Source of the DNA: an uncultured Eubacteriales bacterium
Lineage (GTDB): Bacteria; Bacillota; Clostridia; Christensenellales; Aristaeellaceae
Assembly: GCA_900318145.1 (NCBI GenBank)
Contig: ONJM01000009.1
Span: 62,001-126,000, forward strand
Length of the DNA: 64,000 nucleotides
Reading direction: 5' to 3'
The translations under genes and the position numbers were made by a program. How positions within the stretch are numbered: position 1 is the stretch's first letter; every line of letters begins with the position of its first letter. Positions 1 through 64,000 of the stretch are shown in pieces. Under the pieces are notes generated by a model. It searched no databases, was not told the DNA's origin, and saw nothing but the letters and a program-made list of their open reading frames with translations.

Positions 1-218
1 AGAACGTCGCCCACCACACGGGCGCTTTTGCGGGTCGGTTTATCCGGCGTCATGCCCAGTTCCTCGGACATGTCGTACAGGATCCGCCGGTGCACCGGCT
101 TCAGTCCGTCCCGTACGTCCGGCAGGGCCCGGTCCACAATCACCGCCATGGCGTAGGCGATGAAGCTCTTTTTCATTTCCTGTTCCAGGTTTACCGGGAT
201 CAGTTTATCCTGAATCAT
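1..218 (-). CDS. gyrA: DNA gyrase subunit A, N-terminal part (cut by window edge)
   Basis: Only the first 72 or so residues lie inside the window; the gene continues beyond position 1. The translation opens with [20 protein letters not shown] and goes on to the conserved segment [19 protein letters not shown]. That is the family signature just before the catalytic tyrosine region, so the assignment is safe. The product is the breakage-reunion subunit of gyrase, which introduces negative supercoils. The ATG at 218 is preceded by an AGGAGAAG ribosome site and lies 21 bases after the gyrB stop, so the two subunits are co-transcribed in the usual B-then-A order. Confidence 0.95.
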
Positions 219-239
219 TTTTCTTCTCCTGTGATCGCT

Positions 240-2315
<2,076 letters not shown>

Positions 2316-2329
2316 TTACAAGCCTTCCT

Positions 2330-2338
2330 ATTATACCA
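2330..2338 (-). promoter_or_regulatory. Probable extended -10 promoter for gyrBA
   Basis: Read on the minus strand this is TGGTATAAT, an extended -10 element. It would start transcription about 110 bases before gyrB. No good -35 box is visible at 16-18 bases. A second -10-like TATAAT lies at 2393-2398, also without a clear -35. The call rests on sequence and position only. Confidence 0.5.
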
Positions 2339-2428
2339 CTTTCAGGGTGAAAAAGGAAGGTTTTTCAGATATTTTCTTTCCTATTATATATAGAGCAGAA
2401 AATAAGTCCGTACTGATTCCGGCGCGGT

Positions 2429-3415
2429 TTATGCCCGGTACGGCTGCCAGCCGTCCTCCCCGGCAAGTACGCTGTCCACGGTTATTTCCGCCGCTTCCGC
2501 GTCCGTCAGCCGCTTCTGCGCCGGGTGACGGGTGCGCTGGTCCGCCCGGGCGCCGGATGTCCGCCATTCACCGCACCGGCCGGTGATCACGCGTTCCGCG
2601 TCCCAGTCGCTGAAGCCTTCCGGCGCCACATGCGCGTCCATTTCGCACGCCAGGAAAACGGTCCTGGCCCACTTCCGCCAGGGCCTGCCCAGGAAAGCCG
2701 CGCCTTCCGCACATTCCCCCGTCAGCGCGCAGTTGTGAAACACAAACCCGAAGGGCTGCGCCTCATTGGTATTCGCCGCCGTATACCAGCCTCCGCGCTC
2801 GTTCATGAACAGCGTGCAGCCCTCAAACCAGCACCGGTACGGCCCGAAGATAAAATCCACGTCGCCGCGGATCAGGCATTCTTCAAAATACTGCCTGCTG
2901 CGGGTCAGCGGCCCGTCCTCCACCCGCGTATAAGCCTCCGCGCAGCCTGCGCGGCTCCCGATGGCTTCCCCGAGGTTCGGCAGGCGTACAGGCCCGCAGA
3001 ACAGCGTGTCCTGATGCGCCAGCAGGCTGCAGCAGCGCCAGATGCCACGGTCCCCGGCCGCGTAGACCGCCACCGCCTGTCCGGCTTTCCGCCCGTCACC
3101 CGCGTCGTTGCGGACCGTCATGTTCTCCACCGTCACGTCCCGTCCGGTCACCGTCAGCGTGGCGGAAAGAAAGGTCCCCTTCTCCGTCCCGTCCGGGTAA
3201 GTATCCTTCGCGCATCCGTTCCAGGCCAGCACGGTTCCTTCCCGGTCCGCGCCTTCCAGGCGGACGCCGTTTTTATGAATGACGACCCGTTCCCGGTATT
3301 CCCCTTCCCGGACCAGGATACGGGCCCCTTCTCCCTCCGCCGTGTCCGGTAGCGCGTCCACCGCATCCTGGATGCTTCGGAAATCCCCGCTTCCGTCTTT
3401 TGCGACAATAATCAT
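2429..3415 (-). CDS. Pectinesterase, family CE8, apparently cytoplasmic
   Basis: A 328-residue right-handed beta-helix esterase that removes methyl groups from homogalacturonan, giving methanol and free galacturonate residues. The CE8 active-site set is complete: Gln135-Asp136 in AHQDTLF, Asp187 in GDVDFIFG and Arg244 in LGRPW. The N-terminus MIIVAKDGSGDFRSIQDAVD begins directly in the family fold with no signal peptide, so the enzyme should act on imported oligomers. It lies beyond a strong terminator (3440-3475) that closes the transporter operon, so it depends on readthrough or an unseen promoter in the short gap. The ATG at 3415 is preceded by AGGA. Confidence 0.9.
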   Translation of the reverse strand: MIIVAKDGSGDFRSIQDAVDALPDTAEGEGARILVREGEYRERVVIHKNGVRLEGADREGTVLAWNGCAKDTYPDGTEKGTFLSATLTVTGRDVTVENMTVRNDAGDGRKAGQAVAVYAAGDRGIWRCCSLLAHQDTLFCGPVRLPNLGEAIGSRAGCAEAYTRVEDGPLTRSRQYFEECLIRGDVDFIFGPYRCWFEGCTLFMNERGGWYTAANTNEAQPFGFVFHNCALTGECAEGAAFLGRPWRKWARTVFLACEMDAHVAPEGFSDWDAERVITGRCGEWRTSGARADQRTRHPAQKRLTDAEAAEITVDSVLAGEDGWQPYRA

Positions 3416-3439
3416 TCCTGTCCTCCGCCCGTTTTTTGA

Positions 3440-3475
3440 TAATTGAAAAGCCGGCGGGCTGTCTGCCCGCCGGCT
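3440..3475 (-). terminator. Rho-independent terminator closing the transporter operon
   Basis: An 11-base perfect inverted repeat (AGCCGGCGGGC at 3449-3459 and its complement at 3465-3475, five-base loop) is followed on the minus strand by TTTTCAATT. It sits just past the ATPase gene stop at 3485. Confidence 0.8.
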
Positions 3476-3484
3476 GATTCCGCC

Positions 3485-4558
3485 TTACAGCACCATTTCC
3501 GTTTCCCCGTCGAACACGTACATGCTCTCCTGGGGAATGTAGAAGCGCAGCGGCTGATCCGTCTCCGGCGTATCGTGGCTGTCCACCTTCAGGATCGCCT
3601 GCTTTTCCCCGCAGGTGATATAGATGTTTGTATTGTCGCCCAGCATCTCTGTCAGCTCCACCTGGCAGTCGATCCGCGCGGCTTTTTCCCGTTCCTGCAG
3701 CACGATGGATTCCGGCCGGAAGCCGAAGACGATTTCCTTTCCTTCCATACCGGCCAGATCCGGGCGCGCGGCAGCCAGGTCGATCTTCTGTCCGCCGAAA
3801 TCGATGGTCCCGTTCTCCACCCGGCTCCGCACGAAGTTCATGGGCGGTTCTCCGATGAATCCCGCCACGAACACGTTGGCCGGCTTGAAATACAGCTCAT
3901 ACGGCGTGCCTACCTGCTGTACGTATCCGCTCTTCATGACCACGATCCTGTCTGCCAGGGTCATGGCTTCCGTCTGGTCATGGGTGACATAGATCGTCGT
4001 CGCTCCGGTTTCCTGGTGGATCTGGGCGATTTCGCTGCGCATGGTCACGCGCTGTTTCGCGTCCAGGTTGCTCAGCGGTTCGTCCATCAGGAATATGCCC
4101 ACCTTCCGGATCAGAGCACGGCCGATGGCGACGCGCTGCCGCTGGCCGCCGGAAAGCGCCCGGGGCAGCCGATCCAGGTATTCCGTCAGACCGAGGATTT
4201 TCGCGGTCTTGTTCACCCGTTCCTCGATCACGTCCTCGTCCACGCCCTGCAGCGTCAGTCCGAAGGCGATGTTGTCATACACCGTCATCTGCGGATACAG
4301 CGCGTAGCTCTGGAAAACCATGGCCACTTCCCGCTCCCGGGGACCTTTTTCATTTGCCCGGGTTCCGTTGATCAGGAATTCGCCGCTGGAGATATCTTCC
4401 AGTCCGGCGATCATCCGCAGCGTGGTGGACTTTCCGCACCCGGACGGTCCGACGAATACCACGAACTCACCCTTCTCGATTTCCAGGTTGAAATTGTGCA
4501 CTGCGTGGAATCCGTTGGGGTAGATCTTGTTAACATTCCTGAGGGTTAAATAGGCCAT
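3485..4558 (-). CDS. ABC transporter ATPase, MsmX/UgpC type (second copy)
   Basis: A 357-residue nucleotide-binding subunit for sugar import. The Walker A is GPSGCGKST (residues about 37-45), the signature is LSGGQRQRVAIGRA, the Walker B is IFLMDEPLSNLDAK and the H-loop is YVTHDQTEA. A C-terminal TOBE-like region begins after GEPPMNFVRS. The length and layout match the multi-sugar ATPases MsmX and UgpC. It is the last gene of the transporter operon, six bases after the GH105 gene, and AGGAGG precedes its ATG. A second, clearly different ATPase lies at 7041-8114. Which permease pair each one serves cannot be told from sequence; they could form a heterodimer. Confidence 0.93.
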   Translation of the reverse strand: MAYLTLRNVNKIYPNGFHAVHNFNLEIEKGEFVVFVGPSGCGKSTTLRMIAGLEDISSGEFLINGTRANEKGPREREVAMVFQSYALYPQMTVYDNIAFGLTLQGVDEDVIEERVNKTAKILGLTEYLDRLPRALSGGQRQRVAIGRALIRKVGIFLMDEPLSNLDAKQRVTMRSEIAQIHQETGATTIYVTHDQTEAMTLADRIVVMKSGYVQQVGTPYELYFKPANVFVAGFIGEPPMNFVRSRVENGTIDFGGQKIDLAAARPDLAGMEGKEIVFGFRPESIVLQEREKAARIDCQVELTEMLGDNTNIYITCGEKQAILKVDSHDTPETDQPLRFYIPQESMYVFDGETEMVL

Positions 4559-4564
4559 GAAGGT

Positions 4565-5698
4565 TTACCTCCTCTTGATCTCCGTATAGCACATCAGCAG
4601 GGGCGCGACGCCCTTGGCGTCGTTCTCCACAATGGGTTCGGAGAGGTAATAAGCGATGGAACCGTCCCGGCGGCGGTTGTTCTCCGGTCCCAGCCCCGCT
4701 ACCAGGCAGATATGGTTCAGGTTCAGCTCCTCTCCGGTGAAGGAAAGGTTCGTCCGAACAATACCGTCAAATGTTTTCTGCCCCAGCGCGGCAAAGGACG
4801 GATCCAGGATTCCCAGCCTGGCGCCTTTCAGCATGGCATAGGCAATCATGGAACTGCCGCTGGTTTCCTGATAGTTTCCCTGCGCTTCCGGATGGTCCAC
4901 CACCTGGAAGTACATCCCGGTTTCCTTGTCCGCAAAGGGCGCCAGATCCCGCATCAGATCCCGGAAAACAGGTTTCAGCTGCTCCGCTTCCTTTTCGGGA
5001 AGAATCCCGCTCAGGTCTGCCAGCGCCACGGAGAACCAGCCGATTGCCCGCAGCCAGAAGCTGGCGCTCAGCCCGGTCTCCCGGTCGCACCAGAAGGCTT
5101 TCCCGGAAGCGTCGTACCCGTGGTAGTACAGGCCCGTTTTTCCGTCCCGCATATGGCGGACCACAGTACCGATCTGGGAGAGCGTATCGCTGTAGTCCCC
5201 CGATCCGAAGTGCTTCTCGTACAGGGCCGCGAAGGGCTGGGCCATATAGATCCCGTCCAGCCACACCTGGTCAGGATAGATCTGCTTGTGCCACCAGGAG
5301 CCTTCCCGTGTCCGCGGCTGCTGCTGCAGAAAGCGGTGCAGGAAATCCGCGGCTCTGCGGTACTTCTCTTTTCCGGTGCATTCGTAGAGCTGGAAAAGGA
5401 CCCGGCCTTCGTTCACGTCGTCCAGTGCGTGCCCTTCCGCCTTGAATGTGCGGATCGAGCCGTCCTCTTCCACAAAGGCGTCGATGAAGGACTCGACAAA
5501 ACTGAAGTATTCCTTTTCTCCCGTGATTTCCCACAGGGAAAGGAGCGCGGTCATCATACAGCCGTCAATGTAGTTCCAGTTGGCAGGTACGCCCTGACGG
5601 ATCTTCTCCACGTTCCAGATAGTGTGGTCGGGAGAAGACTGGGTAATCAGACGGTGTACATACTGGTCCAGGGCGGCATAGTTCTTCGTCTCAGCCAC
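4565..5698 (-). CDS. Unsaturated rhamnogalacturonyl/galacturonyl hydrolase, GH105 (YteR-like)
   Basis: A 377-residue (alpha/alpha)6-barrel hydrolase. It resembles YteR, which cleaves the unsaturated uronic acid from the non-reducing end of pectin oligomers by hydrating the double bond. The likely catalytic aspartate is Asp148 in DQVWLDGIYMAQPF, with a second conserved acid at Asp93/Asp94 (HALDDVNEGRV). The motif WLRAIGWFSVAL and the C-terminal GTG-like substrate loop region are present. There is no signal peptide. The start is GTG at 5698 with a weak ribosome site. It sits between the last four-helix membrane protein and the second ATPase, so hydrolysis and import are co-expressed. GH88 is the main alternative. 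Confidence 0.88.
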   Translation of the reverse strand: MAETKNYAALDQYVHRLITQSSPDHTIWNVEKIRQGVPANWNYIDGCMMTALLSLWEITGEKEYFSFVESFIDAFVEEDGSIRTFKAEGHALDDVNEGRVLFQLYECTGKEKYRRAADFLHRFLQQQPRTREGSWWHKQIYPDQVWLDGIYMAQPFAALYEKHFGSGDYSDTLSQIGTVVRHMRDGKTGLYYHGYDASGKAFWCDRETGLSASFWLRAIGWFSVALADLSGILPEKEAEQLKPVFRDLMRDLAPFADKETGMYFQVVDHPEAQGNYQETSGSSMIAYAMLKGARLGILDPSFAALGQKTFDGIVRTNLSFTGEELNLNHICLVAGLGPENNRRRDGSIAYYLSEPIVENDAKGVAPLLMCYTEIKRR

Positions 5699-5739
5699 GG
5701 ATCGTCACCAGCCTTTCCTTTTCCGGGATCCGGACGGGA

Positions 5740-6477
5740 TCATCCGCCGGAGGAAACCTTTTTCTTCGCGTCCTCGACAACCCTGCGCATCATCTTTTTG
5801 ACCCCCAGAAACAGCAGATCCCAGAGGGTGACAAAAAGGCCGAACAGCAGGGGTTCCACCCCCAGCGCTGCGGTTGCCGCATCCGGCTTCGTAAGGAGCA
5901 TGTTGATCCCGTTGTAGGTCATGATCGTGCACAGGACCAGCACCAGGGCATAGAGGATATCCAGCGGCAGGAAAGCCAGGCTCTTCCCGGGAATCATCAT
6001 CCACCGGTCGTAATCCCCTTCCTTTTTGGCAATAAACCGGTAGATATTCTTCGTCAGCAGGTAGGTAACCCCTCCCAGTGCGACGGCCAGGATGACGATC
6101 AGATCCCACTGGTTCAGCCGGTAGGTGCTCAGGCCCCAGATGAAGAAGTAGCAGATGACGCCCGCGAACCAGTACTTCAGCAGGATCGCCTTGATCCAGT
6201 CCGGAAGATGCCATCCCGCGGAGGAGCGGTATTTCCGCATCTCCTGCTTCGGCACCGGAGGAGAGTTCTCCGCGTTGGCCGTCACCAGGTCGTCCACGGC
6301 CTTCAGCTTCAGCTTGTAATAGCCGGCTTCCTCCGTTTCTCCCGGGTCCCCGGAGGCTTTTTTCTCCCCGGGCGCGCCGCCGGCCGGGCGGACCGGACTG
6401 TCGTTCAGCGTAATCCCGCTGGGAAAAGGAAGCTTTTTCTGCTTCCGTGCGGAAGCTGCCGTTTTTTTCTTTGCCAT
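5740..6477 (-). CDS. Four-helix membrane protein of the pectin transporter operon (unknown, D)
   Basis: Not a family I recognise. The 245-residue protein has a basic, lysine-rich N-terminal tail (MAKKKTAASARKQKKL) and a cytoplasmic-looking segment to about residue 85. Four hydrophobic segments follow: near ILLKYWFAGVICYFFIWGL, WDLIVILAVALGGVTYLL, FLPLDILYALVLVLCTIMTY and PLLFGLFVTLWDLLFLGV. It ends in a basic tail. It starts two bases after the stop of the next membrane protein and is followed by the GH105 and ATPase genes. It is one of four similarly sized four-helix proteins in this operon; an accessory role in the transporter is inference from position. Confidence 0.8.
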   Translation of the reverse strand: MAKKKTAASARKQKKLPFPSGITLNDSPVRPAGGAPGEKKASGDPGETEEAGYYKLKLKAVDDLVTANAENSPPVPKQEMRKYRSSAGWHLPDWIKAILLKYWFAGVICYFFIWGLSTYRLNQWDLIVILAVALGGVTYLLTKNIYRFIAKKEGDYDRWMMIPGKSLAFLPLDILYALVLVLCTIMTYNGINMLLTKPDAATAALGVEPLLFGLFVTLWDLLFLGVKKMMRRVVEDAKKKVSSGG

Positions 6478-6479
6478 GA

Positions 6480-7037
6480 TTATTCCTGGGAGATATCGAT
6501 GGCTGCCATATCCCCGCTGCCCTCAACCTCAATATTGGTATTGATCTTCTTCAGCAGCGGCTTGTAAACCGGCAGCAGCGCTGTCAGCGCCAGTCCGACA
6601 ATCAGGATGATCAGATGCACGTTCAGCATATTCTTCGCGTTGGTCACGAAGATATTCTTGCCCGTGGGGTCGATCCTGTTCTCCTCCCGGGTGATGGCCA
6701 CCGCAATCCTGCCTCCGTAATAGGTATCAAAGAAGATCAGCGCCGCGACCATGAGCAGCATCAGCACCAGCATCGGGATGTTCACCTTTTTCCGGTGCGG
6801 GAAGGCGTTCATGAAGCAGACCAGGCTCAGCACCGACAGCAGCATGGTGCCGAATTCCGTCAGGCCCATGTGCGGTCCGTTGATCAGGGCCGTCGTGTTG
6901 GATACCTGGGACAGGTTAAACGAATAGTAAATGAAGGCGATCGCCAGGACCACCAGCGGGATCATATGGGGCTTCCGTTTCAGCCCCACCAGCCGCTTGC
7001 GGCAGTATTCCTTGATTCCGGTCGGGTTCTTAGCCAT
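6480..7037 (-). CDS. Four-helix membrane protein of the pectin transporter operon (unknown, C)
   Basis: A 185-residue protein of no recognised family. Four hydrophobic segments are visible: MIPLVVLAIAFIYYSF, GTMLLSVLSLVCFMNAF, IPMLVLMLLMVAALIFF and NVHLIILIVGLALTALLPVY. They are joined by a basic N-terminal tail, a short KKV loop and an extracytoplasmic-type loop of about 35 residues (YYGGRIAVAITREENRID). It starts three bases after the first ATPase gene, whose 3' end carries its AGGAGG ribosome site, so the two are translationally coupled. It forms a pair with the next gene at 5740. Confidence 0.8.
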   Translation of the reverse strand: MAKNPTGIKEYCRKRLVGLKRKPHMIPLVVLAIAFIYYSFNLSQVSNTTALINGPHMGLTEFGTMLLSVLSLVCFMNAFPHRKKVNIPMLVLMLLMVAALIFFDTYYGGRIAVAITREENRIDPTGKNIFVTNAKNMLNVHLIILIVGLALTALLPVYKPLLKKINTNIEVEGSGDMAAIDISQE

Positions 7038-7040
7038 GGA

Positions 7041-8114
7041 TTATTCCGCCTCCTTTCGGATGGCATTCGTGGTTTCGGGGTCGAAGAAATGCATCCGGTT
7101 GAAATGTACCGGGACCAGATCTCCCACCTTGTTGTCTGACCAGCCCCGGAGCTTGGCTGTGATGTGGATGCCTTCGCCCACGGTGCCGTGCACCAGCGTG
7201 TTCATCCCCAGGTTTTCGTTATTGCCCACCCTGATCTCCAGGGAACCGCCTTCCGCGATATCCTCCGGGCGCACGCCCAGGATGATCTTCTTCCGGGCAT
7301 AGGGAGCAAGCAGGCTTTGCTGCTCCGGTGTCAGTTCCGCGCTGAATCCTTTTCCTTTCAGCACGCCATCCTCGAATACCGTATCGAACATGTTCATGGG
7401 CGGCAGGCCGATGAACGTTGCCACAAAGGTGTTGTTTGGCCGGTCATACAGCTCCAGCGGGGTACCGATCTGCTGGACATGCCCCATGCTCATGCACACG
7501 ATCCGGTCCGCCAGCGTCAGAGCTTCGGTCTGGTCGTGGGTCACATAGAGGATGGTGGCCTGCAGCCGCTTGTGCAGCAGCAGGATTTCGCGCCTGGTGG
7601 CGCTGCGCAGTTTCGCGTCCAGGTTGGACAGCGGTTCATCGAACAGGAACACCTTGGGATTCCGGACGATGGCCCGGCCCATAGCCACGCGCTGGCGCTG
7701 GCCGCCGGACAGCTGATTGGGCTTCTTGTTCAGCTGCGCAGTCAGGTCCAGGATCTCGGCCGCCGCCAGCACCTTCTTATGGATCACATTGGGATCTTCC
7801 TTCCGAAGCGTCAGGGAGAAGGCCATGTTCTCATAGATGGTCATGTGGCCGTATAGCGCGTAGTTCTGGAACACCATGGCCATATCCCGGTCCTTGGCCG
7901 GCGCCTGGGTGATATCCTTTCCGTCCAGCAGCAGATGGCCGTTGGAAATATCCTCAAGTCCCGCGACCATCCGCAGCGTGGTGGATTTTCCGCAGCCGGA
8001 AGGGCCCACCAGCACGATGAGTTCCCCGTCTTTTACGTCCAGATTGAAATCATAGACAGCCTGAACCTTGTTGTCATAAATTTTATCCAGATGCTGCAGT
8101 TTAAGCTCTGCCAT
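7041..8114 (-). CDS. ABC transporter ATPase, MsmX/UgpC type (first copy)
   Basis: A 357-residue ATPase of the CUT1 sugar-import type. All nucleotide-binding motifs are intact: Walker A GPSGCGKST, Q-loop in MVFQNYALYGHMT, signature LSGGQRQRVAMGRA, Walker B VFLFDEPLSNLDAK and switch His in YVTHDQTEA. It shares the general plan but not the detailed sequence of the second ATPase at 3485-4558, so it is not a recent duplicate. AAGGAGG precedes the ATG. It sits between two pairs of four-helix membrane proteins, an arrangement not seen in ordinary CUT1 operons. Confidence 0.93.
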   Translation of the reverse strand: MAELKLQHLDKIYDNKVQAVYDFNLDVKDGELIVLVGPSGCGKSTTLRMVAGLEDISNGHLLLDGKDITQAPAKDRDMAMVFQNYALYGHMTIYENMAFSLTLRKEDPNVIHKKVLAAAEILDLTAQLNKKPNQLSGGQRQRVAMGRAIVRNPKVFLFDEPLSNLDAKLRSATRREILLLHKRLQATILYVTHDQTEALTLADRIVCMSMGHVQQIGTPLELYDRPNNTFVATFIGLPPMNMFDTVFEDGVLKGKGFSAELTPEQQSLLAPYARKKIILGVRPEDIAEGGSLEIRVGNNENLGMNTLVHGTVGEGIHITAKLRGWSDNKVGDLVPVHFNRMHFFDPETTNAIRKEAE

Positions 8115-8126
8115 TTTGCTTCCTCC

Positions 8127-8600
8127 TTACGCATTTCCTGCTTCCAAAGAAGCAATATGGTCGGAGAGCGCCTTGCTCTTGCGCCAGTTGATCAACGCGG
8201 CTCCCACCAGGCAGACCGCGGAAGCGGCCAGGCAGATGATCATGAAGATGAACTGCCCGTCGCCGATGACTGCGGCGCCGCTGACCTTTGCCGCATGCCC
8301 CTGCACCGGGTAGATAAAGATCCGGACGATCTGCCCGCAGGCCAGTGCCAGCAGCAGCCATGTGTAGTTCCGCTGATAGCCCTTCACGCCTTCGGACGCG
8401 AGGAACGTTGCCAGCAGGAAGACCAGGTTGTAGATGATGGACGCTCCGATCAGGATGGTGTAGTAATAATTCCCGACATCGGATTTATACAGGCTGATAA
8501 AGAAGAGCACATCGAAAACGATGGCCAGGATCGCCAGGCGGGAGGACGAAGTGTTCTTCGTGTAGCGCATGCGGTCAAGCCGCGTATATTCCTCGTTCAT
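8127..8600 (-). CDS. Four-helix membrane protein of the pectin transporter operon (unknown, B)
   Basis: A 157-residue membrane protein without a recognised family. The start MNEEYTRLDRMRY at 8600 overlaps the stop of the preceding gene as ATGA, and is preferred to a longer in-frame opening that would run far into that gene. Four hydrophobic segments are visible: LAILAIVFDVLFFISLY, YTILIGASIIYNLVFLLATF, WLLLALACGQIVRIFIY and FIFMIICLAASAVCLVGAAL. The C-terminus is short and polar. The tight coupling to gene A upstream and the ATPase 12 bases downstream suggests the three products are made in fixed ratio. Confidence 0.8.
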   Translation of the reverse strand: MNEEYTRLDRMRYTKNTSSSRLAILAIVFDVLFFISLYKSDVGNYYYTILIGASIIYNLVFLLATFLASEGVKGYQRNYTWLLLALACGQIVRIFIYPVQGHAAKVSGAAVIGDGQFIFMIICLAASAVCLVGAALINWRKSKALSDHIASLEAGNA

Positions 8601-9193
8601 GCTGACACCGCCTTTCCGGCCAGGAGGGCTTTCTCGCCCTGCATGAGCCTTCTTTTCCAGATAACATTCACAATCAGGAGCACGGCCGCGATAAGGACCA
8701 GTGCGAATACAAGGTAATGGATATCGAACCAGAATGTGGAGCTTTTCGTCAGGGCCGGGGTCTCCCAGATTCCGGACCACATTTCCAGCGCGTCAAAGTC
8801 CACCGTATTGATGAACTGGGACTTAAAGGAGCTGATCTGAAGATGCGCCCAGACCGAAACCCCGATTTCCGCCGCTACGTTGAGGCACGTGGCAACATAG
8901 TTCCCCGCGTAGTACTTCCTGCGGGAACTGGTTGACGTGACAAAAAGGAAAGCGGCCAGCAGAATCAGCGCGATGGCGCTGATCACAAGCTGATGGTTGA
9001 ACGGCTGCATGTCATAGTAGATGATGGAGCCTGGTACATCAGTCTCTTCCAGATTATCCGGGTTCCTCATCATGGGGTAGAGGCTGTCATAAAGGTCTGT
9101 CAGCATCCCCAGCGAATAGATGAACACGCAGGCTGCAGCGATCAGCGCGAAAATGCAGAAGATCCGCTGGAGCTTCATTTGCTTCCTGTACAT
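8597..9193 (-). CDS. Four-helix membrane protein of the pectin transporter operon (unknown, A)
   Basis: A 198-residue membrane protein of no recognised family. Hydrophobic segments lie near residues 11-30 (FCIFALIAAACVFIYSLGML), 70-86 (VISAIALILLAAFLFVT), 96-118 (VATCLNVAAEIGVSVWAHL) and 157-178 (YLVFALVLIAAVLLIVNVIW). Two larger loops contain YPMMRNPDNLEETDVPG and a segment rich in aromatic residues before the last helix, which could face outward. It is the first gene after the solute-binding protein and the hairpin at 9220-9247. Its stop overlaps the start of gene B. Confidence 0.8.
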   Translation of the reverse strand: MYRKQMKLQRIFCIFALIAAACVFIYSLGMLTDLYDSLYPMMRNPDNLEETDVPGSIIYYDMQPFNHQLVISAIALILLAAFLFVTSTSSRRKYYAGNYVATCLNVAAEIGVSVWAHLQISSFKSQFINTVDFDALEMWSGIWETPALTKSSTFWFDIHYLVFALVLIAAVLLIVNVIWKRRLMQGEKALLAGKAVSA

Positions 9194-9219
9194 GACGATT
9201 CCCCCTGTTAAGATTTCCC

Positions 9220-9247
9220 GTCCCGCCCGCCCGGAAGCGGGCGGGAC
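9220..9247 (-). terminator. Intercistronic hairpin after the solute-binding protein gene
   Basis: An 11-base perfect GC-rich inverted repeat (GTCCCGCCCGC at 9220-9230 and its complement at 9237-9247, six-base loop). No T-run follows on the minus strand. It therefore looks like a partial attenuator or mRNA-stabilising hairpin, as found after many abundant binding-protein genes, rather than a full terminator. Confidence 0.6.
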
Positions 9248-9292
9248 AGGAATGCGCTAAGTTTATTTACGGACCTCGGGATCCGTTTCAGG

Positions 9293-11326
9293 TCAGTTCA
9301 GTGCGCTGTAGTAGGCCACCAGTTTCTTCCAGGCAGCTTCGCGCAGCGCCAGATACTGCTTGCCGTGCCAGTCACCGGTCACTTCGGCAGCCTGCTCTTC
9401 GGCAGTCTTGCTCAGGCCATTCACGATGATGTCCACGAACAGGTTTTCGCCGCCCTTGTTGGAGGCAAACTTGCCGTTGGAGGTCAGCTCAGTGTAGGTG
9501 TTCAGCATGTCGGTCTCGGTCTTGGTGTTGGGCAGCACGGTGGGGATGGAGGTGTACCACGGATTCTCAGCGACCTCCAGCAGCGGGTGCTTGATGGTGC
9601 CCAGGCCGATGGCGGCGGAGATGTGGCCGGCGCCTTCGCGGCCGACTTCATGGGTGCACTGGTATTCGAACGCCTGGCTCTTCACGAAGGACAGGGTGGA
9701 ACCCAGGAACTGGCGGGCATAGTTGGTGTAGTTGCCCTTGGCCTTGTCCCACAGTTCGGCATAGGTGGCGTCCGCGATCACGGGCATTTCCTTGCCGTTG
9801 AACAGGAAGGTCTCGCCTTCCTTGATGAAAGCCTTGGGGCCGTAGCTCATCAGGATCTGGCCTTCTTCGGAGTAAGCGTAGTCGATCAGGGCCAGGGCCT
9901 TGTCCAGCGCGCCGGGGTTGGCTTCAACGCCGGCTTTGGAGATGGCCCACGCGTCAGTCTTCACGGAACGCCAGGATTCGGTGAACCGCATGAACACACC
10001 GCCTTCGGTGCCGTCAAACCACTTGGCTACGGGCACCATAACCGCCATGTACTTCTCGCCCTCCTGCAGCTTGGTGGCGTTCATAACGGTCTGGGTCTGG
10101 TTGTAGTCGTAGGAGACAAAGCCGTTGTCATTTTCCAGATAGGTAGAGGAGTTCTCTTCAGCGCCGTCGACGAACGCCTTGGAGATCAGTCCTTCAGTCA
10201 CCATGTCATGCATCTTGGCCAGGGCTTCGTAGGCAGCCACGTCCTGGCGGGCATCCTTCAGGGCGCCGTCCGTGCCGAAGTACAGGTAATCCTGGCGGGA
10301 TTCCATGCCGCGCACGCCGAACAGGTGGCCGGCAAAGCGGAACAGGTCAACCCGGCGCTGGTTGTTGTTTTCCTCGCGGGAGAACATGCCCTGGATGGTA
10401 TCGGTGCCGTTCAGCGTCTGGGGGTTCGCAACCACGCAGCGCAGCAGGGCGACCAGTTCGTCCACGTCCCAGGCGGCGTCCTGTCCGATGAACAGGTTGG
10501 ACCGGGTGGTGCCGTAGTATCCGTCATAGGCTTCGTCGATGTAGGTGCGCAGCATGTTGACCGCTTCCACACCGGACATGGCGCCCTTTTCGTTCATCTT
10601 CGCGATGATGTTGCCGGCCTTGTCATAATTCTTGGTCAGAACCTGGGTGGCCGTGCCGTCGGCGGTGGGCGTCTCGATCGCCACGGTGCCAGCGGTGGGC
10701 ATGTAGGGAGTGTAAACAGGAGCCGCGGTATCCTTGCAGGCGTCAGCGTCAAACTCACCTTCGCCGTCCAGCAGCTTGGCCGCGTAGTCGGCACGCATCA
10801 GGGGCATACGCTCGATGTCGTTTACACCGTCAAAGTAGGGGCTGAAGTAGATCGCGCCGGTGGTGGTGTTGCCCATGATGGACAGCCGGACAATGGGGTT
10901 GGCGTCCAGATACGCCTTGAAGTTCGGCAGCTTGTCCATGTACTCGGCCAGGTTCACCAGGGAACCGGTCTCGCCGTACTCGTTCAGCGTGGCAGCGGAA
11001 CCGGCCACCATGTCCACTTCCGCCAGGCGGTCTTTCCAGTACTCAAATTCCTTGGCAGCGGAGTTGCCCTGGTATTTGCTCTCAAATTTCACGCCCAGGA
11101 TCTCTTCCAGGGCAACCCAGGTGGGCTTCAGGGAGCCGGCTGTATAGGTCACGCCGTCCGCCAGGGTCACGCCCTCGCCCGCGGTTTCGGAGTCGAAGGT
11201 GATGCCGGTCTTGGCGCTGTTATAGCCGGTGGCCATCCGCAGCGTCACAGTGTCGTCCGCGCCCGCAACGGCGATCATGGAGATCATCATCGCGGCGCAC
11301 AGTACCAGTGCCAGAATTTTTTTCAT
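9293..11326 (-). CDS. Extracellular solute-binding protein of the pectin-oligomer ABC transporter
   Basis: A 677-residue exported protein, longer than common family 1 binding proteins (about 400-450) and nearer the LplA/YtcQ type that binds larger oligosaccharides. The signal peptide MKKILALVLCAAMMISMIAV ends in AGADD. The only early cysteine (Cys10) is not in a usable lipobox, so the mature protein does not look lipidated, which is unusual for a Gram-positive binding protein. The body is acidic with tryptophan- and tyrosine-rich stretches suited to sugar binding. AGGAGG precedes the ATG, and both permease genes lie immediately upstream. Oligogalacturonides as ligand is inference from the operon. 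Confidence 0.88.
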   Translation of the reverse strand: MKKILALVLCAAMMISMIAVAGADDTVTLRMATGYNSAKTGITFDSETAGEGVTLADGVTYTAGSLKPTWVALEEILGVKFESKYQGNSAAKEFEYWKDRLAEVDMVAGSAATLNEYGETGSLVNLAEYMDKLPNFKAYLDANPIVRLSIMGNTTTGAIYFSPYFDGVNDIERMPLMRADYAAKLLDGEGEFDADACKDTAAPVYTPYMPTAGTVAIETPTADGTATQVLTKNYDKAGNIIAKMNEKGAMSGVEAVNMLRTYIDEAYDGYYGTTRSNLFIGQDAAWDVDELVALLRCVVANPQTLNGTDTIQGMFSREENNNQRRVDLFRFAGHLFGVRGMESRQDYLYFGTDGALKDARQDVAAYEALAKMHDMVTEGLISKAFVDGAEENSSTYLENDNGFVSYDYNQTQTVMNATKLQEGEKYMAVMVPVAKWFDGTEGGVFMRFTESWRSVKTDAWAISKAGVEANPGALDKALALIDYAYSEEGQILMSYGPKAFIKEGETFLFNGKEMPVIADATYAELWDKAKGNYTNYARQFLGSTLSFVKSQAFEYQCTHEVGREGAGHISAAIGLGTIKHPLLEVAENPWYTSIPTVLPNTKTETDMLNTYTELTSNGKFASNKGGENLFVDIIVNGLSKTAEEQAAEVTGDWHGKQYLALREAAWKKLVAYYSALN

Positions 11327-11393
11327 AATAGGTCCTCCTTACTATTTTATTGCTACATCCCGGAGCGCCGGAATGAAGTAATATCAGAACAGG

Positions 11394-12284
11394 TTATTCC
11401 TTCACACCGCCGGCGTTGGCGCCCTTGGCGAAATATTTCTGGATAAAGGGATAGATGATCAGAATCGGGATGATGGAGCACACGATCAGGGCGAAGATCA
11501 GGGAATCCGCCGCGTAATTCTCCGTCCAGGTTGCCAGCTGTTCCAGGTCGGTGTACTGTTCCAGCTTGTTCCGGATGAACACCTGCAGGGGCTGTTCATT
11601 CGTGTTGGAAATCATCTGCCTGGCCCAGAAGTAGCCGTTCCACCGGCTGATGGCGAAGAACAGCGCCACGGTCGCGATGGTGGATTTGCTCATGGGGATG
11701 AACACCTGGCGGAGTACCTGCATCTCGGTGGCGCCGTCCACGATGGCGGCTTCCTCGATCTCGGATGGAACCCCTTCAAAAGCGTTCCGCAGCAGGATGA
11801 TGTTCATGGCCGCCATACCCATGGCGATGACCACCAGCCATTTGTCATCCATAATGCCTATGCCGTTGAACACCTGCTTGGTGGCGATGTAGTTCAGGTA
11901 CTGAGGAACGATACCGGCGCTGAACCACATGGTGAAGACCAGGAAGAAGTTGAAGGCCTTCCGGAACAGCAGCCGCTTCTTGCTCAGGGCGTAGCCGCCC
12001 AGGATCGCCACGAACAGGGACCATACCGTGCCGTAGATCGTCAGGAACAGGGTGTTGGAATAGGAATTCCAGAACTCGTTGCTGCTGAACATGGCCCGGA
12101 ATGCGTCAAACTGGACCGCTTTGGGCAGCAGGATGATCTCCTTGTACTCCACTGCGTGCCTGCCGCTCATGGAAGCGGAGATGGCGTAGAGGAAAGGATA
12201 CAGGCACAGCAGCGCGAAGACGGTCAGGAAGGTGTAGGCCAGGATCCTGAAGATCAGCTCGGAGATTTCAAGCTTCCTTTTCAT
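11394..12284 (-). CDS. Carbohydrate ABC transporter permease, LplC/YtcP type
   Basis: A 296-residue inner-membrane permease with six hydrophobic segments and the MalG-type cytoplasmic coupling motif EEAAIVDGATEMQVLRQVFIP (an EAA loop). The N-terminus ILAYTFLTVFALLCLYPFLYAISAS matches LplC/YtcP. It pairs with the upstream permease at 12307 and the large binding protein downstream. Substrates of close relatives are poly- or oligosaccharides such as rhamnogalacturonan fragments, which suits this locus; specificity here is inference. Confidence 0.92.
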   Translation of the reverse strand: MKRKLEISELIFRILAYTFLTVFALLCLYPFLYAISASMSGRHAVEYKEIILLPKAVQFDAFRAMFSSNEFWNSYSNTLFLTIYGTVWSLFVAILGGYALSKKRLLFRKAFNFFLVFTMWFSAGIVPQYLNYIATKQVFNGIGIMDDKWLVVIAMGMAAMNIILLRNAFEGVPSEIEEAAIVDGATEMQVLRQVFIPMSKSTIATVALFFAISRWNGYFWARQMISNTNEQPLQVFIRNKLEQYTDLEQLATWTENYAADSLIFALIVCSIIPILIIYPFIQKYFAKGANAGGVKE

Positions 12285-12306
12285 TCTTTTTCTGAACCTC
12301 CTTCCA

Positions 12307-13374
12307 TCAGTACAGGCTCACGTTGGAGGCCTTGCGGGCAATGGTGTTCGCGCCGATGACCAGCAGCATGCCCACCACATTGTTCATCATTTCAGCCGCG
12401 GAAGCCAGGCCGCTCTGATTGGTCTTGATGCGCCACGCGAAGGTGGAGACCACTTCTGCCGTCTGGTAGGCGGCGATCCGGCCTTCGCTCAGCAGCAGGA
12501 CCTTTTCGTAGCCGATGCTCAGCATGGATCCGATCCGGGTGATCAGCATGATCACGATGGTGGACAGGATGCTGGGCAGCACCACATAGCGCATCTGGGC
12601 CCATTTGCCGGCGCCGTCGATCTGGGCGGCTTCGTAGCTGGTGGGCGAGATGGCGATGATGGCCGCGAAGAACACGATGCTGTCATAACCGGCCGTTTCC
12701 CAGATACCGGAGATCTGGTAGATCGCCCGGAAGTAGGCCGGATCGTTCAGCAGGCCGTTCTGCGCGGTCTCCCGGGAAATCAGGCCCAGGGAAGCCAGCG
12801 CCTGGGAAATGATGCCCGGAGGCGTCTGGCTGGCGGCCGACCCCTGCTTGATCAGCATGACCACCAGAGAGGTCATAACGACCGTGGACATGAATTTCGG
12901 CAGGTAGGTCATGACCTGCAGAGCGCTGCGGGTCAGGTTGCTGCGGATCTCGTTGAAGAACAGGGCCAGGATGATCGGCATGGGGAACCCGAACAGCAGG
13001 CCGTAAAAGCTCAGCAGGAAGGTGTTCCGCATGGCGCGCCAGAAATCCGTGCTCAGTCCGGCGTAGGTTCCGGTCCCGAGCAGCAGCCCCTTAAAGTTGG
13101 AGAAGCCCTTGAAGAACTGGTCCGCAACGGGCTTGACAGCGTCATCCACCTTGAAGGAGCCCAAAAGCTCGTACATCGGCAGATAGCGCCAGAACAGGAA
13201 TACCAGGATCGTGGGAACCAGCATCAGGTACAGACGCCAGTCCTTCAGAATGGTACGCCCGACGTGGAGCCAGTAGTGTTTTTCCACGTCATCCCGGACG
13301 ACCTGTTCGGGATCCTCCCGCCAGGTGCCGGTGGCCTCGTCGAGGATCAGATAATCCCCTGCCGGATGCTTCAT
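12307..13374 (-). CDS. Carbohydrate ABC transporter permease, LplB/YteP type
   Basis: A 355-residue permease with an N-terminal soluble extension of about 60 residues, then six hydrophobic segments. The EAA loop is TSYEAAQIDGAGKWAQMRYVVLP. The segment LYLMLVPTILVFLFWRYLPMYELLGSF is typical of YteP/LplB. The second ATG at 13374 is taken as start because GGAGGA lies directly against the first ATG but six bases from this one. It forms the heterodimer with the next permease. The polar extension ahead of the first helix (LDEATGTWREDPEQVVRDD) has no assigned role. Confidence 0.92.
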   Translation of the reverse strand: MKHPAGDYLILDEATGTWREDPEQVVRDDVEKHYWLHVGRTILKDWRLYLMLVPTILVFLFWRYLPMYELLGSFKVDDAVKPVADQFFKGFSNFKGLLLGTGTYAGLSTDFWRAMRNTFLLSFYGLLFGFPMPIILALFFNEIRSNLTRSALQVMTYLPKFMSTVVMTSLVVMLIKQGSAASQTPPGIISQALASLGLISRETAQNGLLNDPAYFRAIYQISGIWETAGYDSIVFFAAIIAISPTSYEAAQIDGAGKWAQMRYVVLPSILSTIVIMLITRIGSMLSIGYEKVLLLSEGRIAAYQTAEVVSTFAWRIKTNQSGLASAAEMMNNVVGMLLVIGANTIARKASNVSLY

Positions 13375-13444
13375 GCACATTCCTCCGTTCATAGCCCGGG
13401 GTATAAAGGGTGCGGGCCTTGTTCTTAAGAAACCGGGGTAAGAA

Positions 13445-14017
13445 TCAGGTCTTGTCTTCCTCCTGAATCCGTCTGAGATAATGGTTCTGATCCTCCAGAA
13501 TCCCGTCCAGGCGATGGACAATCCAGAGGATCACCAGGGTAAACAGGTCGGTGATCGCTTCCGTCGTAAAACACCCCAGTGCCAGCACGGGACTGGCGCC
13601 GAAGATCATCGTCATTACGGCTCTTCCGGCCTGGATCAGCAGCAGCACGGCGATCCCGAACCCCAGCGCTTTGGTGCTTTCCTTCCAGATGCCCTGTTTC
13701 TTTCTCCATCCGGAGAGCCAGGGAAGCAGCGCCAGCGGAAAGAGATTTCCGACGCAATAGATCAGGTAGCGTGATATGGAAGTCTGCGCCTGGATACAGG
13801 CGATCAGGCCGCCGAGAACGGCGTGAACCGCCGCCCAGGGACCCCACCGGACCAGGACAATCGCGATCACCGCCGGAACCAGGGATACCGTGTAGGGCTG
13901 GCCGGGGAACCACCGGACAGACGCCAGAAGGATGATGTTTTCAAAAACAATCAGAATGGCGGCGAACAGGGAGCAGTCGATGGTCCGGTACCGGCTTACC
14001 GTCTTTCTCCCCTGCAC
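13445..14017 (-). CDS. Small multi-pass membrane protein heading the transporter operon (unknown)
   Basis: A protein of about 190 residues with five to six hydrophobic segments (for example LFAAILIVFENIILLASV, LVPAVIAIVLVRWGPW and LFTLVILWIVHRL). I do not recognise the family; the spacing recalls small substrate-specific membrane components, but no diagnostic motif is present. The start is probably the GTG at 14017, six bases after GGAGGT; the ATG at 14023 touches the ribosome site. It is the first gene after the promoter at 14061-14090, so it leads the transporter operon. Confidence 0.75.
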   Translation of the reverse strand: MQGRKTVSRYRTIDCSLFAAILIVFENIILLASVRWFPGQPYTVSLVPAVIAIVLVRWGPWAAVHAVLGGLIACIQAQTSISRYLIYCVGNLFPLALLPWLSGWRKKQGIWKESTKALGFGIAVLLLIQAGRAVMTMIFGASPVLALGCFTTEAITDLFTLVILWIVHRLDGILEDQNHYLRRIQEEDKT

Positions 14018-14060
14018 GCGCATACCTCCGAAGTTTTCAGTTCATGTTGAAACTGGCAAT

Positions 14061-14090
14061 ATTATACACGAATTTGTCCGGTTTAGTAAA
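14061..14090 (-). promoter_or_regulatory. Promoter of the transporter operon
   Basis: On the minus strand: -35 TTTACT (14085-14090), 18-base spacer, -10 TATAAT (14061-14066). It shows that the transporter genes can be transcribed separately from the catabolic genes upstream. Confidence 0.7.
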
Positions 14091-14106
14091 GACTTTCCGA
14101 GAAAAA

Positions 14107-14904
14107 TCAGGGCTGCTTTCCGATATAGGCCAGGATGCCTCCGTCCACGTACAGCACGTGTCCGTTCACGAAATTGCTGGCGTCGGAAGCCAGGAATACC
14201 GCGGGGCCCTGCAGGTCTTCAGGCGTTCCCCAGCGGGCAGCGGGCGTCTTCGCGACGATGAACTGGTCAAAGGGATGGCGGCTGCCGTCCGGCTGGCGCT
14301 CCCGCAGGGGCGCGGTCTGGGGCGTCGCGATGTAGCCCGGTCCGATGCCGTTGCACTGGATGTTGTATTCGCCGTACTCGGAGCAGATGTTCCGGGTCAG
14401 CATCTTCAGGCCGCCCTTGGCTGCCGCGTAGGCGGATACGGTTTCCCGGCCCAGTTCGCTCATCATGCTGCAGATGTTGATAATCTTGCCGTGTCCCTTT
14501 TTGATCATGGAAGGAATGACCGCCTTCGCGCAGATGAAGGGAGCGTTCAGGTCCACGTCGATGACCTTGCGGAAATCCGCCGCGCTCATTTCAATCATGG
14601 GAATCCTGCGGATAATGCCGGCGTTGTTCACCAGGATATCGATCACGCCCACTTCCGCTTCAATCTGCTTCACCAGCGCCAGCACCGCGTCCTCGTTGGT
14701 CACGTCGCAGACATAGCCTTTGGCGTCAATGCCTTTCTCGGCATAGGCCTTCAGTCCCCTGTCCACCAGCTCCTGGTTGATATCGTTGAAAATAATCGTC
14801 GCGCCCGCCGCGGCATATGCTTCCGCGATCGCGAAGCCGATTCCGTAGCTTGCCCCGGTGATCCATGCGTTTTTCCCCTTCAGGCTGAAAGCGTTCATAT
14901 CCAT
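14107..14904 (-). CDS. SDR oxidoreductase, KduD-like (keto-uronate / gluconate 5-dehydrogenase group)
   Basis: A 265-residue classical short-chain dehydrogenase. The nucleotide-binding glycine motif is TGASYGIGFA, NNAG is in VNNAGIIRR, and the catalytic Ser-Tyr-Lys set is visible as CSMMSELGRETVSAYAAAKGG. The C-terminus has PEDLQGPAVFLASDASNFVNG and YVDGG. Sequence alone puts it in the gluconate 5-dehydrogenase/KduD group. Position directly after kduI argues for 2,5-diketo-3-deoxygluconate reduction to KDG in the unsaturated uronate branch. Gluconate 5-dehydrogenase activity is the alternative. Confidence 0.85.
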   Translation of the reverse strand: MDMNAFSLKGKNAWITGASYGIGFAIAEAYAAAGATIIFNDINQELVDRGLKAYAEKGIDAKGYVCDVTNEDAVLALVKQIEAEVGVIDILVNNAGIIRRIPMIEMSAADFRKVIDVDLNAPFICAKAVIPSMIKKGHGKIINICSMMSELGRETVSAYAAAKGGLKMLTRNICSEYGEYNIQCNGIGPGYIATPQTAPLRERQPDGSRHPFDQFIVAKTPAARWGTPEDLQGPAVFLASDASNFVNGHVLYVDGGILAYIGKQP

Positions 14905-15052
14905 GTTGTTTCCTCCCCTTTATTCCCGTTTTTCCGCTGTATGCGGATTGTCTGCATCAATCCCTGAATTCTGCCGCCCATCCTCCGGTTTTCTGCCCAT
15001 TCTCCCCGGATGCCGAAGGAGGTCCGGAGGGCGGCCGGAAAGCCCTCCCGGC

Positions 15053-15895
15053 TTACCGCAGATCCGTTGTCGCGATATTGTCCATATCGTCAAAGGCCTG
15101 GTTTTCTCCGCCCATCGCCCAGATAAACGTGTAATTGCTGGTGCCCGCGCCGGCGTGGATGCTCCAGCTGGGGGAAATCACCGCCTGCTCGTTCTGCATC
15201 ACGATGTGCCGGGTTTCCTGCCCTTCGCCCATCATATGGAAAACCACGTTGTTCTCCGGCACTTCGAAGTAGAAATACACTTCCATCCTGCGCTCGTGCG
15301 TATGCGCCGGCATGGTGTTCCATACGCTGCCGCTTTCCAGCACCGTCATGCCCATGCTCAGCTGGCAGGTCTTCAGCACGGAGGGATGAATGAACTGGTT
15401 GATCACCCGCTTGTTGCTGGTGGCCGCGTCGCCGCAGGGCTTCTTCGCCGCGTCGGCGATCTTGATCAGCCGGTTCTCGTAGCTGCAGTGCGCCGGCGCG
15501 GAAACAATGTAGAATTTTGCGGGCTTTTCCGCGCTGTCCGAGGAGAAGAGTACTTCCCTCGCGCCCCGGGTGATGTACAGGCAGTCCTTGTAGCCCAGCT
15601 CGTATACCGTGCCGTCCACGGTCACCTTTCCGGCGCCGCCCACATTGAACATGCCGCATTCCCGGCGTTCCAGGAAATATTCCGTCCCGAAATTGTGCCA
15701 GATATCGATGCCCTTGTCGATGGAGACGGTTTCCCCGACCGGCATGACGCCCAGGGTCACCATCCGGTCCACGTGGCTGTAGACCGCTTCCACCGTGTCC
15801 GGCGTAAACAGTTTTTCAATCAGGAATTCCTTCCGGGTCTCCTCCGTGGTGTATCTTTTAAAATCCCGCTGATTGCAGCTGTACCGAATATCCAT
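15053..15895 (-). CDS. kduI: 5-dehydro-4-deoxy-D-glucuronate isomerase
   Basis: A 280-residue cupin-type isomerase that converts 4-deoxy-L-threo-5-hexosulose uronate, the spontaneous product of unsaturated galacturonate, into 2,5-diketo-3-deoxygluconate. The N-terminal segment MDIRYSCNQRDFKRYTTEET and the metal-binding motifs PAHTHERRMEVYFYFE (His-His-Glu) and the later WSIHAGAGTSNYTFIWAMGGEN are characteristic, and length is typical. It lies between the polygalacturonase and the KduD-like dehydrogenase. Its presence means some of the imported oligomers carry unsaturated ends, so pectate lyase products are expected although no lyase gene is in the window. Confidence 0.95.
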   Translation of the reverse strand: MDIRYSCNQRDFKRYTTEETRKEFLIEKLFTPDTVEAVYSHVDRMVTLGVMPVGETVSIDKGIDIWHNFGTEYFLERRECGMFNVGGAGKVTVDGTVYELGYKDCLYITRGAREVLFSSDSAEKPAKFYIVSAPAHCSYENRLIKIADAAKKPCGDAATSNKRVINQFIHPSVLKTCQLSMGMTVLESGSVWNTMPAHTHERRMEVYFYFEVPENNVVFHMMGEGQETRHIVMQNEQAVISPSWSIHAGAGTSNYTFIWAMGGENQAFDDMDNIATTDLR

Positions 15896-15904
15896 TCCGT
15901 TCCC

Positions 15905-17455
15905 TCACCTTTCATTGATTTCTTCCACGTTTTCCGCGTCCAGCCAGGGGCCTTCCGTCCCTTCATGCCGCACGCGGTCCAGCGTCACTTTCCCGACGTT
16001 CTTCAGAATCATTCCCCGCTTCCGGCAGGGCTCCACCTGCTCCGCCATCACCGGAACATACGCTTCCGCTTCCGGATCAAAAGTGAAGCTGCAGTCCTTC
16101 AGCGCAATATGCTCCGCCGGCTGTTCCGGCAGTCCCAGCACATAGGCCGCGCAGGCTTTGCAGCCCGTTGCCTCCACCTGCTCAAACCGGATTTCCCCGA
16201 TCCGCGGCGTGGTCTCGTCCACAGGCTGCTTTTCCCGTGTCTGCACCCATTCGCTGTGTCCGTCCGGATCGCAGAAATACATGCTGTTGACAATCAGGGG
16301 CATTTTCACCCCGTCCATCCGGACTTTTTCAAACAGGATGTCGTCAATCACCCCGTCCCTGCCGCGCCCGCGGCGTGTCTTGATCCGGAGTCCCCGGTCG
16401 TTTCCCCGCATATAGCAGTGGTGAACCCGGACATTCCGGATCCCGCCGGCCATTTCACTGCCGAGCGTCACCCCGCCGTGCCCGTCCAGCATGGCGCACC
16501 AGGCGATCTCAACGTTTTCGCAGGGCCGTTTGTATTTCTTCCCGAGCCGGAGCTTTCCGGATTTCAGGGCTATGCAGTCGTCGCCCACGGAGATTTCCGT
16601 TCCCAGCAGCCGGACGTTCCGGCAGCTTTCCGGGTCAAAGCCGTCTGTGTTCGGGCTGTCCCAGGGCGCGCGGATCTGAACGTCAATAAAGTCCAGGTCC
16701 TCGCTGAAGGCGGGATGGAGATTCCAGCTCGGGCTGTTTACAAAGGTCAGTCCCTGCACGGTAATGCCTTTGCACCGCTGGGTATACAGCAGATGCCCCC
16801 GCCGGGCGATCCGCTTTTCCTTCGGCCGGATCCACCAGTCGCCTTCCCCGCCCCGTCCGTCGATGACGCCCTCGCCGATCACCGCCGTATCCGTCACATC
16901 GATTGCCGTCAGCGCCGAGGCAAATCCGTCTTCGCTGTTTCCTTCCCACAGGCCCATCAGCACTTCGCCGTCCGGGTTGTCCGCGGGAACGGTTTCCGGC
17001 AGGATCGGAAAGCGGTTCCGGTCAGTTTCCAGCAGGAGGGTCGCTCCGGCCGCGATTTCCAGGGTAATCCGGCTTTTCAGGAAGAGCGGCCCCGTGACAT
17101 AATCCCCGGCGGGCACCAGAACCCGCCCGCCTGCCGGGCAGCTGAGAATCGCCGCCTGCAGCATGGCTGTGTCGTCCGCGGTTCCGTCGCCCTTCGCGCC
17201 GAAATCCCGCACGTCCAGGGTGCACAGTTCCCCTTTCGTCCGGAAGGTAAGCGTTTCCGCTCCGCCGCTTTCCGTCCGGCTTTCCAGCGTGTATTCCGTG
17301 TCCGGTTCCAGGTCGAACAGGGACGTCACGGAGCGGTATTCCTCGTCCAGCGGTTCCCCGTTCAGGGTCAGCATCCGCTTTTCCCGGGCCTGGTAAAGGC
17401 CCTCCGGATCCAGCAGCACGCTGCAGCTGCGGGAGGTGATGCACAGTGTTTTCAT
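15905..17455 (-). CDS. Polygalacturonase, GH28, apparently cytoplasmic
   Basis: A 516-residue beta-helix hydrolase of homogalacturonan or oligogalacturonides. The four GH28 active-site motifs are present: NTDG (269-272), the aspartate pair GDDC (291-294), GHG (325-327) and RIK (357-359). About 80 residues of fibronectin-like sequence precede the pectate-lyase-type start motif DVRDFGAKGDGTADDT. There is no signal peptide. An inside location together with the exported oligomer transporter suggests an exo-acting enzyme on short chains, as in other intracellular GH28 enzymes; that is inference. Confidence 0.92.
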   Translation of the reverse strand: MKTLCITSRSCSVLLDPEGLYQAREKRMLTLNGEPLDEEYRSVTSLFDLEPDTEYTLESRTESGGAETLTFRTKGELCTLDVRDFGAKGDGTADDTAMLQAAILSCPAGGRVLVPAGDYVTGPLFLKSRITLEIAAGATLLLETDRNRFPILPETVPADNPDGEVLMGLWEGNSEDGFASALTAIDVTDTAVIGEGVIDGRGGEGDWWIRPKEKRIARRGHLLYTQRCKGITVQGLTFVNSPSWNLHPAFSEDLDFIDVQIRAPWDSPNTDGFDPESCRNVRLLGTEISVGDDCIALKSGKLRLGKKYKRPCENVEIAWCAMLDGHGGVTLGSEMAGGIRNVRVHHCYMRGNDRGLRIKTRRGRGRDGVIDDILFEKVRMDGVKMPLIVNSMYFCDPDGHSEWVQTREKQPVDETTPRIGEIRFEQVEATGCKACAAYVLGLPEQPAEHIALKDCSFTFDPEAEAYVPVMAEQVEPCRKRGMILKNVGKVTLDRVRHEGTEGPWLDAENVEEINER

Positions 17456-17536
17456 TTTCTCAGCCCCGTTTCATGAAAAGCCTCGCGGCCTTCGTGTTTT
17501 CCGGTTTCTTTCCGTACGCCGGGCTTCCCGGGCACC

Positions 17537-18952
17537 TTACACCTGCTTTTTCTCAAATCCGAAATAGCGGTTCGCGTTGTTGTAGCTGATGTCCGCCACG
17601 ATTTCCTTCAGGGTATCGTAATCCTCCGGATAGAAGCCTTCCTCCACCCATTCGCCGAAGATCCGGCACAGGATCCGGCGGAAATACTCATGCCGCGGAT
17701 AGCTCAGGAAGCTCCGGCTGTCCGTCAGCATCCCCACGAAACCGGCCAGGTAGCCCAGGGACGCCAGGCTCTTCAGCTGATCGCTCATCCCGTCAAAATG
17801 ATCGTTGAACCACCACGCGGAACCGTGCTGGATCCTGCCGACAGCCGTTTCGTTCTGGAAGCATCCCAGAATCGTGTCGATCGCGGCGTTGTCGTTGGTG
17901 TTCAGGCTGTAAAGGATCGTTTTCGGCAGTTTTCCCGCGTCCTCCAGCGCGCCGAGGAACGCCGCGGTCTGGGCGCTCGGCGCGTAGTTGTCCACGCAGT
18001 CGAATCCGGTATCCGGCCCCATCGCGCGGAAAGCCGGGGGATTGTTGTCCCGGCGGCAGCCGTAGTGCAGCTGCATCACCCATCCGCGCTGCGCGTATTC
18101 CGCCGCCATAGCGGTCATAAAGGCGCACTTGAACGCCGCTTCCTCCTCCGCGGTGGGGAGCGTGCCCTCCATCCGGTTCCGGAAAATCTTTTCAATGCAG
18201 TCCGCGTCCGCCGGAGCGTAAACCACATAGTTCAGGGCATGGTCGCTCAGTTTGCAGCCGTGGGCGGCAAAGAAGTCCAGCCGCCTGTGCAGCGCTTCCT
18301 TCAGGTCTTCAAAGGAGGAGATTGCCATCCCCGCCGCCGCTTCCAGCTGCGCGATGTACTCAGGATAGGTAACCTTTTCCAGGTTCATGGCCTTGTCCGG
18401 GCGCCAGGCCGGCAGCACCGTTACCGGGAAGCTCCTGTCCGCCGCCAGCTTTTCGTGCCACTCCAGGCTGTCCGCCGGATCGTCCGTCGTGCAGATCGTA
18501 TCCACGTTGCTCATCCGGATCAGGCCGCGAGCGGAATACCCTTCGCTCCGCAGCTTCGCGTTGGCGGTTTCCCACACTTCCTTCGCGGTCTGTTTGTTGA
18601 GGATGCCTTCATACCCGAAGAAACGGCGCAGCTCCAGATGGCTCCAGTGATGCAGGGGGTTGCCGATGGCCTTGCCCAGCACTTCCGCGTACTTCTCAAA
18701 CTTTTCCCAGTCGGAAGCGTCCCCGGTGATATACTTCTCCGGCACGCCGGCGGAACGCATCAGGCGCCACTTGTAGTGGTCCCCGCCCAGCCATACCTGG
18801 GTGATGTTGTCATAGCGGATATCCTCATAGATTTCGCGGGGGCTCAGATGGCAGTGGTAATCGATGATCGGCTGCTTCTCCGCGGCCTCATGGTAAAGCT
18901 TCTTCGCCGCTTCCGTATTCAGCAGGAAATCCTTGTCAAGAAACGCTTTCAT
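17537..18952 (-). CDS. uxaC: Glucuronate/galacturonate isomerase
   Basis: A 471-residue UxaC-type amidohydrolase-fold isomerase turning D-galacturonate into D-tagaturonate (and glucuronate into fructuronate). The metal motif DYHCHLSPREI is near the N-terminus, and TICTTDDPADSLEWH and the C-terminal TDSRSFLSYPRHEYFRRILC segment are typical. Length is normal. It starts the galacturonate branch that continues with UxaB and UxaA, encoded upstream in the same direction. Confidence 0.96.
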   Translation of the reverse strand: MKAFLDKDFLLNTEAAKKLYHEAAEKQPIIDYHCHLSPREIYEDIRYDNITQVWLGGDHYKWRLMRSAGVPEKYITGDASDWEKFEKYAEVLGKAIGNPLHHWSHLELRRFFGYEGILNKQTAKEVWETANAKLRSEGYSARGLIRMSNVDTICTTDDPADSLEWHEKLAADRSFPVTVLPAWRPDKAMNLEKVTYPEYIAQLEAAAGMAISSFEDLKEALHRRLDFFAAHGCKLSDHALNYVVYAPADADCIEKIFRNRMEGTLPTAEEEAAFKCAFMTAMAAEYAQRGWVMQLHYGCRRDNNPPAFRAMGPDTGFDCVDNYAPSAQTAAFLGALEDAGKLPKTILYSLNTNDNAAIDTILGCFQNETAVGRIQHGSAWWFNDHFDGMSDQLKSLASLGYLAGFVGMLTDSRSFLSYPRHEYFRRILCRIFGEWVEEGFYPEDYDTLKEIVADISYNNANRYFGFEKKQV

Positions 18953-19003
18953 TTTCTGGCTTCTCCTTACACATCTGTCGGTCGGTCACGGAACGCCTGA
19001 GGC

Positions 19004-20104
19004 TTACCGCTTCACGCGGGCGCTGCCGTTGCCCATAATGCTTTCCACTTCTTCCTTGCTGGCCATGCTGGTGTCTCCGGGGGTGGTCATCGCCAGGGCG
19101 CCGTGGGCGGCGCCGTAGTTCACGGCCAGTTCCGGATCGCCGGTGGTCATCAGACCGTATACCAGACCGGACGCGAAGGAATCACCGCCGCCTACCCGGT
19201 CCAGAATCTCCAGGCCGTCATACGCCTTGGACATATGAACCTTTCCGTCCGCCCAGCAGATCGCCTTCCAGTCGTTGACCGTAGCGGTCTTCACCGTCCG
19301 GAGGGTCGTCGCGATCGCCTTGAAGTTCGGATACTGCCTGGCCGCCTCTTCGATCATTTTGTAGTAGCCTTCCAGGTTCAGAGACTTCAGGTTTTCGTCG
19401 TTGCCTTCGACCTGCAGTCCGAGGCAGGCGGTAAAGTCTTCCTCGTTGCCGATCATCACGTCCACGTATTTCGCGACTTCCTTGTTGACCTCCCTGGCTT
19501 TCTCCAGGCCGCCGATGGCGGACCACATGGAGGGGCGGTAGTTCAGGTCATAGGAGATCACCGTGCCGTACTTCTTGGCGGTCTTGCAGGCGGCGATCAC
19601 CGTTTCGCAGCTCTGTTCGGACAGGGCCGCGTAGATTCCGCCGGTATGCAGCCAGCGCACGCCCAGCTTTCCGAAGATATAGTCAAAATCAAAATCTTCC
19701 GGTACTGCCTTGGAAATCGCCGTATTGGCACGGTCGGAGCAGCCTACGGCTCCCCGGATGCCGAAACCGCGCTCGGTGAAATTCAGGCCGTTCCGGCAGA
19801 TCCGGCCGATTCCGTCCGTCTTTTTCCAGCAGATGAGGCTTGTATCCACGCCGCCCTGCTCGATCAGGTCCTTCAGCAGCCTGCCGACTTCGTTGTCCGC
19901 GAACGCGGTCAGCACGCCGGTTCTCAGGCCGAAGCACTTATGCAGGCCGCGGACCACGTTGTATTCGCCGCCGCCTTCCCATGCCTTGAACTCCCGTGCG
20001 GTGCGGATCCGGCCTTCGCCCGGATCCAGGCGGAGCATAATCTCTCCCAGGGATACAGCGTCATAACGGCATTCGTCAGCGGGTCTCAGATTAAGATTCA
20101 GCAT
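19004..20104 (-). CDS. kdgK: 2-keto-3-deoxygluconate kinase (PfkB family)
   Basis: A 366-residue ribokinase/PfkB-family sugar kinase. The N-terminal glycine motif EGGGEYNVVRGL and the C-terminal catalytic motif DRVGGGDSFASGLVYGL (the GAGD-type anion hole with catalytic Asp) are present. By context it phosphorylates KDG to KDPG, the substrate of the aldolase encoded immediately upstream. AGGAGGAG precedes the ATG. An insertion around residues 180-230 makes it slightly longer than E. coli KdgK. Other sugar specificities cannot be excluded from sequence alone. Confidence 0.88.
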   Translation of the reverse strand: MLNLNLRPADECRYDAVSLGEIMLRLDPGEGRIRTAREFKAWEGGGEYNVVRGLHKCFGLRTGVLTAFADNEVGRLLKDLIEQGGVDTSLICWKKTDGIGRICRNGLNFTERGFGIRGAVGCSDRANTAISKAVPEDFDFDYIFGKLGVRWLHTGGIYAALSEQSCETVIAACKTAKKYGTVISYDLNYRPSMWSAIGGLEKAREVNKEVAKYVDVMIGNEEDFTACLGLQVEGNDENLKSLNLEGYYKMIEEAARQYPNFKAIATTLRTVKTATVNDWKAICWADGKVHMSKAYDGLEILDRVGGGDSFASGLVYGLMTTGDPELAVNYGAAHGALAMTTPGDTSMASKEEVESIMGNGSARVKR

Positions 20105-20166
20105 ATGTTCTCCTCCTGTAAGTTCTGTTTCATTCCGGCGTCTCCGGCGGTTCGCCGTCCGCCCTT

Positions 20167-20805
20167 TCAGCCCCGGATCTCCTTCACGATTCCGGCCGCT
20201 TCACGGACAAGCTTCTCGATCTCGTCAAAATTGCCTTCTTTGACCAGTTTTCCGCTGACCATCCAGCTTCCGCCGCAGGCCACGATCCGGTCATAGGCCA
20301 GGTAATCGCGCACGTTCGCCGCGCTGATGCCGCCTGTCGGCATGAAGTTCACGCCCACATAGGGCGCCGCAAGGGCCTTGATCATCTTCAGGCCGCCCGA
20401 GGGCTCGGCCGGGAAAAATTTCAGCACGTCCAGTCCGAACTGCAGCGCCGCTTCGATTTCCGTCGGCGTGCAGACTCCGGGCGTCATCGGCACGCCCTGC
20501 TTCAGCACGTACTCCGTCACTTTCGGATTGAAGCCGGGGCTGACAATGAATTTCGCGCCGGCGCCGATCGCCCGGTCCGCCTGTTCCACCGTCAGTACGG
20601 TGCCCGCGCCGACGATCATATCCGGGAATGCCTTAACCATCTGCCGGATGGATTCCTCCGCCGCCGCCGTCCGGAAGGTCACTTCCGCGCAGGGCAGTCC
20701 GCCCGCTGTCAGACGCTCCGCCAGGGGCAGCGCGTCCTCCGCCCGGTCCAGCACCACTACCGGCACGATACCGATCTTCTGCAGTTTTTGCATCATTTCC
20801 GTCAT
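20167..20805 (-). CDS. eda: KDPG (2-keto-3-deoxy-6-phosphogluconate) aldolase
   Basis: A 212-residue class I aldolase splitting KDPG into pyruvate and glyceraldehyde-3-phosphate. The catalytic region LPCAEVTFRTAAAEESIR, AGTVLTVEQAD and the Schiff-base lysine in GLDVLKFFPAE are clear, with phosphate-binding FMPTGGIS. The ATG at 20805 is chosen because it has AGGGGG about nine bases upstream and gives the normal family length; in-frame starts further up lack a ribosome site. It lies between uxaA and kdgK in one transcription unit. Confidence 0.95.
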   Translation of the reverse strand: MTEMMQKLQKIGIVPVVVLDRAEDALPLAERLTAGGLPCAEVTFRTAAAEESIRQMVKAFPDMIVGAGTVLTVEQADRAIGAGAKFIVSPGFNPKVTEYVLKQGVPMTPGVCTPTEIEAALQFGLDVLKFFPAEPSGGLKMIKALAAPYVGVNFMPTGGISAANVRDYLAYDRIVACGGSWMVSGKLVKEGNFDEIEKLVREAAGIVKEIRG

Positions 20806-20875
20806 ACCTGTCATCCCCCTGTCTGTCATTTTGGCTGTATTATTTATGAATGAAACCTCAGATTTCGCCTTCCGG

Positions 20876-22357
20876 TCAGAGTGTCACGCCCTTTTTGAAA
20901 ATCGCCAGGTCGTGGAACCCGTTCACCTCATTGCGCGTCTGTTTTCCCGAAGCCGTATCCAGTACAAACCGCATCAGCTCGGCTCCGATCTCCTCCAGCG
21001 TCTTTCCGTCCAGCAGCACGCCGGCGTTGAAGTCAATCCAGTTCCGCTTCCGCTCCGCCAGCGGCGTATTGGAAGCGATCTTCACCGTGGGCACCGGGCA
21101 TCCGAAGGGCGTTCCGCGCCCTGTGGAGAACAGGACCATCTGCGCGCCGGAGGCCGCCAGCGCCGTGGAAGCCACCAGGTCGTTCCCGGGAGCGGAAAGC
21201 AGGTTCAGGCCTGCCTCCGCCGCCTTCTCCGCGTACGCCAGCACGCCCTTCACCGGGGAGGAGCCGCTCTTCTGGGTGCAGCCCAGCGCCTTGTCCTCCA
21301 GGGTGGTAATCCCGCCGGCCTTGTTGCCCGGCGACGGATTTTCGTATACCGGCATCCCGCTCGCTTCAAAGTAGCGCTTGAAATTGTTGATCAGCTGCAC
21401 GGTCTTTCCGAACAGTTCCTCATTTTCGCAGCGGTTCATCAGGATCGTCTCCGCTCCGAACATCTCCGGAACCTCCGTCAGGATCGTGGTGCCGCCCATG
21501 CCTGTCAGCAGGTCACTGAAGATGCCGATCGCCGGGTTCGCGGTAATGCCGCTGAGCCCGTCCGATCCGCCGCATTTCAGGCCGATCACCAGCTGGTCCG
21601 CGCCGCAGGGCTGCCGGCGGTCGCTGCGCATGCGCTCCGCCAGCTCCTCCAGCAGCTTCATACCGGCTTCCAGCTCATCCTCCGCTTCCTGGCAGATCAG
21701 GAAGCGGACGCGGCTTTCGTCATAGTCTCCCATATAGGGACGGATCTGTGCGATGCCGCTGTTTTCGCATCCGAGCCCCAGCAGCAGCACGCCGCCGGCG
21801 TTCGGGTGCGTGGCCAGGTCCGCCAGCACTTTCCGGGTATTTTCCTGGTCCTCGCTCAGCTGGCTGCAGCCATAGGGATGCGGGAAGGCGTACACGCCCT
21901 CCACGGATCCGCCGGCCAGCTTCTGCGCCCGCTGTGCCAGGGTTTTCGCCACGTCGTTCACACAGCCCACTGTCGGCACGATCCACAGCTCGTTCCGGAT
22001 TCCGGGACGGCCCTTTTCCCGCGGATAGCCCTGGAAAACCGCCGTCTCTGTTTTCCGTGTCTGCGGATGCATGGGATGCCACGCGTATTCCTTTTCGCCG
22101 CTCAGCAGCGTCCGCAGGTTATGGGTATGTACATGTGCGCCCGCGGGGATATCCTCCGTGGCTTCTCCGATCGGATAGCCGTATTTGATCACGGCTTCAC
22201 CCTTCCGGATGTCCCGCAGCGCCGCTTTATGCCCCATGGGAATGTCTTCCCGCAGTGCCAGCGTCCCGCCGTTCCAGCCCGCGTTCTCCCCGGCCTTCAG
22301 GGGGTGCAGCGCCACCGTCACCGCGTCCTGCGGTGCAATACGTACCAGATCGTTCAT
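20876..22357 (-). CDS. uxaA: Altronate dehydratase
   Basis: A 493-residue UxaA that dehydrates D-altronate to KDG. The N-terminal SAF-like domain (to about residue 100) precedes the catalytic altronase region with GYPREKGRPGIRNELWIVPTVGCVN, the cysteine/histidine segment AFPHPYGCSQL and GLKCGGSDGLSGITANPA. The C-terminal GRGTPFGCPVPTVKIASNT is typical. GGAGGG precedes the ATG. It is separated from uxaB by 18 bases, consistent with translation from one mRNA. Confidence 0.96.
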   Translation of the reverse strand: MNDLVRIAPQDAVTVALHPLKAGENAGWNGGTLALREDIPMGHKAALRDIRKGEAVIKYGYPIGEATEDIPAGAHVHTHNLRTLLSGEKEYAWHPMHPQTRKTETAVFQGYPREKGRPGIRNELWIVPTVGCVNDVAKTLAQRAQKLAGGSVEGVYAFPHPYGCSQLSEDQENTRKVLADLATHPNAGGVLLLGLGCENSGIAQIRPYMGDYDESRVRFLICQEAEDELEAGMKLLEELAERMRSDRRQPCGADQLVIGLKCGGSDGLSGITANPAIGIFSDLLTGMGGTTILTEVPEMFGAETILMNRCENEELFGKTVQLINNFKRYFEASGMPVYENPSPGNKAGGITTLEDKALGCTQKSGSSPVKGVLAYAEKAAEAGLNLLSAPGNDLVASTALAASGAQMVLFSTGRGTPFGCPVPTVKIASNTPLAERKRNWIDFNAGVLLDGKTLEEIGAELMRFVLDTASGKQTRNEVNGFHDLAIFKKGVTL

Positions 22358-22375
22358 CTGCGTTCCCTCCGGTTA

Positions 22376-23863
22376 TTAAAGGCAGCTGCGGAACAGTTCC
22401 TTCGCGCCGTCCCTGCGGATCGTCTTCAGTCCTTCGGCCACGGCCTTTTCCAGTCCGTCCACCGCTGTCAGGTCCTGTCCCCACATCTTTTCATTGCTCA
22501 GCACCGCGTGCACCAGTTCCTCCTCGGAATCCGCCCGGTGCGCCAGGTAGAATTCCAGTACGTCCCGGTCGTCGCTCACGGTGTAGTCGTTTCCCTTCGG
22601 GCGCCGGCACACCAGGCCTTTTTCGTTCAGCTCCTGAATATCATTGGAGTAGAACGCGATATAGGCGGCCAGGCTGGCGGTCAGGCAGGGGGGAAGCTCC
22701 TTCTTTTCCGCGACATATTCAAGGAAGGAAGGCATGTTTCTCGCCCGCCACTTGGACGTGGAATTCAGGCTGATGCTCATCAGCTCGTGATTCACAAACG
22801 GATTGTTGAACCGGTCCTGCACCGCGCGGGCAAAGTCCTCCAGGTCCTTCCGGTCCAGCGGCAGCGTCGGGATCACTTCGTCGTACAGCATCCGGTTCAT
22901 GAAACCGCGCACCGTATCGTCCTCCATGCAGTCCCGCACGATATCGAATCCGGCCAGGTAGGCGCCCAGCACAAAGCCTGTATGCGCGCCGTTCAGGATC
23001 CGCACCTTCCGCTTCTTGTAGGGCGTCACGTCCGGCACGACAATCACAGGAGTGCCGGCTTTTTTGAAGGGCAGCCGGTCCTCCAGGCCGTCCGGACCTT
23101 CGATGACCCAGATGCCGAAGACCTCGCCGATGTCCGTCAGCGGATCGTCATACCCGTTCTGCTCCGCCAGGCGCTTCACTTCCTCCGCGTCGCGGATCCG
23201 GCCGGGCACGATCCGGTCCACCAGCGTGGAGCAGAAGATGTTCTCCCCGTTCACCCAGGCGCGGAAATCCGCTTCCAGCTGCCAGTCCTCAATGTACTGG
23301 TTCACGCAGCGCAGAAGCTCCTTGCCGTTGTTGTCAATCAGTTCGCAGCTGAGGATCACCAGGCCCTTCTGCCCGGCTTTCCACCGTTCATACAGCACCC
23401 GGGTAAGCTTAGCCGGGAAGCTGACCGGCGGTTCCTGATCAAATCCGCTCTCCGTGTCATGCACGATGCCGGCTTCCGTCGTGTTGCTCACCACGATTTC
23501 CAGGTCTGCGCTGCGGGCAACCTCCAGCACCTTGTCCCATTCCCCGTAGGGATTGAGGCACCGGCTGACGCAGCTGATCACACGCTTTTCGTCCACTTTC
23601 CGGCCGTTTTCGCTGCCCCGCAGGTACAGGGTGTACAGGCCTTCCTGCTGATTGATCAGCTCCGTAAGTCCCTGGGCAATCGGTTGTACCAGTACGGCCT
23701 TCCCATTGTATCCAACCCGTTCGTTCGCCAGGTCAAAAAAGTCATCAACGAAGGCCCGCAGGAAATTTCCTTCCCCGAACTGCAGAATTTTCTCGGTCCC
23801 GTGCTCCAGCACGTATCCATCGTACCCGGACTCCTTCAAAACCTTGTAATTCAGCTGTTTCAT
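22376..23863 (-). CDS. uxaB: Tagaturonate reductase (altronate oxidoreductase)
   Basis: A 495-residue NAD-dependent reductase of the mannitol dehydrogenase family. The nucleotide-binding segment ILQFGEGNFLRAFVDDFFD is N-terminal. The catalytic region with Lys/Asn/His appears as RILNGAHTGFVLGAYLAGFD and VNHELMSISLNSTSKWRARNMPS. It converts tagaturonate to altronate. It is the promoter-proximal gene of the catabolic operon and lies divergent from the FadR-type regulator. The sequence motif HDTESGFDQEPPVS is typical of UxaB rather than UxuB (fructuronate reductase), but the two are close relatives. Confidence 0.92.
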   Translation of the reverse strand: MKQLNYKVLKESGYDGYVLEHGTEKILQFGEGNFLRAFVDDFFDLANERVGYNGKAVLVQPIAQGLTELINQQEGLYTLYLRGSENGRKVDEKRVISCVSRCLNPYGEWDKVLEVARSADLEIVVSNTTEAGIVHDTESGFDQEPPVSFPAKLTRVLYERWKAGQKGLVILSCELIDNNGKELLRCVNQYIEDWQLEADFRAWVNGENIFCSTLVDRIVPGRIRDAEEVKRLAEQNGYDDPLTDIGEVFGIWVIEGPDGLEDRLPFKKAGTPVIVVPDVTPYKKRKVRILNGAHTGFVLGAYLAGFDIVRDCMEDDTVRGFMNRMLYDEVIPTLPLDRKDLEDFARAVQDRFNNPFVNHELMSISLNSTSKWRARNMPSFLEYVAEKKELPPCLTASLAAYIAFYSNDIQELNEKGLVCRRPKGNDYTVSDDRDVLEFYLAHRADSEEELVHAVLSNEKMWGQDLTAVDGLEKAVAEGLKTIRRDGAKELFRSCL

Positions 23864-23913
23864 CTCATTTTCCCCCTGGTTTTTCCGCCGGGTTGCCCCG
23901 GTCTTGTGCTTGA

Positions 23914-23943
23914 AGTATACAACAAGCCTTGCACGGCTGTCAA
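23914..23943 (-). promoter_or_regulatory. Promoter of the uxaB-uxaA-eda-kdgK-uxaC operon with embedded operator
   Basis: Minus strand: -35 TTGACA (23938-23943), 18-base spacer, -10 TATACT (23914-23919). The 11-mer TTGTTGTATAC covers 23915-23925 and overlaps the -10 box. The same 11-mer occurs in the divergent regulator promoter, which argues for a shared repressor site. Confidence 0.8.
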
Positions 23944-23995
23944 TACGTCTGTAAAATCTTTATAAAAAGAATTATTGGATCCCGCAAACCTTTTC

Positions 23996-24024
23996 TTGAC
24001 TTTTGTTGTATACATGTATATAAT
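23996..24024 (+). promoter_or_regulatory. Promoter of the FadR-type regulator with palindromic operator
   Basis: Plus strand: -35 TTGACT (23996-24001), 17-base spacer, -10 TATAAT (24019-24024). The spacer holds TTGTTGTATAC (24003-24013), identical to the site in the divergent uxaB promoter. It runs into the perfect 12-base palindrome TATACATGTATA (24009-24020). The layout suggests the regulator represses itself and the catabolic operon. Confidence 0.82.
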
Positions 24025-24085
24025 CCAGGTGAACGTGCAGAAGCACCGGGCATAACAGAACACGCCGCTGAAAGGAAGTCTCCGT

Positions 24086-24778
24086 ATGTCTGAAAATGAG
24101 CTGAATCTCTCCAAGAGCCTGAAACAGGTTGCTTATGAAACTTTAAAGCAGAAAATAGTATCCTGTGAAATCCTCCCCGGTTCCACCCTGACGGAGGATA
24201 TGCTCTGTGAAATGCTGAACGCGTCCCGCACGCCGGTGCGCGACGCCGTTTCCCGGCTGGAGCAGGAGCATCTTGTATCCATTATGCCCAAAAAGGGAAT
24301 CCGGGTGAACCGCGTCTCCATGAACAGTATCCGGGAGCTGTTCGAGGTGCGCTGCCTGATCGAGCCCGCGGCTGTCCTCAAGTACGGCAACCGGATTTCC
24401 GACGAGGTGTACGCCCGCTACACCCAGCAGTTCCGCCGCAAAAACCTCCCGACCGAGGAGCTGTACCGGGTGGATGACGAGTTCCATCAGATGTTCATCA
24501 CAGCGTCCGACAACCGTTATTTCCGTTCCGTCTACGCCATGATCGCGGATCAGGTGGTCCGGTACCGGGTGCTCACCATCAACGGGCCCAGGGACGAGAT
24601 CGCCCAGGAGGAGCATTACGAAATTGCCGCGAACTGTATCCGCGGCGAATGGAAGCAGGCCTCCCGCCTGATGCTGCAGCATATCGAAAATTCCAAGCTG
24701 GCGATCATTCACCATGTGCTGGATACCAACCGGAACGCCCGCAATGTGTTTCTGGAGGAAGAAAACCTCGATTCATAA
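24086..24778 (+). CDS. FadR-subfamily GntR transcriptional regulator of the galacturonate locus
   Basis: A 230-residue regulator. The winged helix-turn-helix of GntR type spans about residues 12-75 (LKQKIVSCEILPGSTLTEDM and RTPVRDAVSRLEQEHLV). A C-terminal FCD domain follows with candidate metal/ligand residues in VDDEFHQMF, EEHYEIAANC and MLQHIENSK. This subfamily includes UxuR and ExuR, which respond to hexuronates or their early catabolites. It is divergent from uxaB, and both promoters carry the same 11-base site. A role as uronate-responsive repressor is therefore well supported but untested; the exact effector is unknown. Confidence 0.9.
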   Translation: MSENELNLSKSLKQVAYETLKQKIVSCEILPGSTLTEDMLCEMLNASRTPVRDAVSRLEQEHLVSIMPKKGIRVNRVSMNSIRELFEVRCLIEPAAVLKYGNRISDEVYARYTQQFRRKNLPTEELYRVDDEFHQMFITASDNRYFRSVYAMIADQVVRYRVLTINGPRDEIAQEEHYEIAANCIRGEWKQASRLMLQHIENSKLAIIHHVLDTNRNARNVFLEEENLDS

Positions 24779-24806
24779 CGATATCCGTTTTCTGTAAAAA
24801 GATCAG

Positions 24807-25559
24807 TTATTCCGCGGCCGGCGCTTCCCGCTTCAGCGCGGGGGAGGACAGATCCGCCCACAGAACGGGGCAGATGCAGCCGCTCGCCAGCGTGACGTTG
24901 CAGTCGCTGAGGCCGCCGCCGTTGTTTACGCACGACGCGCCGTGCTTTCTGCCGCCCGGGGAGCGCAGCATCCACCAGCCCGTTCTTTTCCCTTCCGCTG
25001 TACGGATGCTTTCCTCCACATGCGCGCCGGTTTTCACCGCGTAATCCGTCGGCTCGATCCTGGATTTCCTGCCGTATACGTCCTTTTCCATGCCGAGATA
25101 TTTATGCGCCTCGGCATAGCTCAGCAGGTACACATAATCCTGCGTGTCCGGCTCCTTCGGTTTTCTCCATTTGCCGTACCGCTGGGCAGTGCTGTTGTCC
25201 ACATCCGTCAGCAGGATGGCGGTTTTTTCCTCCTCCGAAAAAGCATCCCGGTAAAACTCATTGTTCAGCCAGGCGCGGAGCGCGCACGCCTCCCATGTGA
25301 CGTCCGTGTCTTCCGTATGGTAAGCCATGGCGATCAGGCCCCGTTTGCTCATCAGGAAGCCTTTGCCGTCCTGCACCGCCAGCACGACCCATTCGATCGG
25401 CGTCCGGTCCGTTCCCTCCGCCGTCTGCGGAAACGTTCCGATAAAGACCCGGTCGCCTTTCCGGATTTCCCGCGTCTCCTCCCCCGCCGCGGCGGAAACC
25501 ACCAGCACGGCAGCCAGCAGGACAAGCGCCGCGATTCTGATCCGTTTCTTCATTATCAT
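24807..25559 (-). CDS. Exported DUF6273-like protein (copy 1)
   Basis: A 250-residue protein with a cleavable-looking signal peptide (IRIAALVLLAAVLVVSAAAG). The body has the order of motifs I associate with DUF6273: GTFPQTAEG, IEWVVLAVQDGKGFLMSK, LRAWLNNEFYRDAFSEEEK, VYLLSYAEAHKYL, WWMLRSPGG and a terminal CPVLWADLSS. These proteins are exported, often in multiple copies, and of unknown function; the fold looks related to formylglycine-like or lectin-type repeats but I cannot assign it. Two paralogs lie at 29821 and 31635. The ATG at 25559 is six bases from AGGAAGG. Confidence 0.82.
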   Translation of the reverse strand: MIMKKRIRIAALVLLAAVLVVSAAAGEETREIRKGDRVFIGTFPQTAEGTDRTPIEWVVLAVQDGKGFLMSKRGLIAMAYHTEDTDVTWEACALRAWLNNEFYRDAFSEEEKTAILLTDVDNSTAQRYGKWRKPKEPDTQDYVYLLSYAEAHKYLGMEKDVYGRKSRIEPTDYAVKTGAHVEESIRTAEGKRTGWWMLRSPGGRKHGASCVNNGGGLSDCNVTLASGCICPVLWADLSSPALKREAPAAE

Positions 25560-25598
25560 ATATACCTTCCTCCCGCGCCGCCGCGCGGGCGCGGAACC

Positions 25599-26837
25599 TT
25601 ACGGTTCCCCGTCCGCGGGAATGTTTTCCATAAAGTCGTCGTGCAGAATATCCGGGCCGACCGTGCTGGCGTACAGGCCGAAGCGGTTGGCCGGATAACG
25701 TTTCACACCGTATTCCTCCACGGAGAAGGGAACCAGCTTCCCGTTGAACGTATTTCCTTTCCCCGCCTGCGTCACATGCTGCTCGTAGGCTTTCTGCGCC
25801 AGTTCGTTGGCGGTCAGTCCGCCGAATTCCTCCCGGGGAACCGTGAAATCAAACCGCGTCTGTTCCGCCTCATCGCCGTACAGGTGCAGATACAGCTTCT
25901 TCACCTGCCAGGCGCCGAAGGCGCACGCGGATTCAGGGTACACGTCCGCGTCCGCGGCCCGCTCAAAGCAGGCCTTTGCCGAATCCGCCACCATCCGGTG
26001 CTGCGGATGGCCGTATTCTCCCTTTTCAGCGTGCGTCACCACAACCTCCGGCCGGTACTTCCGGATGATGCCCGTCATCCAGCTCCAGACGCCATCCTTT
26101 TTCCCTTTTGCCGCGTTATAGGCATCCTTCATCAGTCCGGACGGAGGATACTGGTCGCTGAACGGGCCGAATTCCGGGTAATGGCGCAGTCCGAGCGTCC
26201 ACAGGCCGTTCAGCGCCTCGCTCCTGCGCGTGGTGTTGCTGCTGGTAAAGTAAACCACCTGGATATTCCGGTGATCCGCCAGGCTGCCCGTCGCGATCGC
26301 GCCGCCCATGAAAAGCAGTTCATCATCCGGATGGGTGGAAAAAAACAGGATGTCGGCTTTTTCGTACGGTTCCTCCCACCGCTGGATCCAGCCGGGGATT
26401 TCTCCCGCACCGAAAACAAAAATCTCGTTGAATCCGAGGGTTGCTTTCTTTTCGCCTTTCGGAACCCGGATCTCAATGTCCGTGGCGCCGTCCAGCGGGT
26501 AGAACACATGGTGGAACCGGGTATCTCCTTCCGCCAGCAGGCTGCCTTCCCCGTCCAGGATCCGGTAGCTGTCCGGCATGGTCCGGAAGCACAGGTACAG
26601 TCCGCGGACCGGCGTTTCGCTGCGGATCTTCACATAGGGCTCCCACTGTTTGTCACTGCTCCAGTAGGTCCTGTAATCGCCGTCGGTAATGGAATTTACC
26701 TGCGCCCTGTTCGCGCTCAGTTCAAAAACGCATTCGGACGTCAGGTTTTCCGCCTCGTCCGCGCAGGCGCGCGCCGCATACAGGCACAAGGCCAGCAGCA
26801 GAAAGAACAGTATTTTGCCCGGGTGCTTTCCGTTCAT
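25599..26837 (-). CDS. Exported PIG-L family deacetylase-like protein (copy 1)
   Basis: A 412-residue protein with an N-terminal signal peptide. Residues about 30-145 look like a discoidin (F5/8C-type) beta-sandwich (SITDGDYRTYWSSDKQWEPY). A LmbE/PIG-L catalytic domain follows, with the metal motif HPDDE at 169-173 and the distal histidine in EYGHPQHRMV. Family members remove N-acetyl groups from sugar or thiol-sugar conjugates using zinc. The discoidin module suggests work on extracellular polysaccharide. Paralogs at 32518 and 46049 have HQDDE instead of HPDDE. The substrate is unknown. Confidence 0.85.
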   Translation of the reverse strand: MNGKHPGKILFFLLLALCLYAARACADEAENLTSECVFELSANRAQVNSITDGDYRTYWSSDKQWEPYVKIRSETPVRGLYLCFRTMPDSYRILDGEGSLLAEGDTRFHHVFYPLDGATDIEIRVPKGEKKATLGFNEIFVFGAGEIPGWIQRWEEPYEKADILFFSTHPDDELLFMGGAIATGSLADHRNIQVVYFTSSNTTRRSEALNGLWTLGLRHYPEFGPFSDQYPPSGLMKDAYNAAKGKKDGVWSWMTGIIRKYRPEVVVTHAEKGEYGHPQHRMVADSAKACFERAADADVYPESACAFGAWQVKKLYLHLYGDEAEQTRFDFTVPREEFGGLTANELAQKAYEQHVTQAGKGNTFNGKLVPFSVEEYGVKRYPANRFGLYASTVGPDILHDDFMENIPADGEP

Positions 26838-26950
26838 GGTTTCTCCTCTTCTTCACCGCTGCAGTCCGGCCGCGGCGAAGCTTTTCTCGCTGTACAGTAT
26901 ATTCCATTTTACCCGAAAAGGAAAGCTTTGCCGTTGTCCTTCCGCAGCCG

Positions 26951-27196
26951 GTTAGTGTAAAGTATTTCCGGGAGAAATGAGTTGAAACGGAAGAGAAAGA
27001 CGTGGAACAAGGAGTACGCAGACCAGCGGACGCGGCCGGATAAGTCCAAGTAGACGGAAGCAAGAGTCAGAGTAGCTATGCCGGGGTTTCAGAGCCTGCG
27101 GGAGCGTAGCGACCAAGGGCTCTGAAACCCCGGCGGCCGCGTCAATTCGGGGGCATAGAAAACGGAAGAAATCAAACGCAAAGAAAGGAATCTTCC
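26951..27196 (+). other. Gene-free leader of a decayed insertion sequence
   Basis: Together with 26838-26950, this makes 359 bases without a gene. The part next to the PIG-L gene holds a weak minus-strand -10 (TATACT at 26896-26901). From about 26951 the composition changes, and the stretch ends with the hairpin at 27080-27134 and a ribosome-site-like AAAGGAA before the transposase remnant. The left boundary of the element is not certain. Confidence 0.45.
27080..27134. repeat. 17-base perfect inverted repeat upstream of the transposase remnant
   Basis: GCCGGGGTTTCAGAGCC (27080-27096) and its exact complement (27118-27134) flank a 21-base loop containing GGGAGCGTAGCGACC. It lies within the leader of the ISLre2-like remnant. 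It could be a transcription-blocking hairpin of the element. Confidence 0.85.
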
Positions 27197-27371
27197 ATGG
27201 AGATTATACAGCAGATTGCAGTCAAAGCAGTAGAGAAATTTTTGAATCAGTCAAGGCAACCGGAATAAATGATATCGGAAAGACAGTAAAGGCTCTTACG
27301 CCTGTTGTTTCAAGGACAGTTCTGAATGTCGTGACATCATTCCTTGAGGATATGGATGAAGCACTTGTATG
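27197..27371 (+). pseudogene. ISLre2-type (UPF0236) transposase N-terminal fragment, frameshifted
   Basis: Starts with ATG and reads MEIIQQIAVKAVEKF. Restoring one T in the T-run at 27239-27243 continues it as FESVKATGINDIGKTVKALT and then PVVSRTVLNVVTSFLEDMDEAL, which I recognise as the start of UPF0236/ISLre2 transposases. About 58 residues remain of a family usually over 400. The fragment ends abruptly and joins leucine-rich-repeat sequence, so it is a non-functional scar. No matching right end of the element is seen downstream. Confidence 0.75.
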
Positions 27372-27850
27372 GTACTTTCTCGTCTTCCAATTTATCAAAT
27401 ATAATCATCTCTGAGGGTGTTACCAGTATAGAAAGCGATGCTTTTTACGGATCAAAGATTAGCAGTATCACGATACCCGACAGCCTGGTAAGTATAGGAG
27501 AAAATGCATTTGGGCGATGCCACCCGGAAGAAATACATATTTCAAGCCTGGAAGCATGGCTTTCAATCAGTTACGGGGATTCTGAATATAGTCATCCCAA
27601 TTTCTTTGTTGAAAGTAATAATAAAAAGTATTTCCGCATGTTCCTCAATGATATGGAACTGACCAACGCAACGATTCCGGAAGGCGTAACTAATATCCCT
27701 TATTATGCTTTCCGGTACTGCAGCAGCTTTGAACAAGTCTCTTTTCCGTCAAGCCTGGAAGGTATTGGTGAATATGCTTTCTCTGATTGCTGCAACCTGC
27801 TGTCCGTTAGTTTGCCGGAAAACCTTGTCCATATTGAAAGCTATGCTTGA
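27371..27850 (+). pseudogene. BspA-like leucine-rich repeat fragment (LRR_5)
   Basis: An open stretch of about 155 residues with LRR_5 repeats: IIISEGVTSIESDAFYGSKI, ITIPDSLVSIGENAFGRC, ATIPEGVTNIPYYAFRYCSS and VSFPSSLEGIGEYAFSDC. There is no own start, ribosome site or signal peptide; the reading frame runs out of the transposase remnant and stops in mid-repeat at 27850. BspA-like proteins are surface proteins. The fragment ends six bases from the 3' end of another LRR-containing gene on the opposite strand, suggesting past recombination between LRR genes. Confidence 0.7.
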
Positions 27851-27855
27851 GGAGC

Positions 27856-29295
27856 TTAATCCCCATAGTCCAGGAAGACATCTGTGCATCCCAGGAAAGC
27901 ATCTTCTGCAATACTGGTTACACTCTTTGGAACCCATACATACCTAAGCTTCGTGCATCCGGCAAACGCCTTTTCCCCGATTGATCTGCAGCCATCCGGA
28001 AGAATAACCGATTCACATGATGCTCCGGCAAATGCTTCCTGTTCTATGGCTTCTAAACCTGCAGGAAGAATCAGGATATCCTTCAGCTCGGGATCCCTGA
28101 CTCCGTCCTTTCCGGTCAGAACCAGTTCCATCGGTGTGTATTGGGAAAGAATCTGTTCATCATACTCATATTTTATTGTTTCATCGCTGACAATAAAACA
28201 ATAGCCATCTTTATAGTTTCCGGAATCATATTCAGCTAACAGCAGATGATCAGGATAACCAATCGTAAACAAATCGATGTTTGTGATATCTGCAAGGTAG
28301 TTTTCGCCGGGATTCAGCATAATAACATTCCACAGATGAGCTTCGCCATCCATGTCTCCGCTGACAGTAATCACTCTGGTATTTCCTGAAAAATCAGTCA
28401 GGTCGCATAAATACTGGTAGGCTTTTGCATATCCTTCACAAACAACTTTTGTATCCGGATCGTCATCGAAAACCCAGATCAGCTGCCAGGGATTCCCATA
28501 AGGGACTTCCTCATTCAGGGCATCATAGTTATAACTGACCCGTTCGCATATTTTATTCGCATATCCGCGCAAAATAGATTCATCCGCCTGACCGGCAAAC
28601 TGGGATACTATTTCCCGGGCATTTTCAGAAGCGGCCTGGGCGTTTATTCCGTAAGAAGTATCGAAAACATACGTCTGACCGTCCTTTGCATATTCCGAAG
28701 CAACCGGAAAACCGACCGTGACAGACCCGTCAATGGAAATCGATTCCCCGTCAGAATTAAAGCTGATCGGATATCCTACGCCTACTCCCTTTGTTTTGTC
28801 GAACCAGTACAATTCATACGGACAGTCCAGCAGCAGCGCGGAAACGACAGAATCCATGCCAAAATAAATAATGCCGTGGATCGCGTCGATCGCCTCCTGT
28901 GTGTATCCGGAATTGTCAAAGATTTCATTAACCCCCAGTTCTTCTTTTGTATAAGTGGTTTTTTCGTAAACTTCCTCTGCCGAATAAACCAGTTTAGTAG
29001 AAGAATTTTTGCCATTTGCAACAGATAATATATCAGCGGTAATCAGGGAATACATGTTCCGGGCAGGTCCGGAAAGATGTTTGCCGGCAGAAGCCTTGTT
29101 GCTCTCAAAGGAATCCATTCCTGCCGCCATCGTCTTCGATATAAAACCGGCTGCAAGCTGGCTGCTGTCTTCAAGCTGTTCTGCTGAATATGTCTTTTGA
29201 AGAACCGGAATTGTCAGCGTAACATTCTCTGTCCGTGCAGGCTGATTCATGAAAAGCATAACAGCAATAACAGAAAACAATAAAAACCGTTTCAT
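27856..29295 (-). CDS. Exported transglutaminase-like protein with C-terminal LRR_5 repeats
   Basis: A 479-residue protein with a signal peptide (MKRFLLFSVIAVMLFMNQ). The start at 29295 has GGAGGAA upstream and is preferred to a longer opening without one. The transglutaminase/protease-like core is visible at residues about 245-340: Cys286 in KVVCEGYAKAYQYL, His320 in EAHLWNVIM and Asp336 in YLADITN form the expected triad. The last 80 residues are LRR_5 repeats (LPAGLEAIEQEAFAGASCES). Surface-protein processing or cross-linking is a guess. The gene is AT-richer than its neighbours, as is the LRR fragment beside it, which points to acquisition by transfer. Confidence 0.82.
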   Translation of the reverse strand: MKRFLLFSVIAVMLFMNQPARTENVTLTIPVLQKTYSAEQLEDSSQLAAGFISKTMAAGMDSFESNKASAGKHLSGPARNMYSLITADILSVANGKNSSTKLVYSAEEVYEKTTYTKEELGVNEIFDNSGYTQEAIDAIHGIIYFGMDSVVSALLLDCPYELYWFDKTKGVGVGYPISFNSDGESISIDGSVTVGFPVASEYAKDGQTYVFDTSYGINAQAASENAREIVSQFAGQADESILRGYANKICERVSYNYDALNEEVPYGNPWQLIWVFDDDPDTKVVCEGYAKAYQYLCDLTDFSGNTRVITVSGDMDGEAHLWNVIMLNPGENYLADITNIDLFTIGYPDHLLLAEYDSGNYKDGYCFIVSDETIKYEYDEQILSQYTPMELVLTGKDGVRDPELKDILILPAGLEAIEQEAFAGASCESVILPDGCRSIGEKAFAGCTKLRYVWVPKSVTSIAEDAFLGCTDVFLDYGD

Positions 29296-29381
29296 ACAGA
29301 TTCCTCCGCTTTGTTTTCCGGACCGAAGACTTTCAGATGCGTTTAAATATGACAATCGTTTATCCTTCATGTATCGTATAG

Positions 29382-29411
29382 TAAACTTGCTTCTTCAAAA
29401 AAGCAAGTTTA
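29382..29411. repeat. 11-base perfect inverted repeat between peptide gene and transglutaminase gene
   Basis: TAAACTTGCTT (29382-29392) and its complement (29401-29411) with an eight-base loop. It lies after the small peptide gene on the minus strand and about 90 bases before the transglutaminase gene. No T-run follows on the minus strand, so it may be an attenuator or a protein-binding site. Confidence 0.6.
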
Positions 29412-29471
29412 TTGGACACTATTATATTTTTATCTGAAATTGCATCCTGTGTCATATAACAGAAAAGGCGC

Positions 29472-29660
29472 TTACAGCGCCATCATCCACTCGTAATCGC
29501 AGGATTTGCAGCGATAACACGGGGGTGTGCCAAAGTCCACCGGTCCGACCAGAACGAGGTCCCGGCTCTGACACTTCGGGCAGTGGGGAGTGTCCTCGTA
29601 TACACCGCCGGACACCTGATGCAATTCTTCCTTGTCCAGTTCCTTTATCATAGCGTTCAT
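29472..29660 (-). CDS. 62-residue double-glycine-leader peptide with cysteine ribbon
   Basis: The first 19 residues, MNAMIKELDKEELHQVSGG, look like a double-glycine leader of the kind cut by C39-type peptidase transporters (L-x-x-EEL-x-x-V-S-GG). The remaining 43 residues contain Cys27-x2-Cys30, then Cys48-x2-Cys51-x2-Cys54, spaced like a zinc ribbon, and end in DYEWMMAL. The ATG at 29660 has GGGAGGA eight bases upstream. It could be a peptide precursor (bacteriocin or modified peptide) or a small zinc-ribbon protein with a chance GG. No C39 transporter or modifying enzyme is in the window. It probably belongs to a unit with the neighbouring DUF6273-like gene. Confidence 0.75.
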   Translation of the reverse strand: MNAMIKELDKEELHQVSGGVYEDTPHCPKCQSRDLVLVGPVDFGTPPCYRCKSCDYEWMMAL

Positions 29661-29820
29661 TTTTTATATCCTCCCATTTTTTCTGTGCTACCGGGCGGTA
29701 TTTTTCGCTCCGGCATCTTTTTGTACGCAGGAACGAAAAAAATGGCAGCAGAAAAAAACGACCGTGCTGTCGGACATGCCGGCAGCGCGGTTATTTTGAT
29801 CTGAGCTTTAAATCAGCAAC

Positions 29821-30528
29821 TCATTCGGGACTGACGGATACCGCGTCCGGACCGCTGACCCAGAGGACAGGACGGACACAGACATCGGCACTATCCGCCT
29901 GAACCGTTCCGAGAACGCCATAGTGGTTGACCCTCGTCGCCCAGTTAAGATAGGAACCGGGAGAACGGAGCCACCAGACGCACTTCCCGTTCGATTCATT
30001 CACAAAAGCACCCTGCGCCTTGGCGTACTCCGTAGGGAAGCACGCCAGGTCGTCTTTTTCTGTTAAATATTCGGAAGCTTCCGTATAACTCAGGATAAAA
30101 ACCCGGTCTTTTGTGTCTGACTGCGTCAGTTTTTTAAATTTCTCATTGCCCTGTTTGTCTGAATTGTCCGTCAGGTTCTCCTGAACAGTTTTCTTTTCCT
30201 CTTCCGTGAAAGCCGCGGAAAAGAAATCCTGGTTAAGCCATTTCCGCAGGGTGCATTTCTCCCAGACCACCTTATCCAGCGGCGTAATAAATGGCATGGC
30301 GTCCAGTCCGTATACGCTGATCAGAAGCAGGCTCCCGTCGTCTTTCCGGTCCAGGACCAGCCATTCAACCGGTTCCGGACCGTTTGACGCGTCGTTGTCC
30401 TGCTCATAGTGTCCAAAGAAAACACGGGATCCTTTTTCAACGGGCGCGGCGCTGTCTCCCCGCGCTGTTCCGCCGACAAACAGAGAAACGCACAATGCCA
30501 GGCAGATTAAAAGAACCAGCCGTTTCAT
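29821..30528 (-). CDS. Exported DUF6273-like protein (copy 2)
   Basis: A 235-residue exported protein starting with the signal peptide MKRLVLLICLALCVSLFVGG. The motif order repeats that of the copy at 24807: FGHYEQDNDASNGPEPVEWL, VLDRKDDGSLLLISVYGLDA, LRKWLNQDFFSAAFTEEEK, VFILSYTEASEYL, WWLRSPGSYLNWATRVN and RPVLWVSG. No catalytic residues can be named. The ATG at 30528 is chosen; a GTG one codon earlier is possible. It is transcribed toward the small cysteine-ribbon peptide gene 160 bases downstream. Confidence 0.82.
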   Translation of the reverse strand: MKRLVLLICLALCVSLFVGGTARGDSAAPVEKGSRVFFGHYEQDNDASNGPEPVEWLVLDRKDDGSLLLISVYGLDAMPFITPLDKVVWEKCTLRKWLNQDFFSAAFTEEEKKTVQENLTDNSDKQGNEKFKKLTQSDTKDRVFILSYTEASEYLTEKDDLACFPTEYAKAQGAFVNESNGKCVWWLRSPGSYLNWATRVNHYGVLGTVQADSADVCVRPVLWVSGPDAVSVSPE

Positions 30529-30744
30529 CACAAAGCACTCCTTTTAAAAAATCTGATAATATTTCTGCTGGACAGATCCCCTAAGGATTAAAAGCTGTTC
30601 CAGTGGGCTATATACGTACTCCCGGGTTTTATGGCGTTTTGCAGTGCCTTTCCAAAGGATCCGTCCTGAATTCGATTATAGATACCGCTCTCTTTTTGTC
30701 AACACCGCGGCTTTGTTTGTCCGTGTTTGCGCAGCCGCGTTTCC

Positions 30745-30772
30745 TTGACACGCCGCGCCGGAAACGTATAAA
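30745..30772 (+). promoter_or_regulatory. Promoter of the deacetylase/DUF6273/PIG-L unit
   Basis: -35 TTGACA (30745-30750), 16-base spacer, -10 TATAAA (30767-30772) on the plus strand. It lies in the 321-base divergent gap 30529-30849, whose other half shows no clear promoter for the minus-strand gene beyond a weak TATTAT at 30556-30561. Confidence 0.75.
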
Positions 30773-30785
30773 ATACCTTTCGGAA

Positions 30786-30829
30786 GCCCCGGAGGCGGAA
30801 ACCGGGGCGGCGTGCTGCCCGGCGGGCAG
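30786..30829 (+). promoter_or_regulatory. Two tandem hairpins in the deacetylase leader
   Basis: GCCCCGG (30786-30792) pairs with CCGGGGC (30802-30808), and CTGCCC (30815-30820) with GGGCAG (30824-30829). Both lie between promoter and ribosome site. There is no T-run. A role in mRNA stability or translation control is possible. Confidence 0.45.
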
Positions 30830-30849
30830 GCGTCATGAGGAGGATCCGG

Positions 30850-31629
30850 ATGAAAAGAGTTTTTTGTTTGCTCGCGCTGGCCGTATTGCTGGCGGTCTCC
30901 CTTTCCGGCGCGGCCGCCGCGGAGGACGCGCAGGACACGGAACAGCTGCTGCAGAGCTTTGAGCTGCGCCACGGGGACCGGAGCGTGAAAAAAGTCGCGG
31001 TCACTGTGGACGACTGCTACAAGAACCGGCGCGAAAGCATCAGCCTGGATGTGGAGCTGTGCCTGAAGTACGGCGTCCGCATGACCTTTTTTCCGATTGT
31101 ATACACCGGCTGCCTGGAACCGCAGTACCGGGACATCTGGCAGTCCGTTCTGGACGCGGGCTGTGAAATCGGTTCCCACAGCTGGTCCCACTGGCAGCTG
31201 GGCAACCGGACCAGCGCCGGAATCATTCAGGTGCTCGGGGACTGGCAGCAGGCGATCGACGAAACGCTCGGCTATCACTATGAAACCCGCTGGCTCCGTC
31301 CTCCCTACGGCAGCATGACGGACAACCTGAAGGGAAACGACTCCCATACCCGCGTCACGAAGGCCATCCGGACCTACGGCTATGAGCATGTGGCGCTGTG
31401 GGACGTGAGCCAGACGGATCCGGACAAGGCGCTGAAAGCCGTCAAAAACGGAAGCATCATGCTGTTCCACGCCACGGTCAAGGATACAAAGTGCCTGGAG
31501 AAGCTGATTCCCGCGCTGTTGGAGGAAGGCTACGAGCTGGTTACGCTCAGTGAGCTTTTCGGTTTTGATCCGCCGGAAACCGGCGGCGAGCTGTATGTGT
31601 TCGACAGGGAAATGTATAAGGGGAAGTGA
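30850..31629 (+). CDS. Exported polysaccharide deacetylase (NodB domain)
   Basis: A 259-residue secreted protein: signal peptide to about residue 24, then a carbohydrate esterase 4 domain. Motif 1 is VTVDDC (Asp54, Asp55, in place of TFDDG), motif 2 is HSWSH (His110, His114) and motif 3 is RPPYG (150-154). Motif 5-like LFH appears in SIMLFHATVKDT. The enzymes remove acetyl groups from peptidoglycan, chitin-like or other surface glycans. The ATG at 30850 is chosen because GAGGAGGA lies six bases before it and touches the earlier ATG at 30835. A DUF6273-like gene follows five bases later. Confidence 0.9.
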   Translation: MKRVFCLLALAVLLAVSLSGAAAAEDAQDTEQLLQSFELRHGDRSVKKVAVTVDDCYKNRRESISLDVELCLKYGVRMTFFPIVYTGCLEPQYRDIWQSVLDAGCEIGSHSWSHWQLGNRTSAGIIQVLGDWQQAIDETLGYHYETRWLRPPYGSMTDNLKGNDSHTRVTKAIRTYGYEHVALWDVSQTDPDKALKAVKNGSIMLFHATVKDTKCLEKLIPALLEEGYELVTLSELFGFDPPETGGELYVFDREMYKGK

Positions 31630-31634
31630 ACGGA

Positions 31635-32489
31635 ATGCTCAGAAAATGGATCCCGGCGCTCCTGGCGCTGCTGCTGCTGTTCTCATCCGCCGCCGCGGAG
31701 GAGGAATTGCGCGGATATGACGCGGAAGCAGGATACATCTATGTTACACTGGGAGAGTATCCTCAGGTGATTGACGGCGGCATCCCGGATGACGGAACCC
31801 AGGCCTGGCGCTGGCGTAAATCGTTCCAGAAAAACAAAGTACCCGGAGAAATGCGGGAGGAAGGCATCGACCGGGACACGGTGGAGCCTTCGCCGATCCT
31901 GTGGCGGGTTTTACGCTTTGAGGAGGGGCAGGCGTTCCTTCTCAGCGAATACATCCTTTTCCCTTCTCCTGCACACTCGAGCACGAAAGAATATGAAGCA
32001 ATCGGAAACGACTTCAGCCAGACAGATCTGAGCCGGATCCTGAACGGTGAGTTCATGGAAAAAGCGTTTACCGAAGCAGAACAGAACGCAATCATTCCCT
32101 ATGAGACGCTTGGTAAAGTCTTCATTCTTTCCACAGCGGACCTGAAGGATCCGGACATCGGTTTCGGAAAAAACAAGAAAACCCGGAAAGCCTGGGCAAC
32201 AGAATATGCGATCCGGGCATGCGGCGCTTTCGTCTATCAGACAACAAACGGTAACCATTCCCCCTACTGGACGCGAGACAAGTACCCGAACAAAGTGAAA
32301 AAGGGCAGTCCGGACTATAATCCCCATGCCGCCCAGTGTACAAAAGCTGACGGGTCCGTCGGCTATTACAGCTGTACGAACCCGGAGGAAGGCGCCCGTC
32401 CGGCGCTCTATCTGGATATCGCGAAACTGAAAATCACGGAAGGGGACGGGACAAAGGAAAACCCGTTCCGGCTGAGCGCGGAAGAGTAA
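31635..32489 (+). CDS. Exported DUF6273-like protein (copy 3)
   Basis: A 284-residue protein with a signal peptide ending near FSSAAAEEEL. It is divergent but keeps the same motif order as the other two copies: VTLGEYPQVIDGG, PILWRVLRFEEGQAFLLSEY, LSRILNGEFMEKAFTEAEQN, VFILSTADL, ATEYAIRACGAFVYQ and ARPALYLDIAKLKI. It lies directly after the NodB deacetylase and before a PIG-L protein, so two carbohydrate deacetylase families and this protein share one transcript. A GTG at 31626 overlapping the previous stop is an alternative start. Confidence 0.78.
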   Translation: MLRKWIPALLALLLLFSSAAAEEELRGYDAEAGYIYVTLGEYPQVIDGGIPDDGTQAWRWRKSFQKNKVPGEMREEGIDRDTVEPSPILWRVLRFEEGQAFLLSEYILFPSPAHSSTKEYEAIGNDFSQTDLSRILNGEFMEKAFTEAEQNAIIPYETLGKVFILSTADLKDPDIGFGKNKKTRKAWATEYAIRACGAFVYQTTNGNHSPYWTRDKYPNKVKKGSPDYNPHAAQCTKADGSVGYYSCTNPEEGARPALYLDIAKLKITEGDGTKENPFRLSAEE

Positions 32490-32517
32490 GCTTCGCGCGC
32501 TTCTTTCAAGGAGCAAA

Positions 32518-34251
32518 ATGAAAGCAATCAGGATTATTCTGTTTACAGTCCTTTCGGCCCTTTTCCTGGCAGCGGCTTGCGCGCTGGCGGAATACAGCTA
32601 TACCTCCTCCTGTCCGCAGTCCTTCCGGCTGCAGGGAATTGTGAACGCCGGAGACGAGGCCGCGATGCGTTCCTCCCCCGGCAAATCAAAAGCCGTCGCC
32701 TCTCTGAAGCCCGGTACGGTTGTCCGGGTCACAGGCATCGAGGACAAGTACTTCCGGGTTGAGCTGGAGGGGAACGAGGGATATGTCCGCACGAACCGGA
32801 TCAGGCTGACCGCTTCGGCCTGGAAGGATACCCCCGAAGCCTTCTCCGGCACCTTTGCCCTGGAGAGAACGATGCCGTCGCGGGCGGAAAGCAACCGCAT
32901 CACGTTCTCCGGCGAACTGCGCGCTCCCGCTCCGGTCAGTTCCTTCTTTTTCATCTTCTGGGACGAGCGGCAGCTGGCCGTGGAGAGTGTTTTCCCGTAT
33001 CTGCCCGCACAGCCGGTGAGCGAAATCGACGGCTCTGCTTTTTATGACCTGATCAACGCAAGCCAGGTCAGCGCCGGAAGGAAAACCCTGGTGATCCAGG
33101 GAACCACGGAAAACGGACAGGTGGTTCTGGCCAGGCTGTTTCTCTATATCAGCGGCAATGAAGCCGAACCCGCCCATATCACCGGTCAATGTACCTTCAG
33201 CTATCCGTGGAGCCTGGCCGACGACCGCCTCAATACCGTCTGGAAGCCGGATGAAAAGGAGCCGTCGCTGACCGTCGGATTTCCCGAAGGCGCCGGCGCG
33301 GCGCTGGTGACGCTGGAATGGTCGGTTCCGCCGGAATCCTGCGCTGTCCGGTATCTGGACGCGGGCGGCGCCCTGCTTTCCGAGGAAACGCTTGCAACCG
33401 GCTTTTACCTTGATTCCCTGGAGCCTGTCAGCGGGGCCGCTTCCGTCCGCATCACGCCGGAAGGAAAAGGCTGCGCGCTTGCCACCGTGCGGGTTTATCC
33501 GGAACGGTACGCGTCCTTCGCGGTGCAGAAGTGGGAGCCGCTTCCCGAAAAAGTGGACCTGATGCTTTTCTCCACCCATCAGGATGATGAAGTCCTCTTC
33601 TTCGGCGGCATGATCCCCTGGTACAGCGCCGCCGGAAAAACCGTTGCCGTCACCTATATGACAAACTGCGGGCGTGGACGCTACCGGGAGGCGCTGGACG
33701 GCCTGTGGACCGCGGGGCTGAAATACCATCCGGTCTTCCTGGGCTGGGCGGACGGGACGGAGGAAATGCAGTCCAGGGTGGAAAACGCGTATAACATCTG
33801 GCGGCGGGACAATACGCCGGATCCGCTCCTGGACCTGGTCCGCCTGATCCGCAGATACCGGCCGGAAGTGGTCGTGACCCATGACTTTGACGGGGAATAC
33901 GGAAACATTCAGCACCGCCTGACGGCGAAGCTGATCCCGGAAGCGGCGGAACTGGCGGCGGATCCGGCGTATGACGCGGATTTCAGCACGCCCTGGACGG
34001 TTAAGAAATGCTATATTCACCTGTATAAGGAAACGGAAATCATGCTCGACTGGGACCGGCCGCTTTCCCCGGAGAATCCCGTGTTCACGCCGCGTTTTCT
34101 GGCAGAGGAGGCCTATGACAAGCACCGTACCCAGCACGTTTTCTACACGATGAAGATCGGAGAGCTTTATGACAACCGCTGCTTCGGCCTGTATTCCTCC
34201 GCGGTCGGGCCGGACATCCTGAAAAACGACCTGTTTGAAAATATTCCCTGA
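32518..34251 (+). CDS. Exported PIG-L family deacetylase-like protein with SH3-like domain (copy 2)
   Basis: A 577-residue secreted protein. After the signal peptide comes TSSCPQSFR, then an SH3-like segment (residues about 35-98, SSPGKSKAVASLKPGTVVRV). Two beta-rich regions follow, one discoidin-like, and then a PIG-L domain with HQDDE at 354-358 and a distal histidine in EYGNIQHRLT. The second position of the metal motif is Gln where the family has Pro; the metal-binding His and Asp remain. SH3 and discoidin modules suggest binding to cell wall or surface glycan. The copy at 46049 has the same plan. Confidence 0.85.
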   Translation: MKAIRIILFTVLSALFLAAACALAEYSYTSSCPQSFRLQGIVNAGDEAAMRSSPGKSKAVASLKPGTVVRVTGIEDKYFRVELEGNEGYVRTNRIRLTASAWKDTPEAFSGTFALERTMPSRAESNRITFSGELRAPAPVSSFFFIFWDERQLAVESVFPYLPAQPVSEIDGSAFYDLINASQVSAGRKTLVIQGTTENGQVVLARLFLYISGNEAEPAHITGQCTFSYPWSLADDRLNTVWKPDEKEPSLTVGFPEGAGAALVTLEWSVPPESCAVRYLDAGGALLSEETLATGFYLDSLEPVSGAASVRITPEGKGCALATVRVYPERYASFAVQKWEPLPEKVDLMLFSTHQDDEVLFFGGMIPWYSAAGKTVAVTYMTNCGRGRYREALDGLWTAGLKYHPVFLGWADGTEEMQSRVENAYNIWRRDNTPDPLLDLVRLIRRYRPEVVVTHDFDGEYGNIQHRLTAKLIPEAAELAADPAYDADFSTPWTVKKCYIHLYKETEIMLDWDRPLSPENPVFTPRFLAEEAYDKHRTQHVFYTMKIGELYDNRCFGLYSSAVGPDILKNDLFENIP

Positions 34252-34259
34252 AAGCTTTT

Positions 34260-34301
34260 TCGCCGGAAACTGTTGACAGTTTCCGGCGAGTGCGTTATAT
34301 A
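34260..34301 (+). promoter_or_regulatory. Promoter of the GTPase pair inside a 13-base perfect palindrome
   Basis: TCGCCGGAAACTG (34260-34272) and its exact complement (34277-34289) enclose TTGA. The -35 TTGACA (34273-34278) sits at the centre, followed by a 17-base spacer and -10 TATATA (34296-34301). No T-run follows, so an operator is more likely than a terminator. Confidence 0.65.
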
Positions 34302-34341
34302 AGGGAAGCCGATATTTTTCGGTAGGAAAGAAGGTTTGTAA

Positions 34342-35466
34342 ATGGTTAAAATCAATGTTATCTCCGGCTTCCTCGGCGCCGGCAAAACCACCCTGATCAA
34401 AAAGCTCCTCACCGGCAGCCTCCGGAACGAGAAGGTTGTCCTCCTGGAAAACGAATACGGCGAAATCGGGATTGACGGCGGCTTTATGAAGGACGCCGGC
34501 ATCACCGTTACCGAGCTGAACGCCGGCTGCATCTGCTGCACCCTCGCGGGCGACTTCCAGGCGGCTGTGGACCAGCTGATCGACACGTACCATCCGGACC
34601 GGATCCTTGTGGAGCCCACCGGCGTCGGAAAGCTCAGCGAGATCCTTTCCGCCGTGGAGAAGGCAAAAACCCGCCATCCCGAGATCGAGGTCGGCGGCAG
34701 CGCCACCGTGGTGGACGCCGGAAAGTGCCGGATGTATATGAAGAATTTCGGTGAGTTTTTCCTGGACCAGGTAAAGAGCGCCTCCACGGTCATCTTCAGC
34801 CGCACCCAGCTGCTGGACGCCGCCCGGGTGGAAAAGAGCCGTCTGCTGATTGCCGAAGCGCATCCGGACGCCCGGATTATCACGACTCCCTGGGACGATC
34901 TGGAGCCTGATTTCATGCTGGACGTCATCGAAAACGGCAAACCCCTTTACTTCGCGCCGCTGGAAGACGACGATGACGATGACGATGACGATGAGGATGA
35001 GCATGAACATCATCATCACCATGACCATGAGGAAGAGCATCATCACCATCATGACGGGGATGACGACGATGACGATGACGGCGGCGATGAGGATGAGCAT
35101 GAACATGAGCATCATCATCACCATGACCATGAGCACGGTCACGAACATCATCATCACCATCACCACCACGGCGAGGGAGAGCACGACGCGGATGAAGTCT
35201 TCGGCAACATCGGCCTGGAGACAGCGCAGCGCTACGGGAAAGAGGAAATCCGATCCATCCTGGAAAAGCTGTCCGATGAAGAGGAATACGGCCGGATCCT
35301 CCGCGCCAAGGGCATCCTGCAGACCGAGGACGGGGAATGGTTCCAGTTTGATTATGTTCCCGGTGAAATTGACCTGCGGGACGGCAGTGCCGATTATACC
35401 GGCCGCCTGTGCGTAATCGGAGCCGACCTGAACGAAAAAGCGTTAACGGAGCTGTTTCATTTATGA
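34342..35466 (+). CDS. G3E (CobW/ZigA-like) GTPase with Asp/His-rich metal-binding tract
   Basis: A 374-residue putative metal chaperone or metal-insertion GTPase. The Walker A is GFLGAGKTT (9-17), the family metal motif GCICC is at 62-66 and the switch/Walker B region is ILVEPTGVGK. The expected NKxD guanine motif reads SRTQLLD, so it is altered. Residues 208-279 are almost only Asp, Glu and His, with blocks of four to eight consecutive His, in the linker before the C-terminal CobW domain; such tracts bind zinc, nickel or cobalt in relatives. It overlaps the next GTPase gene as ATGA. The promoter lies in a palindrome that could bind a metal-responsive repressor; the metal is unknown. Confidence 0.88.
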   Translation: MVKINVISGFLGAGKTTLIKKLLTGSLRNEKVVLLENEYGEIGIDGGFMKDAGITVTELNAGCICCTLAGDFQAAVDQLIDTYHPDRILVEPTGVGKLSEILSAVEKAKTRHPEIEVGGSATVVDAGKCRMYMKNFGEFFLDQVKSASTVIFSRTQLLDAARVEKSRLLIAEAHPDARIITTPWDDLEPDFMLDVIENGKPLYFAPLEDDDDDDDDDEDEHEHHHHHDHEEEHHHHHDGDDDDDDDGGDEDEHEHEHHHHHDHEHGHEHHHHHHHHGEGEHDADEVFGNIGLETAQRYGKEEIRSILEKLSDEEEYGRILRAKGILQTEDGEWFQFDYVPGEIDLRDGSADYTGRLCVIGADLNEKALTELFHL

Positions 35467-36413
35467 TTCGCAGATTTGTACCGGTCTATCTGATCACCGG
35501 ATTTCTTGAAAGCGGCAAAACCACGCTCGGCCTCACGGTTCTGGGGAACGAGCGCTTCACCAACGGCGGAAAAGCGCTGGTCATCTGCTGTGAGGAAGGC
35601 GAAAAAGAGTGGGATGACGAATCCCTGAAAAAGAACAAAGGCGTCCTGGTCATGCTGGAGGAGGCGGAAGAGCTGACCTCCGCGCGCCTGCAGGCGCTGG
35701 AGGATGAGCATAAACCCTCCTGCGTCATCCTGGAGTACAATTCCATGTGGGGAATCGACAGGCTGGATACGCTCCGCCTTCCCCGCCTCTGGGACTGGGC
35801 GCAGATGGTCACCGTCGCCGACGGCGGCACCTTCGACAACTACATGACCAACATGCGCAAGCTCCTGACGGATCCGATGAAAATCGCGGATATGATCTGC
35901 GTCAACCGCTGCGGCCCGGATTTCAGCAAGGCTTCCTGGCGCCGCCAGCTCCGCGCCATGAACGGAAACGCCACCATCTTCTTCGAGAATCTGGACGGCA
36001 CCGTGGATGACGGGATCACCGACGAGGATCTCCCCTATGATATGAAAGCCGATCCGATCGCGATTGCGGAAGACCAGTTCGGGATCTTTTACGTGGACAG
36101 CATGGACCACCCCGAGCGGTACAGCGGAAAACGCGTCCGGCTGGTCGGCCAGGCCTGGAAGCGTTCCGGTTTCCCGAAGGGATACTACTATTTCGCCCGC
36201 AACGCCATGACCTGCTGCTCCAACGATATCGCCCCCTGCGGCTGGGTCTGCAAGGGGGAACGCACGCCGGACAACAAGACGTATTTTACCCTGACCGCCC
36301 GCTGCCAGCAGGTGCAGGGGCCGGACGGGCAGACCGCCCTCATGCTGAACGAACTCGCGACGGAAAAAGCGAAAACGCCGCATGAAGAGCTGGTGAGCTT
36401 TGTGAACCTGTAA
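35463..36413 (+). CDS. G3E-like GTPase fused to a YcgQ/TIGR03943-like C-terminal domain
   Basis: A 316-residue protein starting at the ATGA overlap. Residues 1-195 are a P-loop GTPase related to the previous gene (Walker A GFLESGKTT at 13-21), but the usual GCxCC motif is replaced by ICCEEGE (41-47). Residues about 202-312 look like the soluble domain found at the end of YcgQ (TIGR03943): HPERYSGKRVRLVGQAWK and FARNAMTCCSNDIAPCG. In other Firmicutes YcgQ partners with a YraQ-type permease and lies near CobW-like genes. No permease is in the window. The fusion assignment is by motif resemblance and should be checked. Confidence 0.78.
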   Translation: MIRRFVPVYLITGFLESGKTTLGLTVLGNERFTNGGKALVICCEEGEKEWDDESLKKNKGVLVMLEEAEELTSARLQALEDEHKPSCVILEYNSMWGIDRLDTLRLPRLWDWAQMVTVADGGTFDNYMTNMRKLLTDPMKIADMICVNRCGPDFSKASWRRQLRAMNGNATIFFENLDGTVDDGITDEDLPYDMKADPIAIAEDQFGIFYVDSMDHPERYSGKRVRLVGQAWKRSGFPKGYYYFARNAMTCCSNDIAPCGWVCKGERTPDNKTYFTLTARCQQVQGPDGQTALMLNELATEKAKTPHEELVSFVNL

Positions 36414-36442
36414 CGCCGGAAGCCGGCGCCCTTTCTCTTTCA
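36414..36442 (+). terminator. Weak terminator after the GTPase pair
   Basis: CGCCGG (36414-36419) pairs with CCGGCG (36423-36428) across a three-base loop, followed by CCCTTTCTCTTTC. The stem is short and the tail only T-rich, so some readthrough toward the next gene is likely. Confidence 0.5.
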
Positions 36443-36461
36443 GTTATACACAGATTGCACT

Positions 36462-36504
36462 GCACCTCCGCGCTGTCTTATGCTATAATGCATCGCGGAG
36501 GTGC
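36462..36504 (+). promoter_or_regulatory. Extended -10 promoter in the loop of an SD-covering inverted repeat
   Basis: GCACCTCCGCG (36462-36472) is the exact complement of CGCGGAGGTGC (36494-36504). The latter contains the ribosome site GGAGGT (36497-36502). The 21-base loop carries the extended -10 TGCTATAAT (36481-36489). Transcripts from upstream would fold and hide the ribosome site; transcripts from this promoter would lack the left arm. Confidence 0.7.
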
Positions 36505-36508
36505 GCGC

Positions 36509-39040
36509 ATGATTTACCAGTTCCTGATCGGTCCGATCCGGATTCTTCTTGAATATATCTACGGCTTCGCAAACAGCCTGCTGAACAGCCCCGGCCTTTC
36601 CATCGTGGTGCTGAGCCTGTCCGTTAATCTTCTGCTCCTGCCCGTTTACAGGCGTGCGGACGCCATCCAGGAGCAGGAGCGCGCCGCTGAAAAGAAGATG
36701 GAAAAGGTCGTTTCCCATATCAAAAAAACATTCCGGGGCGACGAGTGGTTCATGATGCTCCGCGCGTACTACCGTGAAAATCATTATAAGCCTTATTATG
36801 TGCTGAAGGGCTTTCTTTCCCTGGCGCTGGAGATTCCTTTTTTTATTGCCGCCTACGGTTTCCTGTCCGGCAGCGCCGCCCTGTGGGGCGCAGCTTTCGG
36901 CCCTGTTTCCAACCTCGGCGCGCCCGACGGGCTGCTGAAGATCGGCGGAATTACCGTAAACCTCCTGCCGCTGCTGATGACAGCCGCCAATCTCGCTTCA
37001 GGAGCCGTCTATACGAAGGGCTGCCGCCCGAAGGAAAAAATCCAGCTGTACGGCATTGCCGCGGTCTTTCTCGTGCTGCTCTGGAATTCCCCGTCCGGCC
37101 TGGTGCTCTACTGGACGCTGAACAACCTTTTCTCCCTGGTGAAAAACCTGCTGCTCGCGGGAAAAAAGCGGCGGAATGCCGCGGCGGCTCCCTGCCCTTC
37201 CGACCCGGCGCCTGCCGCGGGCGGCAGAGCTTTTGTCTGCGGCGGAGTGCTGCTGGCCGTGCTCACGGGCGTGCTGATTCCTTCCTCCGTGGTGGCTTCC
37301 TCCCCGGCGGAATTTATCAACGTTTCAGCCTACCGCCCGCCTGTCCTGCATGTCCTTGATTCAGCGCTGCTGGCCGCGGGCGCCTTTGTCTTCTGGCTGA
37401 ACGTGTTTTACCGCATGTCCGGGGAAAAAGGAAAACGGCGTTTCACGCTGGCCGTATGGATCCTGTGCCTCCTGTCCCTGGTGAACTATATGTTCTTCGG
37501 CACCGGCCTGGGCCTCCTTTCCGCGGAGCTTCACTACGGGAACCGGCCGGAGTTTTCCGCCGGCGCCGTTCTCCTGAACCTGGCGGTTCTCGCGGCGGTT
37601 GCCGTCCCGGCGGTCCTGGTCTTTTTCAGATGGCGGAAAGCCGTCTTTCCGGTCCTTCTGGTGCTGCTGCTGGCCCTCTCCGGCATGGCCGGGGCAAATC
37701 TGCTGAAAATCCGCGCGGACTCCGCGGACCTTGGACGGATCGCCGCTGCCGCCGATGAGGAAAAAGCCCGTTTCACCCTCAGCCGCAACGGTAAAAATGT
37801 GGTGTTCATCATGGCGGACAAAGCCATCGGCAGCTACTTTCCCTATCTGCTGGAGGAAAAGCCGCAGCTGAAGGACCAGTTTGCCGGATTTACCTGGTAC
37901 CCCAATACGCTGTCCTTCGGCGGCCATACCCTGTTTTCTTCCGCCGCGCTCTTCGGCGGCTATGACTACCGTCCGGCGGAACTGAACAGGCGAACCGGAG
38001 AACGCATGGCGGAAAAGCAGAACGAAGCCCTGAAGGTGCTGCCGGTCCTTTTCGGGGAAGCCGGATACCGGGTGACAGTCTGCGATCCGCCGCTCGCGGG
38101 TTTCCAGTGGATTTCGGATATCTCGATCTACAGCGAATACCCCTGGATCCGCGCCTTCAACACGGAGCAGGGGCAGTTCGCCCCGGCGGTCCGGGAGTCG
38201 CTGGACCTGCTCTGGCAGCGTAACTTTTTCTGCTACGGCATCATGAAATGCTGCCCGCTTCTGCTTCAGCCGACGGTTTATTCCGAAGGCACCTATTATT
38301 CAGCCATCCGGGAATGCCCGCAGTTTGAAAAATCCTATGCGGTGCTGCAGGCGCTGCCCTCCATGGCGCAGATCAGCGAAGGCAGCGAAAACACCTTCCT
38401 GGCCATGTGCAACCACACCACGCACGACCCCATCGTGCTGTCCGAACCCGCCTATGAACCGTCGGACAGGATTGACAATACGGAATACGACCGGGCGCAT
38501 GAATGGCGCACGGCGGAAGGAATGCAGCCGATCCGGCTGGAAACGGAGGACCAGATCATCCATTACCACGCCAATATGGCCGCGATGCTTCAGATCGGCC
38601 GCTGGCTGGACTGGCTGCGTTCGGAAGGGCTGTACGCCAATACCCGGATTATCATCGCCGCGGATCACGGATACCGGCTGCATCATTCCGAAAGCTGGAT
38701 TTTTGACCCGGATCTGGAAGGAGGAGACGCCATGCTGTACAATCCTCTGCTCCTCGTCAAGGATTTCGGCAGCACGGAGCTCACCCGGGACGATTCCTTC
38801 ATGACCAACGCGGATGTCCCGGCGTGCCTGCTGCGGGATCTCGTGGAAAATCCGGTAAACCCCTTTACCGGAAATCCCGTCACCTCCGCCGCGAAGGAAA
38901 CGGAGGAAATGCAGGTAACCACTTCCTATGACTGGCAGTTTGCGGAAAACAACGGCACGGCCTTTTTCCCGGCCGTCTGGTACGCGGTAAAGGACCGGGT
39001 GCTGGACGCTTCCTGCTGGAAAAAGCTCGGCGAATGGTAA
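36509..39040 (+). CDS. YidC/Oxa1-like domain fused to LtaS/sulfatase-like membrane enzyme
   Basis: An 843-residue protein. Residues about 20-215 resemble YidC/Oxa1 insertases: hydrophobic segments with a basic hairpin (EKKMEKVVSHIKKTFRGDEW), LALEIPFFIAAYGFLSG and the terminal WNSPSGLVLYWTLNNLFSL. Four to five more hydrophobic segments follow (240-400). Residues about 428-820 look like an alkaline-phosphatase-superfamily domain: VVFIMADKAIGSYFPYL, a nucleophile region near SFGGHTLFSSAALFGGYDY and the metal motif IIAADHG. LtaS-type enzymes move glycerol phosphate onto polymers, and sulfatase-like relatives modify glycans. The ATG at 36509 is six bases after GGAGGT. The next gene is a CDP-glycerol glycerophosphotransferase-like protein, which supports a surface-polymer role. 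Confidence 0.82.
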   Translation: MIYQFLIGPIRILLEYIYGFANSLLNSPGLSIVVLSLSVNLLLLPVYRRADAIQEQERAAEKKMEKVVSHIKKTFRGDEWFMMLRAYYRENHYKPYYVLKGFLSLALEIPFFIAAYGFLSGSAALWGAAFGPVSNLGAPDGLLKIGGITVNLLPLLMTAANLASGAVYTKGCRPKEKIQLYGIAAVFLVLLWNSPSGLVLYWTLNNLFSLVKNLLLAGKKRRNAAAAPCPSDPAPAAGGRAFVCGGVLLAVLTGVLIPSSVVASSPAEFINVSAYRPPVLHVLDSALLAAGAFVFWLNVFYRMSGEKGKRRFTLAVWILCLLSLVNYMFFGTGLGLLSAELHYGNRPEFSAGAVLLNLAVLAAVAVPAVLVFFRWRKAVFPVLLVLLLALSGMAGANLLKIRADSADLGRIAAAADEEKARFTLSRNGKNVVFIMADKAIGSYFPYLLEEKPQLKDQFAGFTWYPNTLSFGGHTLFSSAALFGGYDYRPAELNRRTGERMAEKQNEALKVLPVLFGEAGYRVTVCDPPLAGFQWISDISIYSEYPWIRAFNTEQGQFAPAVRESLDLLWQRNFFCYGIMKCCPLLLQPTVYSEGTYYSAIRECPQFEKSYAVLQALPSMAQISEGSENTFLAMCNHTTHDPIVLSEPAYEPSDRIDNTEYDRAHEWRTAEGMQPIRLETEDQIIHYHANMAAMLQIGRWLDWLRSEGLYANTRIIIAADHGYRLHHSESWIFDPDLEGGDAMLYNPLLLVKDFGSTELTRDDSFMTNADVPACLLRDLVENPVNPFTGNPVTSAAKETEEMQVTTSYDWQFAENNGTAFFPAVWYAVKDRVLDASCWKKLGEW

Positions 39041-39053
39041 GGAGGAGGCGCGC

Positions 39054-40289
39054 ATGATGCTGCTGTACATCGATCCCGGCACGGGAAGCATGCTGTTCAC
39101 CATCCTCCTGGGACTGCTGGGCACGGCGGGCTATCTTCTGCGGAACATATTTGTGAAGCTCCGGTTCCTCTTCAGCGGCGGAGCCGGAAAAAAAAGCGGC
39201 GGGGAGCGGATTCCCTTTGCGGTTTTCTCGGACGACAAACGCTACTGGACCACCTTTGAGCCCATCTGTGACGAGTTTGAAAAACGCGGCCGTCCCCTGG
39301 TGTATATGACGGCTTCCCCGGACGATCCCGCGCTGCGGAAAAGCTATGAGCATGTCAGCTGCCGGTTCATCGGGGAAGGCAACCGCGCCTACGCGAAGCT
39401 GAACCGCCTGCAGGCGGATATCCTGCTGTCCACCACGCCCGGCCTGGACATCTACCAGTGGCGGCGGTCCAAAGGCGTAAAATGGTATGTCCATGTGCTG
39501 CACATGGCCACGGACCCCACGACCTACCGGATGTTCGGCCTGGACTGCTACGACGCCGTACTCCTCTCCGGCGCCTATCAGGCGGATCAGATCCGGACCC
39601 TGGAGAAACTGCGCGGCCTGCCTGCAAAGGAACTTCTGGTCACCGGCCTTCCCTATCTGGACCGCCTGCAGAAGCGGTATGAGGAAGCGCCTCCGCTGCC
39701 GGATCACCCGGTCACGCTGCTCCTCGCCTCCTCCTGGGGCGCCAGCAGCCTGCTGAACCGGTACGGGGAGAAAATCCTGAAGGCCGCCCTGGCCACAGGA
39801 TACCATATCATCGTCCGTCCCCATCCCCAGTCCTTTACCGCCGAAAAGGAGCTCCTGGCACGCCTTGCTGCCGCGTTTCCGGACAGCGGGCAGCTGGAAT
39901 GGAACCGGGACGCGGACAACTTCGACGCGCTCCGGCGCTCCGACATCATGATCTCCGATTTTTCCGGCGTCATGCTGGACTTCTCCCTCGTGTTCGGGAA
40001 ACCGGTGATCTATGCCGATACCTCTTTTGACAAAAGCCCTTACGACGCCTGGTGGCTGGAAGATGAAAAATGGGTGTTCAAAGCGCTGCCGCGCATCGGC
40101 AGACAGCTCCTGCCGGAGCATCTGGACCGCCTGAAGGAGATTGTGGACGAAACCCTGAAAAGTCCGGGAATGCGGCAGTCCCTGGAGGAAGTGCGGAACG
40201 AGGCGTGGGCGCACCGGGGAGAATCCGCCCGGCTTGTGGCGGACTATCTGCTGGAGAAGGAAAAGGAACTGGACGGCAGCGCGCGGTAA
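39054..40289 (+). CDS. CDP-glycerol glycerophosphotransferase-like protein, membrane anchored
   Basis: A 411-residue protein with one N-terminal hydrophobic segment (MLFTILLGLLGTAGYLL), then a GT-B fold of the TagB/TagF group. The first half has RIPFAVFSDDKRYWTTFEPICDE-type Rossmann sequence. The second has the donor-site motifs IIVRPHP, DADNFDALRRSDIMISDFS and VMLDFSLVFGKPVIYAD, typical of CDP-glycerol enzymes. AAGGAGGAGG lies before the paired ATG codons, 13 bases after the previous stop, so the two are co-translated. It probably acts with the upstream fusion in building a glycerol-phosphate or related polymer. The acceptor is unknown. Confidence 0.87.
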   Translation: MMLLYIDPGTGSMLFTILLGLLGTAGYLLRNIFVKLRFLFSGGAGKKSGGERIPFAVFSDDKRYWTTFEPICDEFEKRGRPLVYMTASPDDPALRKSYEHVSCRFIGEGNRAYAKLNRLQADILLSTTPGLDIYQWRRSKGVKWYVHVLHMATDPTTYRMFGLDCYDAVLLSGAYQADQIRTLEKLRGLPAKELLVTGLPYLDRLQKRYEEAPPLPDHPVTLLLASSWGASSLLNRYGEKILKAALATGYHIIVRPHPQSFTAEKELLARLAAAFPDSGQLEWNRDADNFDALRRSDIMISDFSGVMLDFSLVFGKPVIYADTSFDKSPYDAWWLEDEKWVFKALPRIGRQLLPEHLDRLKEIVDETLKSPGMRQSLEEVRNEAWAHRGESARLVADYLLEKEKELDGSAR

Positions 40290-40349
40290 ATACAAAAGCG
40301 CGGGGCCTTTTTACGGGCCGCCGTGCCTGTGCGGGAACATACTCTTTAC

Positions 40350-40371
40350 ACCGGGATTTCCCGGTTTTTTT
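40350..40371 (+). terminator. Rho-independent terminator after the surface-polymer pair
   Basis: ACCGGG-attt-CCCGGT (40350-40365) is followed by a run of six more T (40366-40371). It ends the plus-strand unit just before the convergent degV gene. Confidence 0.85.
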
Positions 40372-40374
40372 GTT

Positions 40375-41208
40375 TCAGAATCCGATGATCAGCCCGCGGC
40401 GTTCCGCGTAAAAGCTGTCCAGCCCTCGGGTTTTCATCAGCGTTACCCGGATCCCCCGGAAAGCCTGCTCCAGCTGTTCCTTCAGCGCCAGCGCGCATTT
40501 TTCGTTCTGGCAGTGGCTGATCACAATCTCTTTCCCGGCGGTTCCGATTCTCCGGATCTCGTCCACCAGGAAACGGATCATGCTTTTTTCACCCCGGGCT
40601 TTGCCGCGGATGGCGATCTCGCCCTCGTCGCTGCCGATACCGATGCCCCAGAAGCCCAGGTGCCCGGCGATAAACCCGATCAGGCGGCTCACCCGCCCGG
40701 CCTTGATCAGGTTCCGGTAGCTCGCCAGGGCAAAAACGGTGTGTATTCTCTCCGCTTCCCGGTTCAGGGCCGTTTCGATCTCGTCAAAAAGCTGCCCTTC
40801 CAGGATCATGTCCCGGGCTTTGTGAATCAGCATTGCCACTTCCGGTCCGGTCGCCTTGCTGTCGATCACGGCGATCTTTTTGCCGGGCTCTTCTTCCTGC
40901 AGCATCTGTTTTGCCGCGCACGCGCTGTTATAGCTTCCGGACAGCGCGCTGGAAATGGTAAAGGCGATCGCGGGGCCTTCGGCTGAAAGCTTCTCGCGCC
41001 AGTCTTCGGGAGAAGGGCAGGCTGTCTGTGCCAGTTCAGCCTGGCTCTCGTTGTCTGTCAGCATTTCTTCAACAGGCATATCGTCGTTATCGGTATATTC
41101 CCTGCTGCCGATCCGGATCGTGAAGGGAATCGTGGTGAAATCGAATACGCCTTCCCCTCCCTCCAGCGAATGCAGGTCGCAGCTGGAATCGGACACAATG
41201 TGCCACAT
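40375..41208 (-). CDS. DegV family fatty-acid-binding protein
   Basis: A 277-residue DegV/FakB-type protein. It begins with the family motif HIVSDSSCDL, has FTISSALSGSYNSACAAK in the middle, and ends with the GLDSFYAERRGLIIGF-type segment that lines the fatty-acid pocket. Relatives (FakB) present fatty acids to the kinase FakA; no FakA is in the window, and many clostridial DegV proteins have unknown ligands. GATGAGGAG precedes the ATG. It is the last gene of the galE-pyrophosphatase-degV unit. Confidence 0.92.
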   Translation of the reverse strand: MWHIVSDSSCDLHSLEGGEGVFDFTTIPFTIRIGSREYTDNDDMPVEEMLTDNESQAELAQTACPSPEDWREKLSAEGPAIAFTISSALSGSYNSACAAKQMLQEEEPGKKIAVIDSKATGPEVAMLIHKARDMILEGQLFDEIETALNREAERIHTVFALASYRNLIKAGRVSRLIGFIAGHLGFWGIGIGSDEGEIAIRGKARGEKSMIRFLVDEIRRIGTAGKEIVISHCQNEKCALALKEQLEQAFRGIRVTLMKTRGLDSFYAERRGLIIGF

Positions 41209-41272
41209 TGCTCCTCATCTCCTTTTCTGTTCTGCGGCGGTTTCCCCCGGAAGCCGCCTCCCGGAAGGTCCG

Positions 41273-42886
41273 TCAGCCCCAGAGCGCCGTCAGGGCGGGA
41301 ACCAGTTGCTTCTTTCTGGACACAAGGCCGGGAATAAACACATCGTTCTCCCGGATTTCCCGGAGATCGAAGGCGTGCTGGATGACTTCCCCGTCGCCCA
41401 GGAACAGCAGGTCTGTTCCCTCCCGCAGCACGTCCGTAATCATCAGCAGTACCATGTCCGCTTTCCGGTCCTTCCGGATTTTCTCCATCTCCGCCAGCAG
41501 CTCCTGCTTCCTGTTCATCAGGGAAGCGGAATCCATCGTGGTAATCTGGCTGATGATAATATAATGGTCGCTCAGGTTGAATTCCTTCAGATCCGTTCCC
41601 AGCAGCACGTCCGCCGTCTTGTCCGATGAGCTGGCGGAGAATACCTCCTGCCCGAGCTTTTCCAGGTCCAGCCCGGCGATCTTTGCCAGCCGCTCCGCCA
41701 TCCGCCGGTCTCTCGGCGTGGTGGTGGGGGATTTGAACATAACCGTATCGCTGATGATGGCGGCCGCCATGAGGCCGGCCAGTTTTTCCCCGGGCATCAG
41801 CCCGTTCTCCTGGAACATGGTGGCAATGATCGTGTTCGTGGAGCCCACCGGTTCATTCCGGACATATACGGGATATCCGGTCTGTACGTCCGCCAGCCGG
41901 TGATGGTCGATCACCGCGGCAAGCTCCGCCTGGTCCAGTCCGGCTACAGACTGCCCGGTTTCGTTATGGTCCACCAGTACGATCCGTTTCCGACGCGGCT
42001 GCAGCAGGTGGTACCGGCTCAGCGTGCCGACCACTTTCTCCTGCCGGTCCAGAATCGGATAGCTCCGGTGCCGGCTCGTCAGCACCGCTTCCTTCACATC
42101 GTCCAGATAATCGTCCAGATGAAAAACCTTTACTTCCTCCGTTTTCGCGATCCTGCCCACCGGCGTGGCCAGATACAGCCACCGCGCCGCGCGCCATGCG
42201 TCCAGCGGTGTGGAAATCACACAGGTTTCCGACGCGATGCCCCGGTATTGTTCCGCCAGGCTGCTCTGGCAGAGAATTACGCACCCCGCGCCCTGCTTCA
42301 GCGCCGTATCCACAACATCCGGCTGGCTGCCGCACAGCACGATGCTTTCCCGGCCGATATTACGCAGATTGTCCCCGCCGCCCGGCAGCGCGATGGTCAC
42401 CTCGCCGGATATGCTTTCGAAATAGTCTTCCTCCCGGTTCAGGATATGCCCTTCCAGCGCGCTCAGCACGTTCAGGATCGGCGCGTCATGCACCACCGGC
42501 GTCTGGATCGTCTGCATATCGTTCTGGGCGATCGCGCTCCCGGTGATGACCCCGTACAGCGTCTCATCCTCCCGGATGATGGGAAACATGCTCAGGTTCG
42601 GATATTCCAGCATCAGGTTCCAGGCGTAGCTTACCGGAACGCCGGCGGCAAGGCGCGGCGGCGTATCGTATTCCACGTCCCGCACCTGGGTGCGCACGGA
42701 GGTAATCCTGGCCGGCGGCTCAAACCCGAACCGGTTCAGCAGAAACGTCGACTCGTCGTTCAGGTGTCCCAGCCGTACCGGCACATAGTCGCTCTCCCCG
42801 AGCATGTTGTACAGCGCGGCGTAGGAAATCGCCGCGACAATGGAGTCCGTGTCCGGGTTCCTGTGACCGCATACATACGTTGTCAT
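41273..42886 (-). CDS. ppaC: Manganese-dependent family II inorganic pyrophosphatase with CBS and DRTGG domains
   Basis: A 537-residue regulated pyrophosphatase. The DHH domain starts with YVCGHRNPDTDSIVAAISYA; later metal ligands appear in VLVDHNETGQS and AAVIDHHRLADV; and the DHHA2 region has KADMVLLMITDVL. Residues about 70-290 are inserted and contain two CBS halves around a DRTGG domain, the nucleotide-sensing module that binds AMP/ADP or diadenosine polyphosphates in the clostridial enzymes. It hydrolyses pyrophosphate in the cytoplasm. It lies between galE and degV in the same direction. Confidence 0.94.
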   Translation of the reverse strand: MTTYVCGHRNPDTDSIVAAISYAALYNMLGESDYVPVRLGHLNDESTFLLNRFGFEPPARITSVRTQVRDVEYDTPPRLAAGVPVSYAWNLMLEYPNLSMFPIIREDETLYGVITGSAIAQNDMQTIQTPVVHDAPILNVLSALEGHILNREEDYFESISGEVTIALPGGGDNLRNIGRESIVLCGSQPDVVDTALKQGAGCVILCQSSLAEQYRGIASETCVISTPLDAWRAARWLYLATPVGRIAKTEEVKVFHLDDYLDDVKEAVLTSRHRSYPILDRQEKVVGTLSRYHLLQPRRKRIVLVDHNETGQSVAGLDQAELAAVIDHHRLADVQTGYPVYVRNEPVGSTNTIIATMFQENGLMPGEKLAGLMAAAIISDTVMFKSPTTTPRDRRMAERLAKIAGLDLEKLGQEVFSASSSDKTADVLLGTDLKEFNLSDHYIIISQITTMDSASLMNRKQELLAEMEKIRKDRKADMVLLMITDVLREGTDLLFLGDGEVIQHAFDLREIRENDVFIPGLVSRKKQLVPALTALWG

Positions 42887-42910
42887 GGTTTGCCGCGTCC
42901 TTTCCCGCTG

Positions 42911-43942
42911 TCAGTCGTTCCCGTCTCCTGTCCGGTATCCGTCCGGGTTCATGCTCTGCCACCGCCAGGAATCAGCGCACATGTCTTCAATGCCGTACTG
43001 CGCTTCCCACCCGAGCTCCTCCCGGGCTTTTCCCGGATCGCAGTAGCATTCGGCGATATCCCCGGGCCGGCGGGGTTTCACGGCGCAGGGAATCGCGTGC
43101 CCGCAGGCGCGTTCAAAAGCGCGCACCACCTCCAGCACGCTGTACCCGTGGCCGGTGCCCAGGTTGTAAACCCGCACCGCGTTCTCTTCCTTGAATTTGC
43201 GGAGCGCCGCCACATGGCCCTTCGCCAGGTCCACAACATGAATATAGTCCCGCACGCCGGTTCCGTCCGGCGTATCGTAATCATCCCCGAACACTCCGAG
43301 CTCCGGCAGCTTTCCGATCGCCACCTGCGCCACATAGGGAACCAGGTTGTTGGGGATACCCTTCGGATCTTCCCCGATTTTTCCGCTCCGGTGCGCGCCG
43401 ATAGGGTTAAAGTACCGCAGCAGGATCACGCTCCATTCCGGATCGGAGGTATGGATATCGGTCAGGATCTGTTCCAGCATCCACTTCGTCCATCCGTACG
43501 GGTTGGTGCACACACCCTTGGGGCATTCCTCGGTGATCGGCACAAAAGCCGGGTCCCCGTATACCGTGGCGGAAGAGCTGAAAATAATTTTCTTCACGCC
43601 GTGCTTCCGCATCAGGTCCGTCAGCGTCAGCGTGCCGTACAGATTGTTCGTGTAATATTCGATGGGCTTCGCCACCGATTCGCCCACCGCCTTGTAGCCC
43701 GCGAAATGAATCACCGCGTCAAAGCTGTGCTCGGCGAAAACCCGTTCCATAGCCGCCCGGTCGCACAGATCCGCCTGGTAAAACACCGGCGTCTTCCCGG
43801 TAATCTCCGCAACCCGGTCCACCGCTTTCCGGCTGGCATTGTACAGGTTGTCCACAATGACAACCTCGTGCCCCGCTTCCAGCAGCTCCACGCAGGTATG
43901 GCTCCCGATGTATCCTGCTCCCCCGGTAACCAGTATTTTCAT
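42911..43942 (-). CDS. galE: UDP-glucose 4-epimerase
   Basis: A 343-residue extended short-chain dehydrogenase interconverting UDP-glucose and UDP-galactose. It has the NAD motif [16 protein letters not shown], catalytic Ser-Tyr-Lys in [11 protein letters not shown] and [11 protein letters not shown], and the GalE-specific RYFNPIGAH. The C-terminus matches GalE with [28 protein letters not shown] lies before the ATG, and a promoter with TTGTTC and TAAAAT is just upstream. It supplies UDP-galactose for surface glycans and galactose use. Confidence 0.95.
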
Positions 43943-43975
43943 TGTCAGCCTCCTGTTACTTCGGTTTCTTCTCTG

Positions 43976-44004
43976 ATTTTACCATGAATTTCCTGAAAGA
44001 ACAA
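43976..44004 (-). promoter_or_regulatory. Promoter of galE-ppaC-degV
   Basis: Minus strand: -35 TTGTTC (43999-44004), 17-base spacer, -10 TAAAAT (43976-43981), about 35 bases before the galE start. Confidence 0.65.
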
Positions 44005-44040
44005 CCGTTTCCCGGCCTCCGGGCGCAATGCCGGTCCGCC

Positions 44041-44070
44041 TTGAACGCGCGGCGGTTTTTGTGATAGAAT
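44041..44070 (+). promoter_or_regulatory. Promoter of the Lgt-like gene
   Basis: Plus strand: -35 TTGAAC (44041-44046), 18-base spacer, -10 TAGAAT (44065-44070), followed by a GC-rich leader of about 50 bases. Confidence 0.65.
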
Positions 44071-44128
44071 AGCCGGTGCTGCGGCCCGGCCGCGGCGAAA
44101 AACGCCCGCGCACACGGAGGTGTTCGGA

Positions 44129-45097
44129 ATGGATATCAGTACGCCGTATAATCTCACTGCCTACCTGATCGCAATGGGAGCGAGCGCGTTGTGCGCCTGC
44201 GCCCTGCTCTTTTTCAGCTTCCGGAAGGAGCCTGCCGTCCGCGCGGACCAGGCTCTTTCCATGAGCGCCTGCGTTCTGCTGCTGGGCTGCCTGCTCGGGA
44301 TTCTGGGCGCCAAGCTGTTTTATTTCATATTCAATCTTTCCTATCTGCTGCAGCAGGATGCCGGCGCGTTCTGGACTTCCCTGCGCGCGGAGGAGCTGTC
44401 CTACTACGGCGGCGTCGCCGGTGTAACCCTCGCGGCCGCGCTGACCGGAAAGCTCTTCGGCCTTCGTCCTGTGCGGGCGCTGAACGCCTTCGCCCCTGCC
44501 GGGGCGCTGATGGCCGCCGCCGCGCGCTTTGCGGAATACTTCCTCTACCCGGTCGGAACCGGCGCCTATCTTGACGCCGCGCTGCCTTTCCCGCTGGCGG
44601 TCGGCGTCTGGTACAGCGAGGATTATACGGAATATGTTCTGGCCGTCTTCATGTTCGAGGGCCTGGTTTCCCTGGCCGCCTTCGCGCTTTCCCTGGCGCA
44701 CCGCGGCGAGCCGCGCCGTTTTCTCCGCACGCTGTTCTACCTCTGTATGCCGCAGGTCCTGCTGGAAAGCCTTCGCAATGATTCCATCAGCCTGCTGTTC
44801 ATCAAACTGGAGCAGCTGACCTGCTTCCTGTTTGTGGAAGGCGTGCTGGTGTGGTACGGCTGGGCCTGCAGAAAAAAAGGCTTCTCCGCGTGGATTCCGG
44901 CCGTTGCCGGCCTCGTGGTCTGCGGGCTGACGGTTCTTGAGGAGTTTATGCTCGACGGCAAGGTGCGCGTCGGCGGCACGTTTGTTCCCGAAATCATTAC
45001 CTATTCCATGATGGCCGCCGGCCTGGCGGTGCTCGCCGTCATGGAGCACCGGGGGAACCGCCTGCTTTACCTGGAAAAATCCGCGCTGGCGAAATAA
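44129..45097 (+). CDS. Degenerate prolipoprotein diacylglyceryl transferase (Lgt)-like membrane protein
   Basis: A 322-residue multi-pass membrane protein with the layout of Lgt. The family segment normally read as GGRIGYVLF appears as GAKLFYFIF. The one with the catalytic histidine (SFHGGLIG) appears as SYYGGVAG, and the signature G-x-GRxGNFIN is reduced to AAAARFAEYF. Important Lgt residues are thus changed although the arginine remains, so ordinary lipoprotein transferase activity is doubtful. A true Lgt is expected elsewhere. The ATG at 44129 is seven bases after GGAGGT. Its last 31 bases overlap the convergent gene at 45067. Confidence 0.72.
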   Translation: MDISTPYNLTAYLIAMGASALCACALLFFSFRKEPAVRADQALSMSACVLLLGCLLGILGAKLFYFIFNLSYLLQQDAGAFWTSLRAEELSYYGGVAGVTLAAALTGKLFGLRPVRALNAFAPAGALMAAAARFAEYFLYPVGTGAYLDAALPFPLAVGVWYSEDYTEYVLAVFMFEGLVSLAAFALSLAHRGEPRRFLRTLFYLCMPQVLLESLRNDSISLLFIKLEQLTCFLFVEGVLVWYGWACRKKGFSAWIPAVAGLVVCGLTVLEEFMLDGKVRVGGTFVPEIITYSMMAAGLAVLAVMEHRGNRLLYLEKSALAK

Positions 45098-46002
45098 ATT
45101 ATATCCCCGATATCCCTCGCGTTGTTTTTCGTATCCTCCAGGTTTACCTGGCTCTTCAGATAAATCATCTGCGCGGAGTTTCCTCCGTCCAGCACATACA
45201 GCGTCCTGCACGACGGCACGAGGCTGAGCGCGAAATCCCTGAACTGCGCCAGGTCCATGCCGTCCCAGCATGTCAGCACAAAATAGCTCAGCCGGTCGAT
45301 CTGGCCGATGCACATCCGTGCCGTATGCTCGTCCGGGTTAGCGCCCCAGGGTGAATGCGCGGGATCTGTGACATATTCGTCCGCGACGGGTTCCCCGTTC
45401 AGCACCAGCGCCGGTCCGAACTGGAAGGCGTTGATCACTTTCCTGCCGTCAATCTCTTCCTTGCTGATTCCGGCAAGCTCCGGCCCGCCCGGAATCACAT
45501 GGAAATCCCCTTCCTCGTCAATCATCAGCATGTCGAGTTTTTCAGCCAGCGTGTCCCGGTATATTTTCCCCTGGCGCAGGCAGAACTTGCTGCTTTCGGT
45601 CTGCACGTGGAAATTGCTGAAATCCCCGTTGACGGCGAGCACCGCGTTCACCCGTTTGGCCATGTTCTTGGCCGGGCACCACCGGGCGCGGTTGAAATCG
45701 GTTGGATCTGCCGCCGCCGTCCGCAGCTGCGAAGCGTGCTGAATCTGCACCAGGGCATAGAAGTAGAATACCTTTCCCTGGTTCGGCACATCCGTCTTTC
45801 CCTTGAAAAACTGAACGCTGATCGTGGGATCCTCGTATGATTCGGGATTTGATTTGTATGTCTGCTTATAAGGCGCGCCGCCGGAAAGGTCGATCGGAAG
45901 TACAGCAATTTCACTTTCCGCAAACCCCGCGGCCGCTGCCGCCGCCAGCAGCATGGTGATCAGCGCCAGCAGGCTGATCCGGATCATCGTCTTTTTTTTC
46001 AT
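45067..46002 (-). CDS. Exported phosphodiester glycosidase (NAGPA) domain protein (copy 1)
   Basis: A 311-residue exported protein: signal peptide to about residue 30, then a NAGPA/DUF2233-type domain. Key segments are AVLAVNGDFSNF, FQFGPALVLNGEPV and LDGGNSAQMIYL, with the RMCIGQIDRLSYFVLT strand between them. Characterised relatives cleave GlcNAc-1-phosphodiester caps; bacterial ones are linked to cell-wall or polysaccharide phosphodiesters, and some to sporulation. The start at 46002 has AGGAGGG upstream. It follows a PIG-L gene on the same strand. A close paralog begins at 63067. Confidence 0.86.
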   Translation of the reverse strand: MKKKTMIRISLLALITMLLAAAAAAGFAESEIAVLPIDLSGGAPYKQTYKSNPESYEDPTISVQFFKGKTDVPNQGKVFYFYALVQIQHASQLRTAAADPTDFNRARWCPAKNMAKRVNAVLAVNGDFSNFHVQTESSKFCLRQGKIYRDTLAEKLDMLMIDEEGDFHVIPGGPELAGISKEEIDGRKVINAFQFGPALVLNGEPVADEYVTDPAHSPWGANPDEHTARMCIGQIDRLSYFVLTCWDGMDLAQFRDFALSLVPSCRTLYVLDGGNSAQMIYLKSQVNLEDTKNNARDIGDIIYFASADFSR

Positions 46003-46048
46003 GGTTCCCTCCTGCAATCTGTATATTCACGCGAATCGCACCGGATTC

Positions 46049-47791
46049 TCAGGGGATGTTTTCAAACAGGTCATCTTTTTTCACGTCTTCCCCGACCCTG
46101 GAAAAAAAGAGGCCGAAGAGGCGGTTGTCATACAGGACGCCGTGTTTGTCCATCTGGAAGGCCTCCTGCTGGGACCGGTGCTTGCTGTATGCTTCCTTTG
46201 CCAGGAAAATCGGCGTCAGCGTCTTCTCCGTCCCGTCCTCCGGGGGCCGGGTCCAGTCCATTTCAATCTGTCCCTGTTCATACAGGTGGATATATACCTT
46301 CTTTACTTCCCAGGGGTCCAGGCCGGAATCCGGATCGCAGGACGCGTCCCCCGCCAGGACGGCGGCCTCGGAAATCAGCTCCGCTGTCAGAATATGCTGT
46401 ACGTGGCCGTACTCGCCGTTAAAATCGTGTGTCACCACCACTTCCGGGCGGTATTTCCGGATCACCCGCACCATTTCCAGCAGCGGATCCCGCTTCACAT
46501 CCTGCGATACGTTCCTCCACATGCTTTTGGCTACGTTTATGCTGCCTACCAGGCCGTCCCGCCAGCCCATGAACACCGGATGGTATTTCATGCCTGCCGT
46601 CCACAGGCCGTCCAGCGCCTCCGCGTAGCGGTCCCGGCCGCAGTCGGCCATATAGACCACGCCGACCGTCTTTCCGGCCGCGCAGTAGAACGGAATCATT
46701 CCGCCGAAAAAGAGCAGCTCGTCGTCCTGATGGGCGGAGAACAGCAGCAGGTCCACCTTGTCCGGAAGGGGTTCCCACCGCTGCACCGCGAACGCCGCGT
46801 ATTCCTCCGGGTAAATCCTTACGGTACCCAGGGCACACCGGCGTCCTGCCGGCGTGACCGTAATCCCGCCGACCTTGTCGTCCAGGGCAACGCTGTCCGC
46901 GTAAAAACCGGTTTCATAACGTGTTTCCGAGAGCTTTTCGCCGTTTCTTCCGGTCAGGATAACCGTGAAGTGCTCCGGCGGTTTTTTCCATTCCAGCGTC
47001 AGCAGCGCGGCGTTCACATCCGCGGGTATCTCAATTTTCAGGGAAGGATTCTCCTCCCTGGGAGACCAGGCTGATTCCACATTGCTGTCCAGCAGCGACT
47101 TGTAGGGAATTTTGCACAGGTCCGTAATGTGGCGCGGATCCTTTTCCCTGCCCGGCGCCGTAAAAAACAGCCTGCCGAGCACATACTGCTTCCCGCCGGC
47201 GCTTCCCTGGATTACCAGCGTTTTCCGGCCGCCCGCAAGCCTGCCTGCGTTGACGCTCTGATCCATCACCGACGCGCTGACGGTGTCCGACGGCTCCTTC
47301 AGCTGCAGAACCAGCGCTTTTTCCAGCGCAAGCGCGCGCTCATCCCATATATACAGGAAAAGCGTATCCACCGCTTCCGGCGCCCAGAGGTCGCCGGAAA
47401 ATGTCAGATATCCGAAAAGCGTCTGCGCCTGGATCGGGTTCTCCACCCGCAGTGTATCCGAGATGGATTCCGCCGTTTGCTCCGCCGCTTCCCCTGTCAG
47501 ATCCAGCAGGTCTTTATGAATATAGCCGGTTTTCCCGTTGGCTTCCGCGAAATAATGGATTCCCTCCCTGCCGAGCACAGACACGGCCGTCCCCTTTTTC
47601 AGGCGGATCCGCTCCCCGGATTCGAAGCTCCCGACGGAAAAGGTCGCGGCGTTATTGACCGTCCCCAGCATCCTGAAGGACTGCGGACAGGAGCTTGTGA
47701 AGCCGGACGCGCCAGCGGCGGCGCACAGTGCGGAAAACAGCAGGCAGATCCCTGCGAGAATAACGGTAACCAGTTGCCTCGGACGCTTCAT
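46049..47791 (-). CDS. Exported PIG-L family deacetylase-like protein with SH3-like domain (copy 3)
   Basis: A 580-residue secreted protein, the closest relative in the window of the gene at 32518. It has the signal peptide, then FTSSCPQSFRMLG, an SH3-like segment (KGTAVSVLGREGIHYFAEAN), beta-rich middle domains, and a PIG-L domain with SAHQDDELLFFGG and the distal histidine in EYGHVQHILT. As in that copy the metal motif has Gln in place of Pro. The start MKRPRQL at 47791 has GGAGGAG five bases upstream. It is followed on the same strand by the phosphodiester glycosidase-domain gene, which suggests joint action on a surface polymer. Confidence 0.85.
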   Translation of the reverse strand: MKRPRQLVTVILAGICLLFSALCAAAGASGFTSSCPQSFRMLGTVNNAATFSVGSFESGERIRLKKGTAVSVLGREGIHYFAEANGKTGYIHKDLLDLTGEAAEQTAESISDTLRVENPIQAQTLFGYLTFSGDLWAPEAVDTLFLYIWDERALALEKALVLQLKEPSDTVSASVMDQSVNAGRLAGGRKTLVIQGSAGGKQYVLGRLFFTAPGREKDPRHITDLCKIPYKSLLDSNVESAWSPREENPSLKIEIPADVNAALLTLEWKKPPEHFTVILTGRNGEKLSETRYETGFYADSVALDDKVGGITVTPAGRRCALGTVRIYPEEYAAFAVQRWEPLPDKVDLLLFSAHQDDELLFFGGMIPFYCAAGKTVGVVYMADCGRDRYAEALDGLWTAGMKYHPVFMGWRDGLVGSINVAKSMWRNVSQDVKRDPLLEMVRVIRKYRPEVVVTHDFNGEYGHVQHILTAELISEAAVLAGDASCDPDSGLDPWEVKKVYIHLYEQGQIEMDWTRPPEDGTEKTLTPIFLAKEAYSKHRSQQEAFQMDKHGVLYDNRLFGLFFSRVGEDVKKDDLFENIP

Positions 47792-47824
47792 AATCTCCTC
47801 CGGCTTGCATTTCACTGATTTTAT

Positions 47825-47854
47825 ATTATAGCATTAAACCCGATCCGCGGGCAA
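47825..47854 (-). promoter_or_regulatory. Promoter of the PIG-L / phosphodiester glycosidase unit
   Basis: Minus strand: -35 TTGCCC (47849-47854), 18-base spacer, extended -10 TGCTATAAT (TATAAT at 47825-47830). Confidence 0.7.
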
Positions 47855-47942
47855 CCGCGGCGCTTCTCCTGCCGGTTCTTTTTTGCTGTTTTTTCCCCTG
47901 CCGCCCGGCAGGTTTTTCTCCGGGAGGAGGAACAAAACCCTG

Positions 47943-47970
47943 TTGAAGAATCGTCAGATTTATGTAATAC
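47943..47970 (+). promoter_or_regulatory. Possible promoter of the CHAP amidase gene
   Basis: Plus strand: TTGAAG (47943-47948), 16-base spacer, TAATAC (47965-47970). The boxes are weak matches; the position 75 bases before the start codon fits. Confidence 0.45.
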
Positions 47971-48045
47971 TTGTTTTCGTCAGAGGGGCCGGCGCGGTTG
48001 TATGAAAACGCGCGCCCCTGCAGGAAAGAAAGGAATGTATGCCAT

Positions 48046-48792
48046 ATGAAACGGATTCTCTCCCTGCTGATGCTGCTGGTGACGGTGTTCTGCGCTTCCT
48101 CCGCCGGAGCGGCCGGATCGAAGGCCTCGCCGACGCCGCCTCCCGCGGAGCTGGACGAAACCTTCACGGAAGAGATCCCCTTCGAAATTCAGAACCTGCT
48201 GGACATCGTCCGTACCGAGCTGGAGGAGACCGGCGGGAAAAACCTGAAGAAGAAAAACAAGTACACTGCCTGGTTCAATCAGTATGAGTGGGAATGGTGC
48301 GCCGGATTTGTCACCTGGTGCATGAAGGAAGCAGGCATTCCCCAGGAGGATTACCGCACGATCGAACCCGCGGAGAAGGAAGGCGTCTATCACGCCACCG
48401 CCTCCGCCCCCGGCAAGATGGTGGAAGGCTACTCCCGCATGTACCGGACCACCATGATCCCCCGGAAGGGCTTCATCGCCGTTTACGGCAGCAAAAACTA
48501 CGGAAAATTCTGGCATGTGGGCTTCGTGTATGATGTGGAAAAGCTCGATAACGGCCGGCTCCGCCTCACCACCATCGAGGGAAATGTGAACAACCACAGC
48601 GTATGCATGTTTGTCCGGGATTATGATCCCCGCAGCGAAAAGAAAACCTCCAACTTTTTCCAGGTGCCAAAGGACGAACGCGTCCGGGAGGAGGATAAGA
48701 CTTTCTCCTACAAGTTCACCTACAATGACAAAACCCAGTATGTAACGATGTTCCTGATGCCCTGGGTCCCGGAGTCCGCCGGAGAGGAGTAA
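48046..48792 (+). CDS. Exported CHAP-domain amidase/peptidase
   Basis: A 248-residue secreted protein: signal peptide (MKRILSLLMLLVTVFCASSA), a proline-rich linker, then a CHAP-type cysteine hydrolase. The likely nucleophile is Cys85 in EWEWCAGFVTWCMKEAGI, and the partner histidine is His157 in KFWHVGFVYDV. The later segment RLTTIEGNVNNH fits the third position. Such enzymes cut peptide bonds of peptidoglycan. The ATG at 48046 is the only in-frame start near the signal peptide; the ribosome site GAAAGGA is rather far. A strong terminator follows. Confidence 0.85.
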   Translation: MKRILSLLMLLVTVFCASSAGAAGSKASPTPPPAELDETFTEEIPFEIQNLLDIVRTELEETGGKNLKKKNKYTAWFNQYEWEWCAGFVTWCMKEAGIPQEDYRTIEPAEKEGVYHATASAPGKMVEGYSRMYRTTMIPRKGFIAVYGSKNYGKFWHVGFVYDVEKLDNGRLRLTTIEGNVNNHSVCMFVRDYDPRSEKKTSNFFQVPKDERVREEDKTFSYKFTYNDKTQYVTMFLMPWVPESAGEE

Positions 48793-48805
48793 TACAGGCC
48801 GTTCC

Positions 48806-48845
48806 GCACCGGATCTCCCGAAGAAGGAGATCCGGTGCTGTTTTT
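48806..48845 (+). terminator. Rho-independent terminator after the CHAP gene
   Basis: A 13-base perfect stem (GCACCGGATCTCC at 48806-48818, complement at 48826-48838, seven-base loop) is followed by TGTTTTT. Confidence 0.9.
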
Positions 48846-48893
48846 GGGCGGTTTTCCGGCCAAAAATGATTTGTATGCACAAACCGCAAAACA

Positions 48894-48902
48894 TGATATA
48901 AT
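48894..48902 (+). promoter_or_regulatory. Extended -10 promoter of the adenylation/ACP/oxoamine synthase gene
   Basis: TGATATAAT, with TATAAT at 48897-48902. TTGTAT at 48871-48876 is 20 bases away, too far for a normal -35. The leader to the start codon is about 100 bases. Confidence 0.6.
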
Positions 48903-49008
48903 GAGATGATGCGGTTGTGACGGGGCTTTATTGCTGTTTTATACGTCCTTATTTTCACCCCGCTCCCGCAGGACAAACGCTCAAGCCGACATTCGGAAGG
49001 AGGCCATC

Positions 49009-52000
49009 ATGAGCAATATGGATATTCTGCAGGTCAGCGCGCGTCTGGAGGAAGACCGCCGGCTCTGCGTCCTGTTTGACATTCTGCGGGATTACGGGGA
49101 CACGCCTGCCGCTCTCTGGCTGAAGGGAGACAAGGAGCTGTCCCTTTCCTTCGCGGAAATGACCCGCCGGGCGGACGATTACGCCGCGTATCTTACCGCC
49201 AATACGCCTGAAGGCGGCTGGATCGCCATCGCCGTGGACACCTGCCCCAACTGGCCCACCCTGTTCTGGGGCGTCATCCGTTCAGGGCACAACGTGCTGC
49301 TGCTGGACGCCTCCGCGGCGGACAGTATGGTGCAGAGCCTCCTGGAGGAAGCGGGCTGCAAAGTGATCATCTCCCGCAAGCCCCGGGGGCTGACCGGCGA
49401 TATCCGGCAGATCGACTATAAAGCCGTCGCCGACTCGCCGCGCACCATCGGCTTCACCCCTGTCTGGGGCGATTATGTGGCCATGTGCACCAGCGGAACC
49501 ACCGGCCGCAGCCGGATCTTCGCCTATTCCGGCGCGGCAGTCTGCGAACAGGCGCTGGCCACCGTGCAGATTCACCGGGAGAACACCCGGATCATCCGGG
49601 AGGATAACCGCGGCCGCCGCGCGCTGGCTTTCCTGCCTTTCCATCATGTGCTGGGTTTTATGGCCAACGTTGTGCTGGTTCCCTTCTGCGGCGCTGCCAA
49701 CGTGTACCTGCCGGACCGGACGCCCAATTCCATCATGAACGTCTGCCGTCACTTCCCGCCCAACCTGCTGATCGTCGTGCCGCTTGTCGGCAACAACCTG
49801 ATCAAGTCCCTGAAGAAATCGGTCAAAAAGGAAAAGCCCTTCAGGCGCTGGCTTTTTAAAGTTTCCTCCGCCCTGTCGCTGGGCGTGCAGTCCGTGGCGC
49901 CGTCTTTCGGCCTGCGCCTCGCGGAAAAAAAGCTTTTTGCTTCCGTTGATTCCCGCCTGCTGGGCACTGAGGTGGACGTGGTGATTCTCGGCGGCAGCCA
50001 TACGCCGCTGGAAACCCTGCGCACCCTGAACGCCCTGGGGTACTACACCGTCAACGGTTTCGGAATGACCGAAACCGCCATCAACGGTTTTGAAACCTCC
50101 CTGAGCCTGCGCAAAAGGCTGAACGGCTCTGTCGGCGCCACCCTCGGCGCCGCCGAGTACCGCATTGCCGGCGGGGAAAACGCCGCGGGGGAACTGCAGA
50201 TCCGCGGTGCCGGCATTCATTCCGGCCGCGTTGTGAAGGGCGAAATCCTTCCGCCGGATACGCTGGACGGCGGCTGGTTCCCGACCGGCGACGTCGCGAA
50301 GATGGACGCTTCCGGCCGTGTTTTCATCAAAGGGCGCCTGAAGGATGTCATCATCAACGAATCCGGTGAAAACGTCTATCCGGATGATCTGGAGGATTCC
50401 TTCGCTTCCCTTCCCGGCGTGGAGCAGCTCTGCGTGGTGGGCTTCCCCCGCAACAAGCGGGATAACAACGAGGACGTGGTCCTCGTGCTGAATGTCGGCG
50501 AGAACTACACCGACAAGAATTACCTGAACGCGCTGGCCGGCAGAATCGCCGCGGTCAACGCGCGGCTCCCCCTCTACGCCCAGCTGGACCGGGCGCTCGT
50601 CACACCCATGTCCCTGCCCCTGGTCAGCGGAATCAAGGTCAAGCGGATAGAGCTGAAGCGCCTGTATGAAGAGAAGGAACTGATCTACAAGGAGCTGGAT
50701 CTCCGGGCGCAGAGCGCCGGCGCGGAAGTGGCCGTTTCCGAAAAAGCCCGCACCAAGTCCGCCGTGCAGGATGAAATCCGCAGGAAGGTCCGGGCGATGT
50801 ACGCGGAAGCCCTGGATATCCCGGAGAAGGAAATCTCCGACAGCGCGAATTTCATCGAGGATCTGCAGGGCGACAGCCTCCAGGTGCTCAGTATTGCCCT
50901 GAAAGCCGAAGAGGAATGGGGAATCACCATTCCCGCCGAAGAATACGGCCAGTGCGCCACCGTGGAGAGCATGTCCCGCGTGGTGGAGGATCTGCTGAAC
51001 GGCACCGCCGATACCGGCAAACCACGGGAACGCGTTCCCGTGCGTCCCATCACGCGCTTCGAGGATTCCCCCGAATACCTGCATTTCCTGGAACGCCAGA
51101 AGGCGCTCGTCGGAAACGGTGACAATCCCTATTTCGTCGCCCATGAGTCGCCCCTGCTGGATACCGGCATCGTCGACGGAAAGGAAATTCTCGAATTCGG
51201 CAGCTACAATTATGTCGGAATGAGCGGCCGAAAGGAAGTCATGGACGCCGCGAAGGCTGCCATCGACAAATACGGCACCAGCGCCAGCGGCAGCCGCCTG
51301 CTGGCCGGTGAAAAAATGATCCACAAGGAGCTGGAAAAAGAACTGGCCGACTGGAAGCATACCGAGGACGCCATCGTCTGCGTCGGCGGCCATTCCACCA
51401 ATGTCACCTTCGTGGGCAACTTCTGCGGCAAAAATGACCTGATTCTTTACGACGCCCTGGCCCACAATTCCATCGAGCAGGGCTGCAAGCTGAGCGACGC
51501 GACGTCCCGGCCCTTCCCCCACAGTGATGTGGCGGCGCTGGAAACCATCCTGAAGAGCCAGCGCGCCTATTTCGAAAAAGTCCTTATCGTCATTGAGGGT
51601 GCCTACAGCATGGACGGCGATATCGCTCCCGTGCCGGATTTTGTCCGTGTCAAGAAGGAGTACGGCTGCTTCCTCATGGTGGACGAGGCCCACAGCGCCT
51701 GCGTCATCGGCGAGCACGGCGGCGGCGTGGACGAGTACTTCAATCTGGACGGCAATGATATCGATATCAAGTACGGCACCCTTTCCAAGGGCCTGGGCAC
51801 CTGCGGCGGCTATCTGGCCGGAAAGAAGTGCCTGATTGATTACCTACGGTACAATATGCCCGGCTTTGTCTTCTCCGTCGGTATTTCCCCGGCGCTTGCC
51901 GCCGGCTCCCTGGCCGCCATCCGTACCCTGCGCAGCCACCCGGAGATCATGGAACACCTGCGCACCGCGATCCGTTCTTTCACCGAGAGTGCCAAACGCC

Positions 52001-52275
52001 GCCACCTGGACATCTGCCTGGCAGGCGAAACCGCCGTCCTTCCCGTTCTGGTCGGCAAGGACGAGGACGCGTGGTTCCTGTCCAACGAACTGAAAAAGCG
52101 GGGAGTCAGCGTTCCCCCCGCCATGTATCCCGCCGTTCCGAAGGGCAAAGCCCGCCTCCGCTTCTGCGTGATCAGCGAACATAAGCCGGAGCAGATCGAA
52201 CGCGCCCTGGATATTCTGGAAAGCACCGCCGCGGAATTCGGCATCGAACTCCCGCGCCGGAACTATGATCAGTAA
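49009..52275 (+). CDS. Adenylation - acyl carrier - alpha-oxoamine synthase trimodular fusion
   Basis: A 1088-residue enzyme with three parts. Residues 1-565 are an AMP-forming acyl-activating domain: TSGTTGRSR (161-169), GMTET (352-356), TGD (426-428), GRLKD (442-446) and a lysine near 543-545 in SGIKVKR. Residues about 585-665 are an acyl carrier domain with the phosphopantetheine serine Ser623 in GDSLQVL. Residues about 700-1088 are a PLP enzyme of the BioF/KBL/serine palmitoyltransferase group: GSYNYVGMSG, GTSASGSRLLAG, ALAHNS, DEAHS (892-896) and the PLP lysine Lys927 in TLSKGLGT. Logic of the parts: a carboxylic acid is activated, tethered and condensed with an amino acid, losing CO2, to give an alpha-amino ketone. 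A sphingoid-base-like lipid is one option. The ATG is five bases after AAGGAGG. Confidence 0.9.
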   Translation: MSNMDILQVSARLEEDRRLCVLFDILRDYGDTPAALWLKGDKELSLSFAEMTRRADDYAAYLTANTPEGGWIAIAVDTCPNWPTLFWGVIRSGHNVLLLDASAADSMVQSLLEEAGCKVIISRKPRGLTGDIRQIDYKAVADSPRTIGFTPVWGDYVAMCTSGTTGRSRIFAYSGAAVCEQALATVQIHRENTRIIREDNRGRRALAFLPFHHVLGFMANVVLVPFCGAANVYLPDRTPNSIMNVCRHFPPNLLIVVPLVGNNLIKSLKKSVKKEKPFRRWLFKVSSALSLGVQSVAPSFGLRLAEKKLFASVDSRLLGTEVDVVILGGSHTPLETLRTLNALGYYTVNGFGMTETAINGFETSLSLRKRLNGSVGATLGAAEYRIAGGENAAGELQIRGAGIHSGRVVKGEILPPDTLDGGWFPTGDVAKMDASGRVFIKGRLKDVIINESGENVYPDDLEDSFASLPGVEQLCVVGFPRNKRDNNEDVVLVLNVGENYTDKNYLNALAGRIAAVNARLPLYAQLDRALVTPMSLPLVSGIKVKRIELKRLYEEKELIYKELDLRAQSAGAEVAVSEKARTKSAVQDEIRRKVRAMYAEALDIPEKEISDSANFIEDLQGDSLQVLSIALKAEEEWGITIPAEEYGQCATVESMSRVVEDLLNGTADTGKPRERVPVRPITRFEDSPEYLHFLERQKALVGNGDNPYFVAHESPLLDTGIVDGKEILEFGSYNYVGMSGRKEVMDAAKAAIDKYGTSASGSRLLAGEKMIHKELEKELADWKHTEDAIVCVGGHSTNVTFVGNFCGKNDLILYDALAHNSIEQGCKLSDATSRPFPHSDVAALETILKSQRAYFEKVLIVIEGAYSMDGDIAPVPDFVRVKKEYGCFLMVDEAHSACVIGEHGGGVDEYFNLDGNDIDIKYGTLSKGLGTCGGYLAGKKCLIDYLRYNMPGFVFSVGISPALAAGSLAAIRTLRSHPEIMEHLRTAIRSFTESAKRRHLDICLAGETAVLPVLVGKDEDAWFLSNELKKRGVSVPPAMYPAVPKGKARLRFCVISEHKPEQIERALDILESTAAEFGIELPRRNYDQ

Positions 52276-52323
52276 TCTCATTATCTGACGGCCGCCGGCC
52301 GCTGTTATGAGGAGGATATTGTT

Positions 52324-52461
52324 ATGGAAACCGGAGTAGTTGTAGCCATCGCCGTCGTTCTCTTTATTGCTGTCTTCGCGGTTCTGATCTGCGTTTTCGG
52401 CAGCGTGGCCGGAACAGTCAGTGCCATCAAGCACACCAATGATGAGGACACCCAGGCGTAA
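52324..52461 (+). CDS. 45-residue single-helix membrane peptide
   Basis: METGVVVAIAVVLFIAVFAV continues into LICVFGSVAGTVSAIKHTND and ends EDTQA. One hydrophobic helix spans about residues 5-30, with a short charged C-terminus. GAGGAGG precedes the ATG, and the gene starts 48 bases after the trimodular enzyme, before any terminator, so it is co-transcribed with it. No family is recognised. It may anchor or accompany the lipid-like product pathway, but that is speculation. Confidence 0.65.
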   Translation: METGVVVAIAVVLFIAVFAVLICVFGSVAGTVSAIKHTNDEDTQA

Positions 52462-52485
52462 ACGCGGAGCCTGAGGCGGCATCGG

Positions 52486-52532
52486 AAAAGGGCGCGGACA
52501 GATTCCTGTCAGGATCTGTCCTGCGCCCTTTT
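52486..52532. terminator. Bidirectional terminator between the oxoamine synthase unit and mnmG
   Basis: AAAAGGGCGCGGACAGAT (52486-52503) pairs with ATCTGTCC-T-GCGCCCTTTT (52514-52532), one bulged base. It has T-runs in both directions and overlaps the mnmG stop codon. Confidence 0.85.
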
Positions 52533-54377
52533 CTGCTTTTCAAGCCATACTGTCAGCACCGCCACATCCGCGGGATTCACGCCCGGGATCCGGCCGGCCG
52601 CCGCCAGCGATACCGGTTTCTGCCGGGCCAGCTTCTGCCGGGCTTCCAGCCGCAGATGCTCAATCTGTTCGTAGGGAATATCCTCCGGCAGCCGGGTTTC
52701 CTCCATGCGGCGCGCCTGTTCGATCATATGCTTCTGCTTCTCAAGATAACCGGCGTATTTTACGGCAATTTCCGCCTGTTCCGCGGCGGCGGGCGAAACC
52801 GCCTGCCATTCCGGTTTCATTTCCCGCAGGTCCGTAAGGGAGATTTCCGGCCGGCGCAGCAGCTCTTCCGCGTTCAGGGATCCCGCTGTCTCCGGCTGGC
52901 CCCTGCCCCGCAGGAAAGCGTTCAGCGCTTCATTCGGCGCGAATCGCGTCGTGCGAAGCTCCCGCAGCAGTTTGTCCGTTTCTTCCCGTTTCCGCCTGGT
53001 CCTTTCCAGCCTTTCCTCTGACGCCAGTCCCGCCCGGAAACCGATTTCCGTCAGCCGCAGGTCCGCGTTGTCCTGCCGCAGGTACAGCCGGTGCTCCGCG
53101 CGGGAGGTCATCATCCGGTAGGGTTCGTCGGTTCCCTTGGTGGTCAGGTCGTCCGTCAGCACACCGATATACGCCATATCCCGGGTCAGGATCACCTGTT
53201 CCTTTCCCTGGATCCGCAGCGCGGCGTTCATGCCGGCCAGCAGTCCCTGACAGGCCGCTTCCTCGTATCCGCTGGTGCCGTTGATCTGCCCCGCGAAATA
53301 CAGCCCGCCGATCCGCAGGCTTTCCAGCGTCGGCCGCAGCTCCAGGCTGTCGATACAGTCGTATTCGATCGCGTATCCCAGCCGGGTGAACTCACATCTC
53401 CGCAGGCCCGGGATCGTCCGGTACATGGCCCACTGCACATCCTCCGGCATGGAAGTGGACATGCCCTGCACATACCACTCCCGGCTTTCCTTCCCTTCCG
53501 GCTCCAGGAAAATCTGGTGCCGGTCCTTATCCGCGAAGCGAACCACCTTATCCTCAATGCTCGGGCAGTATCTCGGCCCGATCCCGTGGATTTTCCCGCT
53601 GTACAGCGGCGCCCGGTCCAGGTTGTCAAGGATAATCCGGTGCGTCTCCGGCGTTGTCCATGTCAGGTAGCAGCTGTAGGTGTTTTCCAGTTTCCTGTCC
53701 GTCAGGAAGGAAAACGGAACAACGGGCTCGTCGCCTTTCTGCTCCTGCATCTCGTCAAAATCCACCGACCGTACGTCGACCCGCGCCGGCGTCCCGGTCT
53801 TGAACCTGCGCAGCGTAAATCCGAGCTCCGCCAGGCTGCCGGAAAGCAGGGACGCGTTCATAAGTCCCTGGGGCCCGCCGTCATGCCGGTGTTCTCCGAT
53901 GATGATGCTGCCCTGCAGGTATACGCCGGTGGCCGCCACCACGGCGCGGCAGGGAATCCGCGCGCCCGTGGAGGTAGTCACAGCGGTCACTCTGTTGTTT
54001 TCTGTCTCAATGGAAGCCGCCTCACCCTGCCGTACCGTCAGGTGTCCGCAGGTCATCAGCGCCTTCCGCATCCGGTTCTGGTATGCCTGCTTGTCCGCCT
54101 GCGCCCGCAGGGAATGGACCGCGGGCCCCTTTCCCATATTCAGCATCCGGCTCTGCAGGAACGTATCGTCAATCGCGAGGCCCATCTCGCCGCCCAGCGC
54201 GTCCAGTTCCCGTACCAGGTGGCCTTTGGCGGAACCTCCGATTACCGGATTGCAGGCCATCAGCGCTATGCCGTCCATGTTCAGCGTCAGCAGCAGTGTA
54301 TCGATGCCCATCCGGGCGGCGGCCAGGGCCGCTTCACATCCCGCGTGCCCTGCGCCGATAATAATCAGGTCAGCCAT
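52509..54377 (-). CDS. mnmG: tRNA uridine-5-carboxymethylaminomethyl modification enzyme MnmG (GidA)
   Basis: A 622-residue FAD-dependent tRNA modification enzyme that works with MnmE on the wobble uridine. The FAD motif is IIGAGHAGCEAALAAARMG; other landmarks are MACNPVIGGSAKGHLVRELDALGG, GTPARVDVRSVDF, INGTSGYEEAACQGLLAGMNAA and TSRAEHRLYLRQDNADLRLT. The C-terminal helical region ends in a usual MnmE-contact segment with IPGVNPADVAVL. The start is two bases from the stop of the BIG_2 gene upstream, an odd operon partner; mnmE and rsmG, its frequent neighbours, are not here. Confidence 0.97.
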   Translation of the reverse strand: MADLIIIGAGHAGCEAALAAARMGIDTLLLTLNMDGIALMACNPVIGGSAKGHLVRELDALGGEMGLAIDDTFLQSRMLNMGKGPAVHSLRAQADKQAYQNRMRKALMTCGHLTVRQGEAASIETENNRVTAVTTSTGARIPCRAVVAATGVYLQGSIIIGEHRHDGGPQGLMNASLLSGSLAELGFTLRRFKTGTPARVDVRSVDFDEMQEQKGDEPVVPFSFLTDRKLENTYSCYLTWTTPETHRIILDNLDRAPLYSGKIHGIGPRYCPSIEDKVVRFADKDRHQIFLEPEGKESREWYVQGMSTSMPEDVQWAMYRTIPGLRRCEFTRLGYAIEYDCIDSLELRPTLESLRIGGLYFAGQINGTSGYEEAACQGLLAGMNAALRIQGKEQVILTRDMAYIGVLTDDLTTKGTDEPYRMMTSRAEHRLYLRQDNADLRLTEIGFRAGLASEERLERTRRKREETDKLLRELRTTRFAPNEALNAFLRGRGQPETAGSLNAEELLRRPEISLTDLREMKPEWQAVSPAAAEQAEIAVKYAGYLEKQKHMIEQARRMEETRLPEDIPYEQIEHLRLEARQKLARQKPVSLAAAGRIPGVNPADVAVLTVWLEKQKRAQDRS

Positions 54378-54378
54378 T

Positions 54379-56535
54379 TTATTCCTCTGTTACAATGGGC
54401 GGAGCCAGAGTCGGTTCCCACATGTGCGACGACACTCTGGACTGGCAGCTGAGTTCCTTCTGGACATTTTCCGGAACGCTCCAGCGCTGCCCGTTCTCCA
54501 GATCGTATCCTGTCACGGTGATGACCGCGTAACCCAGCATACCGTTCTCTTTATAGTTGATAAACCGGAACTGTCCGTGCTCGGACCGGCCGCCGGCATA
54601 TATGGTCTGCGAATAGCTCGCGTCTAAGGAGGTGCTCACGCCGTCCGTATTGCAGATCATCGGATGCGCCCAGGTATCGTAGCATTCCACGCGCATATTG
54701 ACCCGGGTTACGTTAAATTCCTGGCTCATGTTCACAATGGTCATCCGGATCTTATTGTTTTCATCGATATACGCGCTCTGGCAGAAAACCATTCCGTCGA
54801 AATCGTCCACCTGCACATTTGTGGAAGTGGAGAATCCGCCATCCTCAGTGGTGGCTGTGATGGTCACCCAGCCGCGCCGCCGTCCGTAAACCTGGCCGTA
54901 GCTTGTTCCGACGCTCTTGATGGTGGCGACGGACGTATCGCTGCTGCTCCAGAGAATCCGCTGGTTGTTCGCGTTGCTGGGGTATACGGTGGCCTTGAGG
55001 TTGTAGCCCCTGTAAAGCGGCGCGTAATACATCGATCCCATGGGATTGATGCCTTCCACCGGCTGGATAACGCTGACCCTGTAGGAACGGCTCTTCCCGC
55101 TGCCGTCCGTCGCCTTCGCGACGATGTCCGCCTGGCCTCTGCTGATGCCCGTGACGATACCGTTCGCGTCCACGACGGCAACCTTCTCGTTCTTGCTGCT
55201 GAAGGTGACGTCCTTGATGGACGCGTCGTCCGGAAGAACGGTCCAGTCCAGCTGGATGCTGTCTCCGACGTTGAACGACTGCCCCGCGGGCGTCAGGAAC
55301 CGGACCTCCGTAACCATCTGGATCACGCGCACCGGAATGCTCGCCGAAACCGACGGGTTGGACGCGCTGGTGCAGGTAACGGTACAGGTTCCCGCCTTTT
55401 TGCCGGTAATGCCGCCGTAGCCGTTGACGGTCGCGATGCTTTCATCCGAGGAGCTCCAGAGAAGCTTCTTGTTGTCCGCGTCCTTCGGCTCCACAGTCAC
55501 ATGCAGATTCGACGCGGTTCTCTTTGTCGCCACCGTGATATCCGTTTCCTTGATGGAAAGGCCTGTCACATCCTGCATGACCGTAACAAAAATCGTTGCG
55601 GTAACGTTCGTTCCGTCCGCGGATTTCGCGTCGATCGCCACCTGGCCTCTGCTGACGCCTGTCACCAGGCCGTTCTCGTCCACGGTGGCGGTCTGCGGTT
55701 TGCGGGAGCTCCAGACGATGCGTTTGTCGCTCGCCTCGGCAGGCAGGGCTTCTGCGTCGATCTGAAGCGTGCTGCCGGCAAACACAGTTCTTTCCTTGGT
55801 GTTGATCTGGATCTTTTTCACAGGCTGAACAACCAGCACGTGGAACGTCTCCGTCACCTCGGGGCTCTGGCTGCTGTGAATAATCAGCCTGCATTCCCCG
55901 GCCTTCAGGGCGGTCAGCACGCCGTTCCTGTTCGCCAGAATGCTCTCGTCGCTGATTTCAAAGGTCGCTTTCTTATGCGCGTAGGCCACGTCGCCCGGCG
56001 CGTAGGTGATCCGGGGCGTGAAGCCCTTCCCGACGGACATTTCCAGCACCCGGTCCTTCAGCCAGTTTTCACCGGTTTCCTCTCCTTCCGCGCTGCCTTC
56101 CGGTTCCTCTTCCTCCGGCAGGCGGTGAACCAGGGACAGGATTTCCGCGTCATCCGGCTCATAGACCCTGAGCCCCTTCGTGTCCAGCGTAACGCTTTCG
56201 ACCTTGCGGAACACTTTGATTACGGTCTGCGCGCGTTTGACGGTTTTTCCGTCCTTTTTCAGGTCCGCGTACAGGTACATTTCACCGGGGCCGATGCCGG
56301 TTACGGTTCCGGTCTGATCCACCGACCCGACCTTTTCCTTTCCCTTGTTCTGGGAAAAGACCAGCTCTCCTTCCGTGAACTTTCCGTCCTGCAGAAGCTC
56401 AGGCTGCACGGTTTCACCGACGAAAACATTCACCGTCTGCTCCGCGAATTTGAAAACGTCGGCAGCCAGCGCCGGCAGCGAGGCAAGCAGGCAGACGATA
56501 CCGATCAGAACCGCCGCAGCCAGTTTTTTCTTCAT
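54379..56535 (-). CDS. Exported BIG_2 (bacterial Ig-like) repeat protein
   Basis: A 718-residue secreted protein. The signal peptide MKKKLAAAVLIGIVCLLASL ends near ALAAD. At least four BIG_2 repeats follow (about residues 240-570), each with the W/FSS-x-ATV-x-GLVTG pattern, for example VWSSRKPQTATVDENGLVTG and LWSSSDESIATVNGYGGITG. One or two weaker repeats precede them, and a C-terminal domain of about 140 residues has no recognised relative. There is no sortase motif or lipobox, so attachment to the cell is unclear. Such repeats mediate adhesion or act as spacers. GGAGGG precedes the ATG at 56535. Confidence 0.87.
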   Translation of the reverse strand: MKKKLAAAVLIGIVCLLASLPALAADVFKFAEQTVNVFVGETVQPELLQDGKFTEGELVFSQNKGKEKVGSVDQTGTVTGIGPGEMYLYADLKKDGKTVKRAQTVIKVFRKVESVTLDTKGLRVYEPDDAEILSLVHRLPEEEEPEGSAEGEETGENWLKDRVLEMSVGKGFTPRITYAPGDVAYAHKKATFEISDESILANRNGVLTALKAGECRLIIHSSQSPEVTETFHVLVVQPVKKIQINTKERTVFAGSTLQIDAEALPAEASDKRIVWSSRKPQTATVDENGLVTGVSRGQVAIDAKSADGTNVTATIFVTVMQDVTGLSIKETDITVATKRTASNLHVTVEPKDADNKKLLWSSSDESIATVNGYGGITGKKAGTCTVTCTSASNPSVSASIPVRVIQMVTEVRFLTPAGQSFNVGDSIQLDWTVLPDDASIKDVTFSSKNEKVAVVDANGIVTGISRGQADIVAKATDGSGKSRSYRVSVIQPVEGINPMGSMYYAPLYRGYNLKATVYPSNANNQRILWSSSDTSVATIKSVGTSYGQVYGRRRGWVTITATTEDGGFSTSTNVQVDDFDGMVFCQSAYIDENNKIRMTIVNMSQEFNVTRVNMRVECYDTWAHPMICNTDGVSTSLDASYSQTIYAGGRSEHGQFRFINYKENGMLGYAVITVTGYDLENGQRWSVPENVQKELSCQSRVSSHMWEPTLAPPIVTEE

Positions 56536-56605
56536 GATATAAGTCCCTCCCAAATCAAACTGGATCCTTCCGCTTATTCAACGGGTTTTCCGTCCTTCTT
56601 CTTCC

Positions 56606-56639
56606 CAAAAAAACAGACGGTGCATTTTTCAGCGCCGTC
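56606..56639 (-). terminator. Terminator after ireB
   Basis: Minus strand: GACGGCGC-tgaaaaat-GCACCGTC (one C-A mismatch), followed by TGTTTTTTT. It separates ireB from the BIG_2 gene. Confidence 0.75.
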
Positions 56640-56647
56640 CGCTAAAG

Positions 56648-56902
56648 TCAGTGTGTCTCCAGGTAGGATCGGACAAGCTCCTCCAGCAGGGTATCCCGGT
56701 CCACTCTGCCGATCAGGCTTCGGGCGGAATTGTAGCTGGTGATGTATGTTGGATCGCCCGTAATGATGTAACCGACAATCTGATCCACCGGGTCGTACCC
56801 TTTCACCTGCAGGGCCTGATAGACGAACATCAGGATATCCCGCGCGTCGTTCCCTGTTCCGACAATCGGATTATGCTTCATGGTGTTGAACTGATCTTCC
56901 AC
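56648..56902 (-). CDS. ireB: IreB family regulatory phosphoprotein (UPF0297)
   Basis: An 84-residue protein with the family sequence [40 protein letters not shown] and [20 protein letters not shown]. In Enterococcus IreB is phosphorylated by the PASTA kinase IreK and affects cephalosporin tolerance. In most Firmicutes it is followed by ruvX and a DUF1292 gene and preceded by alaS; here it stands alone with its own promoter and terminator. The phosphorylatable threonines near the N-terminus of IreB are partly replaced ([11 protein letters not shown] keeps one threonine). Confidence 0.93.
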
Positions 56903-56940
56903 ACCAATCCCCCCTGTCTGTTTGTTCTCTGATTTAATAT

Positions 56941-56970
56941 ATTATACTCCATCCGGCATTGTCATGACAA
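56941..56970 (-). promoter_or_regulatory. Promoter of ireB with a 12-base palindrome at -35
   Basis: Minus strand: -35 TTGTCA (56965-56970), 18-base spacer, -10 TATAAT (56941-56946). The -35 lies in the perfect palindrome TTGTCATGACAA (56959-56970), which could be an operator or chance. Confidence 0.7.
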
Positions 56971-57036
56971 GCGTTTCATTGACTGTTTTGCGCTGTTTTT
57001 GCGCTTTTTCCTCCCTTTTTAGCACACAAAAAAAAC

Positions 57037-57065
57037 TTGTGCGTGCTTTGGCCGCGGTACATAAT
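57037..57065 (+). promoter_or_regulatory. Promoter of ald
   Basis: Plus strand: TTGTGC (57037-57042), 17-base spacer, CATAAT (57060-57065), about 50 bases before the ald GTG start. Confidence 0.55.
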
Positions 57066-57121
57066 AAAACCGGATCCCGGGAAGCCTTCCGCGGTTTCCC
57101 GCACAGAAAGGATGGGTTTTC

Positions 57122-58237
57122 GTGAAAATCGGCTGCGTCAGAGAAATCAAGAACAATGAATTCCGTGTCGGGTTGACTCCGGACAACGTCCGTGCCTATA
57201 TTGCGGCCGGGCATCATGTCTATATCGAAAAAAGCGCCGGCGTCGGCTCCGGCTTTTCGGACAACGAATATGTGGACGCGGGAGCGTCCCTCATCGACAA
57301 CGCCGCAGATGTCTGGCACCTGGCGGATATGATGGTCAAGGTCAAGGAGCCGCTGGAAAGCGAGTATCCGCTCTTCCGGAGGGGTCTGATCCTGTATACC
57401 TATCTCCACCTTGCGGCGGACAAGCAGCAGATGGACGCCCTGCTGGCGGGCGGGGTCAATGCCGTGGCGTATGAAACCCTGCAGGAGAAGGATCGCTCCC
57501 TGCCCCTTCTCTCCCCCATGAGCCAGATCGCGGGCCGCCTCTCCATTCAGGAAGGCGCCAAGTACCTGGAAAAGAAATTCGGCGGCGAGGGCATTCTGCT
57601 GGCCGGTGTTCCCGGCACCCCGAAAGCCAACGTGGTCATCCTGGGCGGCGGCACCGTGGGCATGAACGCCTGCAAGATCGCCGTAGGCATGGGCGCCAAC
57701 GTCACGATCCTGGATATCAGCCTGAAGCGGCTGGAAGAGCTGGACAACATGTTCGGCGCCCATATCCAGACGCTGGTTTCCAACGACAGCAATGTGGAGC
57801 GCGTTCTGAAGGACGCGGACCTGGTGATCGGTTCCGTGCTGATCCCCGGCGGCTCCACGCCCAAGCTTTTCAAGAAAAAGTACCTGCCTGAAATGAAAGA
57901 CGGCGCCGTCTTTGTGGACGTCGCCATCGACCAGGGCGGCTGCGGCGAGGCTTCCCACGTCACCACCCATGATGATCCGGTATATACAGTGGACGGCGTG
58001 GTACACTACTGCGTCGGCAACATGCCCGGCGCCGTTCCGCGCACAAGCACCATCGCCCTCACCAACGCCACCGTCCGCTACGGGCTCGAGATCGCGTCCG
58101 CCGGTCTGGAAGCAGCCTGCCGCGGCAGCGAAGTCATTTGCTCCGGCGTCAATACCTATCTCGGCAAACTGACCAACCGGAATGTGGCCGCCGCCCACGG
58201 ATATGAGTACTCCGACCTGCGGGAACTGATCGGCTGA
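57122..58237 (+). CDS. ald: Alanine dehydrogenase
   Basis: A 371-residue NAD-dependent enzyme interconverting L-alanine and pyruvate plus ammonia. It begins MKIGCVREIKNNEFRVGLTP, the family N-terminus. It has the substrate lysine region MMVKVKEPLESEY, catalytic histidine in LYTYLHLAAD, the nucleotide motif VILGGGTVGMNACKIAVGMG and VFVDVAIDQGGCGEAS. The start is GTG at 57122 with AAAGGA ten bases upstream; a nearby ATG is out of frame. Its stop directly abuts the stop of the convergent hflX with no terminator between them. Confidence 0.96.
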   Translation: MKIGCVREIKNNEFRVGLTPDNVRAYIAAGHHVYIEKSAGVGSGFSDNEYVDAGASLIDNAADVWHLADMMVKVKEPLESEYPLFRRGLILYTYLHLAADKQQMDALLAGGVNAVAYETLQEKDRSLPLLSPMSQIAGRLSIQEGAKYLEKKFGGEGILLAGVPGTPKANVVILGGGTVGMNACKIAVGMGANVTILDISLKRLEELDNMFGAHIQTLVSNDSNVERVLKDADLVIGSVLIPGGSTPKLFKKKYLPEMKDGAVFVDVAIDQGGCGEASHVTTHDDPVYTVDGVVHYCVGNMPGAVPRTSTIALTNATVRYGLEIASAGLEAACRGSEVICSGVNTYLGKLTNRNVAAAHGYEYSDLRELIG

Positions 58238-60016
58238 TCACGCCTGACCGGGCCGGAAATCCTTCAGGATTTCCCCGCCGTGCTTCCGGATCATCCGGTC
58301 CACGTCCTCCCGCGCCACCATTGCGGTGATTTCCGTGCCGTTCTCCGTATGCTCCTCCGTGATTACCCGCCCCAGGGCGTGAATCTCCGACAGGATGCCG
58401 TACCGGCTGAACGGCACCGAAAAGGTCACCGGCGCGTAGGTTTCCTGCAGTGCCGCCGCAATCGCCGCCTTCAGGTCTTCCAGTCCCTCGCCGGTCTTTG
58501 CGGACACCATGACCGCTCCGGGGAACGCCGGCGGCGGATCCGCGATGTCGCATTTATTGATGACTTCGATCCGTTTCTGATCCGCGGCCCCGAGTTCTTC
58601 CAGCACCTGTTCCACCGTGTCATGCTGCGCGGCCATGTCCGGACTTGCCCCGTCGGAGACAATCACCAGCACGTCCGCCAGCGCCGCTTCCTCCAGCGTG
58701 GACCGGAAGGCGTCGACCAGCGTATGCGGCAGTTTCCGGATAAATCCCACCGTATCTGTCAGCAGGTACGGTGTTTTTTCTGCTGTTTCCATGCGCCTGG
58801 AAACTGCGTCCAGCGTGGCAAACAGCTGATCCTGCACATAGACGTCCGCTCCGGTCAGCGCGTTGAGCAATGTGGATTTTCCCGCGTTCGTATATCCCAC
58901 CAGCGCCACGACGGGCACTTCGTTCCGCTCCCGGTTTTTGCGCCGGACGGAGCGCTGCTTTTCAAGTTCGTCCAGGCGCCGGCGCAGCTCCGTCATCCGC
59001 TCCCGGATCCGGCGGCGGCTCATTTCCAGCTTGCTTTCGCCGGGGCCCCGGGTACCGATACCGCCGGCCAGCCGGCTCAGCACCGTCCCCATGCCGATCA
59101 GCCTTGCGGACCGGTACTGCAGCTGGGCCAGTTCCACCTGCAGCTTGCCCTCCGCGCTGGCAGCCCGCTGGGCAAAGATATCAAGAATCAGCGTGGTCCG
59201 GTCGATTACCTTGACCCGCAGAATCTCCTCCAGGTTCCGGACCTGCATTCCCGTCAGTTCCTCGTCAAAAATGCATACGTCGGCTTCCAGCGCCTGGCAG
59301 TCCCTTGCCAGTTCCTCCGCCCGGCCCTTTCCGATGTACAGTGCGCCGTCCGGTTTGTCCCGCTTCTGGAGGAAAATGCCGGCCACCTCCGCTCCCGCGG
59401 TTTCGGCGAGCCGTTTCAGTTCCTCCAGGGATTCGCGGCTTTCAATGCCCATCAGCACCGCCTTTTCACGTTCCGCGGAAAGCGTCTTCGCCTCCTCCCG
59501 GCCCACCAGGGAATCGCTGATCTCAATCTGGCTTATCCATTCCGTGTCCGGAACTTTATACCAGCGAACCGGTTCATCCATAATCAGGCTTTCCTTTTCT
59601 CCCAGAAAAGCGGTCTGAACAAAGGTCGGCTCACCGTCCCGGACTCCGACGGCAGTCATGGCGTCATACCGGAAGATTTTCAGCGCGCTCAGATCCACGT
59701 CGCTCAGCCGGCCGTCGCCGTCCGGATGCGTATGCACGCAGCGCACGCGGCTCAGCCGGTTCGCGTTGCGCCGCAGCCTGTAATCCGTCAGTTCCACGTC
59801 GCAGTCCGTGCCCACCGCAACGTTCACAATCTCGCCGTCCCGGGTAATGTACACGGCGATTTCCCGGTTCAGCGCGCACGAGCACTCCGCCAGAAGCTTC
59901 ATCAGCTCCCGCGGAAGAAAGGCGTCCTCCTCCGTCTCAAAGCTGTACAGGCTGTCCAGCCTGGCCAGCATGGCGTCCCGGATGCCTTCGGTGTTTCCGT
60001 TAACCTGATATTTCAT
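58238..60016 (-). CDS. hflX: GTPase HflX with N-terminal JAMM-like extension
   Basis: A 592-residue ribosome-associated GTPase, about 170 residues longer than E. coli HflX. Residues 170-360 are the HflX N-domain ([40 protein letters not shown]). The G domain has [12 protein letters not shown] (G1), DTVGF (G3) and NKCD (G4). HflX splits ribosomes under stress. The first 150 residues contain [14 protein letters not shown] (His95, His97, Ser105, Asp108), a perfect fit to the JAMM pattern HxHx7SxxD, with Glu52 as possible upstream acid. The extension is known in clostridial HflX; whether it is catalytic is unknown. Last gene of the rsmA-dut-GNAT/ManA unit. Confidence 0.93.
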
Positions 60017-60029
60017 GCGATTCCTTTCC

Positions 60030-61487
60030 TTATCCGTTCGGCATCGCCAGCGCGGCGGATCCGCCGCCCTGCAGATGCATGGCCGGCGCGCTCTTCGGCA
60101 GCAGGAAGGTCTCGCCTTCCCGCAGCGCCATCCGGCCGTTTTCCCACTCCAGCGTCAGTTTTCCCTGCAGCGCGGTCAGCAGGCCGAATTCCCTGACCTC
60201 CGGCAGGCGCTCCGCCCCGCCGCACCGGATCACGTCCAGCGTAAATCTTTCTTCGTTCACAACCCGGTGAATACCGCAGGTCTCCGGCACCCGCACCGGC
60301 AGTGGAGCAAAGTTCAGGTCCGCTACGTCCAGCGCTTTGTCCAGATGCAGCTCCCGCCCTCTTCCGGCCGCATCCTTCCGGTCCCAGTCATAGAACCGGT
60401 ATGTAAGGTCGGAGGATTCCTGTATCTCGTACAGCAGGATTCCCGCGCCGATTGCATGGATGCATCCCGCCGGAATGTCGCATACGTCTCCCGGCCTGAC
60501 ACGGACCCTGCGCAGCAGGGGTTCGACTTCCTTTCCCTTCTCGCAGGCTTCCCGCAGCTCCCGCAGTCCGGTTCCCGGCTTCAGCCCGTATACAAGCTCG
60601 CTGCCTTCCGGTGCTTCCAGCACCAGCCATGCCTCGCTCTTTCCCAGCTTGCCGTGCTCATTGGCAGCCGCGTATGCGTCTCCGGGGTGTACCTGTACGC
60701 TCAGCTGTTCCCGGGCGTCAATCAGCTTCAGCAGCAGCGGAAACTGCCTGTCCGCGTATTTTCCGGCCAGCTTTTCCCCGAATTCGCGGACCAGGTCCGG
60801 CAGCTTCCGGCCCATCGGGTCCGTGCTTTCCTTTCCTGGAATGCAGCTGGCCTCCATGCTTTCTCCGGTGCGCGGATCCGCGCAGTTCTTGCCGTAACGT
60901 TCCCGCAGCTTTTCCCCGCCCCAGGGCGTTTCCGCGCCGCAGCGGAATGCGGGAATCATCCGGACAGGCCACAGCGGCGCTTCCGGAGTCAGCGCTTTGT
61001 CAAAGGCGATATTGTCCCCGGGAACCTCTGCCCAGTGCAGCCGGCCGCAGCGCCGGAAACCCTGCTTTTCATAGAAGCGGATCGCCGGCAGATTTCCTTC
61101 CGCTGTGTCGCAGCGGATACAGTCGCACCCGCCGTCCCGCAGCAGCCGCTGTATTTCCTCCAGCATAAGCCTGCCCAGTCCCGTACGCTGCGCGGAAGGA
61201 TCCACCGCCAGCCGGTGAAAGCTTCCGGGATGTACGCCGCAGGTCCAGGAAAGCGCGTCATACGCTTCTTCCTGCCCGAAGGTGATCCCTGCCGCCGCCG
61301 CTATGGCGCCGCCGCTGCGCAGACAATACTGGTTTCCGTTTTCCACGTCCCTGCGGATCATTTCCGCGGTGGGGTACAATCCCCAGTGCCAGTGGCGGAT
61401 CCCGTCCTTTTCCATCCTTTCCGCGGTACGCTGATAAAACAGAAGCAGCTCCTCCAGGTCCTTCCCGGTCGCGCGGATAATCTCCAT
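60030..61487 (-). CDS. GNAT acetyltransferase fused to class I mannose-6-phosphate isomerase
   Basis: A 485-residue two-domain protein. Residues 1-165 are a GNAT acetyltransferase with the acetyl-CoA motif [17 protein letters not shown] (93-109) and the C-terminal strand [14 protein letters not shown]. Residues 171-485 are a class I phosphomannose isomerase of the short Firmicute type: [14 protein letters not shown]-like start, metal ligands in LSVQVHPGD and KSEAWLVLE, and [14 protein letters not shown]. The ATG at 61487 with AGGAGA upstream is preferred over an extension that would run into dut. ManA interconverts mannose- and fructose-6-phosphate. The GNAT substrate is unknown; the fusion is unusual. 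Confidence 0.9.
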
Positions 61488-61500
61488 CTCTTTCTCTCCT

Positions 61501-61986
61501 TTATTTTCCGGTGGATCCGAATCCCCCGGAACGCTCTGTGAACTCACTGTCCTCCTCCGCGGTTCCGTAGGGCAGAAAAACCCCCTGGCAGAACCGTTCC
61601 CCGCGCCCGATCGTTACCGGTGCGTCCGACGGGTTCCGGAGTTTTACCATGATGTGCCCTTCATTCTTCGCGAAGGCATAATCGCTGTCAATGATGCCGG
61701 CGGTATTGCTCAGCCGGATCCCTGTCCTGATACCCAGGGAGCTCCGGGGGAAAAGCATCAGCACCCATCCCGGCTCCATCTCCGCCCGGATCCCCGTATG
61801 GATCAGCGCGCTGCCGCCCGCGGGGATCACCGTCTCCGCAGGGGCGGTAAAATCGTAGCCCGCGCTCCCGGCGGTTGCCCGGCGCGGAAGCGGAATCTCT
61901 TCCAGCGGAATCGCGTCCGCCGCCCTGTCACCCATGGCTTCCTTCCATTGTTCCGGGGATATATGCCCGAATCTTGCGATACTCAT
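61501..61986 (-). CDS. dut: Deoxyuridine 5'-triphosphate nucleotidohydrolase (dUTPase)
   Basis: A 161-residue trimeric-type dUTPase that prevents uracil incorporation into DNA. The five family motifs can be followed: SAGYDF, FPRSSLGIRTGIRLSNTAG with PRSS, GIIDSDY, GERFCQGVFLPYG and the C-terminal flexible ERSGGFGSTGK that closes the site. The start at 61986 overlaps the rsmA stop as ATGA. A leader of about 25 residues precedes the usual start of the fold. Confidence 0.95.
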   Translation of the reverse strand: MSIARFGHISPEQWKEAMGDRAADAIPLEEIPLPRRATAGSAGYDFTAPAETVIPAGGSALIHTGIRAEMEPGWVLMLFPRSSLGIRTGIRLSNTAGIIDSDYAFAKNEGHIMVKLRNPSDAPVTIGRGERFCQGVFLPYGTAEEDSEFTERSGGFGSTGK

Positions 61987-62864
61987 CCGTTCCTGCCTCC
62001 CTGTGCCCCGGCGCTGCCTGCTTCCAGCCGCCGGCCGCTGTAAATCGTATCCGCCAGCCGGCCCAGCTCCTCCAGGGTCAGCTTCTCGCCGCGGATCATC
62101 GGATCGATGCCCGCCTGCTCCAGCCAGCCCTCCGCTTCCTGCCGTTCCGTCCGGAACACGGCGCAAAGGCTGTTCAGCAGGGTCTTGCGCCGCAGCGCGA
62201 AAGCGGCGTTCACCGTACGGAAAAACATTTCCTCACTGCGCACCTTCACCGCCGGTTCCGCCCGCAGCGGCAGAACCACGAAGGTGCTGTCCACCTTCGG
62301 CGGCGGTGTAAAGCATTCCGCCGGAACCTCCATAGCCCGCCGCGGTTCGCACATGTACCGGCAGCGCACCGCCAGAGGTCCCCATCCTTCCCCGCCCGGG
62401 GAGGACAGAATCTTGTCCGCCACTTCCTTCTGCACCATCAGGGCAAGCCGGCTGACGGGAAGGCCGCATGTCAGCAGCCGCTGAATCAGCGGCGTTGTGA
62501 TATAGTACGGAATATTTGCAACCACGGCAAACGGTTTCCGAAGTCCCTCCGTCACCTTCCGAAGATCCAGCTCCATGATGTCGCCCTGAACGGCGTGCCA
62601 GTTCTTTTCCCCGGCCAGGAACGCCTCCAGCAGCGGGATCAGGCGTCCATCCAGCTCCACGCTCACCACCTGGTGCGCCGCCGCGCAAAGATGCTTCGTC
62701 AGGCTGCCGCACCCCGGGCCGATCTCCAGCACGTCCTCCGTATCCGTCACGCCGGCCGCCTCTGTCAGCGCCGCCAGCAGCCCGTCGTCGTAGATGAAGT
62801 TCTGCCCCAGCGACTGTTTGTACCGCAGATTGCTTTCCCGGATCCGTTCCTTCGTCTTGCTCAT
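61983..62864 (-). CDS. rsmA: 16S rRNA dimethyladenosine transferase RsmA (KsgA)
   Basis: A 293-residue methyltransferase that dimethylates two adenines near the 3' end of 16S rRNA. The landmarks are SLGQNFIYDDGLLAAL, the SAM motif VLEIGPGCGSLTKHLC, ISVELDGRLIP-type motif II (read VVSVELDGRLIPLLEAF) and the catalytic NIPYYITTPLI. The C-terminal domain with MFFRTVNAAFALRRKTLLNS is typical. It is first in the operon, with a promoter at 62893-62921. Confidence 0.97.
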   Translation of the reverse strand: MSKTKERIRESNLRYKQSLGQNFIYDDGLLAALTEAAGVTDTEDVLEIGPGCGSLTKHLCAAAHQVVSVELDGRLIPLLEAFLAGEKNWHAVQGDIMELDLRKVTEGLRKPFAVVANIPYYITTPLIQRLLTCGLPVSRLALMVQKEVADKILSSPGGEGWGPLAVRCRYMCEPRRAMEVPAECFTPPPKVDSTFVVLPLRAEPAVKVRSEEMFFRTVNAAFALRRKTLLNSLCAVFRTERQEAEGWLEQAGIDPMIRGEKLTLEELGRLADTIYSGRRLEAGSAGAQGGRNG

Positions 62865-62892
62865 GGTTCCCCTCTGACAATTTTTTCATCGT

Positions 62893-62921
62893 ATTGTATC
62901 ATCTATGAAGCGGCAGGGCAA
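62893..62921 (-). promoter_or_regulatory. Promoter of rsmA-dut-GNAT/ManA-hflX
   Basis: Minus strand: -35 TTGCCC (62916-62921), 17-base spacer, -10 TACAAT (62893-62898), about 30 bases before the rsmA start. Confidence 0.65.
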
Positions 62922-62955
62922 GCCGTTTCCCGCACTGCAGCGTTCCGCCCGGCCA

Positions 62956-62985
62956 TTGACGGTTTCCGTCTCCGGATGGTATACT
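62956..62985 (+). promoter_or_regulatory. Promoter of the second phosphodiester glycosidase-domain gene
   Basis: Plus strand: -35 TTGACG (62956-62961), 18-base spacer, -10 TATACT (62980-62985), about 80 bases before the start codon. Confidence 0.7.
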
Positions 62986-63066
62986 TCGGTGGGTTTTCCC
63001 GGCGTTCCGGGCGAAGGACGGTTCCGCGCCGATCTTCAGTGACAAACAGTTCTGTCGAGGTTTCAG

Positions 63067-64000
63067 ATGATGCGAAAAATCCTGTGTGCCCTGTGTCTTC
63101 TCTCCGTTTTCCTGCTTGTCTTCACCGCGTCCGCGGAGCAGGACGGTATCACTGTAAAGGAGGAGGACGGCGGCGAATTCCGGCCGCTTCCCGTCAGTCT
63201 GGAGGGCGGTTCTCCTCTGCCCTTCACCTATAAATACAATCAGAAGCTCTCTTTTTATGAGGATCCCACCATCCGGGTGGACCGTTATCGGGTAGACCAT
63301 TCCGAATGGGGTGTCACTTACTGGTACGCGGACATTACCATCCGGGATCCTTCCCAGATCCGTACGGCCGCCGCCGATGAAAACACTCCTTTTACCGGCT
63401 CCGCCATGGTGCCCGGCACAGTGATCGCGAAACGGAAAAAAGCGGTGCTGGCCGTCGACGGAGACTACTGCGCCTCCTTCTCGGGGCAGAAGCCTCCGAA
63501 TTATATTCTCCGGCAGGGCACCGTTTACCGGGATATCGTTACGCCCAACCTGGAAATCCTGCTGATCGATGAGGATGGGGACTTCCATGTCGTCCGTCCC
63601 GCCGGCACGGATCTGGAAACGCTGGACAAGACCACCGTGGACGGGAAAAAGGTCATCAACGCCCTGCAGTTCGGCCCCGCTCTTGTGCTGAACGGGGAGC
63701 CCGTTCCGGATGAGGTGGTCCTGGATTACGACCGCTCCCCGACATATTCCGAACCGGACCGCCGCGCGCAGCGCATGTGCATCTGCCAGATTGATAAACT
63801 GCGCTACAGGGCTGTCAGCTGCGCGAACTACGGTACGGATCTTGCCACTTTCCGGGATCTGGTGATGTCCCTGGGCCCTGTTCAGACCGCGTATATGCTC
63901 GACGGCGGAGAATCCTCCCAGATGGTTTTTCTCGGCCACCGCATCAATACGCCCAACTCCTCCAACGGAAAGGACCGCGGCCTTACAGACGCGATCTATT
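63067..64000 (+). CDS. Exported phosphodiester glycosidase (NAGPA) domain protein (copy 2, cut by window end)
   Basis: The open frame runs off the window after 311 residues. It starts MMRKILCALCLLSVFLLVFT, a signal peptide, with GAGG six bases upstream. The NAGPA-type landmarks match those of the gene at 45067: KAVLAVDGDYCASFSGQ, INALQFGPALVLNGEPVPDE, RAQRMCICQIDKLRY and MLDGGESSQMVFLG, followed by GKDRGLTDAIY. The two proteins share order and spacing of all motifs and are clear paralogs at separate loci. By analogy it cleaves or transfers a sugar phosphodiester outside the cell; the substrate is unknown. Only a few residues are likely missing. Confidence 0.85.
   Translation, partial: MMRKILCALCLLSVFLLVFTASAEQDGITVKEEDGGEFRPLPVSLEGGSPLPFTYKYNQKLSFYEDPTIRVDRYRVDHSEWGVTYWYADITIRDPSQIRTAAADENTPFTGSAMVPGTVIAKRKKAVLAVDGDYCASFSGQKPPNYILRQGTVYRDIVTPNLEILLIDEDGDFHVVRPAGTDLETLDKTTVDGKKVINALQFGPALVLNGEPVPDEVVLDYDRSPTYSEPDRRAQRMCICQIDKLRYRAVSCANYGTDLATFRDLVMSLGPVQTAYMLDGGESSQMVFLGHRINTPNSSNGKDRGLTDAIY

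Follow-up and report, generated by a model that had tools for sequence, protein, structure and literature searches.

Organisation of the locus

Within the window, by which we mean the whole 64,000-nucleotide stretch of DNA analysed, from a rumen bacterium, the forward strand at 49009-52275 holds a single open frame of 1088 amino acids without an internal stop. The features of this gene and its flanks are as follows, with the basis for each in brackets:

49009..52275, + strand: whole gene, with acyl-activating, carrier and alpha-oxoamine synthase (AOS) domains (ORF, Pfam, orthologues)
49009..50733, + strand: AMP-forming acyl-activating domain, residues 1-575 (Pfam, conserved motifs, AlphaFold model)
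50785..50982, + strand: carrier (PP-binding) domain, residues 593-658 (Pfam, 41.9 bits)
50875..50877, + strand: Ser623 (GDSL), phosphopantetheine attachment site (sequence, 52/52 rows)
51049..52272, + strand: AOS domain, residues 681-1088 (Pfam, tree, solved relatives)
51787..51789, + strand: Lys927, PLP lysine (sequence, solved relatives, 50/52 rows)
48806..48838, + strand: terminator-like hairpin that separates the CHAP-domain gene upstream (48046-48792) from the fusion gene (terminator scan)
52324..52461, + strand: gene for a 45-aa membrane peptide, a neighbour in one sub-clade only and outside the system (synteny)
52475..52545, unstranded: strong hairpin with a U-rich tail between the fusion and peptide genes and the convergent mnmG (-39.6 kcal/mol, z -6.7)

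The first-pass annotation had described acyl activation, carrier and AOS as three modules in one polypeptide, which the open frame and Pfam confirm: AMP-binding covers residues 28-406 (118 bits), AMP-binding_C_3 residues 446-535 (21.2 bits, barely above the 20.8 cut-off) and Aminotran_1_2 residues 726-1069 (152.6 bits), giving the order PF00501 - PF00550 - PF00155 in the fusion protein. Ser623, the DEAHS motif (892-896) and Lys927 all lie exactly where that annotation had put them. The full-length predicted structure (pLDDT 75.3, pTM 0.47) is too weak for domain placement. Conservation counts refer throughout to a 52-row alignment of fusion proteins.

The gene had also been credited with its own promoter and terminator. 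A consensus scan returned no + strand sigma-70 promoter upstream of the fusion gene, leaving the former unsupported; the hairpin at 52475-52545 supports the latter only as a site that the gene has in common with the peptide gene and the convergent mnmG. The terminator scan gave 5 sites in the region against 4.6 expected by chance, and the 48806-48838 site is weak alone.

The 45-aa frame is a genuine gene, conserved within the genus, and the enzyme and the membrane peptide had been proposed as a functional pair that might travel together. The two are adjacent and on the same strand in the window and five close relatives, but these make up only 6 of the 29 testable genus loci, and in the other 23 the peptide is not beside the fusion. 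It is located elsewhere in 12 of the 17 genomes holding it (11 of these 12 have the fusion, in G024 none was found), and in G002 and G022 it lies ~1 Mb away on the same large contig. Synteny and the search of relatives thus reject the pair, which we regard as exceedingly improbable.

Activating and carrier domains

The activating domain carries the motifs TSGTT (161-165), GMTE (352-355) and TGD (426-428); among the 51 rows with letters at the first of these, 49 read TSGTT and two TSGST. The C-terminal Lys543, which we take to be the catalytic lysine of this domain, is kept in 52/52 rows. The AlphaFold model of the domain (mean pLDDT 86.6) has MatB and FadD13 as its nearest folds, and none of the best 50 of 634 folds (E up to 0.001) is described as a FAAL; these 50 comprise CoA ligases, luciferases, amide synthetases and further adenylating enzymes. 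The ligases nearest in fold act on short, aryl and long acids, and malonyl- and aryl-CoA ligases are among them, whilst identity to E. coli AasR is 22%. Given this identity and the mixed acids of those folds, the activated acid is no more than probably fatty, which counts against the sphingoid-like product favoured below. In the carrier domain Ser623 is invariant among the fusion proteins, and one phosphopantetheinyl-transferase-family gene is present.

The AOS domain groups with synthase-linked enzymes

Asp892, His895 and Arg1051 are kept in 52/52 rows, and Lys927, His819 and Asn734 in 50/52. An excerpt of PMC9304779 gives Asn, His, Lys and Arg as conserved active-site residues of the SPT family, and alignment with SPT chains, SulA itself lying outside this alignment, suggests Asn734, His819, Lys927 and Arg1051 as their likely counterparts; Asn734 aligns with the Asn of chain 2x8u, whilst the Asn of 3a2b falls one place earlier. 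The position 30 residues after the PLP lysine, which is Lys281 in SulA and Ala in SPT, is Val957 here (Val in 48/52 rows, Ala in 4/52), and this departure from SPT again counts against a sphingoid-like base.

Membership of the SPT, BioF or KBL families was rejected, as every curated cut-off was missed: the SPT models NF047599, NF047600 and NF047603 gave 270, 288 and 231 bits against cut-offs of 500, 640 and 670, bioF 338 against 426, and glycine C-acetyltransferase 291 against 460. The E. coli SPT control reached 599 bits against 500 on NF047599 and fell below the cut-off on NF047600 and NF047603.

In an AOS tree of 56 rows, with long-branch warnings on several references, the fusion AOS and the AOS linked to polyketide or fatty-acid synthases share one side of a 100/99 branch, the other side of which holds E. 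coli SPT, KBL, BioF and eight other AOS of the order. The fusion therefore has both marks of a synthase-linked (carrier-coupled) AOS, namely this tree placement and an intact carrier serine on the same chain (52/52 fusion rows), and loading and delivery in cis, as the first-pass annotation proposed, is the likeliest mechanism.

RedN, PigH and SxtA are AOS of the polyketide synthase type. The nearest AOS outside the fusion-bearing families lie in or beside polyketide synthases (Planktothrix, 48%; Streptomyces PKS-AOS; Clostridia G775), which would fit a small-molecule route, as for polyketide-type AOS, to an alpha-amino ketone or alcohol of short or medium length (a signal, or a pyrazine or pyrrole precursor) and no membrane lipid. 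The malonyl- and aryl-CoA ligases among the nearest folds point the same way, as does the presence of the fusion in only 14 of 26 family genomes outside the genus. Against it, the loci examined, where most neighbours are unannotated, revealed no recognisable polyketide synthase next to the fusion, 37 of 39 genus genomes keep at least the AOS, and the linked reductase resembles 3-ketosphinganine reductases; we judge this route unlikely, though it is the strongest of the alternatives.

A probable reductase partner of the fusion

The description of the gene as standing alone does not hold generally: outside the genus the family has 14 genomes with the fusion, and in nine of them it directly follows an SDR gene on the same strand, with a 4-base overlap between an ATG and the SDR stop in four of these nine loci. 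Among the 26 family genomes outside the genus, an SDR of at least 44% identity occurs in 14/14 with the fusion against 1/12 without it (Fisher 1.6e-6, uncorrected for kinship); the first-pass annotation had suggested looking for a reductase that travels with the enzyme. Within the genus the SDR was found in 31/31 genomes searched, the query genome included. In the window's genome it lies on another contig than the fusion, and in the genus loci examined it is not adjacent to the fusion, which counts against its assignment to the same pathway.

The SDR of the window's own genome shares 56% identity with a fusion-neighbour SDR and has the motifs GASSGLG (GxxxGxG) at 8 and YTASK (YxxxK) at 140. 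Its top model among 211 matching families is NF049977 (3-ketosphinganine / 3-ketodihydrosphingosine reductase) at 217 bits, but the SDR scores on this model, 192-217 bits, stay below its cut-off of 400, a further point against a sphingoid-like product. Families f21 and f31 contribute eight fusion genomes, none with a close SDR: three give 33-34% matches and five give none at E 1e-30. A 3-ketosphinganine-reductase-like SDR is nevertheless a likelier partner than the peptide, and its place in the operon in relatives, with the invariant carrier serine and the tree placement, supports delivery in cis and makes a lipidic amino ketone, the product suggested in the first-pass annotation, the likeliest product class.

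Distribution, constraint and shorter variants

The proposed search for the architecture across genomes recovered full-length orthologues in 30 of the 39 genus genomes covered, in the 14 of 26 other genomes of the family and in two further families. No further full fusion appeared at E 1e-80 in a class sample (391 genomes) or a phylum sample (398 genomes), and no plasmid record had one place covering 80% of the query. All three Pfam domains are recovered even in orthologues of 34% identity, and dN/dS over nine pairs is 0.016-0.068 for the AOS, 0-0.14 for the ACP and 0.035-0.22 for the acyl-activating domain; the fusion is therefore not a chance artefact, and the gene is old and constrained.

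Seven genus genomes have the AOS alone, with no carrier on the chain and best scored matches to the activating part of at most 49 bits. Loading in cis is thus dispensable in these seven, which counts against the self-loading scheme below. Together with activating-carrier proteins that have no AOS (G1101 by Pfam; G056 (two), G046, G365, G333 and G392 by match span only), they suggest that the halves might work separately, the AOS taking acyl-CoA or acyl-AcpP from the pool, the activating/carrier half serving another acceptor and the fusion providing co-regulation only. The lone AOS, however, nest within the fusion clade of the AOS tree, so that the fusion looks ancestral, the carrier serine is invariant in the 52 fusion rows, and the carrier stays joined to the AOS in two didomain proteins without an activating domain (G833 by Pfam, G1127 by alignment). 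Such a division of labour therefore seems improbable.

A candidate sphingoid-like pathway

We favour, with some confidence, the reading of the protein as a self-loading AOS: one chain would do the work of the acyl-ACP synthetase/ACP/SPT trio and, with the SDR, yield a sphingoid-like amino alcohol. The N-terminal domain would use ATP to activate a carboxylic acid, probably a fatty one, and the acyl group would pass to the phosphopantetheine on Ser623 of its own carrier domain. The PLP domain would then join a small amino acid, be it serine, alanine or glycine, to this acyl group with loss of CO2. The resulting 2-amino-3-ketone may be reduced by the SDR to the 2-amino-3-alcohol, a sphingoid-like base. 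We infer this route, from delivery in cis and both substrates to the product and later steps, from the domains, the conserved residues, the placement of the AOS beside synthase-linked AOS and the linkage and co-occurrence of the reductase.

Documented sphingolipids come mainly from Bacteroidota and Proteobacteria, and the fusion and its relatives' reductase seem to resemble the start of a sphingolipid-like pathway, unexpected in this bacterial group. More tentatively, a lineage of rumen and gut Clostridia might make a sphingoid-like membrane lipid or lipid signal independently, using the 3-ketosphinganine-reductase-like SDR and a one-chain, self-loading and carrier-dependent AOS that was recruited from polyketide-type AOS, some members later losing the loading arm. 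If the enzyme makes such a base, rumen Clostridia would be a new source of these lipids in animals, and the first step would be one gene, easily tested. The natural series of activator-carrier-AOS, carrier-AOS and AOS alone offers a direct way to ask what purpose a carrier serves when it is fused to an AOS.

Relation to known systems

The expectation of an undescribed biosynthesis was overstated. A carrier-dependent SPT with a dedicated acyl-ACP synthetase has been characterised (PMC9386255), and A-CP-PLP2 (AOS) proteins of Microscilla marina and Blastopirellula marina are in Table 2 of PMC3870968, which gives no product-defining specificity, cluster type or product for them. These share the identical domain layout and order but belong to other phyla; the string 'clostridi' is absent from the main text of that paper. 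In open-licence literature on this domain architecture and on sphingolipids of Clostridia or Bacillota, no title or abstract among the matches listed describes the enzyme, and the lineage and the reductase pairing look new.

The AasR/AcpR/SPT trio of Caulobacter and E. coli BL21 (PMC9386255), whose operon was also observed here, likewise has a dedicated acyl activator and carrier and an AOS preferring the acyl carrier, with 3-keto long-chain base chemistry. It differs in consisting of three proteins rather than one chain, in sequence (the AOS here is 32% identical to E. coli SPT, on the other branch, and the activating domain 22% to AasR) and in its reductase, an epimerase-like gene there and a classical SDR here. 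BioWF also fuses acyl activation to an AOS, but the opening of its abstract (PMC9544090) describes a CoA thioester and a biotin route and mentions no carrier there. A 3-ketosphinganine reductase is described in Bacteroides, BT_0972 (PMC9278070).

The polyketide synthase-terminal AOS of Planktothrix and Streptomyces, 45-48% identical over the AOS, similarly end a multidomain chain, with polyketide modules in place of the acyl-activating domain. NF049977, presumably the model corresponding to BT_0972, heads the NCBIfam matches of the own-genome SDR, which nonetheless remains under its cut-off. On S. meliloti pSymB an AOS is followed by an SDR (40-42% and 31% identical to the fusion and SDR here), but both follow a polyketide/fatty-acid-synthase-like gene, with capsule genes adjacent, and the acyl chain is presumably synthase-made there, whereas here it would be activated from the free acid. 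We take these synthase, AOS and SDR genes to be rkpAGH.

A conserved fusion of acyl-activating, carrier and oxoamine synthase domains

The window (contig C35, 62001-126000) belongs to a draft genome of 3.24 Mb (88% complete), and the gene at the centre of this analysis encodes a three-domain enzyme, as the first-pass annotation had claimed: all three domains were matched in Pfam, and the carrier serine (Ser623) and the PLP lysine (Lys927) of the alpha-oxoamine synthase (AOS) stand in the protein sequence where they had been placed. Upstream lies a CHAP-domain gene with a terminator-like hairpin after it; on the 3′ side of the fusion, the 45-aa peptide gene is succeeded by a strong hairpin and then by the convergent mnmG.

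Features of the window's genome discussed here
49009-52275, + strand: fusion gene, 1088 aa; AMP-binding, PP-binding and Aminotran_1_2 domains (Pfam)
52324-52461: 45-aa membrane peptide gene, whose position varies across genomes of the genus
C22:16291-17085 (another contig): 3-ketosphinganine-reductase-like gene (SDR), away from the fusion, followed by a phosphodiester-glycosidase gene

Residues 1-575 gave a good structural model (pLDDT 86.6), for which MatB, the M. tuberculosis fatty acyl-CoA synthetase and feruloyl-CoA synthetase were the top-ranked solved folds, with MenE lower and no FAAL named among the best 50. These fold matches support acyl activation, without indicating chain length. 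Judged by alignment, Asn734, His819, Lys927 and Arg1051 of the AOS agree with SPT-type catalysis (residues as given in PMC9304779), but valine stands at the site where SPT has alanine and SulA lysine. In nine pairs, each of the three domains shows strongly reduced non-synonymous change, and catalytic residues are nearly invariant across 52 aligned fusions, many of them from close relatives. The exceptions, L097 and L098 (loci of G263 and G198 in family f31), encode a 1060-aa fusion which keeps the carrier serine and has lost both Lys927 and the stacking His819 of its AOS; this orthologue may be a pseudo-enzyme with a new role.

Distribution and ancestry of the fusion

In the first search of the genus, 28 of 37 genomes held the full fusion, seven held the AOS only (63-64% identity) and two held neither, the latter being incomplete assemblies (71% and 58% complete); a second search added two fusion-bearing genomes, giving 30/39. 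Elsewhere in the family the fusion was present in 14 of 26 genomes (53-60% identity). Further afield we record occurrences rather than a fraction of each family: G141, G106 and G124 in f21 (46%), with G084 holding it as two contig pieces, and G253 and G274 (43-44%) and G263 and G198 (34%) in f31. Two halves, each at a different contig end, were found in G041 (f6). Stops flagged in the G028, G176 and G335 loci are harmless, the open frames being 1085, 1090 and 1105 aa. A class sample (391 genomes, E 1e-80) returned the full fusion from the window's own genome only, together with three genomes encoding an activating protein of 581-589 aa without a carrier match; a phylum sample (398 genomes) gave no further full fusion and a carrier-AOS protein (54-56%) in two genomes of one genus. 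Related Clostridia also encode activating-carrier proteins that lack an AOS (L071, L072, L202) and activating proteins that lack a carrier (L121-L123). The 23 named relative loci are from uncultured Clostridia or Clostridiales; wherever a source is stated, it is a digestive-tract sample from sheep, goat, water buffalo or yak.

A 56-row AOS tree (LG+G4), in which several references sit on long branches flagged by the tool, is split by a 100/99 branch: the fusion AOS group with the genus's seven lone AOS and six references, and E. coli SPT, KBL and BioF fall opposite them with eight other AOS of the order. Of those six references, five are contained in a polyketide/fatty-acid-synthase gene, come after one or adjoin one (as shown by Pfam for Planktothrix, Streptomyces, G775 and S. 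meliloti and by annotation for Paraburkholderia), the sixth being a Methylobacterium record without annotation. Because the lone AOS nest within the fusion clade, the fusion seems to be the older form, and seven genomes appear to have lost the activating and carrier part; these proteins start at the linker, near fused residue 678, in surroundings that differ between them.

Published sources describe acyl-carrier use: AasR loads AcpR, and SPTs from three bacteria prefer acyl-AcpR (PMC9386255), whilst SulA prefers acyl-ACP (PMC9304779). They also cover FAAL-ACP didomains (PMC11837247), BT_0972 (PMC9278070), BioWF, with acyl activation fused to an AOS (PMC9544090), and some Gram-positive organisms with sphingolipid genes (PMC11087976). 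PMC3870968 lists the AOS-type A-CP-PLP2 layout in Microscilla marina and Blastopirellula marina, so the domain layout is already in print, though apparently uncharacterised. Passages of PMC8895605, PMC12816596 and PMC11324152 yielded nothing on the three-domain enzyme, nor is it described among the matches listed in our literature searches. What looks new relative to the printed layout is its occurrence in a lineage of Clostridia, how deep it reaches there and its pairing with the SDR. Loading of the acyl group in cis, as proposed at first pass, is kept as the best reading of the predicted enzyme.

Candidate genomic partners

The link drawn at first pass between the enzyme and the 45-aa peptide is wrong: the peptide gene adjoins the fusion at six of the 29 genus loci where sufficient sequence follows the fusion (L036 allowed no call), and 12 of the 17 holders among 28 genus genomes have it elsewhere. 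It is a real gene, not a companion of the fusion.

The SDR is the likelier partner. In nine of the 14 fusion-bearing family members outside the genus its gene precedes the fusion in the same orientation, the spacing ranging between a 4-base overlap and ~31 bases before a possible fusion start. A search of 80 out of 97 selected genomes (14 + 12 from the family outside the genus, 31 from the genus, 23 others) found it at E < 1e-60 in 14/14 fusion genomes vs 1/12 others (G061) of the family outside the genus, and in 31/31 genus genomes, all seven with a lone AOS included; in G024 it is two contig-end pieces, each with a weaker E-value than the whole gene. Seven of the remaining 23 had a match, all ≤38%. 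Telling is one genus in which four members have both SDR and fusion and G397 (91% complete) has neither. The 3-ketodihydrosphingosine reductase model was best for three of four scanned SDRs and second best for the fourth, all four (192-217 bits) scoring below its cut-off of 400.

Other neighbours appear in other families. In G253 and G274 (L104, L105) an iron alcohol dehydrogenase gene lies upstream of the fusion and a DUF362 ferredoxin-like gene downstream, both assigned by Pfam in G253 and by position and first residues only in G274. In G833 a CDP-alcohol phosphatidyltransferase gene precedes a carrier-AOS protein by 126 bases (L200:8490-10718), and its 79% homologue holds the same place in G1127 (L201), which hints at a phospho-head-group step. 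In G235 and G046 (L172:3182-5151, L173:4029-6001) a different AOS gene (34-36%), outside the fusion clade, overlaps the SDR gene (33-39%) that comes after it. In two genus genomes (L133:10288-12131, L116:1948-3828) a phosphodiester-glycosidase-like gene follows the SDR; in the window's genome, where it was assigned by Pfam, the two genes have a 4-base overlap.
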